Source of the DNA: a virus | Virus record (IMG/VR): IMGVR_UViG_3300021425_002457 | Span: 1 to 31,376 of that record | Length of the DNA stretch: 31,376 nt | Direction: 5' to 3' (one strand) | Shown: positions 1 to 31,376 of the stretch, one piece after another | How positions within the stretch are numbered: position 1 is the first letter of the stretch | Layout of the letters: each line of letters opens with the position of its first letter | Notes under the pieces: model-generated | Told to the model about the DNA's origin: nothing | Databases searched by the model: none | The model's input: the letters and a program-made list of their open reading frames with translations, nothing else | Position numbers and translations under genes: made by a program

Positions 1-355
1 GCAGTCGGGTGGAGCAATCGAGGTGTGGGGAGATGGCCTACAGACTCGTTCCTTCCTGTTCATTGACGAATGCATTGAAGCGACTCGAAGGTTGATGGAC
101 TCTGAGTTCATGGGTCCTGTGAACATTGGTTCTGAGGAAATGGTCACTATCAATGAACTGGTAGAGACAGCAGCCCGTGTCAGTGGTAAAGAAGTTCAGA
201 AGATTCACATTGATGGACCTCTTGGTGTTCGTGGTCGTAACTCTAATAATGATCTCATCCGCGAAAAACTTGGATGGGATTATTCACAGACTCTTGAAGA
301 AGGTATTCGTAAGACATACGAATGGATCTGTAAACAAATTGAGGCTAAAAAATGA
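1..355 (+). CDS. GDP-mannose 3,5-epimerase-like protein, C-terminal part (cut by window start)
   Basis: The reading frame is already open at base 2, so the 5' part of the gene lies outside the window and the GTG at 23 is an internal valine. The visible part contains EVWGDGLQTRSFLFIDECIE and PVNIGSEEMVTINELV, which closely match the C-terminal half of GDP-mannose 3,5-epimerases (extended SDR family) that make GDP-L-galactose or gulose from GDP-mannose. The N-terminal NAD motif and YxxxK catalytic pair are not visible. It ends in an ATGA overlap with the next gene. As the first gene of a glycan cluster it probably supplies a sugar nucleotide to the transferases downstream. Other NAD-dependent sugar epimerases remain possible. 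Confidence 0.8.
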   Translation, partial: QSGGAIEVWGDGLQTRSFLFIDECIEATRRLMDSEFMGPVNIGSEEMVTINELVETAARVSGKEVQKIHIDGPLGVRGRNSNNDLIREKLGWDYSQTLEEGIRKTYEWICKQIEAKK

Positions 356-1107
356 CAGAACAAACAGTGGTTACACATATGAGAAACTTTGATATGCCAA
401 CGCATAGTCAAAGTTTACATAAAGAATACACCTCTGTAGAATGGACAGAGGGTGGATACTTTCAGGCTGTCTTAGAGTATCTTCAGGAGAAAGAAATCAC
501 ATCTTTCATGGATGTTGGTGGTTGTACTGGAGAAGTATCAAATATTCTTCTTGAGAATATTCCCACCATTGAGAACGGAGTTATCTTTGAACCTCAACCA
601 GAGAACTATCAGTACATTGTCAATAATGTAAAGTCAGATAAGGTTCTAGTTGAGAACAAAGCTTTGTTCTATGGCGAAGAATATCTAGAACTCTCTGTCA
701 GGGATTCTAATGTTGGTTCTTGGTCAATTTTGTTTGGTCAACAATATCCAGGCAATTCCGTTAAGGTTAAATGTGTTGACATTGATGATTATCTGAAAGA
801 AAAGAAATACGATTTCATCAAGATTGACATCGAAGGTGCTGAGTATAATCTTTTCCAGAACTCAAAACTCCTTAAAGGGGTTGATTTCCTTGAGATTGAA
901 CTTCATCATGAACACTTTGACATCTATAAGAGTCAACATCCTGAAGCTGATTTGAGTCAGTATGTGAGGTCAGAAGGTGGGGCATTGAAGTACACTATGG
1001 ATTACTTCTCTGATCACGAACTTCATTACTTCATGTCAGGTGAATCAGAACAACAACAGAAAAACCCTGGAAATGTTTTCTTGGTCCATAAAAGATGTCT
1101 AAACTAA
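352..1107 (+). CDS. FkbM family SAM-dependent methyltransferase
   Basis: The 251-residue protein has the SAM-binding glycine loop DVGGCTGE (54-61), an acidic segment FEPQPENY (79-86), and the FkbM hallmark IKIDIEGAE (156-164). FkbM enzymes O-methylate sugars or polyketides, and in glycan clusters they usually cap or decorate polysaccharide. The ATG overlaps the stop of the preceding epimerase (ATGA), suggesting translational coupling. Start choice is secure because no in-frame ATG lies upstream. The substrate cannot be read from sequence. Confidence 0.85.
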   Translation: MTEQTVVTHMRNFDMPTHSQSLHKEYTSVEWTEGGYFQAVLEYLQEKEITSFMDVGGCTGEVSNILLENIPTIENGVIFEPQPENYQYIVNNVKSDKVLVENKALFYGEEYLELSVRDSNVGSWSILFGQQYPGNSVKVKCVDIDDYLKEKKYDFIKIDIEGAEYNLFQNSKLLKGVDFLEIELHHEHFDIYKSQHPEADLSQYVRSEGGALKYTMDYFSDHELHYFMSGESEQQQKNPGNVFLVHKRCLN

Positions 1108-1117
1108 TTGATAACAA

Positions 1118-1702
1118 ATGAAATTAAAAGATATTATCACCCAGAGTAATCTAGAATTTCCTGGGGGTGGAACTGACAAAAACTCCACTCATTGTTATGT
1201 TGAATACTTCTATGAAGAAGCTTTTGAGGAATATAGAGACAAGGAGGTTTCAATTTTAGAAATTGGAATCAGTGGAGGATATTCTTTTAGACTGTGGAAA
1301 GAGTATTTTAAAAATGCCAAGACTATCATTGGTATTGATAATAGACCTGAGGCAGTAGCTGAGGTCAACAGATCAATTCCAGGTGTGAAATTTTATTACG
1401 GTGATGCATATACGCAGGAAATGATAGACAAACTTCCAAAGTTTGATATCATCATTGATGACGGGTGTCATAAGACAGACTATCAAGTCAAAGCTATGGA
1501 ACTTTATTTGTCCTTACTAAAGGAGGGTGGTCTCTATGTGATTGAAGATATTCAACATGAGTATCCTAAATATTCTGAATTTGAAGATCCCTATAGCATG
1601 CTTCAGGAAGCTGTTCCTGATGGATTTACCTACGTCTTTCATGATTTGAGAGAAGTGGGTGGGAGACAAGATGATTCTATGATGGCAATTAGACATGTCT
1701 AA
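1118..1702 (+). CDS. Class I SAM-dependent methyltransferase (sugar O-methyltransferase-like)
   Basis: The 194-residue protein carries a SAM motif I, EIGISGG (48-54), a motif II acidic residue in GID (72-74), IIIDDGCH (111-118) and VIEDIQ (141-146). This arrangement is seen in sugar 2'-O-methyltransferases and CmcI/Methyltransf_24-type enzymes. It starts 10 bp after the FkbM gene and overlaps the following nucleotidyltransferase by 8 bp. Two adjacent methyltransferases suggest a multiply methylated glycan. The acceptor is unknown. Confidence 0.8.
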   Translation: MKLKDIITQSNLEFPGGGTDKNSTHCYVEYFYEEAFEEYRDKEVSILEIGISGGYSFRLWKEYFKNAKTIIGIDNRPEAVAEVNRSIPGVKFYYGDAYTQEMIDKLPKFDIIIDDGCHKTDYQVKAMELYLSLLKEGGLYVIEDIQHEYPKYSEFEDPYSMLQEAVPDGFTYVFHDLREVGGRQDDSMMAIRHV

Positions 1703-2426
1703 ACTAACAGTTATTCTTCCTTGTGCTGGTGAGGGGACTAGATTGTCCCTTCCATACCCAAAAGAGTTGCACTGTATTGAAAAAGGTAAGTCTCTTATTG
1801 ACTACTCTTTTGATCTCTTTAAAGACTATGGTAGAAGAGATGTGGAGTTTGTGATCACTCTTACGGAAGACAAGACAGACATCATTAGATATCTAAGTAA
1901 GTATAAGGAAAGGTTCAATATCAGTTTTACTTTCTTTAATCCGAAAGAAACTGAATACACAGGGTCAATTAAGAGTGCAAAACACCTGTTTGGTGAAAAA
2001 AATGTTGTATTATTGCCTGATACATTCATGAAGATGAAGTCTCATGAGGATATTGTGCAACTTGTGAATGATAGTTTGTTTGAAACAGGGTTCACATTCT
2101 TCTACAAAAGGGAAAGATCTGAATTGATGTTGAGGACTAAAGGTGCATTGAGTATTGATGATGATAATTTAGTTCAGGAGTATGAGGATAAACCTCAGGA
2201 AAATACAAATAGATTTAATGCCTTCTGGACATCTTTTGCATTCAGGAAGAGAACCTTTGATGAGTGTATTGAGTTTATGGAGAAGTCAACATTGAGACAT
2301 AAGGTTCTTGTTGATGAGATTAAAGAGACACCAATCTACAGATCAAAGGCTATTGAGGTGGATAAATACGTTGATCTGGGCACTTGGCCAGAGATTTATA
2401 AATTCTTAAATGAAAATTATAACTGA
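1695..2426 (+). CDS. Sugar-phosphate nucleotidyltransferase-like protein (GT-A fold)
   Basis: The N-terminus PCAGEGTRLSLPYPKEL (9-25) matches the NTP-transferase signature GxGTRL...PK, where the glycine-rich loop and Lys23 bind the nucleotide and sugar phosphate. VLLPDT (105-110) places a metal-binding Asp at 109, and DLGTW (227-231) is the usual C-terminal element. At 243 residues it has only the catalytic domain, without the left-handed beta-helix of long forms. It would activate a sugar phosphate to an NDP-sugar for the glycosyltransferases around it. Whether it uses dTTP, CTP, GTP or UTP is not readable. It overlaps both neighbours. Confidence 0.78.
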   Translation: MSKLTVILPCAGEGTRLSLPYPKELHCIEKGKSLIDYSFDLFKDYGRRDVEFVITLTEDKTDIIRYLSKYKERFNISFTFFNPKETEYTGSIKSAKHLFGEKNVVLLPDTFMKMKSHEDIVQLVNDSLFETGFTFFYKRERSELMLRTKGALSIDDDNLVQEYEDKPQENTNRFNAFWTSFAFRKRTFDECIEFMEKSTLRHKVLVDEIKETPIYRSKAIEVDKYVDLGTWPEIYKFLNENYN

Positions 2427-2991
2427 TTGTGATGGTGTTTTACTAGATTGGGCATACGCATTTGATGTATGGATGGGTGAACATGGTCACAAGAGACTAA
2501 AAAATACTGACCAGTATTATGGTCAAGACCTCAGGTATGGTATATCCATGGAGGAATCAATTCGATACATTCGAGATTTTAACGAGTCTGGATGTGTCGG
2601 ATTCATTCCTGCATATAAAGATTCAGTTGAGTATGTGACTAAACTAAACAAATTAGGGTATAGGTTTGAGGTGATTAGTTGTTTAGCACAGGACAAATAC
2701 TCTCAAAAACTGAGAGAGAAAAACTTGAGACATCTATTTGGTGATGTATTTGATTTTATTGACTGTAGTTTGTCCTTCACTGGTGGTAAGTATGACTATC
2801 TGAGGAACAAATATGATGGAAATAACTATATGTGGATTGAAGACTCTATCTCACATGCTGATTCAGGACAAAGAGTAGGACTGAGAAGTGTTCTAATGAA
2901 TCACTCCTACAACCAGGAATGGGAAGGAGAGAGAGTTAACAATTGGAAAGAAATCTTTGAATTAATTACAAATGACAACCCCACACATTGA
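2410..2991 (+). CDS. HAD-superfamily hydrolase, 5'-nucleotidase-like
   Basis: The 193-residue protein begins with the HAD nucleophile motif DCDGVLLDW (6-14), which resembles the DxDGVLxDF of 5'(3')-deoxyribonucleotidases. VISC (88-91) fits motif II and IEDS (143-146) the metal-binding motif IV. The helical segment after motif I fits a small C1 cap. It overlaps the nucleotidyltransferase by 17 bp and the DeoD gene by 20 bp. Next to a purine nucleoside phosphorylase, a nucleoside monophosphatase role is attractive, but a sugar-phosphate phosphatase role for the glycan cluster is equally consistent. Confidence 0.72.
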   Translation: MKIITDCDGVLLDWAYAFDVWMGEHGHKRLKNTDQYYGQDLRYGISMEESIRYIRDFNESGCVGFIPAYKDSVEYVTKLNKLGYRFEVISCLAQDKYSQKLREKNLRHLFGDVFDFIDCSLSFTGGKYDYLRNKYDGNNYMWIEDSISHADSGQRVGLRSVLMNHSYNQEWEGERVNNWKEIFELITNDNPTH

Positions 2992-3670
2992 AGCACAACC
3001 AGGTGACTATGCGGAAACAGTTCTACTACCTGGTGATCCACTAAGAGCAAAATACATATCAGAGTATTTTGATGATGCAAAACAAGTTAATGGTGTCAGA
3101 GGATGTTATGGATACACTGGATATCATAAAGGAAAGAAAATCTCAGTCCAAGCTAGTGGTATGGGACATGCCAGTCTTGGAATTTATGTTCATGAATTGT
3201 ATAGTTTCTATGGTGTCAAGAACATTATTCGAGTAGGAACATGTGGTGGCATCTCTCCTAATGTAAAGGTAGGAGACATTGTTGTCGCTATGTCTTCCTT
3301 CACGGACAGTGCAGTGAATTTTAATCTGACACCTGGATTTAGTTTTGCACCGACAGCTGATTGGAATTTATTAAAGAGATTCACTGATCAGAACCCAGAC
3401 GCACACGTTGGTCCTGTATGTTCTAACGATTATTTCTATCAACCAAATCAAGATTGGTGGAAATCTCTAAGAGATGTCGGAGTTCTTGGCGTTGACATGG
3501 AAACTGCTATGCTTTATAGTATTGCCATGAGACTGTCTAAGTCTGCACTAGTGGTAAATCAAGTTTCAGATCATCTCTCTGGTAACGGGGAAAATTATAC
3601 CCCCGAACAAAGAGAACGAGGAGTTACAAAATTAATTGAGAAAGTTTTAAATGTTTGTAGTACCCTGTAA
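2972..3670 (+). CDS. deoD: Purine nucleoside phosphorylase, DeoD type
   Basis: The 232-residue protein aligns by eye along its whole length with the hexameric bacterial PNP: TPHIEAQPGDYAETVLLPGD (3-22), RAKYI (25-29), VRG with Arg43, IIRVGTCGG with Arg87 (85-93), GVDMETA, and VVNQVSDH with catalytic Asp200 and a downstream Arg at 214. It phosphorolyses purine (deoxy)nucleosides to base plus (deoxy)ribose-1-phosphate. Family active-site residues are retained, although SDHLSGNG differs from the E. coli SDHIRTHE loop. It is an unexpected member of a glycan cluster, coupled to the HAD gene before it and overlapping the next gene by 20 bp. Confidence 0.92.
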   Translation: MTTPHIEAQPGDYAETVLLPGDPLRAKYISEYFDDAKQVNGVRGCYGYTGYHKGKKISVQASGMGHASLGIYVHELYSFYGVKNIIRVGTCGGISPNVKVGDIVVAMSSFTDSAVNFNLTPGFSFAPTADWNLLKRFTDQNPDAHVGPVCSNDYFYQPNQDWWKSLRDVGVLGVDMETAMLYSIAMRLSKSALVVNQVSDHLSGNGENYTPEQRERGVTKLIEKVLNVCSTL

Positions 3671-4340
3671 ATACGTTCCTAACTCTCCAGTTAGAGAGTG
3701 TGTGGAATCTATTGTAAAACATCATCCAGAACAAAAGATTTTGGTGGTGGATTCATTCTCTGATGATGACTCATATCTTCAGGAACTGAAATCTATTCCT
3801 CAAGTCATTATTCATGACGAGAAGAATAATCAGTATCCTATCGGTGCTTGGTTAAAGGCAGTTAGAAGTTATCCCAATGAGGATGTCTATGTCATGGTTC
3901 ACGATAGTTGTGTTATCAATTCACCTCTGACTAAGTTTATTGAGGGAGAAGGTGAATCCTATGTCTTCAAATACTTCTGGGATAGAATTCAAGCCAGTGG
4001 TTATATGAGTGGATTTATTTCTTACTATGATGACATTCTGAACAATACCAAGTATCGGAAACCAGACTACCATGAGAAGATCTATGGTGCATCATATCAA
4101 ATGTTCATCATGAAAAACTCTATGGTAAAAAGAGTCCTAGATAGTGGAGTATTTGATGATGATCATTTCTACCTTAAGACAAAGACACATGATAATGTGT
4201 GGGAAAGGCTCTTAGGTATCATTATGTCACAGGAAGGTTGTTGTCCTAGTAAATATAACCTTTCTGGTATTCATAATAACACTGGTCTTCACGAAATGGA
4301 TACTGAATACTATACTAAGTTTAGTTTGGACAGACGATGA
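3651..4340 (+). CDS. Glycosyltransferase-like protein (GT-A/GT2-like)
   Basis: The 229-residue protein starts with a Rossmann-like strand and has VVDSFSDDD (32-40), which resembles the nucleotide-binding part of family 2 transferases. VMVHDS (81-86) could be a degenerate DxD region. No classical DxD is present, so activity is uncertain. The ATG lies inside the end of deoD (20-bp overlap), and the 3' end overlaps the next gene by 4 bp. The place between sugar-nucleotide genes supports a transferase role. Confidence 0.55.
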   Translation: MFVVPCKYVPNSPVRECVESIVKHHPEQKILVVDSFSDDDSYLQELKSIPQVIIHDEKNNQYPIGAWLKAVRSYPNEDVYVMVHDSCVINSPLTKFIEGEGESYVFKYFWDRIQASGYMSGFISYYDDILNNTKYRKPDYHEKIYGASYQMFIMKNSMVKRVLDSGVFDDDHFYLKTKTHDNVWERLLGIIMSQEGCCPSKYNLSGIHNNTGLHEMDTEYYTKFSLDRR

Positions 4341-5194
4341 AGATTGCAGTTTTAGGATCAAGTGGTCAGATTGGAGCTTATCTGACTGAGTATCTTCGTG
4401 GTAAAGATCATGAAGTGTTTGAGTATGATATTGCCAATACTGAGGATCAGGATCTCACAAAGATTCCTAACCTAGGATTGGAACATATCATTAAGGCTTC
4501 TGATTTTGTATTCTTCCTTGCATTTGATGTAGGTGGATCACGATATCTGAAGAAGTATCAACATACATTCAAATTCCTTGATAACAATACAAGGATGATG
4601 GCAAGTGTATTTGGTCTTCTTGAGAAACACAACAAACGATTTGTGTTTGCTTCATCTCAGATGAGTAACATGAGTTACTCTCCTTACGGTGTGGCAAAGA
4701 GAGTTGGAGAACTATACACCAAGTCACTGAATGGTTTGGTTGTTAAGTTCTGGAATGTCTATGGTATTGAGAAAGACATGGACAAAGCTCATGTCATCAC
4801 TGACTTCATCCGTAAAGGGTTTGAAGAGACAGAGTTTGAGATGATGACTGATGGTACAGAAGAACGACAGTTCCTATATGCTGAGGATTGTTGTGAAGGT
4901 CTAGAAACAATTATGGAAAATTACACAGATTTCAAACCAGAAGATCCTCTCCATATCACTTCATTTAGATCTACTTCAATTAAAGAAGTTGCTGAAACTA
5001 TCCAAGGTCAGTTTAATCTCATCGGTAAATATGATGTTAAGATCAAACCTGGTCTTGCTAAAGACAGTGTTCAGATGGACAAGAGGAATACTGCAGACAC
5101 ATTCATTCTTGACTGGTGGGTTCCTAAAACCACAATTGATGTGGGTATCAAAAAAGTATTCGACGAAATGAGGAAACACTATGAAACTAATTGA
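4337..5194 (+). CDS. NAD-dependent sugar epimerase/dehydratase (extended SDR)
   Basis: The 285-residue protein has the dinucleotide motif GSSGQIG (7-13), a catalytic Ser in FASSQ (105-109) and the YGVAK pair (Tyr117, Lys121) in SSQMSNMSYSPYGVAKR. WNVYG and ERQFLYAEDCCEG follow, as in NDP-sugar epimerases and 4,6-dehydratases. These residues mark an intact catalytic site. It would interconvert an NDP-sugar in the cytoplasm for the cluster. It overlaps the preceding gene (ATGA) and the following GT17 gene by 14 bp. The precise sugar cannot be assigned. Confidence 0.85.
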   Translation: MKIAVLGSSGQIGAYLTEYLRGKDHEVFEYDIANTEDQDLTKIPNLGLEHIIKASDFVFFLAFDVGGSRYLKKYQHTFKFLDNNTRMMASVFGLLEKHNKRFVFASSQMSNMSYSPYGVAKRVGELYTKSLNGLVVKFWNVYGIEKDMDKAHVITDFIRKGFEETEFEMMTDGTEERQFLYAEDCCEGLETIMENYTDFKPEDPLHITSFRSTSIKEVAETIQGQFNLIGKYDVKIKPGLAKDSVQMDKRNTADTFILDWWVPKTTIDVGIKKVFDEMRKHYETN

Positions 5195-6062
5195 CGTATT
5201 TAATCTCTCTCACGAACCAATTGAACTGCTTGAGATGAGACTGAGGATCGTGTATCCTTATGTTGATCTCATTTGTATCAATGAAAACGCTGTTACCTAC
5301 ACAGGTATCGAACGTGAGATGCAGTTTGAGAAGTATAAGGAACGTCTTGCACCTTTCATGGACAAGATTGTTCATCGTGTCATTGACATTCGTGAGAGAA
5401 ATATTGGTGACTGGAAGAACTTTAAACAAGAGTATCATACCAACAGGTGGAAGGTTCATCCCGCACGTCCAGCGACTGTTAACCTTCCTGAGAGGTGGCA
5501 ACGGTCGATGTATGGACGTGATTGTCTGATTGAAACACCTCTGGAGGTAGCATCTGACGAAGATATTATCATTCAAAGTGACTTGGATGAGATTCCTAAT
5601 CCTGAATTCTTGAAACAAGCTAAGGAAATTGTTCAAGATGGATTCATGTATACTTGTATTCAGAAGTTTTACATGTGTCATGTCAACCGTATTCAGACCG
5701 ATAAGGGTAAGGATGTTGATGATTGGAGAGGTTCACAGTTCTGTACCTTCAAATACCTGAAGGAACACGGTGGTTTCAATGACTGTCGTAATCTCCCACA
5801 TGAGGATGAATTTGTTGTTGACAACGGTGGTTGGCACTTCAGTTTCCTTGGTGGAGAGGATAAAATCAAACAGAAACTCAATGGATACGGTCACCAGGAA
5901 CACAATAATGATGCCGTAAAGAACAATATTGGTTCTAATATCACTGGTAACCAGGATATTCTTGGTAGAGGATGGATGGGAACACGGATTGTTCCCTTGG
6001 ATGATGATCTCCCTGAAGAGATTGTTAAAAATCAGGACAAGTACAAGGAGTTTATTGCATGA
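5181..6062 (+). CDS. Glycosyltransferase family 17 (beta-1,4-GlcNAc transferase-like)
   Basis: The 293-residue protein matches GT17: FNLSHEPIELLEMRL at the N-terminus (7-21), NENAVTYTG (34-42), SDLDEIPNP (133-141) with the acidic catalytic region, and a late GGWHFSFLGG followed by a lysine-rich helix. GT17 includes eukaryotic GnT-III, and bacterial and viral members occur in surface glycan loci. It is followed by a 4-bp overlap with a GT11 gene. Base composition is visibly more GC-rich than in the genes from 1100 to 4300, which may indicate a different source. Confidence 0.85.
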   Translation: MKLIDVFNLSHEPIELLEMRLRIVYPYVDLICINENAVTYTGIEREMQFEKYKERLAPFMDKIVHRVIDIRERNIGDWKNFKQEYHTNRWKVHPARPATVNLPERWQRSMYGRDCLIETPLEVASDEDIIIQSDLDEIPNPEFLKQAKEIVQDGFMYTCIQKFYMCHVNRIQTDKGKDVDDWRGSQFCTFKYLKEHGGFNDCRNLPHEDEFVVDNGGWHFSFLGGEDKIKQKLNGYGHQEHNNDAVKNNIGSNITGNQDILGRGWMGTRIVPLDDDLPEEIVKNQDKYKEFIA

Positions 6063-7021
6063 TTACGTCTGAAATTTACTATGGTTCTGGTATTGGAAAC
6101 CAGATTTGGCACTACATCGTCACCAGATTGATTGCTGAAAGGAATGGATATTCCTACGGAATCATGGGAAAGGACAGATGGAAAGGTCAAGCATTCATGC
6201 CGATTGACTTCGGTGAAGAGGTAATCGGTGGGTCTGGTCCTGAGGGAGGACCCCCTGAGTCCCTCCCAGAAGGGATTACAAACTACTATAAAGAGCACTT
6301 TCGTCGTCATCCTGTGACTAATGGAAACGTTGGTCTTCCCGACCCCTATCTTTTGAACGTTCCTGATGGTACAAAGATTGAAGGAACGATGCAACGGATG
6401 TCCTATATTGAGGAACACCGCGAACGTATCTGTGATTGGTTGTCTTATGATGAAAGTCTCAAGTTTCCTGAGTATACTCACGGAGATTGTTGTGTCATTC
6501 AGTTCCGTGGTGGTGATTACCTGACTGGTAACTCTGCACTCCCACCTCGTTACTATGAGATGGCAATGGACAATATGAGGAGTCTCACTAACAACGGGAA
6601 CCTCAAGTTCTATGTGGTTACAGATGATCCAACTAACGCCAAGAAGTATATTCCTGATGGTGAAGTGATTGGTTCAGCTATTTCTGATGAGAAAGATCCA
6701 TATCAGGGTAGTATTGGGTGGTATAAGTATCCTGGTGGACCTATCGGTATTGACTATGCTATTCTCAATCAGGCAGAGAATGTCATCGTTAGTTCATCTA
6801 CCTTTGGTTTCTTCCCCGCCTGGACTAACAGAAACGCAGAGAATGTAATCGCACCCAAGTATTGGTTCGACTGGAATACTTCTAATGGATGGTGGAGACC
6901 ATCTGAATCTATCGTAGATGACTGGCTTTGGATGGATAGGGACGGTGGTCTAGACAATGGTCCAGACTGTAGAGAGCAGTTTGAACAGTACAAAGAGAAC
7001 AATCCACTTTATGAGTTATGA
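6059..7021 (+). CDS. Glycosyltransferase family 11-like (alpha-1,2-fucosyltransferase-like)
   Basis: The 320-residue protein keeps the GT11 landmarks in order: GIGNQIWHY (11-19) for GxGNQxFxY, QFRGGDY (148-154) for HxRRGDY, SSSTFGFFPAW (245-255) for the SSFSWW region, and VIAPKYWF (263-270). Family enzymes transfer fucose or a related deoxysugar from GDP. In the second motif His is replaced by Gln and the first Arg is shifted, so donor use may differ. It is longer than the second GT11 copy at 10094 and too diverged to be a recent duplicate. A GC-rich inverted repeat lies within its codons at about 6237-6271. Confidence 0.75.
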   Translation: MITSEIYYGSGIGNQIWHYIVTRLIAERNGYSYGIMGKDRWKGQAFMPIDFGEEVIGGSGPEGGPPESLPEGITNYYKEHFRRHPVTNGNVGLPDPYLLNVPDGTKIEGTMQRMSYIEEHRERICDWLSYDESLKFPEYTHGDCCVIQFRGGDYLTGNSALPPRYYEMAMDNMRSLTNNGNLKFYVVTDDPTNAKKYIPDGEVIGSAISDEKDPYQGSIGWYKYPGGPIGIDYAILNQAENVIVSSSTFGFFPAWTNRNAENVIAPKYWFDWNTSNGWWRPSESIVDDWLWMDRDGGLDNGPDCREQFEQYKENNPLYEL

Positions 7022-8013
7022 TTAAAATTTATACCTTGTCAGACAAAAGACCTGACTTCATTAAATTACAATATGAGACTATCAAAAAATATGTTACTGA
7101 TGATTATGAATACATTGTCATCAATAATGCTGTAGATAGTGAGGAGAGGTCTGCTGAGATTGATAGAGTCTGTGAAGAAATTGGAGTTGAATCTCTGAGG
7201 GTTGTACTTGACCCCTCAATGAGAGTACTTGATGGTATAACACAATTTACAGGTAATCGATATCCCAATCCTAATTTGGCATGTGCCTACCCCACTGAGT
7301 GGGTTTGGCGTAACTACATGACCAAACACGATGACATCGTTGTCAATATTGACTCGGACATGTTCCTTATTAAGGAAGTCAGTTTCAGAGAGATGTTAGG
7401 TGACAATAACTTTGGTATTGTTCATGCCTATAGGAACTGGCATAAAGTTCACTATCCTTGGAATGGTTTCTTCATTGCTGACATTCCTAATATGCCTCAT
7501 CCAGAGGAAATGAATTGGAATTGTGCTAATGTTAATGGAACAGAAGTTGATGTTGGTGGTCAAGGTCACTTCTATCTTGAGAAATATCAGGAAGAGTTGA
7601 AACTACTGAACATTGAACAATGGGGTGTTCTTGATGATAGAGCTAAAAACATTGAAGTTAACATCAATGGTTGTGCCCAATTCTTCATTAATCTTGAAGA
7701 GATGAGTATCGATGTCAGGAACAGACAAGCCACTGATTTCAATACCTTTGACCACCAAGAACCTAGAGAGAACTATTGGGATTACTTCTCTGAAAACTTC
7801 ATTGATATTATCAATGAGACAAAGAAGTATGGATTCCCCAAACCAACCTTCATAGACTTCCTAAAATTGGAAAAGGATGATACAATTAAAGAGTCATTCA
7901 TCTTCCACTACAAAGCTGGAAGTAACTATATGCCTTGGGCTAATGACACCTACAACTCAGCCAAAACTGAGGCTTTCACTAAACTTTTGAGTGGGAACGT
8001 TTTCAATGATTGA
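7018..8013 (+). CDS. Glycosyltransferase-like protein with DSD motif
   Basis: The 331-residue protein has a GT-A-like N-terminal half ending in VVNIDSDMFL, with a DxD-type DSD at 112-114 for metal and nucleotide-sugar binding. The C-terminal part ends in FHYKAGSNY. No specific GT family was recognised. It shares an ATGA overlap with the preceding GT11 gene and its stop lies inside the next gene. The Asp-Ser-Asp and the cluster context are the main support for the function. Confidence 0.6.
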   Translation: MIKIYTLSDKRPDFIKLQYETIKKYVTDDYEYIVINNAVDSEERSAEIDRVCEEIGVESLRVVLDPSMRVLDGITQFTGNRYPNPNLACAYPTEWVWRNYMTKHDDIVVNIDSDMFLIKEVSFREMLGDNNFGIVHAYRNWHKVHYPWNGFFIADIPNMPHPEEMNWNCANVNGTEVDVGGQGHFYLEKYQEELKLLNIEQWGVLDDRAKNIEVNINGCAQFFINLEEMSIDVRNRQATDFNTFDHQEPRENYWDYFSENFIDIINETKKYGFPKPTFIDFLKLEKDDTIKESFIFHYKAGSNYMPWANDTYNSAKTEAFTKLLSGNVFND

Positions 8014-8683
8014 TTTACCTGACGTAACACTTATTTGTGTTTCCAGTGTAAACTTTGAACAAACCCTGTATGCTTTCCGTAAAAGTATGAAGGGTATCAA
8101 TTTTGGTGCTGTCAAACTTGTATCTGATCAGGACCGTCCTGATTTTGAACAGTATGGTATCACTGTGGAGAAGTGTCCAAAGATTACATCGATTGATGAA
8201 TACAGCCACTACATGATCTATGAACTTCATAAACATGTAGATACTACACATTGTATTACTATTCAAGGTGACGGGTTCATCATTAATCCTGATAAGTGGG
8301 ATCCTTTCTGGTTGGAGTTTGATTACATTGGAGCTCCTTGGGAATACTCTGATGGAGCATACATTGACCCATGGGGAGGACACCAACGTGTTGGCAATGG
8401 TGGATTTACTCTTCGTTCTAAGAAACTCTTAGAGGTTCCACAACATGCATACGTTCATTTTGATGTGAACTGGGGTGACTTCTACAAACACATGAATGCC
8501 AATAATACGGCAGAGGACGGATGTATCTGTGTCCACAACAGACATATATACGAGGTGTTAGGTTGTAAGTTTGCCCCTGTCACAGTAGCTGCCAGGTTCG
8601 CACACGAAAAACCAGTCCCAGAAACACGGGGTATCACACCCTTTGGATTCCATTATCATCTTCCCGCGGGAACAGTTTTATGA
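8006..8683 (+). CDS. DUF5672-like protein, putative glycan-cluster enzyme
   Basis: The most likely start is the ATG at 8006, giving MIDLPDVTLICVSS; a GTG at 7991 would add five residues but has no better ribosome site. The 225-residue product shows ITIQGDGFIINPDKWDPFWL, FDYIGAPWEY, and GNGGFTLRSKKLL. These match the DUF5672 family, whose members lie in polysaccharide clusters and look like GT-A transferases. The motif QGDGF would take the DxD role. It overlaps both neighbours. Substrate unknown. Confidence 0.7.
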   Translation: MIDLPDVTLICVSSVNFEQTLYAFRKSMKGINFGAVKLVSDQDRPDFEQYGITVEKCPKITSIDEYSHYMIYELHKHVDTTHCITIQGDGFIINPDKWDPFWLEFDYIGAPWEYSDGAYIDPWGGHQRVGNGGFTLRSKKLLEVPQHAYVHFDVNWGDFYKHMNANNTAEDGCICVHNRHIYEVLGCKFAPVTVAARFAHEKPVPETRGITPFGFHYHLPAGTVL

Positions 8684-9549
8684 AGATTATTATTTGGGGA
8701 CATTACCCCATCCATACATCAACACATGGATATATTCACGACACATATTACAAGACCTTTAAAAGTTTAGGTCATGATGTAATATGGGTCTCTAATGAAC
8801 CACACAATCTGGATTACACTGATGCTGTATTCTTTGTAGAAGACTCTCAGAAGTCTCATATGCCAGTCAGAAAAGACTGTAAATATATCACTCACCATGT
8901 TGATACGAAGTATTTTACTGACCGTGGTGTTCCTTATGAGAATGTATTAAAACTGGGTAATTGTATCCGCAATACAGTTCACTTTGAAAAGATTGAAGAC
9001 CTCTGCCACTGGGACGAATCAACTAGAACTCTTTATCAAACCTGGGGTACTGACCTTCTACCTGAAGAGATCAATGTCGATGACTATGTGAGGTTTGATG
9101 CATCGAAAAAAGACATTCACTATGTCGGTATGATGTATGAGCAGGGTCCGTATTGGATTCAATACTTTGCATACTGTGCCGAACAAGAAGGTAAGGAAAT
9201 TCAACTATATACTCAATCAATTGAACATTCAGAGAATCGTAGATTGATTCGTGACTCCTATATCTGTCCAGATTTCAGGAGTGATTGGCATCTTCAGTGT
9301 GGTTATATTCCCTGTCGTATTCAAAAGAACATCAGTTATGGTAGAGTGACTGGTACAAACTCACCATTCATCAAAGAAGCCTTTGGTGATTATGTGGTGT
9401 TCGGTGGTACTCCAGAGACTCTCTACAATAACCTTGTTCAAGCAGAAAAAGGTGTAGGTGGCGGCATCAATATGAGAGAAGCCATGCAGTTCATCAAGGA
9501 CAAACATACTTACGTCAACCGTGTCAATAACATTTTGAAATTCTTATGA
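8680..9549 (+). CDS. Putative GT-B fold glycosyltransferase
   Basis: The 289-residue protein begins IIIWGHYPIHTSTHGYIHDT, then a GHDVIWV strand, resembling the acceptor domain of GT4-like GT-B transferases. The C-terminal half includes CRIQKNISYGRVTGTNSPFI and an acidic EAFGDYVVFGG stretch where GT-B enzymes bind the donor. The canonical E-x7-E is not clear, so the family is not fixed. Phage proteins of this type are also annotated simply as hypothetical. It overlaps both flanking genes by 4 bp. Confidence 0.5.
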   Translation: MKIIIWGHYPIHTSTHGYIHDTYYKTFKSLGHDVIWVSNEPHNLDYTDAVFFVEDSQKSHMPVRKDCKYITHHVDTKYFTDRGVPYENVLKLGNCIRNTVHFEKIEDLCHWDESTRTLYQTWGTDLLPEEINVDDYVRFDASKKDIHYVGMMYEQGPYWIQYFAYCAEQEGKEIQLYTQSIEHSENRRLIRDSYICPDFRSDWHLQCGYIPCRIQKNISYGRVTGTNSPFIKEAFGDYVVFGGTPETLYNNLVQAEKGVGGGINMREAMQFIKDKHTYVNRVNNILKFL

Positions 9550-10094
9550 CTATTCTCGATAAAGAACAAATTGATAAAATTGATCTATCTTATGCAAAAG
9601 AGTTATCTGTAAAAAATGGACTAAACTTTGATAGAGAATCTGGGGAAGAAGCATACAAAGTGTATGCATTTTTGAGTACAACATTTGATAATGGAATCAT
9701 TTTAGATGTTGGAACCAGGTTTGGTAACTCTGCACTTTCATTGTCCTATAATGAAAGTAATCAAGTAATCAGTTATAATATTGTTGAAGAGGGAGCATCT
9801 GATATTTCGAGAGATAATATCACTTGGAAACTCATGGATTTCCGAGAAGATGAAACCATCGATTTTGACAAAGTAAATATGATTTTGATTGATGTTGACC
9901 CCCATGATGGCAAACAAGAACCAGAGATGGTAGAATATCTAAGAGAAAAAGGATGGAGTGGTATTCTTTTATTGGATGACATTCATAAGGATAATAAGAT
10001 GGAGAATTGGTGGTATACATTTGATGAAGAACAAAGAGTAGATATCACTGAAGTTGGACATATTACTGGTACTGGACTTGTGGAGTTTGAATAA
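9546..10094 (+). CDS. Class I SAM-dependent methyltransferase-like protein
   Basis: The 182-residue protein has LDVGTRFGNSA (53-63) as SAM motif I, MILIDVDPHDG (112-122) as the motif IV acidic loop and LLLDDIH (141-147). The same pattern occurs in the methyltransferase at 1118, so both belong to the Methyltransf_24-like group. It ends with a TAATG one-base overlap with the GT11 gene. It is the third methyltransferase in the cluster. Confidence 0.7.
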   Translation: MTILDKEQIDKIDLSYAKELSVKNGLNFDRESGEEAYKVYAFLSTTFDNGIILDVGTRFGNSALSLSYNESNQVISYNIVEEGASDISRDNITWKLMDFREDETIDFDKVNMILIDVDPHDGKQEPEMVEYLREKGWSGILLLDDIHKDNKMENWWYTFDEEQRVDITEVGHITGTGLVEFE

Positions 10095-10879
10095 TGATTG
10101 GATTTAATCACCTAGGTGTAATTGGACGTTTGGGTAACCAGATGTTCCAATATGCAGCTCTTAGAGGTATTGCAGACGAACATGGATATGAGTTCATCAT
10201 TCCTGAGAGTAGTTTTCAGGATGAGTGGAATGACCATCAGTTGTTTGATGCATTCAAACTTCCTCATCTCAAAAATAGAGGAAAAGTAGTTGATCAATAT
10301 CTTCAAGAACGTCAGTTCAATTATGATGAAAAACTATTCTATCAGTGTCCTGATGATGTGAGTCTTCATGGATACTTTCAGACAGAGAGATATTTCTTAA
10401 ACATCTCTGACTCTATCAAGGAAGACTTCACATTCCATGATGAGACTTTAGAGAACTGTAAGGAAGTTATGGATTCGATGGATAATCCTATCTCTCTTCA
10501 TGTTCGTCGTACAGACTATGTGGAGAAGTCTCAAGACCACCCACCCTGTAGTCTTGATTACTACAAAGAGGCACTCACTCACTTTGATGATGATCGTCAG
10601 GTAATTATCTTCACTGATGATATCCCCTGGTGTAAGAGTCAAGAACTCTTCTCTGGTGATAGGTTTCTTATCTCTGAGACTGAGGACAATGTCTATGACC
10701 TGTGTTTGATGACTATGTGTAAGGGACATATCATTGCTAACTCTTCCTTCTCCTGGTGGGGTGCATGGTTAGCAGAAAGCGAAAAGGTTATTGCTCCTAA
10801 GAGATGGTTCGGAACCACTGGATATACGGCAAAGAACAACACCGAAGACATCGTTCCTGATCGTTGGATTAAAATATGA
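10094..10879 (+). CDS. Glycosyltransferase family 11 (alpha-1,2-fucosyltransferase)
   Basis: All GT11 motifs are near-canonical in this 261-residue protein: GRLGNQMFQYA (11-21), HVRRTDY (136-142) for GDP-fucose binding, NSSFSWWGAWL (216-226) and VIAPKRWF (232-239). The length fits bacterial alpha-1,2-fucosyltransferases. It would transfer L-fucose or another GDP-linked deoxysugar onto an acceptor galactose. No GDP-fucose synthase gene is visible here, so the donor must come from the host, from genes outside the window, or from the GDP-mannose-derived pool of the first gene. Confidence 0.92.
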   Translation: MIGFNHLGVIGRLGNQMFQYAALRGIADEHGYEFIIPESSFQDEWNDHQLFDAFKLPHLKNRGKVVDQYLQERQFNYDEKLFYQCPDDVSLHGYFQTERYFLNISDSIKEDFTFHDETLENCKEVMDSMDNPISLHVRRTDYVEKSQDHPPCSLDYYKEALTHFDDDRQVIIFTDDIPWCKSQELFSGDRFLISETEDNVYDLCLMTMCKGHIIANSSFSWWGAWLAESEKVIAPKRWFGTTGYTAKNNTEDIVPDRWIKI

Positions 10880-11631
10880 GTCCTACTATCTCAATTGCAA
10901 TTCCCACATATGAGATGAAAGGTGCTGGTCCCCAGTACCTTTTTCATCTGCTTGAGAATATTAGAAGTCAGAAGTTTACAGACTTTGAAGTTTGTGTCTC
11001 AGACCACTCCGAGAATGATGATATACTTGATGTATGTTCAGATTTTGCAAACTATTTCCCAATTCAATATTTTAAGAATAAAGAAAAGAGAGGTAATGGT
11101 CCAGCCAATACAAACTCTGTGGTGGAAATGTGTGAAGGTAAAATTACTAAACTCATCTTTCAAGATGACCTGATCGTTGATCCATATGCACTCACCAAAA
11201 TTCATCATGCATATAAGACAACTAAATGTAACTGGTGTTTCAATGGTTTTGCACACACCACAGATGGTGTTAGACATCACAGAATGATGGTTCCACGATG
11301 GACCGACATGATGTTGGAGGGTAGAAACCTATTGGGTAGTCCCTCTTGTGTGTCATTCTTGACTGATAAGTTCGTAGGTTTTGATGAAGAGTTGGTCCTC
11401 TTGATGGATACTGACTTTTATCATAGAATGCGTTATAATCATGGCATGCCACATATCCTCGAAGATATTTTGACATCTAATCGGGAACACGACAATCGTG
11501 TGAGTTCATCTGGTGTTCAATATGACGCTAGAATTGAACATCCCGAAGGTCCATGGTTGGTAAATCAGAAAGAATTAGAGTACGTTTTGGAGAAGAACAA
11601 AGACACAAGGGAGTATCCAGATGAAACATGA
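10876..11631 (+). CDS. Family 2 glycosyltransferase
   Basis: The 251-residue protein begins SIAIPTYEM (5-13), has VSDHSENDD (41-49), GNGPANTNSVVEM (73-85) and FQDDLIVDP (95-103) with the DxD-type acidic pair, followed by LLMDTDFYHRM, a plausible acceptor/base region. This is the normal GT2 layout, with the end of the catalytic domain at about residue 220. It overlaps the GT11 gene by 4 bp and the following gene by 11 bp. Confidence 0.82.
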   Translation: MSPTISIAIPTYEMKGAGPQYLFHLLENIRSQKFTDFEVCVSDHSENDDILDVCSDFANYFPIQYFKNKEKRGNGPANTNSVVEMCEGKITKLIFQDDLIVDPYALTKIHHAYKTTKCNWCFNGFAHTTDGVRHHRMMVPRWTDMMLEGRNLLGSPSCVSFLTDKFVGFDEELVLLMDTDFYHRMRYNHGMPHILEDILTSNREHDNRVSSSGVQYDARIEHPEGPWLVNQKELEYVLEKNKDTREYPDET

Positions 11632-12457
11632 TTTAACTAAAGCAACTTTTATTATTCCAATCAAGATTGAGTCAGATGACAGATTGAGGAATGTGATTAC
11701 TTCTATCTGTTTTCTGTTAGATAATTTTGACACCACTGTGATGGTGAAAGAAGTTGATGAACAGTCTAGATTTGTGACAGAAGCTCTACCACAGATTCTT
11801 GAGTTCTGTGATAACATCGATGGTCTTCTACATTCATTTGAACATAGTACTGCTCCATCATTTCATCGACAAAGAGTTCTCAATGATATGATCATGGAGG
11901 CTAAAACTGATATTGTTGTCAACTATGACTGTGATATCCTCCTCCCTGTAGAGTCTTATTTGAGTGCATACAACAGTATACTTAACAAAGAGGCTGACGT
12001 TGTCTATCCATATGGTGATGGTGAGTATCAATATCGTGTGATGGCTAATGATGAACTAGTATCTGACTTTCTAAACAATGACTTTGATCTTTCGATTCTA
12101 GAAAAGAAGTCTACTAAGTATGATGCTAAGTATGGTTTTTGTCAGTTCTTCAATCGTGATGTTTACATTGAAGGTGGTCTAGAGAACGAGAATTTCGTTG
12201 CATATGCCCCTGAGGATGTTGAAAGATTTTACAGATTCACTACACTAGGTTATACTATTGGTAGGATAAACACATATGTTTATCACTTAGAACATGAGAG
12301 AACTCCCAACTCTTGGTTCACTAACCCCCACATGAATGAGAACAATGTTGAGTGGGAGAAAGTCCAAAAAATGGATAAAGAAACACTCAAAGAGTACATT
12401 ACTACCCGAGACTATTACAAACAACGTATCGATGGACAGGAACAAGTCAGTATTTAA
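11621..12457 (+). CDS. GT-A glycosyltransferase (GT2/GT27 galactosyltransferase-like)
   Basis: The 278-residue protein has FIIPIKIES at the N-terminus, NYDCDILLP with DxD at 103-105, GFCQFFNR (172-179), GGLENENF (185-192) and EDVERFYR (198-205). This second half resembles the Glyco_transf_7 C-terminal signature (GG..E.f..yg.ED.e...R) of galactosyltransferases. Metal-binding and base residues appear intact. Its last 26 bp overlap the GT25 gene. Confidence 0.75.
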   Translation: MKHDLTKATFIIPIKIESDDRLRNVITSICFLLDNFDTTVMVKEVDEQSRFVTEALPQILEFCDNIDGLLHSFEHSTAPSFHRQRVLNDMIMEAKTDIVVNYDCDILLPVESYLSAYNSILNKEADVVYPYGDGEYQYRVMANDELVSDFLNNDFDLSILEKKSTKYDAKYGFCQFFNRDVYIEGGLENENFVAYAPEDVERFYRFTTLGYTIGRINTYVYHLEHERTPNSWFTNPHMNENNVEWEKVQKMDKETLKEYITTRDYYKQRIDGQEQVSI

Positions 12458-13235
12458 ACTCAAGGACATTGGTCCTATCTATTGTATCAATCTTGATGGA
12501 CAACCTGAGAGATGGAAGTTCATGGAGGATCAGTTCAAGTATTGGGAGATTGAGAACTACACCCGTGTGTCCGCGTATGACGGTCGAGAAGATGACCTAG
12601 GGGACATTCTGAAGGGTCGTTATCCTGATATGATGACATCTGGTGAGGTTGGTTGTACAACTTCTCACCTAAAGGCCATCCGTCACTTCGTAGAGGAGAC
12701 TGATGAACCATATGCCATCATGATGGAAGACGACTGCAGTCTTGATCTTGTAAGGTATTGGAACTTTACTTGGAAAGACTTCTATGGTAGAATTCCATAC
12801 GATTGGGACGTTGTCCAAATCTCAATCATCTGTACTGGTGACATTCACATCAAGATCCATAAACGGTTCGTGAATGAATTCTCTACAGCATGTTATCTAA
12901 TCACTAGACATCATGCCACGAAGCTCCTGAAGCTTCACACTAGAGGAGACAAGTACAAACTGGACAATGGTGTTCGTCCGAGACCTGTGGCTGATGACCT
13001 CATCTACAACTCTGGTAACACCTACTCTATTCCCCTCCTTCTGTATCGTACAGAACTGGGGTCTAGTATCCACCCCGACCATGTTGATGCATTCCATAAA
13101 GGAAATTACAATGCACAGTTCAACTTCTGGTCCAACATGGGAGCACAAAAGACCATCGAAGAACTGATGGATTATGACCCATACCTTGGACGAGTAGTGG
13201 AACCCTCACAACAGTTGACAGAAAGTCAGGGTTGA
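12432..13235 (+). CDS. Glycosyltransferase family 25 (LPS-type)
   Basis: The frame is open from 12336, but the ATG at 12432 is chosen because it leaves only a 26-bp overlap with the preceding gene and puts the first domain strand at the N-terminus. The 267-residue protein has YCINLDGQPERW (17-28), SAYDGR (47-52), GEVGCTTSHLKAI (71-83) and MMEDDCS (97-103), the standard GT25 series with ED(D) as DxD-like motif. GT25 enzymes act on lipooligosaccharide cores. It closes the glycan cluster and is GC-richer than its centre. No terminator follows; a late promoter starts 6 bp after its stop. Confidence 0.9.
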   Translation: MDRNKSVFKLKDIGPIYCINLDGQPERWKFMEDQFKYWEIENYTRVSAYDGREDDLGDILKGRYPDMMTSGEVGCTTSHLKAIRHFVEETDEPYAIMMEDDCSLDLVRYWNFTWKDFYGRIPYDWDVVQISIICTGDIHIKIHKRFVNEFSTACYLITRHHATKLLKLHTRGDKYKLDNGVRPRPVADDLIYNSGNTYSIPLLLYRTELGSSIHPDHVDAFHKGNYNAQFNFWSNMGAQKTIEELMDYDPYLGRVVEPSQQLTESQG

Positions 13236-13240
13236 GGTAG

Positions 13241-13248
13241 TATAAATA
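13241..13248 (+). promoter_or_regulatory. T4-type late promoter TATAAATA
   Basis: A perfect T4 late consensus octamer lies in the intergenic gap, 105 bp before the secreted-protein gene at 13354. Late promoters are read by host polymerase carrying the phage sigma-like gp55 and the sliding clamp. Initiation would be expected a few bases downstream, at the left arm of the hairpin at 13253. Confidence 0.75.
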
Positions 13249-13252
13249 CTTA

Positions 13253-13279
13253 ACCTTTTGTCATAATATAACAAAAGGT
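13253..13279 (+). other. 5'-leader hairpin (9-bp perfect stem)
   Basis: ACCTTTTGT (13253-13261) pairs perfectly with ACAAAAGGT (13271-13279) around a 9-nt AT-rich loop. It lies where a transcript from the late promoter at 13241 would begin. A second short stem, TGCGG (13312-13316) with CCGCA (13326-13330), follows before the ribosome site GAGGT at 13342. No T-run follows, so these are leader structures rather than a terminator. Confidence 0.6.
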
Positions 13280-13353
13280 AACAACGGGGAGTTGTCGATT
13301 CTCCTTTCATCTGCGGGTAACCATTCCGCAAGTAAACAAACGAGGTAAAACAA

Positions 13354-13725
13354 ATGATCAAATCTGTATTCGCAGCAACTGCTGCTCTGTCTATGTCCGC
13401 AGGCGCTGCCCTTGCAGGTCCATACGTTAACGTCGAAACCAATGCTGGTTGGACTGGTGCTGATTACACTGGTGCTACCACCGACCTGCACGTAGGCTAC
13501 GAAGGAGCCCTGGGAGAAAACGGTTCCTACTACGTCCAAGGTGGTGCTAGCCTGGTCAGTCCTGACGGTGGCGACACTGACACCGTCCCTTCAGGTAAAG
13601 CTGGTCTCGGTTTCGCTCTGTCCGACGCCCTTGGAGCCTATGGTGAAGTCTCCTTCATCGGATCTGGCGACGACGACATCGATCGTGGCTATGGCGCTAA
13701 AATCGGTCTGAAGTATAACTTCTGA
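13354..13725 (+). CDS. Small secreted outer-membrane-barrel-like protein (paralog 1)
   Basis: The 123-residue protein has a clear Sec signal peptide (1-21, cut in ALA|GPYV). The mature part is an alternating polar/hydrophobic sequence with Gly-rich turns (SPDGGDTD, GSGDDDID) and ends in KIGLKYNF. A C-terminal aromatic residue after alternating hydrophobics is the usual BamA signal of outer-membrane barrels. About 100 mature residues would allow six to eight strands. It shares AGPYV, the central P-DGG turn and the terminal KY-F with the gene at 13934. Ribosome site GAGGT lies 7 bp upstream of the ATG. Codon use is C-rich and host-like compared with most of the window. A barrel fold is inferred, not proven. 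Confidence 0.75.
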   Translation: MIKSVFAATAALSMSAGAALAGPYVNVETNAGWTGADYTGATTDLHVGYEGALGENGSYYVQGGASLVSPDGGDTDTVPSGKAGLGFALSDALGAYGEVSFIGSGDDDIDRGYGAKIGLKYNF

Positions 13726-13746
13726 TTTTGATTCCATAACAAATCA

Positions 13747-13770
13747 GACTCCCTTCGGGGGGTCTTTTTT
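13747..13770 (+). terminator. Rho-independent terminator with TTCG loop
   Basis: GACTCCC (13747-13753), TTCG loop, GGGGGTC (13758-13764), with one G-T pair, is followed by six Ts. It ends the transcript of the 13354 gene and isolates it from the pstS unit. Confidence 0.9.
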
Positions 13771-13843
13771 AATGCTTAGTTAAGGGTGGTAAAATTTAGA
13801 TTAACCCGTGCTACATATTGAGGTTTGTCCTACAAAACATCAA

Positions 13844-13873
13844 CTTAACTTGATCTTAAATACAGGATTACAA
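13844..13873 (+). promoter_or_regulatory. Candidate cyanobacterial PHO box
   Basis: Two octamers, CTTAACTT (13844-13851) and CTTAAATA (13855-13862), match the cyanobacterial PHO repeat YTTAAYYW in eight and seven of eight positions and are separated by exactly 3 bp. A weak third octamer GATTACAA (13866-13873) keeps the same 3-bp spacing. The block ends 8 bp before a TATAAT, as expected for a PhoB-activated promoter in which the box replaces the -35. The second octamer could also be read as a degenerate late promoter. Confidence 0.6.
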
Positions 13874-13878
13874 AGTGC

Positions 13879-13887
13879 TGTTATAAT
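13879..13887 (+). promoter_or_regulatory. Extended -10 promoter element (TGTTATAAT)
   Basis: A consensus TATAAT at 13882-13887 is preceded by TG one base upstream, giving an extended -10. No -35 hexamer lies at the right distance, consistent with activator dependence through the PHO box just upstream. Transcripts would start near 13893 and cover the 13934 gene and pstS. Confidence 0.6.
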
Positions 13888-13933
13888 AATCAAGTCTTTA
13901 ACGGACAAATCGGTAAACATTACTCAAAGAAAA

Positions 13934-14293
13934 ATGAAAGCAATCGCTCTTGCCGCACTGGCAATGTCTGCCCTGGCGACACCTGCCCTTGCAGGACCCT
14001 ATGTAGAGTCCAAGCACGAATTCAAAGGAACTGATGAAGACTTCTCCAAGCAAGTTCATCAGGGTCGTGTTGGATATGAATGGAAACTTGGTAAAGCAAC
14101 TCCTTATGTTGAAGGTGGTTTCGGTGTGGCCACTCCTGATGGTGGCGAAAATGAATCCTTTACCGCTCTAGAAATTGGTAGTAAGTATAAGATCACTGAT
14201 AGTTTCTCTGCTTATGCTAAGTATGAGAACATCTTCCAAGAGGATGAAACCCGTGATTGGAAAGTTGAACTCGGCACCAAGTATAAGTTCTGA
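13934..14293 (+). CDS. Small secreted outer-membrane-barrel-like protein (paralog 2), pstS operon
   Basis: The frame extends upstream to a GTG at 13808, but the ATG at 13934 gives a clean Sec signal peptide (1-20, ATPALA|GPYV) and lies downstream of the inferred promoter. The 119-residue product shares AGPYVE, a central TPDGGE turn and a terminal GTKYKF with paralog 1, and shows alternating strands such as TPYVEGGFGVA and FSAYAKYENIF. It is 10 bp upstream of pstS with no terminator between them, so both should be co-transcribed under phosphate control. A channel or adhesin in the host outer membrane that assists phosphate entry is an inference from this context. Confidence 0.78.
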   Translation: MKAIALAALAMSALATPALAGPYVESKHEFKGTDEDFSKQVHQGRVGYEWKLGKATPYVEGGFGVATPDGGENESFTALEIGSKYKITDSFSAYAKYENIFQEDETRDWKVELGTKYKF

Positions 14294-14303
14294 TAGGATA
14301 TAA

Positions 14304-15284
14304 ATGAAACTCAAAGCACTTGTAGCAGTTGTTGCTGCTACCCCCCTAATGGTTGCCTGTGGTTCTAATCAAACTGCAGAGGTTAAAGAACCATTCAAAC
14401 TGAATGGAGCAGGGGCATCGTTCCCTGCCATGTTGTATCAGAACTGGACGCAATCTTTTGCTAAAGATACTGGCAACCAAGTCAACTACCAAGCAGTTGG
14501 TTCTGGTGCTGGTGTCCGTCAGTTCAAAGCTAAGACTGTTGACTTCGGTGCCAGCGACGGTGCTGTCGCTGACGCCAAGCAACCCCCCGAAGGTATGGTT
14601 CACATCCCCATGACTGGTGGTGCTATCGTTCCTACCTACAACTATCCTGGTTGTGAAGTCAAGATGACTCAGACCGAACTTGCTGATGTATTCCTCGGCA
14701 AGATCACTAACTGGTCTGCTTTTGGTTGTGCTGATAAGCGTATCACTACTGTTCATCGTTCTGATGGTAGTGGCACCACCAAAGGTTTCACTAACTCCCT
14801 CTCTGCATTTTCTCCTGAGTGGAAGAAGACGGTTGGTACAGGTAAGGCAGTGAAGTGGCCTGTTGGTGTTGGCGCTAAGGGTAACTCTGGTGTTGCTGCC
14901 CAGATTACCAACACTTCTGGTTCTATTGGTTATGTAAACTATGGTTATGTGAAGGGTGACCTGCAACAGGTTGCCATTCAGAACAAAGCAGGAAACTTTG
15001 TAAAAGCATCTGCTGAGACTGCTTCTGCTGGTCTTGGTGAAATCGTTCTTGACGATCAACTCCGTGGTGCTGATGCTAACCCTGCTGGTGCTAATGCCTA
15101 TCCTATCGTCTCCTTGACTTGGATCCTGGCATACCCTGAGTATGAAAAGAATGAAGATGTGAAGACAATGCTTCGCTACATGTTGACACCTACTCAGCAA
15201 CAGAAGGCAGACTCTCTTGGTTATGTTCCTCTCCCTGAGTCACTTCGTCAGAAAGCCCTGACAGCTGTTGAGAGTTTAAACTGA
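14304..15284 (+). CDS. pstS: Phosphate ABC transporter substrate-binding protein PstS
   Basis: The 326-residue protein starts with a signal sequence ending in LMVAC, a near-lipobox with Cys19, so it is probably a periplasmic lipoprotein. Phosphate-binding loops are present in order: GAGASFPA (35-42), GSGAGVRQF (66-74), DFGASD (80-85) and HRSDGSGTT (151-159), then GSIGYVNYGY. Length and motifs are normal for PstS. Cyanophage pstS genes are known to boost phosphate uptake by the infected host. No pstABC genes are present, so it must work with the host permease. It is behind the candidate PHO box and followed by a strong terminator. Confidence 0.96.
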   Translation: MKLKALVAVVAATPLMVACGSNQTAEVKEPFKLNGAGASFPAMLYQNWTQSFAKDTGNQVNYQAVGSGAGVRQFKAKTVDFGASDGAVADAKQPPEGMVHIPMTGGAIVPTYNYPGCEVKMTQTELADVFLGKITNWSAFGCADKRITTVHRSDGSGTTKGFTNSLSAFSPEWKKTVGTGKAVKWPVGVGAKGNSGVAAQITNTSGSIGYVNYGYVKGDLQQVAIQNKAGNFVKASAETASAGLGEIVLDDQLRGADANPAGANAYPIVSLTWILAYPEYEKNEDVKTMLRYMLTPTQQQKADSLGYVPLPESLRQKALTAVESLN

Positions 15285-15290
15285 ACTAAG

Positions 15291-15298
15291 TATAAATG
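15291..15298 (+). promoter_or_regulatory. Possible late promoter (TATAAATG)
   Basis: The octamer matches the T4 late consensus at seven of eight positions and lies just after the pstS stop. A hairpin begins 7 bp downstream, the same layout as the promoter plus stem-loop at 13241. It would serve hli and the following small genes if transcription passes the hairpin. Confidence 0.35.
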
Positions 15299-15304
15299 AC
15301 TACT

Positions 15305-15330
15305 AGACCCCCTTGACGGGGGTCTTTTTA
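15305..15330 (+). terminator. Rho-independent terminator after pstS
   Basis: AGACCCCC (15305-15312) pairs perfectly with GGGGGTCT (15318-15325) across a TTGAC loop, followed by a T-run. It ends the pstS transcript. Confidence 0.88.
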
Positions 15331-15367
15331 TGCTATATACTATGTAAAGAAACATTACAATAGGTAA

Positions 15368-15586
15368 ATGACTGTAACAACTAACGAAAGGGGACAACAA
15401 AACCTCTTCGCTAAGGAACCACAGATGTACATCTCAAAGACAGACGCTGAGCGTTATGGCTATGAGTCCTACGCTGAAAAAGCAGAGAAGCTCAATGGAC
15501 GTACTGCTATGCTTGGATTTGTTGCTGCTGTTATCTCTTATACTTTCAGTGGTAGTGTATTTTTCTTTGGAGCGTTCGGATTCTGA
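15368..15586 (+). CDS. hli: High-light-inducible protein (Hli/Scp, chlorophyll-binding helix)
   Basis: The 72-residue protein carries the single chlorophyll-binding helix signature AEKLNGRTAMLGF (39-51), with Glu40, Asn43 and Arg45 as the ExxNxR residues, followed by a hydrophobic helix and an FFFGAFGF tail. Hli proteins bind chlorophyll and carotenoid, protect photosystem II during repair, and are common in cyanophages. The N-terminal 35 residues are polar. The stop overlaps the next ATG by one base. Confidence 0.93.
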   Translation: MTVTTNERGQQNLFAKEPQMYISKTDAERYGYESYAEKAEKLNGRTAMLGFVAAVISYTFSGSVFFFGAFGF

Positions 15587-15795
15587 TGGCTGAACTGATT
15601 ACTTATTATGTGATTGCAGGTGCTCTTATTATTGGAGCTCCAGCTATTTTCTTCCTCATCGCCTTTATGCCTGCACTACAGAACACTAAGGGTCGTATGA
15701 TAGGGTACAAAGACCACAAAACCTATGGTGACTCATCCATCTATGAGAACACCAAAGGTGACAATACCAAGTTTTATCTCGAACTAGGAACTTGA
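15586..15795 (+). CDS. Small single-pass membrane protein, unknown function
   Basis: The 69-residue product has one strong transmembrane helix (about residues 5-29, YYVIAGALIIGAPAIFFLIA) followed by a polar tail with GRMIGYKDHKTYGDSS. It was not recognised. It shares a TGATG overlap with hli and precedes a 28-residue membrane peptide and ferredoxin, so a role near the thylakoid is plausible but unproven. Confidence 0.7.
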   Translation: MAELITYYVIAGALIIGAPAIFFLIAFMPALQNTKGRMIGYKDHKTYGDSSIYENTKGDNTKFYLELGT

Positions 15796-15797
15796 CA

Positions 15798-15884
15798 ATG
15801 ACTTCACTCTTGTTTACAATGACATCTATCGCCTTCTTTGTTTTGTTGGCGTACTCTGTAGAACAATTATCTGAAACTTACTGA
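15798..15884 (+). CDS. 28-residue hydrophobic peptide
   Basis: The short frame MTSLLFTMTSIAFFVLLAYS followed by VEQLSETY encodes one transmembrane helix and a short acidic tail. It begins 2 bp after the preceding stop and ends 5 bp before ferredoxin, filling the gap exactly, which supports a real gene. Size and topology resemble the small single-helix subunits of photosynthetic complexes, but no family was recognised. Confidence 0.55.
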   Translation: MTSLLFTMTSIAFFVLLAYSVEQLSETY

Positions 15885-15889
15885 ATTAA

Positions 15890-16177
15890 ATGGCCTATAC
15901 TGTTACACTTCAAACTCCTGACGGAACTCAAACTATCCAGTGTGAGGACGATCAATACATTCTGGACGCAGCTGAGGAAGCTGGTGTTGATATCTCATAC
16001 TCCTGTCGTGCTGGAGCTTGTTCCTCCTGTGCAGGTAAGTTGATCACTGGAACAGTTGACAACTCTGACCAATCTTTCCTGGATGATGAACAAGTTGAAG
16101 AAGGATGGATTCTGACTTGTGTGGCTTACCCAACATCAGATTGCACTATTCTTACCGAACAAGAGGAGAACCTCTAA
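15890..16177 (+). CDS. petF: Plant-type [2Fe-2S] ferredoxin
   Basis: The 95-residue protein has the four iron-sulfur cysteines Cys39, Cys44, Cys47 and Cys77 in CRAGACSSC and LTCVAY, the canonical CxxxxCxxC...C spacing of photosynthetic ferredoxins. It lacks a signal peptide, as expected for a cytoplasmic carrier taking electrons from photosystem I. Phage ferredoxins can supply bilin reductases and other reductases; no pcyA or pebS is in this window. It follows the small membrane genes directly. Confidence 0.95.
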
Positions 16178-16179
16178 AT

Positions 16180-16260
16180 ATGGCACTACTCACATTGGCT
16201 GTAATCCTCATAGCAACTTTTGCTGGAGCAGCAATGATGACACAACCAGGAGAAGAGTAA
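16180..16260 (+). CDS. 26-residue hydrophobic peptide
   Basis: The frame MALLTLAVILIATFAGAAMM followed by TQPGEE encodes a single membrane helix. It starts 2 bp after the ferredoxin stop and shares a TAATG overlap with the next gene, so the packing supports translation. Function not recognised. Confidence 0.55.
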   Translation: MALLTLAVILIATFAGAAMMTQPGEE

Positions 16261-16409
16261 TGACAAACCCTAACGCCCTTTGGGAAGACATTCAGAAGCT
16301 CGACGATTTGTATGAAGAGTTACTGTGGGATCCTGACGATGAGTTACAATTTACTCACGATGGTGAAAAAGTTATCATCATTAATAAAACACAACAGGAA
16401 CGCAAATGA
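16260..16409 (+). CDS. Small acidic protein, unknown function
   Basis: The frame is open further upstream, but the ATG at 16260 overlaps the stop of the preceding peptide (TAATG) and gives a 49-residue product starting MTNPNALWEDIQKLDDLYEE. It is rich in Asp and Glu with a likely N-terminal helix and a strand pair (LQFTHDGEKVIIIN). It has the look of a small conserved cyanophage protein, but no function is recognised. It overlaps the thioredoxin-like gene by 4 bp. Confidence 0.65.
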   Translation: MTNPNALWEDIQKLDDLYEELLWDPDDELQFTHDGEKVIIINKTQQERK

Positions 16410-16699
16410 AGTTTCTAATGTTTACCAAGGAATCTTGTGGTCCTTGTGGTCTCGTAAAGAAATACATTAGAACTCTCAATGACGAGAGATCTAAGATCAT
16501 TGAAGAAGTCTTTTTAGAGGACTTCAGTGATACTCCAATCCCTCAAGAAAATCTTGACTTAGCAAAGAAGTATGGAGTCACAGCAACTCCAGTCTTGGTT
16601 ATTACAGATTCTGAGGGTATTGAACTTGAGAAAAAGATAGGTGGTTTGAACATCACCCAATCTATTAGAAAGTTATACGACAAATATGGTATTACCTAA
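16406..16699 (+). CDS. Thioredoxin-like protein (CGPC)
   Basis: The 97-residue protein has the redox motif Cys11-Gly-Pro-Cys14 and the cis-proline TATPV (Pro62), the two landmarks of thioredoxin-fold dithiol oxidoreductases. The CGPC sequence is thioredoxin type, while the compact length and early position of the motif are glutaredoxin-like. It may reduce ribonucleotide reductase or other phage enzymes, using electrons from the ferredoxin or NADPH side. It overlaps both flanking genes. Confidence 0.85.
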   Translation: MKFLMFTKESCGPCGLVKKYIRTLNDERSKIIEEVFLEDFSDTPIPQENLDLAKKYGVTATPVLVITDSEGIELEKKIGGLNITQSIRKLYDKYGIT

Positions 16700-16910
16700 A
16701 TGGTTTGAACAGACATCGGATCTTCCATACGATCGTCACACCTACAAGGTCTACACCCAAACGGGTTCGACTCATATACTTGGTGATTACATGGAAGTCC
16801 AGGCTCTCTGGTTTCAACAAGGTAAAATCCTCTCACATGTAGAGGTTCTAGATAAAAACAACAAAGGATTTAAGGAGAAAACAAATGAACGAAAACGCAG
16901 AAAGAATTAA
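16686..16910 (+). CDS. Small protein of unknown function
   Basis: The 74-residue product starts MVLPKWFEQTSDLPYDRHTY and contains beta-like segments (YKVYTQTGSTHILGDYMEVQ) and a strongly basic C-terminal tail. It overlaps the thioredoxin-like gene by 14 bp and the 35-residue hli gene by 26 bp. No family recognised. The ATG at 16700 is in a different frame and leads to an immediate stop. Confidence 0.65.
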   Translation: MVLPKWFEQTSDLPYDRHTYKVYTQTGSTHILGDYMEVQALWFQQGKILSHVEVLDKNNKGFKEKTNERKRRKN

Positions 16911-16992
16911 CGGATGGGCAGCCATGATCGGTGTTATCGCCGCCATGGGTTCATACGCAACCACAGGTCAAATCATCCCAGGTATCTGGTGA
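16885..16992 (+). CDS. hli: Minimal high-light-inducible protein (35 residues)
   Basis: The short frame begins MNENAERINGWAAMIGVIAA and ends GSYATTGQIIPGIW. AERINGWAAMIG is the Hli chlorophyll-binding helix signature with Glu6 and Asn9, though the usual Arg is Trp11. A strong ribosome site AAGGAG at 16872-16877 lies 7 bp upstream of the ATG, supporting expression. It is half the length of the hli at 15368. Short Hli forms of this kind are frequent in cyanophages. Confidence 0.85.
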   Translation: MNENAERINGWAAMIGVIAAMGSYATTGQIIPGIW

Positions 16993-17123
16993 TTGATACA
17001 CTAGTCATAGTATTATCGTTCTTAGGTGGCTTTGCTTTGACAGCCGCATTGATGAACGATACAGATGATGATGATAATATGGACGGTGGGATGATGATCC
17101 CAGCATATCAGGGGACCCGATAG
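16989..17123 (+). CDS. 44-residue membrane protein, GTG start
   Basis: A GTG overlapping the stop of hli (GTGA) starts a product with one transmembrane helix (IDTLVIVLSFLGGFALTAAL) and an acidic tail NDTDDDDNMDGG. The frame is open further upstream but would then overlap hli completely. Its TAG stop lies in the loop of the terminator that follows. Function unknown. Confidence 0.6.
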   Translation: MIDTLVIVLSFLGGFALTAALMNDTDDDDNMDGGMMIPAYQGTR

Positions 17124-17137
17124 GGTCCCTTTTTTTC
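17111..17137 (+). terminator. Rho-independent terminator
   Basis: GGGACCC (17112-17118) pairs perfectly with GGGTCCC (17123-17129) across a GATA loop, followed by seven to eight Ts. The stop codon of the gene above is inside the hairpin. It closes the hli-petF-trx transcript. Confidence 0.9.
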
Positions 17138-17143
17138 TAAATA
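17136..17143 (+). promoter_or_regulatory. Possible late promoter variant (TCTAAATA)
   Basis: The octamer TCTAAATA directly after the T-run differs from the T4 late consensus at one position and lies 22 bp before the ATG at 17166. The same variant occurs at 18409 and, on the minus strand, near 25672 as CTAAATAT. Confidence 0.4.
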
Positions 17144-17165
17144 GATTTGCCCTTGCTGGTGACTC

Positions 17166-17609
17166 ATGCCCGAAGAAGTAAAGAAGGAAGAGGAAAAGAA
17201 GAAAGGTCCTCTTGGTAGGCTTAAAGATAAAGTTGAGGATGCTGACGAACAGTTAGCAGTCCTCAGCACTCTAGTAAGACTAGGTATTTTGGTTTGGTCT
17301 GGGGGTATTCTTACTCTTAACTATGTGACCATCCCTGGATTGCCACAGCAGAAGATCGATCCGACATTCATAGCCTCCGTCTTTACTGGCGTTTTGGCTA
17401 CGTTCGGGGTCCAGACGGCAAAGAAGTCTGGTGATGGCACGATGAAGATGAACGGTGCTAATGGTGCCGCTGCTGGTGGAATCACCAAGGCAGACCTTGA
17501 GAAATTGATTGCTGCAGCAAAGGAAACTGCTCCTGCTCAAACCATTAGAGTTGAGACAGCACCAATCAAAGTCGTAACCGATTCAGAACAACCTCCATAC
17601 AAGATGTGA
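17166..17609 (+). CDS. Membrane protein with charged N-terminus, holin-like in outline
   Basis: The 147-residue protein begins with a Lys/Glu-rich segment (MPEEVKKEEEKKKGPLGRLK), has two hydrophobic helices (about 38-57 and 67-84), then a Gly/Ala-rich linker and a polar C-terminus. No signal peptide or enzymatic motif is seen. Two short helices would fit a holin, but many phage membrane proteins look like this. It sits alone behind a possible late promoter and is followed by another membrane gene one base after its stop. Confidence 0.6.
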   Translation: MPEEVKKEEEKKKGPLGRLKDKVEDADEQLAVLSTLVRLGILVWSGGILTLNYVTIPGLPQQKIDPTFIASVFTGVLATFGVQTAKKSGDGTMKMNGANGAAAGGITKADLEKLIAAAKETAPAQTIRVETAPIKVVTDSEQPPYKM

Positions 17610-17610
17610 T

Positions 17611-18186
17611 ATGAAACCTTACCTCAAGTGGACTGCCATTAGTCTTGGTAGCATAGTAGCAATCGCACACATCGGTGTGTTGGGACATTTGGTCAGACGA
17701 GAACCTGATAGATTTCAGGTTCCGACTATTAATATCCCACGCGGCACTCCATATTCCTCTTATAAGATAAAGGCAGGTAAGGACGGATATACAATTGAAT
17801 ATAAAGCAAATGATCCTGCTATTCTTGAGTCTCAGAGATCACTAAGTCTTGACAAAGACAAGAAAGGATTGTTTGGTGGTGGAACTGAGAAAAGAAGAGA
17901 ATGGAGAACTGATCAATACACTGCTGAAGGTGTGAGGAACATAGGAGGTGCCGCAGTAGACGGCGAGGGAAAGAGTGCAAAAGACATAGAGTGCATCGTG
18001 GCGGACGCTGGAGCACGGTCACAAGGTGCGATGGCAGGTAGTGCTATCACCACTGGTTTAGTTGCTCCTGCCGTAATGAACATACCTTATATTGGATGGT
18101 TAGCTGCTGGGTGGGCAACACTCCTAGGAAACAATATTGGTTCTGAAATTGGTTCAGAAGTTGGTAGTGCATTTAACGATTGTTGA
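17611..18186 (+). CDS. Membrane-anchored protein with glycine-zipper-like C-terminus
   Basis: The 191-residue protein has an N-terminal hydrophobic helix (about 8-27, AISLGSIVAIAHIGVLG), a charged middle, and a C-terminal segment rich in small residues (AGSAITTGLVAPAVMN, then GNNIGSEIGSEVGSAF), reminiscent of glycine-zipper membrane-active proteins. It ends in Cys. It follows the 17166 gene by 1 bp and overlaps the next ATG. Function not recognised; a virion or lysis role would fit the setting. Confidence 0.6.
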   Translation: MKPYLKWTAISLGSIVAIAHIGVLGHLVRREPDRFQVPTINIPRGTPYSSYKIKAGKDGYTIEYKANDPAILESQRSLSLDKDKKGLFGGGTEKRREWRTDQYTAEGVRNIGGAAVDGEGKSAKDIECIVADAGARSQGAMAGSAITTGLVAPAVMNIPYIGWLAAGWATLLGNNIGSEIGSEVGSAFNDC

Positions 18187-18407
18187 TGGAGAAGGATGCA
18201 ATAAATCTAACTTTAGTTCATGAGTGGATGACGGTATATGATGCTAAACTTCTACTCCATGATTACTATATGAAGGTAAGATCTCATAAAAAATATGGTG
18301 GATGGAAGACAGTTAAAACACTAATGAATATTGCCTACGGTAATTTTCAAAGAGACTCTGAAAAAAACTTACGAGCAAGAATAGATCTGATTAAATCCAA
18401 ATTATAA
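18186..18407 (+). CDS. Small basic protein, unknown function
   Basis: The ATG at 18186 overlaps the preceding stop (TGATG); TTG codons at 18180 and 18183 are less likely starts. The 73-residue product has LVHEWMTVYDAKLLLHDYYM and a basic helical C-terminal half. It has no signal or membrane segment and no recognised family. The 85 bp that follow up to petE hold only a possible late promoter at 18409. Confidence 0.6.
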   Translation: MEKDAINLTLVHEWMTVYDAKLLLHDYYMKVRSHKKYGGWKTVKTLMNIAYGNFQRDSEKNLRARIDLIKSKL

Positions 18408-18408
18408 T

Positions 18409-18416
18409 CTAAATAT
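18409..18416 (+). promoter_or_regulatory. Possible late promoter variant (TCTAAATA)
   Basis: This octamer matches the T4 late consensus at seven positions and is the only promoter-like signal seen in the 85-bp gap before petE. Confidence 0.35.
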
Positions 18417-18492
18417 TTAAGTGAGGAAGTCAAAACAAATTCAAGATACGGGGATATAAGAAAGATATAGATACTGTAGTTGCGTAAACTTT

Positions 18493-18816
18493 ATGAAGTT
18501 TATTTTCGCATTCATCGCTACACTATTTCTTGCTGCTCCTGCATGGGCAGTTGATGTTCAGATGGGATCTGGAGGAAATCTAGTATTTGATCCTGCTGAA
18601 GTCACAATTAGTGCTGGCGAATCAGTTCATTTTGTTAACAATATGCTTCCACCACACAATGTAATCGTGGAAGATCATCCAGAATTAGGTCATGAAGCCC
18701 TGGCAATGTTGCCAGGTGAAGACTTTGAAGTTGCATTCCCAGAAGCAGGTGACTATACTTATTGGTGTGGTCCTCACAAAGGAGCAGGAATGATCGGAAC
18801 AGTACATGTTCAATAA
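18493..18816 (+). CDS. petE: Plastocyanin
   Basis: The 107-residue precursor has a Sec signal peptide cut after AWA (1-19). All four type-1 copper ligands are present: His55 in PPHN, Cys92, His95 and Met100 in WCGPHKGAGM. Mature size of 88 residues is somewhat short for plastocyanin (about 97-105) but usual for phage copies. It carries electrons from cytochrome b6f to photosystem I in the thylakoid lumen. The ribosome site is weak. Its last 11 bp overlap the next gene. Confidence 0.95.
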   Translation: MKFIFAFIATLFLAAPAWAVDVQMGSGGNLVFDPAEVTISAGESVHFVNNMLPPHNVIVEDHPELGHEALAMLPGEDFEVAFPEAGDYTYWCGPHKGAGMIGTVHVQ

Positions 18817-19036
18817 GATTAAGGAGTGGGGGAAAACTCCCCCTCCTCCAGATTGGGTTACAAAAGAAGAAGTTCAGGAGATGATTAATGATGCTATTCG
18901 ACAACATAATCGTAATGCTTCTATTATCAGTTTCTTTGTCGGGTGGATTATTCTCGCTTTATTTTCTGAGGGTCTACTCAGGTTGCTCGGAATTATTCCA
19001 CCACTAACTCCTTGGTTAGATTTAAGTTTAAAATAG
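18806..19036 (+). CDS. Small C-terminally anchored membrane protein
   Basis: The 76-residue product starts MFNKIKEWGKTPPPPDWVTK, has a short helical stretch, then a hydrophobic region (about 40-65, IISFFVGWIILALF) and a PPLTPWLDLSLK tail. The tetra-proline near the N-terminus is notable. It begins inside the end of petE and ends 7 bp before gnd. Function unknown. Confidence 0.65.
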   Translation: MFNKIKEWGKTPPPPDWVTKEEVQEMINDAIRQHNRNASIISFFVGWIILALFSEGLLRLLGIIPPLTPWLDLSLK

Positions 19037-19043
19037 AGGTACA

Positions 19044-20078
19044 ATGAGAGTAGGTTTAATCGGTCTCGGAAGGATGGGAGAAGGTATGTCCCGTCGTATG
19101 ATGAAAGAGGGTATTGATGTCTACGGATACAGAAGAAACTTCGCCAAAGCTCAAGAAGCAGAAGCCAGTGGGTATATTACTAAGGCTGCAACTTCTTTTC
19201 AAGACTTGGTTCATCTAGTCAGTTATGATGATTATGACCACAAAATTCCTGGTGTATATCAACTTGTCATTCCAGCAGAACTAGTAGAGGAAACCATCAA
19301 TGAGCTATTACCATTACTTAGTTCTGGAGATATTATTATTGATCATGGCAATTCCAATTTTAAGGACTCGCGCAGGAGAGCCGAGTATCTGGAGAAATTG
19401 GGCATCCAATATATTGATTGCGGTACTAGTGGTGGAGTTTATGGTCTGGACCGTGGATACTGTCTTATGGTTGGTGGTGCAAATACTGCAGTATCCGTCT
19501 GTTCTCCTATCTTTAGAGCACTCGCACCAGGTATCGGGAGTGCTCCAAGAACTGACCCTATGAGTCATGCCACTAGTGCTGAATATGGTTGGTTACATTG
19601 TGGTGGTCCAGGAGCTGGACACTTTGTAAAAATGGTCCATAATGGAGTGGAGTATGGAATCATGCAAGCCTACGCCGAGGGCTTTAATATCCTGCATGAA
19701 GCTAATGCTGGGTCGGCTTACGTTAAGGAGGGCGATGCTGAGGTGGCTCCGATGGAGAATCCGAAAGATTATTGTTATGACATTAACGTTGCTGAGGTGG
19801 CTGAGTTATGGCGTCGTGGTTCTGTGGTTGGGTCTTGGTTACTTGATCTTACCGCTGATGTACTACGGAATGATCGAGAGCTTAGCAAGTTCGGTGGGGG
19901 AGTTAGCGATAGTGGTGAGGGTCGTTGGACTGTCCACACTGCTGTGGATCTTGGTGTACCCGCACCTGTTATATCTACTGCCCTCTTTGAACGATTCAAT
20001 TCAAGAAGACTAGGTGAATTTGCAAATCGTGTCTTAAATGGAATGAGATATATGTTCGGGGGACACCATGTTCGCTGA
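19044..20078 (+). CDS. gnd: 6-phosphogluconate dehydrogenase (decarboxylating), short form
   Basis: The 344-residue protein has the NADP motif GLGRMG (7-12), CGTSGG (126-131) and the active-site stretch GHFVKMVHNGVEYG (192-205) with Lys196 and Asn200. It converts 6-phosphogluconate to ribulose-5-phosphate, NADPH and CO2. It belongs to the shorter class of about 300-340 residues, not the 470-residue class. Together with zwf it forms the oxidative pentose phosphate branch used by cyanophages to raise NADPH and pentose for nucleotide synthesis. A 42-residue ORF overlaps its last codons. Confidence 0.95.
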   Translation: MRVGLIGLGRMGEGMSRRMMKEGIDVYGYRRNFAKAQEAEASGYITKAATSFQDLVHLVSYDDYDHKIPGVYQLVIPAELVEETINELLPLLSSGDIIIDHGNSNFKDSRRRAEYLEKLGIQYIDCGTSGGVYGLDRGYCLMVGGANTAVSVCSPIFRALAPGIGSAPRTDPMSHATSAEYGWLHCGGPGAGHFVKMVHNGVEYGIMQAYAEGFNILHEANAGSAYVKEGDAEVAPMENPKDYCYDINVAEVAELWRRGSVVGSWLLDLTADVLRNDRELSKFGGGVSDSGEGRWTVHTAVDLGVPAPVISTALFERFNSRRLGEFANRVLNGMRYMFGGHHVR

Positions 20079-20196
20079 TGTCCTTAGAGTCTTGGCAATA
20101 CCCTTTGTTCTATCCACGATATATTTCGGGATACGAAAAGGTGAAAATAATTACTACGAAACAGACAAGTACAAAGGAAATGGAACAGCCCACTAG
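20068..20196 (+). CDS. 42-residue membrane peptide between gnd and zwf
   Basis: An ATG in another frame near the end of gnd starts MFADVLRVLAIPFVLSTIYF, a single hydrophobic helix, followed by GIRKGENNYYETDKYKGNGTAH. The typical N-terminal helix with a polar tail matches other tiny membrane proteins nearby. It covers exactly the stretch between gnd and the preferred zwf start, so accepting it makes the first 34 codons of the longer zwf frame non-coding in that frame. Confidence 0.6.
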   Translation: MFADVLRVLAIPFVLSTIYFGIRKGENNYYETDKYKGNGTAH

Positions 20197-21511
20197 AACA
20201 CTAGTAATCTTTGGAGCTACGGGAGATCTCTGTCGTAGAAAACTGATTCCAGCACTGGAGACTCTCGATAGGAAAGGTCTACTTCCAGATAACTTCAAGA
20301 TTATTGGTGCATCACGATCTGACCACACTCGTCAGAGTTGGTTGGAGAGTCTTGGACGATACTATAAAGGTGAGTTCTCTGTCAAGATGGACTATCACCA
20401 GTGTGATTTGAGTGATGTTGATTCTCTTAGATCTATTCCTCAGTCTGACGACATGACATACTTTCTCTCAGTACCACCTGAGAGATATGGAGATGCAGTT
20501 CAAAATCTTAAGGAGGCAGGATTAGTCGATGACCCAGACAAAACTAGAGTCATTATTGAGAAACCTTTTGGGACCGATCTTCAATCTGCTGATCATCTAC
20601 AATCTGTGGTTTCTGGATGTCTACGCGAGAAACAAGTATATCGCATTGATCATTATCTCGGTAAAGATACTGTTAATAATATCCTTGCTACTCGGTTTAG
20701 TAACACTCTTCTGGAACCCCTTTGGAATAGGAATTTTATAGAAGAGGTTCAGATCTTTGCCACTGAGACTATCGGTTGTGATGGTCGTTCACAATACTAT
20801 GAGACAGCTGGTGCTGTTCGTGACATGTTACAGAATCACATGTTACAGATTTTGGCATTGATAACCATGGAAGCACCCTGTAAGAACAACGCAAAAGAAA
20901 TCAGGAGAGAGAAAGTCAAAGTTCTCTCTGCTGCTCGTTTAGGGGAGAAACTTATCTGTGGACAATACGACGGCTACCGCAATGAAGAGGGTGTTGATTT
21001 TAACAGTCACACTCCTACCTTCGTTGCTGGTGATATTTATGTTGATAACTGGCGTTGGAAGGGAGTTCCTTTTCACTTCATGACAGGCAAGAAGATGCCT
21101 TACACATGTGCTGAAGTTGTCATCAAACTGAAGGCACCACCACTACATCTCTATGAGGGTCACAAGTACAATGACCGTATCGTTATGAGGATTCAACCCA
21201 AACCTCATCTGGACATTCGTTTAGATATGAAAGCTCCTGGTCTTGAGGAGAAGGTTGAGACAGCTACACTTACACATTGGTACTCAAATGATGCCGTAGA
21301 TGGATATGTCAAACTCTTTTATGATGCTCTAAGAGGTGATCAATCACACTTCGTTCACGCTGAGGAAGTATTAGAATCATGGAGGATTGTAGGTGATCTA
21401 CTGTGTACTGGGACTGAGTGTCCTATCCGTACTGTGCCTTATGTTTATCGTGGTGGGTGGGGACCATCACACAAAGTAGATAACATCACAAATTGGGATT
21501 ATCCAGCATGA
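20180..21511 (+). CDS. zwf: Glucose-6-phosphate 1-dehydrogenase
   Basis: The frame is open from an ATG at 20078, but the ATG at 20180 with AAAGGA just before it places the Rossmann motif GATGDL at 12-17, the usual position. The 443-residue protein shows EKPFG (127-131), substrate-binding DHYLGK (157-162) and RDMLQNH (214-220), whose His is the catalytic base. The length is a little below the usual 480-510. It makes 6-phosphogluconolactone and NADPH, feeding gnd directly upstream. No talC or cp12 is visible in the window. Confidence 0.93.
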   Translation: MEQPTRTLVIFGATGDLCRRKLIPALETLDRKGLLPDNFKIIGASRSDHTRQSWLESLGRYYKGEFSVKMDYHQCDLSDVDSLRSIPQSDDMTYFLSVPPERYGDAVQNLKEAGLVDDPDKTRVIIEKPFGTDLQSADHLQSVVSGCLREKQVYRIDHYLGKDTVNNILATRFSNTLLEPLWNRNFIEEVQIFATETIGCDGRSQYYETAGAVRDMLQNHMLQILALITMEAPCKNNAKEIRREKVKVLSAARLGEKLICGQYDGYRNEEGVDFNSHTPTFVAGDIYVDNWRWKGVPFHFMTGKKMPYTCAEVVIKLKAPPLHLYEGHKYNDRIVMRIQPKPHLDIRLDMKAPGLEEKVETATLTHWYSNDAVDGYVKLFYDALRGDQSHFVHAEEVLESWRIVGDLLCTGTECPIRTVPYVYRGGWGPSHKVDNITNWDYPA

Positions 21512-21669
21512 TGCATCAAGCAGGACATTTTGCTGCCTGGGTTCTAAATAATCCATGGACATGTGGATTTCTTGCCTGGTGTTTAGTCTTCGTTCCTATT
21601 TTGGGAATGTGGGCAGTCCACAAATACGGTTGGGAACATTGGGAACCATTTACCAAAAAACATAAATGA
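21508..21669 (+). CDS. 53-residue tryptophan-rich membrane protein
   Basis: An ATG overlapping the zwf stop starts MMHQAGHFAAWVLNNPWTCG, followed by a hydrophobic helix (FLAWCLVFVPILGMWAV) and a basic, Trp-rich tail. One transmembrane segment. ATGA overlaps on both sides support translation. No family recognised. Confidence 0.6.
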   Translation: MMHQAGHFAAWVLNNPWTCGFLAWCLVFVPILGMWAVHKYGWEHWEPFTKKHK

Positions 21670-21836
21670 ATTCAGACGAAAGAAGAGAGTTTTACAAAGG
21701 TCTCAGAGAGAGGATCCTCCAACTAAGGATGGGTCATCTCTTTGAGGAACCTTGTCCATTATATGAACCAGGATGGGAGGACGTGTCAAATTCTCCAGAG
21801 GATTGGCAAGACTTCTGGGAAGGTGATGGAATATGA
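21666..21836 (+). CDS. 56-residue acidic protein, unknown function
   Basis: The product starts MNSDERREFYKGLRERILQL with a charged helix and ends in an acidic, Trp-rich segment (GWEDVSNSPEDWQDFWEGDG). No membrane helix. It shares ATGA overlaps with the genes on both sides. Function not recognised. Confidence 0.6.
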   Translation: MNSDERREFYKGLRERILQLRMGHLFEEPCPLYEPGWEDVSNSPEDWQDFWEGDGI

Positions 21837-22045
21837 AATATCAACTTACTCTGATTTTATGCCTGTCACCACTGGTTATTATCTACATAGTCATGAAGTT
21901 GGCTGTGTTGGCATCATCAGTTAATAGGGAATCCGAGTATGTCAAACGAGAACAATTTAGAAAACGAGGACCCTATTTGGAAAACCCATATGAAGATGTT
22001 GATGCAGAGGAAGAAGAGTATGGAAATCGCACAGACTATCGATGA
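21833..22045 (+). CDS. Membrane protein with acidic tail, unknown function
   Basis: The 70-residue product has an N-terminal membrane helix (about 4-27, QLTLILCLSPLVIIYIV) that might also act as a signal, then a charged tail with ENPYEDVDAEEEEYGNRTDY. Its last 107 bp are shared in another frame with the gene at 21939. Function unknown. Confidence 0.6.
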   Translation: MKYQLTLILCLSPLVIIYIVMKLAVLASSVNRESEYVKREQFRKRGPYLENPYEDVDAEEEEYGNRTDYR

Positions 22046-22169
22046 TGCTCTTCATCAATATTATGTGGTAGAACGCGGAGAGAAGGTTCCCAACTGGAGA
22101 TATATAAAAGACGCCGACTGGTGGATTGACTATCTCAAATCACTAGGGATGGACCCTAGAAATCCATGA
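21939..22169 (+). CDS. Small protein, unknown function, overlapping its neighbour by 107 bp
   Basis: The ATG at 21939 has AGGGA at a spacing of 8 bp and gives 76 residues starting MSNENNLENEDPIWKTHMKM. A shorter start at 22020, after GAGGAAGAAGAG, would give 49 residues (MEIAQTIDDALHQYYVVERG...) and reduce the overlap to 26 bp. The C-terminal part with NWRYIKDADWWIDYLKSLG looks like a folded domain and is surely coding; the N-terminal 27 residues are uncertain. Confidence 0.6.
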   Translation: MSNENNLENEDPIWKTHMKMLMQRKKSMEIAQTIDDALHQYYVVERGEKVPNWRYIKDADWWIDYLKSLGMDPRNP

Positions 22170-22321
22170 ACCTTTTACTTCGTCCTCTAGAAAATATCAA
22201 TGACCCTGTATGGAGTGTAATTATCTCCATTATTATACTTTTATGTGGTGTAAGTTATTATATTGTCTATATAATGCGTATGGCTTTCAATGAAATGAAC
22301 GATGAGCGACCTGACGAATAA
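22166..22321 (+). CDS. 51-residue single-pass membrane protein
   Basis: The product MNLLLRPLENINDPVWSVII has a hydrophobic helix (about 16-36) ending in SYYIVYIM and an acidic tail. It shares ATGA with the gene before and its last 20 bp overlap the coiled-coil gene. Function unknown. Confidence 0.6.
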   Translation: MNLLLRPLENINDPVWSVIISIIILLCGVSYYIVYIMRMAFNEMNDERPDE

Positions 22322-22640
22322 AGATGCTGAACAAGATTCTAAACTTGCTGTTTTGGAAAGCAGAGTAGAAAGTTTTAGAGAAAGAGTTATTAGTTTAGAG
22401 GAACGTATGAAAGAAGTTCCTCAAATGAATGAATTAGATGCATTCGCAAGTCGTATGGAAAAACAATATGATGATCTCAAAAATAGAGTCAGACAATTGG
22501 AACGTTGGGTATGGGGTGCCGCTGCAGTTATCGCAGTTGGTGCATTTGTGATAGGTATTGTAGCAAACGCACAGGAGGCAAATCATGGGAGCAATGGTTC
22601 CACCCAACAGGAAGAGTTGTTACAACTTCCGCGTAGTTGA
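22302..22640 (+). CDS. Coiled-coil membrane protein, XhlA-like
   Basis: The 112-residue protein has a long heptad-patterned N-terminal part (about 10-68, with KLAVLESRVESFRERVISLE) followed by LERWVWGAAAVIAVGAFVIG and a polar tail. A coiled coil leading directly into a C-terminal helix after an LERWVWG-type junction is the layout of XhlA-family (PF10779) phage membrane proteins, some tied to lysis. It could instead be a spanin-like or other anchored protein. Its last 56 bp overlap the nuclease gene. Confidence 0.6.
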   Translation: MSDLTNKDAEQDSKLAVLESRVESFRERVISLEERMKEVPQMNELDAFASRMEKQYDDLKNRVRQLERWVWGAAAVIAVGAFVIGIVANAQEANHGSNGSTQQEELLQLPRS

Positions 22641-23046
22641 GATCAATAGAGTTCTTGATGGAGACACGATTGATGTCACCATTGACCTTGGATTTGATCT
22701 TTATAAAAAAGAAAGAGTTAGAGTTGCTGGTGTAGACACTCCAGAGAAAAGAACCAAAGACCTAGAAGAAAAGGAATTGGGTTATGACGCAACCAACTGG
22801 CTCAAAGAGAAACTGGAAGGGGCGGTGGCTGGTGATGATGATCTTGTTATCCGTACTGAACTTGTTGGCGGTGTTGGCAAATATGGGCGTCTTCTTGGGT
22901 GGTTATACATTGGGGACGCAGATGTGTCGCTCAACGAACAAATGATTGAGGAAGGTTACGCTTGGGCATACGACGGAGGAACCAAACAAAAAGATTTTGA
23001 GGAACTTCGTGAAATTCGTAGAACACATGGAACTTTAACGGAGTAA
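22585..23046 (+). CDS. Staphylococcal-nuclease-like (thermonuclease) protein
   Basis: The start at 22585 is supported by a strong AGGAGG site 6 bp upstream. The 153-residue protein has the SNase fold landmarks: LDGDTIDV (24-31), RVRVAGVDTPE (44-54) with Arg46, Asp51, Thr52 and Glu54, and KYGRLLGWLY (99-108) with Arg102, matching the catalytic Arg, Asp, Glu and Arg of the S. aureus enzyme. It should be an active calcium-dependent phosphodiesterase on DNA or RNA. No signal peptide is seen, so it probably acts in the host cytoplasm, e.g. in host DNA breakdown. Confidence 0.92.
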   Translation: MGAMVPPNRKSCYNFRVVEINRVLDGDTIDVTIDLGFDLYKKERVRVAGVDTPEKRTKDLEEKELGYDATNWLKEKLEGAVAGDDDLVIRTELVGGVGKYGRLLGWLYIGDADVSLNEQMIEEGYAWAYDGGTKQKDFEELREIRRTHGTLTE

Positions 23047-23050
23047 TCAA

Positions 23051-23284
23051 ATGCAAAAAGTAATTAACGGTATCGCTTTATTCTCAGGTGTAGTGTCACT
23101 TGGACTTGTAGTTGGTGGTGGGTGGATTTATCTTGAGAAAGATAATCTGATTAATGGAGTGAAGACACAGATGATTAATGGTGTCACATCATCCATTCAA
23201 GAAATGCTTCCTGGTATGTTGGATGCAGCAATGCCAGATATTCCTGAGGTCCCCACTAAAACTGGTGGTGTAGTTCCTTTCTGA
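23051..23284 (+). CDS. Small membrane-anchored protein
   Basis: The 77-residue product has a hydrophobic N-terminal helix (about 5-28, INGIALFSGVVSLGLVVGGG), a central amphipathic part and a proline-rich end (MPDIPEVPTKTGGVVPF). It is 4 bp after the nuclease and one base overlaps the following gene, whose product is also membrane-anchored and proline-rich. Unknown function. Confidence 0.65.
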   Translation: MQKVINGIALFSGVVSLGLVVGGGWIYLEKDNLINGVKTQMINGVTSSIQEMLPGMLDAAMPDIPEVPTKTGGVVPF

Positions 23285-24087
23285 TGGAGATAAAACAAAT
23301 TGGTGTTGGGGATATTCAAATCAGATCTTTGAATATCCCACCAGTAATCACTCAGGGGTCCAACGTTTTTGATGCTCAAGTACCTGTCCCTGTAGTGGTT
23401 AATATTGGACTGCCAATTGTTGATGTTCCTGGATGTGTTGAGGCACACGAAACCAACAATCCCAAGAATAATCAGGTAAGTGGTGATGATCCAAAGGGAA
23501 CAATAACTTTCTGTGATGCTGGAGTTCCAAACTTCAGTCCTATTCAGTATGAACCAGAACAGATGATCATCACTCGTCCTGCCCCCGTAGATACCAGGAT
23601 GAAAGAGAAACCAGAAGCACCTAAACCAACAGAAGATTTACCAACACCACCTGCAGCAGAAGTTCCAAAGACTCCAGAGATAGAGTGTCCTACTCAGAAA
23701 CAATTACTAGAGGAACCAGTTGGGTTTATCTTTGATGGTGGACGACAGAGAGTGACTGGTTACGAGTTACAGGGTAATCAGTGTGTCCGTCTAGTAGAAG
23801 ATGTCAAGATATTAGAACAAGTTGTTAATGCCATTCCACCTGCAGGAGTAATCACAACTACAACAACAATTGCTGTAGTTGCGACTAGTTCTGCTCTTTT
23901 ATCTAAACCCTTTGTTGACTTATTACTTAAGGTGGTCAAACCAACTGTCAAAAAAGTGATGAAGAAGATTGCTACTATCAGGGGGAAGGAACTAAAGGTC
24001 TTGTCTGTAGAGGAGCGCCGAGTTGAGCAGCGTCAGAGGAACTTGGCGATTCGGACTTTACGGGAGGCTTTGAAACCGAAGAAATAG
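23284..24087 (+). CDS. Proline-rich protein with a C-terminal membrane segment
   Basis: The 267-residue product begins with beta-like IKQIGVGDIQIRSLNIPPVI, has a proline-rich linker (about 112-135: KPEAPKPTEDLPTPPAAEVP), four cysteines in the middle, a hydrophobic segment (about 190-218, VITTTTTIAVVATSSALL) and a Lys/Arg-rich C-terminus. It resembles anchored virion-associated proteins, but no family is recognised. Its 3' end overlaps the minus-strand gene by 110 bp, and the last 90 bp are unusually GC-rich. Confidence 0.65.
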   Translation: MEIKQIGVGDIQIRSLNIPPVITQGSNVFDAQVPVPVVVNIGLPIVDVPGCVEAHETNNPKNNQVSGDDPKGTITFCDAGVPNFSPIQYEPEQMIITRPAPVDTRMKEKPEAPKPTEDLPTPPAAEVPKTPEIECPTQKQLLEEPVGFIFDGGRQRVTGYELQGNQCVRLVEDVKILEQVVNAIPPAGVITTTTTIAVVATSSALLSKPFVDLLLKVVKPTVKKVMKKIATIRGKELKVLSVEERRVEQRQRNLAIRTLREALKPKK

Positions 24088-24865
24088 AATGTGTATGATC
24101 TTTAATGTGAGTTACATTTTGAACCACGACATCAGCACAAATTTTATAATAAGGACTCCTTGGGTGGAAACTGATTCCTTTTTGAATTAATTCACCACAA
24201 TTTTTTAACCTCGCGATCTCAAAATCTAATCTTTTATTGGCAGTGAGTTGTTGTTGCAATTCAATCTGTGTGGTTGCTGCCTTCTTACAAAGGTCTTGTA
24301 AGTTTTTATCTGTAGGTGTACTCCATGTCATAGAGAAACCTACACCTAGACTGTAGTTATCTTTCTGTCCAGTTCTTGTCTTTTTCCTGAAAAGAATATC
24401 TCCTGGGTTATCAATCAATCCATCATCATTTAGATCACTTACATCATACACAGGATCCATATAATATGGTTCATATGGTTTTGCTGCTGATGCGGTTCCT
24501 GTCACATAGGGGGTAAAATTTCTCGTAGGACCCTGACACTGGACTCCTCCGCCGTATGTATTCGTAATATACGGACCTTGGAGGACCTGGATTGCCTGGT
24601 TAGTGACACTGCCGCTACTATTAGCGACGGGACTAGCAGTAGCAGAAACACCCCCCACAGTTTCTGCCAAAGATTGTGATGGAAACAATCCACTTAGAAT
24701 TACTGCGAGAATATACTTGTAGTATCTGTTACGCTTGTAACTTCTGTTGTTCTTTGAATAATTGTCTGGTTCGAGAGACCTGGTCCCTTGTACGTTTCCG
24801 TAAATTGGAAGGCGTTTCCTGGAACTGTTTGTGTGAATTGAGGTTTGCTTGTTACTCCAGTCCAT
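23978..24865 (-). CDS. Exported protein of the minus-strand cassette (start uncertain)
   Basis: The 295-residue frame contains a hydrophobic signal-like segment (YYKYILAVILSGLFPSQSLA, about 48-67) followed by ETVGGVSATASP and a beta-rich Gly/Thr/Ser region. A cysteine-containing helical domain with LQDLCKKAATTQIELQQQL and SFHPRSPYYKICADVV follows, then a Ser/Pro-rich tail. The only canonical start upstream of the signal is the ATG at 24865, which gives 47 extra residues overlapping the preceding gene by 166 bp. A non-ATG start near 24710 is the alternative. The stop lies inside the converging gene. Function unknown; a virion or surface role is possible. Confidence 0.7.
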   Translation of the reverse strand: MDWSNKQTSIHTNSSRKRLPIYGNVQGTRSLEPDNYSKNNRSYKRNRYYKYILAVILSGLFPSQSLAETVGGVSATASPVANSSGSVTNQAIQVLQGPYITNTYGGGVQCQGPTRNFTPYVTGTASAAKPYEPYYMDPVYDVSDLNDDGLIDNPGDILFRKKTRTGQKDNYSLGVGFSMTWSTPTDKNLQDLCKKAATTQIELQQQLTANKRLDFEIARLKNCGELIQKGISFHPRSPYYKICADVVVQNVTHIKDHTHSISSVSKPPVKSESPSSSDAAQLGAPLQTRPLVPSP

Positions 24866-25143
24866 GATGATGTCACTCCATCAATAGTTACATTTGTTGC
24901 CCCTGTACCAGGAGATAGATTTCCATTAACTGTAATACCAGATCCAGTTGCTGAATACTGATAACCAGTGTTGTAGTCCATCGAATTGATGGTCTCTGTA
25001 ATCTTTTGTGTGGTCTCAGTGTGGCTGGTCATAGAGCCCTGAGTGAAGTTTGGCACAACTGGCACAGAATATACAGGTTGTACCAAACCATGAATGACTC
25101 CAAGAACCAATCCAAGACCGATTGCCTCTTGTAATCTATTCAT
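24700..25143 (-). CDS. Exported Thr/Ser/Gly-rich protein, paralog of the next upstream gene
   Basis: The 147-residue protein starts at an ATG overlapping the preceding stop (TGATG), has an N-terminal hydrophobic segment (about 5-27) with LGLVLGVIHGLVQPVYS, and a Thr-rich beta-like body. Motifs GSGITVNGN and PGNAFQFTETYKGP echo GHGMTISGNG and SGDAFSFSASYTQGD of the upstream gene, so the two look like diverged duplicates. Low charge and repeated short strands suggest an extracellular or virion-surface protein. Its 3' part overlaps the next frame. Confidence 0.72.
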   Translation of the reverse strand: MNRLQEAIGLGLVLGVIHGLVQPVYSVPVVPNFTQGSMTSHTETTQKITETINSMDYNTGYQYSATGSGITVNGNLSPGTGATNVTIDGVTSSWTGVTSKPQFTQTVPGNAFQFTETYKGPGLSNQTIIQRTTEVTSVTDTTSIFSQ

Positions 25144-25649
25144 CAATCAATTACCGTGATTTCAGAGACGAATTGTCCCGTTGCACTTGTACCAGCTCCA
25201 CCAGCTGTCAATGTCATTGTGTGTGCGTTATCAATAGTACCAGCTAGAGACCCAGCAGTTCCAGCTGTATAAGAAGTAACATTTCCGAAGTTGGGAATTG
25301 CACCTGTGGTAGCAGCAGCGGCAGGGATAGCATCACCTTGAGTGTATGAAGCACTGAAGGAGAACGCATCACCAGATGTTGCTTGAGATGCAGTAACTAC
25401 ACTAGAAGCACCAGTGAAACCATCACTAGTCATTAATACAGAGTTACCAACAACACCAGTGGTTGTGCCATCTGTAGTGGTTACCCCATTTCCAGAGATA
25501 GTCATACCATGACCAATTCTAGTTGCAGTGGATCTTGCAGCATCAACAGTCAGTTGAACACTAGAAGAGTGTTTAGTAACAAGTCCGCCTGCATTAGCTG
25601 CACCTGCGGTCATCAGTAACATTCCAAAAGCAATGATAGCTTTTTTCAT
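25143..25649 (-). CDS. Exported Thr/Ala/Gly-rich protein, first gene of minus-strand cassette
   Basis: The frame is open from 25715, but the ATG at 25649 gives a classical Sec signal peptide (MKKAIIAFGMLLMTAGAANA, 1-20). The 168-residue product then is almost free of charged residues and very rich in Thr, Ala, Gly and Ser, with many short strand-turn units. It has an adhesin-like composition, but no family was recognised. It begins the minus-strand unit with a late-promoter-like CTAAATAT about 23 bp upstream. Confidence 0.75.
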   Translation of the reverse strand: MKKAIIAFGMLLMTAGAANAGGLVTKHSSSVQLTVDAARSTATRIGHGMTISGNGVTTTDGTTTGVVGNSVLMTSDGFTGASSVVTASQATSGDAFSFSASYTQGDAIPAAAATTGAIPNFGNVTSYTAGTAGSLAGTIDNAHTMTLTAGGAGTSATGQFVSEITVID

Positions 25650-25671
25650 CAGGGAATTCTTTGACACGCAT

Positions 25672-25679
25672 ATATTTAG
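25672..25679 (-). promoter_or_regulatory. Possible late promoter for minus-strand cassette (CTAAATAT)
   Basis: On the minus strand the octamer CTAAATAT reads towards the 25649 gene and resembles the TCTAAATA elements at 17136 and 18409. The 132-bp divergent gap also holds GTAAATAG at 25747-25754 on the plus strand, a weaker candidate for the gene at 25782. Confidence 0.4.
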
Positions 25680-25781
25680 GGACCCTGTAAGTTCCTTAAA
25701 ATGTTTTTGTATCAACGCAATACAGTCTTGAGAATATCTTAAGTGAGTAAATAGTTTGCAGTATCTTTTTCCCTTACTAGA

Positions 25782-26066
25782 ATGTCGGAAGAGTCTTCAG
25801 TTTTTAATATGAAGAGAGTTGAATGTCCAAGATGTGGAGCAACATGGTTAAATGGACAACTATACTGGAGTACAGGAGCTAAAGCCGATGAAAAAGACTT
25901 AAGTAATCTGGTGTGTGGATTAAAAGATTTTGTTGATTGTATTAATCCAGTTCACAAAACAGGACATATATACGGAGAGGCAGACTCTTGGGAAAAAAGA
26001 GCTGGAGTTTCAAAGAAAATTGATTTGGAGTTAGACAATGCCAAGAGGACGACTGACGAAGGTTGA
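25782..26066 (+). CDS. Small zinc-ribbon-like protein
   Basis: The 94-residue product has VECPRCGATWLNGQLYWS (13-30) with CPRC, and VCGLKDFVDC further on, so four cysteines (CxxC...C...C) may bind zinc. The rest is charged. It stands behind a divergent intergenic region and overlaps the next ORF by 29 bp. No family assigned; a regulator or structural zinc protein would both fit. Confidence 0.65.
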   Translation: MSEESSVFNMKRVECPRCGATWLNGQLYWSTGAKADEKDLSNLVCGLKDFVDCINPVHKTGHIYGEADSWEKRAGVSKKIDLELDNAKRTTDEG

Positions 26067-26193
26067 TGTGGAGTCTAGAATCTTCAAACTCTATGAAGAA
26101 CTAGATAAATCTAATCATCCATACGACAATAAAGACTTAGCTAAAGAGTATCTTAGAAGAGTAATGGATATTATAAAAGAATATAGCTGCTAA
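26038..26193 (+). CDS. 51-residue helical protein, unknown function
   Basis: The frame begins MPRGRLTKVDVESRIFKLYE, continues as a charged helix, and ends RRVMDIIKEYSC. It is strongly charged and predicted helical. It overlaps the zinc-ribbon gene by 29 bp. The 98 bp after it contain a repeat, a palindrome and a late promoter. Confidence 0.6.
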   Translation: MPRGRLTKVDVESRIFKLYEELDKSNHPYDNKDLAKEYLRRVMDIIKEYSC

Positions 26194-26201
26194 GGTTCCC
26201 T

Positions 26202-26220
26202 TTCATCCTGGACAAACCTA
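26202..26220 (+). repeat. 19-bp direct repeat, copy 1
   Basis: TTCATCCTGGACAAACCTA is found identically at 28248-28266. The similarity extends for 28 further bp at 18 of 28 positions, ending in GTCAA in both copies. Each copy starts 8 to 15 bp after a stop codon and precedes a late promoter. Confidence 0.95.
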
Positions 26221-26234
26221 GTCTATATGGATTC

Positions 26235-26248
26235 TTGACAATTGTCAA
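26235..26248 (+). promoter_or_regulatory. Perfect 14-bp palindrome, candidate operator
   Basis: TTGACAATTGTCAA is its own reverse complement. It lies 13 bp upstream of the late promoter GATAAATA and 3 bp before a TATAAT. The spacing of 11 bp is too short for a sigma70 promoter, so a protein-binding site is more likely. Confidence 0.5.
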
Positions 26249-26261
26249 ATTTATAATGTAA

Positions 26262-26269
26262 GATAAATA
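26262..26269 (+). promoter_or_regulatory. T4-type late promoter (GATAAATA)
   Basis: GATAAATA matches the NATAAATA late consensus used by T4-like cyanophages and lies 22 bp before the ATG of the 646-residue gene. Confidence 0.65.
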
Positions 26270-26291
26270 TATTAAAAAGAATCATCTTGAG

Positions 26292-28232
26292 ATGAGTTTA
26301 TATACTAGAGCACGCAAACATATTGATATGAGACGTGTCAAAGAGATGCGTGAAGAGAAAATAAAGAGAGAACAAATTGCTGAGTTGGTTCAACAGCAAG
26401 AGAAAATTCGTGTTGAGTTGGAATATATTGAAGCAGAAGAATCAAAATATTTTAATTGGAGAAAAGAACTTAATGAGGGGATGACCTCTAGTGGTTTGCT
26501 TTTAACTACTCTTGTAGCTACTGGTGATAAAGTTAACACCGAGATAGCCGTTAATGATTCTAGTTCATTTTCTGCTGACTCTGGTTCTTATATACTTGGG
26601 GGTGGTGGTTCTTTCGCTCCTTTTGATTATACAATTAATGGTAATTTTAATGGCACTTTGAGTGGGCAATCTGCATTCACTTTCAGTGCTCCATTTAATG
26701 TTCCTGGAGATGTTACTCCTCACCGCACAAATATTGAGTCTTTTGATCAGAGTACGAATAGATTTACAGTAAATAACGATACCATAACCTTTAGTGCAAT
26801 TGCTGGTAATAGTAGTAGTAACGGTAGTGGTCTTGGATCAAATGGTGGAACTAGACCTACCAATCCTCTATATGTGAGTCTGTATGTAATTGAAGATGAT
26901 GGAAGTGAGACTTATGTAGATTTGGGAACAGTTCCCAGGACAACAACTTCGTTGACCAATTTTGAATTTAAAATTCCACAGAGTGCATTTGGGAAACAAG
27001 CTTATCTCAACCTTTACAATCAACAGTATACTACCGCAAACAACTGGTGGTATGGAACAACTCTTCCATGGCATCCTGAAGGTGTTAATGACAACGGCGT
27101 TGTGGAAGATTTTCACATGATTCTAAATCATGCTAATCTAAACCCTGCTTCGGGATGGCCTTCATTATCAAAGACAAGTATTGCACTTCAAGCTTGGACT
27201 GATATGCAAAAAGCATACTCTGGATCTAGTTGGAGTAATGATGGAGGTCCTGCAGGATACCCAGCACCTGTAAGTGGGGGTACAAGAAAATTAGATGAGC
27301 AAGATTCAGAAGGTAATATAATACCTCAGGCAATGACTATGGCAGACCTGGAGTACATTGTTAACTACATTGAAAGCACTTTCGCTCAGTATCGTGGTAT
27401 GACCACAACCACATACGCTGTTACTAACTTGCAGTTCAAGAGACAACTTCCTATGAATGTCTTTGTTGGACTTGATGACCCAGATGCATCTTCGTTCGTA
27501 AGAGACGGTGATTTTGATCGATTGTCACCAGCAGACAAGAAAAAGAAACTTGAGGAACAGTTAGCAGCAAGTAAAGAATATTTGGATAAAATGTTTGGTG
27601 AGGGAATGCCTGGAACTGCTACTGAGATTGCAGACTATGAACCACAGCAGAGTTTTTCTGATATTGCACAACGTGATCCTTATACTGATGATGATGGTGC
27701 AAATCCATTTAATCCTACATATGATAAGGATACTGATGAGTTACTCGATGACTCTGACTTTGATCCAAATGATTTTGAATATGCTGGATTGAGGCCAGAT
27801 GGAACTCAAGGATTTAATCAACCTGGTGATGAAGTCTATGATCCTGCAACAAAGAAAAAATATAAATTAGTTCCTAAAAAAGGATATGGATATAATGAAT
27901 GGATTCCTATTGAAAAGGCTGGAGGTGGTGGCACAGAGGTTGCTCACTATGAACCACAAGGAAAAGTTCTTTCAGAGAAGAAAAGGCTTAAGTCTCCGAA
28001 GAGTATTGTTGACAAGATCCCTGGTTACTATGATGGAAAACCAGCTCCACTTGGATTCCCAATTGAAGAACCACCCAAGATGAAGAATGGATATCATCCA
28101 GACCTGGTAGATGGTAAGAAAGTATCAAATAGATACAATAGGTTGGACCCCATCAGTGCTAGAGCGATGCCTAAGACTGGTAATCCTCATATTGATAAGA
28201 AGGTTAGAAAAGCTTCTAAGAAACCTAAGTAA
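26292..28232 (+). CDS. Large virion-like structural protein, unknown family
   Basis: The 646-residue protein has a charged coiled-coil N-terminus (1-60, with KIKREQIAELVQQQEKIRVE), then a Ser/Gly/Thr/Asn-rich beta region (75-260) with GSYILGGGGSFAPFDYTING, a region with AWTDMQKAY and MADLEYIVNYIESTFAQYRG, and a long Asp/Pro-rich, finally Lys-rich tail (ISARAMPKTGNPHIDKKVRK). No enzymatic motif is visible. The size, composition and late promoter suggest a virion component. It is flanked by 19-bp repeats and could be part of a movable module. Confidence 0.7.
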   Translation: MSLYTRARKHIDMRRVKEMREEKIKREQIAELVQQQEKIRVELEYIEAEESKYFNWRKELNEGMTSSGLLLTTLVATGDKVNTEIAVNDSSSFSADSGSYILGGGGSFAPFDYTINGNFNGTLSGQSAFTFSAPFNVPGDVTPHRTNIESFDQSTNRFTVNNDTITFSAIAGNSSSNGSGLGSNGGTRPTNPLYVSLYVIEDDGSETYVDLGTVPRTTTSLTNFEFKIPQSAFGKQAYLNLYNQQYTTANNWWYGTTLPWHPEGVNDNGVVEDFHMILNHANLNPASGWPSLSKTSIALQAWTDMQKAYSGSSWSNDGGPAGYPAPVSGGTRKLDEQDSEGNIIPQAMTMADLEYIVNYIESTFAQYRGMTTTTYAVTNLQFKRQLPMNVFVGLDDPDASSFVRDGDFDRLSPADKKKKLEEQLAASKEYLDKMFGEGMPGTATEIADYEPQQSFSDIAQRDPYTDDDGANPFNPTYDKDTDELLDDSDFDPNDFEYAGLRPDGTQGFNQPGDEVYDPATKKKYKLVPKKGYGYNEWIPIEKAGGGGTEVAHYEPQGKVLSEKKRLKSPKSIVDKIPGYYDGKPAPLGFPIEEPPKMKNGYHPDLVDGKKVSNRYNRLDPISARAMPKTGNPHIDKKVRKASKKPK

Positions 28233-28247
28233 AGCTATACCTGCCCG

Positions 28248-28266
28248 TTCATCCTGGACAAACCTA
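28248..28266 (+). repeat. 19-bp direct repeat, copy 2
   Basis: Identical to 26202-26220. It lies 15 bp after the stop of the large structural gene and 33 bp before the TTGACA of the psbA promoter, so the structural gene is bracketed by direct repeats of a regulatory-looking element. Confidence 0.95.
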
Positions 28267-28298
28267 CTCTAGACAGTTTTTGAACTGGTGTCAAGGGG

Positions 28299-28327
28299 TT
28301 GACAGGGGACCTGGTTTCCCGTATTAT
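28299..28327 (+). promoter_or_regulatory. Sigma70-type promoter of psbA
   Basis: A consensus -35 TTGACA (28299-28304) and -10 TATTAT (28322-28327) are separated by exactly 17 bp. It would be recognised by the host housekeeping sigma factor, giving early psbA transcription with a leader of about 155 bp. Confidence 0.8.
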
Positions 28328-28332
28328 AAATA
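28325..28332 (+). promoter_or_regulatory. T4-type late promoter overlapping the psbA -10
   Basis: A perfect TATAAATA overlaps the last 3 bp of the sigma70 -10. One site could serve early host polymerase and late phage-modified polymerase. Confidence 0.75.
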
Positions 28333-28417
28333 CATCAACGACAGGGAACGTAAAGTTCTGTAACGTTGTAACACCCCAAACCGAGACCTATAGGGTGTCT
28401 AAATCACGTCTCTCATA

Positions 28418-28439
28418 TCCTCTCTTAAGGGTGAGAGGA
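28418..28439 (+). other. Hairpin in psbA leader
   Basis: TCCTCTC (28418-28424) pairs with GAGAGGA (28433-28439) around TTAAGGGT, and ACACCC (28371-28376) may pair with GGGTGT (28393-28398). The leader has no Shine-Dalgarno before the psbA ATG, so structure may govern translation or mRNA stability. Confidence 0.5.
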
Positions 28440-28488
28440 AATAGTAACTCCACCATTTCCCTGATGGTCTTACTTTTTGTTTAAAACA

Positions 28489-29568
28489 ATGGCTTCAACT
28501 CTTTCAAGACAACAACAGTCATCCACTTGGGACAATTTTTGTGAGTGGGTAACTTCAACTAACAACCGTCTGTATGTCGGTTGGTTTGGTGTACTGATGA
28601 TCCCTACGTTGCTCGCAGCAACCATTTGTTTCGTCGTCGCCTTCATCGCTGCTCCTCCTGTGGACATCGATGGTATCCGTGAACCCGTCGCTGGTTCACT
28701 TCTCTATGGAAACAACATCATCTCTGGTGCTGTTGTCCCTTCCTCGAACGCAATCGGTCTTCACTTCTATCCCATCTGGGAAGCAGCTTCACTCGACGAG
28801 TGGCTGTATAACGGTGGTCCTTTCCAACTCGTAGTTTTCCACTTCCTGATCGGCATCTACGCCTATATGGGTCGTGAGTGGGAACTCTCTTATCGTCTGG
28901 GTATGCGTCCTTGGATCTGTGTAGCCTACTCTGCACCAGTTGCAGCAGCCTCCGCAGTCTTCCTGGTCTATCCTTTCGGTCAAGGTTCTTTCTCTGACGC
29001 GATGCCCCTGGGTATCTCTGGTACTTTTAACTACATGTTGGTCTTCCAAGCTGAGCACAACATCCTGATGCACCCCTTCCACATGCTTGGAGTCGCAGGT
29101 GTCTTTGGTGGATCCCTTTTCTCTGCGATGCACGGCTCGCTGGTTACGTCGTCGCTCGTTCGTGAGACTACTGAAACTGAGTCTCAAAACTACGGATACA
29201 AGTTCGGTCAAGAAGAAGAGACCTACAACATCGTTGCTGCACATGGATACTTCGGTCGTCTGATCTTCCAATACGCTTCGTTCAACAACTCACGTTCCCT
29301 TCACTTCTTCCTGGCAGCGTGGCCTGTTGTTGGCATCTGGTTCACTGCTCTTGGTGTTAGCACCATGGCATTCAACCTTAACGGCTTCAACTTCAACCAG
29401 TCCATCATTGATGGTCAAGGTCGTGTCCTGAACACTTGGGCAGATGTCCTCAACAGAGCTGGTCTGGGTATGGAAGTAATGCACGAGCGTAACGCTCATA
29501 ACTTCCCTCTCGACCTGGCAGCAGCTGAGTCCACTCCTGTGGCTCTGACCGCTCCTTCGATTGGTTGA
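28489..29568 (+). CDS. psbA: Photosystem II reaction centre protein D1
   Basis: The start is the ATG at 28489 ([10 protein letters not shown]); an upstream TTG adds four residues and is not needed. The 359-residue protein is full length, with Tyr161 (YZ), Asp170, Glu189, the [14 protein letters not shown] manganese ligands and cleavage site after Ala344. Residue 130 is Glu, as in the high-light D1:2 form. It replaces photodamaged host D1 during infection. No intron or homing endonuclease is present. Codon use is C-rich, clearly different from psbD. It has a double promoter and no ribosome site. Confidence 0.98.
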
Positions 29569-29573
29569 TATTA

Positions 29574-29606
29574 GGTTTCTCAATAAACTTCATTTATTAA
29601 GAAACC
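29574..29606 (+). other. Long hairpin after psbA
   Basis: GGTTTCT-C-AATAAA (29574-29587) and TTTATT-A-AGAAACC (29593-29606) form a 14-bp stem with one mismatch and a CTTCA loop. It has no T-run of its own and sits just upstream of the terminator, where it may block 3' exonucleases. Confidence 0.65.
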
Positions 29607-29612
29607 AACTAA

Positions 29613-29639
29613 AGGGGACTTCGGTCCCCTATTTTTTTC
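29613..29639 (+). terminator. psbA rho-independent terminator
   Basis: AGGGGAC (29613-29619), TTCG loop, GTCCCCT (29624-29630) and a run of seven Ts. Perfect 7-bp stem. Confidence 0.92.
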
Positions 29640-29642
29640 TTC

Positions 29643-29673
29643 GTTTGTGTTAAGATATGATAAGTTCACAAAC
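29643..29673 (+). promoter_or_regulatory. Inverted repeat upstream of psbD
   Basis: GTTTGTG (29643-29649) is the reverse complement of CACAAAC (29667-29673), with TATGAT in the 17-bp centre that could be a -10. It may be a promoter with operator or a leader stem. No good late promoter is seen before psbD. Confidence 0.4.
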
Positions 29674-29747
29674 ACCTTATAAGATGGCTGAGATCATTCA
29701 AGATACTTGGCCAAACCTGTTTTACTTAAAGGAGGTAAATAAAAAAC

Positions 29748-30803
29748 ATGGTAGCATCAACACTGCAACAACCGACCAGGGGGTGGTTCGATGTCCTCGA
29801 TGATTGGCTTAAAAGGGATCGTTTCGTTTTTGTTGGCTGGTCTGGACTTCTTCTTTTTCCCACTGCTTATCTTGCTCTTGGTGGTTGGCTTACTGGTACT
29901 ACTTTCGTCACGAGCTGGTATACCCATGGACTCGCTTCTTCCTATCTTGAGGGTGCAAATTTTCTTACGGCGGCAGTTAGTACTCCAGCTGACGCTATGG
30001 GTCATTCTCTTCTTCTTTTATGGGGTCCTGAGTCTCAAGGGGACTTCGTCCGCTGGTGTCAACTTGGGGGACTCTGGGCTTTTGTGGCGCTCCACGGAGC
30101 CTTTGCTCTCATAGGTTTTATGCTTCGTCAGTTTGAGATTGCTCGTCTAGTAGGTATCCGTCCGTACAATGCGATTGCTTTTTCAGGTCCTATTGCCGTA
30201 TTCACTAGTGTATTTCTCATCTACCCACTTGGACAATCCAGTTGGTTCTTTGCGCCATCGTTTGGCGTTGCGGCGATCTTTAGATTCTTACTTTTCTTAC
30301 AAGGTTTCCACAACTGGACACTCAACCCCTTTCACATGATGGGTGTTGCTGGTATACTTGGGGGAGCACTTCTCTCAGCTATTCATGGTGTCACAGTTGA
30401 GAACACATTATATGAAGATGGTGAGCAGGCAAACACTTTCAAGGCTTTTGACTCTACTCAAGAGGAAGAGACCTATTCGATGGTTACTGCCAATAGGTTC
30501 TGGTCTCAAATCTTTGGTATTGCGTTCTCTAATAAACGTTGGTTGCATTTCTTTATGCTTTTTGTCCCAGTCATGGGGCTATGGACTTCTTCTATTGGCA
30601 TCATTGGTTTGGCACTTAATCTGCGTGCGTATGACTTTGTTTCACAAGAGATACGAGCAGCAGAGGATCCAGAGTTTGAAACCTTCTACACAAAGAACAT
30701 TCTTCTGAATGAAGGTCTCCGTGCATGGTTGGCACCTGTTGACCAACCACATGAGAACTTCGTGTTCCCAGAAGAAGTTCTTCCTAGGGGCAACGCACTG
30801 TGA
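29748..30803 (+). CDS. psbD: Photosystem II reaction centre protein D2
   Basis: The 351-residue protein is full length, with Tyr159 in FLIYPLGQ and His196 in [11 protein letters not shown], equivalent to TyrD160 and His197 of host D2. A perfect ribosome site AAAGGAGGT lies at 29728-29736. The first ten residues [10 protein letters not shown] do not follow the usual MTIAxGR start and resemble the D1 start. Codon use is T-rich and unlike psbA, pointing to separate histories. It works with D1 in the reaction centre core. A terminator follows directly. Confidence 0.98.
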
Positions 30804-30811
30804 TATAATAT

Positions 30812-30837
30812 GGGGGTCTTTGGATCCCCTTTTTTTA
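30812..30837 (+). terminator. psbD rho-independent terminator
   Basis: GGGGGTC (30812-30818) pairs with GATCCCC (30823-30829), with one G-T pair, around a TTTG loop, followed by eight Ts. Confidence 0.9.
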
Positions 30838-30841
30838 TACC

Positions 30842-31376
30842 ATGAAACTTTGGATGCTTGGTAATCGTCTCACAACTGAGATGTATGAACGTGAAAGATT
30901 TATCGAAGAAGCAGATAAATATGGTATCGATTTTAATTTAGTCTTCGCAGACGAAATCGACTTGATCGTTTCCCGAGATGACCGCAAATCCATTCGATAT
31001 CGTAATGATACTGTTTCTCTCCCTGACTGCTTACTTGCTCGTACTGGGAGTGGTACTGGGTATTTTAACTTGTCTGTTCTCAGACAGTTTGAAAGACTGA
31101 ATGTATTGACATTGCCCAACTCTGCTTCGATTGAGGCATCAAAGGATAAGATGTATGCTAACCAGATTATGGCACAAGCAGGACTTCCTATTCCAAAAAC
31201 GATGTTGACAAGATTTCCTTGTAAAGCAGAGACTGTTCAGAAGCAAGTGGGATTTCCTTGTGTCATGAAAGTGGTTACAGGTTCTCATGGTGCTGGTGTC
31301 TTTCTTTGTGAAGATGCTAAACAGTTTGAGGATTTGTCGGAACTTATTTCTTCTCTTGAAGCAAAATCTTCTATGA
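30842..31376 (+). CDS. RimK-like ATP-grasp ligase, N-terminal part (cut by window end)
   Basis: An ATG directly after the psbD terminator opens a frame that runs to the window end (178 codons visible). The product begins MKLWMLGNRLTTEMYERERF, then has LARTGSGTGYFNL, TLPNSASIEASKDKMYANQI and VMKVVTGSHGAGVFL. The pattern NSxxSIExSKDK, then FPCVMKVVTGSHGAGV, is the pre-grasp and first ATP-binding loop of RimK/LysX-type enzymes, which join an amino acid to a peptide or protein. The catalytic C-terminal part is outside the window. The target is unknown. No ribosome site is evident. Confidence 0.85.
   Translation, partial: MKLWMLGNRLTTEMYERERFIEEADKYGIDFNLVFADEIDLIVSRDDRKSIRYRNDTVSLPDCLLARTGSGTGYFNLSVLRQFERLNVLTLPNSASIEASKDKMYANQIMAQAGLPIPKTMLTRFPCKAETVQKQVGFPCVMKVVTGSHGAGVFLCEDAKQFEDLSELISSLEAKSSM

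Follow-up and report, generated by a model that had tools for sequence, protein, structure and literature searches.

The window, meaning the whole stretch of DNA analysed here, is 31,376 bases long, and the IMG/VR record it comes from is no longer than that. The presence of psbA, psbD, plastocyanin, gnd and zwf identifies it as a fragment of a T4-like cyanophage. Two paralogs of the Phage_OMP family and a phosphate-binding protein gene follow one another on the plus strand. OMP1, the upstream paralog (13354-13725, 123 aa), matches PF24653 Phage_OMP (3.5e-51) and phrog_417 and falls in the OMP1 half of the family tree. OMP2 (13934-14293, 119 aa; PF24653 Phage_OMP, 3.3e-40) encodes a small secreted outer-membrane-like protein with a signal peptide over approximately residues 1-20 and a mature part of 99 residues. 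Both products are full-length members of PF24653/phrog_417, and their PF24653 scores (137.5 and 173 bits) exceed the curated cut-off of 27 bits. DUF680 was equated with PF24653 by comparisons made in this analysis, and PhCOG173 is DUF680 (PMC6224464). The third gene, pstS (14304-15284, 326 aa), matches phrog_5385 (6.2e-167) and passes as a PstS equivalog with NCBIfam TIGR00975 (270.4 bits, cut-off 205).

OMP2 and pstS are separated by a 10-bp intercistronic gap (14294-14303, plus strand), in which AGGA at 14295-14298 is likely the ribosome-binding site of pstS and no terminator was found. The sequence and the terminator scan therefore bear out the initial annotation, which had placed the two genes 10 bp apart with no terminator between them. 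The OMP2-pstS unit is enclosed by two intrinsic terminators on the plus strand. One lies between OMP1 and the Pho unit (13746-13765, an 8-pair stem with a T run to about 13771), and the other closes the unit (15305-15325, an 8-pair stem with a T run). Elsewhere in the window, three ORFs on the minus strand (23978-25715) run against the direction of almost every other gene; DUF6322 accounts for one of them, and Pfam matches neither of the remaining two. A PhotoRC-II RNA (RF01717, 82 bits) is located in the psbA leader at 28361-28452.

The Pho box CTTAACTT-gat-CTTAAATA is located upstream of OMP2 (13844-13862, plus strand), with octamers at 13844-13851 and 13855-13862. A Pho promoter has at least two direct 8-bp repeats near CTTAACCT with 3-bp linkers, and this arrangement is present at 13844-13862. 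The site was scored with a matrix built from 27 cyanobacterial Pho boxes published by Su et al. 2007 (PMC1906773), whose profile itself rests on two tandem repeats. It reaches 16.0 bits and ranks first of the 62,716 positions on both strands of the window, where random sequence with matched dinucleotide composition would be expected to yield 0.017 such sites. The two octamers with exact 3-bp spacing that were first noticed here are thus confirmed. A weak third repeat had also been proposed, GATTACAA at 13866-13873 (plus strand, after a cag linker), ending 8 bp upstream of the -10. The sequence and the distance are correct, but the repeat is rejected as a site because it scores -1.1 bits, in low-information columns, and is not conserved among relatives; it is probably not a Pho site. 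The extended -10 that had been claimed is present as TGTTATAAT (13879-13887, plus strand) with TATAAT at 13882-13887, and a transcript would start near 13894.

The second-best two-octamer score of the window, 14.2 bits, belongs to another Pho-like site, which lies in reverse orientation (13787-13805, minus strand). It may serve as an additional PhoB site or may be an upstream element rich in A+T. A T4-type late promoter TATAAATG at the start of pstS was set aside, since its transcription start would lie within pstS and the preceding columns are poorly conserved.

Related loci were collected from IMG/VR using pstS and OMP proteins as queries. The sample is biased by these queries to close relatives and includes near-copies; therefore, the frequencies given here describe that part of the cyanophages and not all of them. 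Against Markov shuffles, the score of the Pho site exceeded the 95th percentile in 56 of the 58 OMP-pstS units with enough upstream sequence. When 53 distinct units were aligned on the -10, both octamers stood at a largely fixed distance from it, and the alignment also conserves ACA right after the second octamer and GGTCTT at the putative transcription start. No conservation of the third repeat was found in this alignment. The OMP1 paralog served as an internal control: a two-octamer score of at least 11 precedes 85% of 110 OMP2-pstS genes but only 3% of 136 OMP1 genes, and in the window no Pho box was found before OMP1 (13354). In 49% of 85 related units, the score in the stretch farther upstream lies above the 95th percentile of the null, often at fixed offsets, and these second Pho-like sites, found in about half of the units, are mostly in reverse orientation as well. 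This comparative footprint, together with orthology to the P-SSM2 unit, supports the initial proposal that the two genes form a bicistronic unit under host Pho control.

The box could instead be decorative, with phage promoters alone driving OMP2 and pstS. Pho boxes predicted in phages are said to fail frequently, and PhoB did not always bind those of S-PM2d (PMC10976474). With the matrix used here, however, the reported sites of S-PM2d, which has no pstS, range from -5.7 to 6.8 bits, while the P-SSM2 site scores 16.0 bits, equal to that of the window. The S-PM2d failures count less for this locus because those sites score far lower. Since the octamers and their spacing are strongly conserved and are absent before the OMP1 paralog, and P-dependent control of P-SSM2 pstS has been published, a decorative box is hardly probable.

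The pairing of the two genes is also common. OMP2 lies directly ahead of pstS in 113 of 125 distinct OMP2 genes, and the gap is 9-11 bp in 82 of 99 pairs. The same gene order is present in P-SSM2 (g247-pstS), P-SSM7, S-SM1, S-SM2 and S-TIM61. Some phages keep one gene only: a Pho-boxed pstS lacks an adjoining OMP2 in S-TIM4 and two further loci, and a Pho-boxed OMP2 lacks an adjoining pstS in S-B64 and two others. Therefore, OMP2 and pstS are not obligately paired. Direct support exists for the promoter sequence, the boundaries of the unit, the order of its genes and the protein families.

An intrinsic terminator is present in the OMP1-OMP2 gap of every tandem locus among those listed. In eight related loci, the -10 of the Pho promoter upstream of OMP2 lies inside the loop of an intrinsic terminator that has a perfect 9-11 bp stem and a T-run, so that read-through from upstream would stop where Pho-driven transcription starts. 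Among the tandem loci listed, this arrangement coincides with a missing separate OMP1 terminator. In the window, the -10 is not within a terminator hairpin.

The product of OMP2 has several features of an outer-membrane protein. The C-terminus is aromatic in all 143 distinct homologs, with F in every C-terminus among those listed, and 140 of the 143 fit the outer-membrane beta-signal. AlphaFold2 predicts six strands of 11-14 residues for OMP2 (pLDDT 85.5) and six strands for OMP1 (pLDDT 77.9); the model is of a single chain, from which closure of a barrel by six strands cannot be read. The mean number of acidic residues at 38 outward strand positions is 0.0 in both subfamilies, with the charges pointing inward, although this count is partly circular and is supportive rather than independent because strand facing was assigned from hydrophobicity. 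The top fold matches in the PDB are OprF, OmpX, OmpA, OmpW and porins, none at E<0.001. Searched by sequence against solved structures, OMP2 gave just weak matches to siderophore receptors and unrelated proteins. The Pfam match, beta-signal, predicted strands and acid-free outward faces support the prediction that OMP2 is a secreted outer-membrane beta protein, in agreement with the initial annotation. The barrel-like topology suggested for it stands in part: the signal peptide, amphipathic strands and C-terminal beta-signal of a beta-barrel are present and six beta strands are predicted, but a closed barrel of at least eight strands is not, in either paralog.

A DUF680 protein was found by mass spectrometry in particles of S-SZBM1 (PMC9146016), which raises the question of whether OMP2 is a virion component instead of a protein of the cell envelope. 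That protein may belong to either subfamily and could be membrane debris, and ORF224 of S-TIM4 is listed among genes with products that are not particle-associated (PMC6224464). Since the signal peptide and the C-terminal beta-signal point to the outer membrane, a place in the virion is very improbable.

In the Phage_OMP tree, OMP1 and OMP2 form two halves with strong support (100/100). The family consists of OMP1, the upstream paralog with its own leader RNA, and OMP2, which is pstS-linked, predicted to be Pho-controlled and marked by nine near-invariant inward basic residues. At positions 27, 31, 39, 45, 84, 86, 96, 110 and 118, OMP2 has K or R (mean 8.5 of 9), whereas OMP1 has about 0 of 9 and mostly carries E, G, H, S or A. 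The nine positions extend over the full height of the strands. The sign of the charge is switched at four positions, with K in OMP2 and E in OMP1 at 27 and 96, and E in OMP2 and K in OMP1 at 80 and 112. OMP2 also has conserved interior acids (E29, E60, E80, E98, D108 and E112), which together with the bases look like salt bridges. The interior network was remodelled in its entirety. One genome scan for cellular OMP2 gave six matches, all in metagenome bins (Euryarchaeota, Lewinella, Dehalococcoidia and Rhodobacteraceae), which are likely misbinned phage contigs. A cellular origin of OMP2 was set aside, as the matches sit only in bins of unrelated taxa.

The basic interior and the tight pairing with pstS might indicate that OMP2 is a virus-encoded phosphoporin, in which several chains assemble into a pore that passes phosphate to PstS; the clade support of 100/100 for the subfamily agrees with this. 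Solved phosphoporins have 16 strands, however, and a 16-stranded trimeric pore of the PhoE/OprP type does not fit a chain of 119 residues with six predicted strands. The conserved interior acids, which look like salt-bridge partners, also speak against it. In addition, the OMP2 of the podovirus P-SSP3 (locus L162, 2941-3300) abuts psbA and not pstS, yet it retains 8 of the 9 basic positions, which weakens the basic residues as a phosphate-specific mark; and a Pho-boxed OMP2 occurs without adjoining pstS, for example in S-B64. A virus-encoded phosphoporin is therefore unlikely. More generally, a simple pore or phosphate channel is doubtful for this predicted fold, since it has six strands and an interior of both acids and bases, since a psbA-linked OMP2 exists, and since OMP2 and pstS are found apart. 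The initial idea of a two-part device, with outer-membrane passage of phosphate followed by periplasmic capture, is accordingly not supported as stated. Phage_OMP genes also touch psbA without a gap in P-SSP3 and several contigs, which adds another host-like gene to those paired with the family.

OMP2 may also be a surface modifier, acting in superinfection exclusion, receptor masking or envelope stabilisation, with the Pho promoter used because starved cells are infected for longer. Precedents are Ail, OmpX and Lom, surface proteins with eight strands that other phages and bacteria encode. The family also adjoins psbA, nrdC and hli genes, which is in line with such a role, but the near-constant tie of one subfamily to pstS is left unexplained. 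A further point in its favor is the selected loss of ORF224, a DUF680 gene of S-TIM4, in lines evolved on Synechococcus WH8102 (PMC6224464). The OMP1 model gives ORF224 (locus L288, 7633-7992) 78 bits and the OMP2 model gives it 27 bits; it is OMP1-type, and the loss result is therefore not directly about the pstS partner. A role in surface modification is possible, if somewhat unlikely. ORF224 adjoins nrdC and has the OMP1 leader RNA (66.4 bits) 4 nt ahead of its start.

This leader RNA is a covarying two-hairpin element in the OMP1 leader of the window, outside of the Pho unit (13280-13344, plus strand). It matches the covariance model with 76.5 bits, a match by construction because the window's leader belongs to the model alignment. 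Its elements are, in order, a GTCGA loop, CATC and a TGCGG...CCGCA hairpin, and compensatory changes occur in 10 of 12 pairs among 60 leaders. A motif taken from it is present in 126 of 142 OMP1 leaders and in 0 of 123 OMP2 leaders. Of 13 cyanophage genomes, 12 have a single match to the model, which by the positions of the Phage_OMP genes lies directly 5' of OMP1 each time, although these matches are partly by construction since several of the leaders were in the model. No Rfam match to the leader RNA was found.

The best explanation of the locus is a host-Pho-driven OMP2-pstS unit that sends PstS to the host permease and OMP2 to the outer membrane, and we give it as a whole a probability of roughly 0.8. 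When the cyanobacterial host is starved of phosphate, its phosphorylated PhoB would bind 13844-13862, perhaps aided by 13787-13805. Lacking a usable -35, the promoter would then bring host RNA polymerase to the extended -10. The host may lack PhoB. From the comparisons above we infer PhoB binding at the window's box, co-transcription of OMP2 and pstS, and membrane insertion of OMP2. A single transcript would carry both genes and end at 15305-15325, while read-through from OMP1 would be stopped at 13746-13765. Secreted PstS would feed the host's own PstCAB permease and maintain the flow of phosphate while host transcripts decay. OMP2 would be exported, its signal peptide cut between ALA and GP, and folded into the outer membrane by way of the beta-signal at its C-terminus, giving a small beta protein of six strands whose interior has conserved basic and acidic residues.

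The function assigned to OMP2 is speculative. The best guess is that it alters the outer membrane of a cell that is both starved and infected, either because its oligomers let anions through or because it changes surface properties, and that it is not a classical single-chain porin. A bolder version is that cyanophages hold two regulatory versions of a minimal six-stranded outer-membrane protein, OMP1 behind an uncatalogued leader RNA and OMP2 behind the host Pho switch with a re-engineered basic interior, and that OMP2 oligomers form a starvation-induced anion passage supplying the phage PstS; this we hold to be distinctly unlikely. The initial observation is confirmed and its first interpretation is partly supported.

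Phosphate limits infection across much of the ocean, and the PstS-bearing phages tested so far avoid the delayed lysis seen in other phages (PMC10976474). OMP2 accompanies pstS in nearly all units sampled. With the split into two types, told apart by nine diagnostic residues and different regulation, 'DUF680' is no longer one vague entry but two proteins open to testing, and the S-TIM4 loss-of-function result concerns OMP1 and not OMP2.

Compared with known proteins, PhoE and OprP resemble OMP2 by analogy only, as Pho-controlled outer-membrane proteins with a basic interior; they have about 16 strands, whereas OMP2 has six predicted strands in 99 mature residues, and no sequence kinship of OMP2 with PhoE/OprP-type porins was found. 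OmpX, OmpA and OprF share the beta-signal and a charge-filled interior and are the best fold matches, but they have eight strands and none matches the OMP2 fold at E<0.001. The PF24653 Phage_OMP/phrog_417 entry does not separate OMP1 and OMP2.

The locus as a whole is of a known kind, the PhCOG173-pstS unit of cyanomyoviruses, with a Pho box, a PhCOG173 homolog and pstS in order and a short gap. The coupling of the small protein to pstS is therefore not new and was previously described in cultured cyanomyoviruses. Kelly et al. are said to have described, in a 2013 abstract, pho boxes with PhCOG173 between the box and pstS in 8 of 11 phages. In two later papers (PMC6224464, PMC9146016), Kelly et al. 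2013 is the reference given for PhCOG173 acting under phosphate limitation or for the presence of pho boxes ahead of DUF680. The DUF680 cluster (173) beside pstS (174) is over-represented at BATS, which was treated as a low-phosphorus site (PMC3686209), and the pstS of P-SSM2 is reported to be PhoBR-controlled in work cited in PMC10976474 and PMC3686209. The g247-pstS unit of P-SSM2 has the same Pho box, small cyanophage-specific gene and pstS, with equal spacing and -10, and P-SSM2 also has two paralogs in tandem (g246, g247). The window differs in that its OMP2 is 47% identical to the P-SSM2 protein and in that it has an additional reverse Pho-like site upstream. What is new here is the split of the family into the OMP1 and OMP2 subfamilies and the doubt that this places on a plain phosphate channel.
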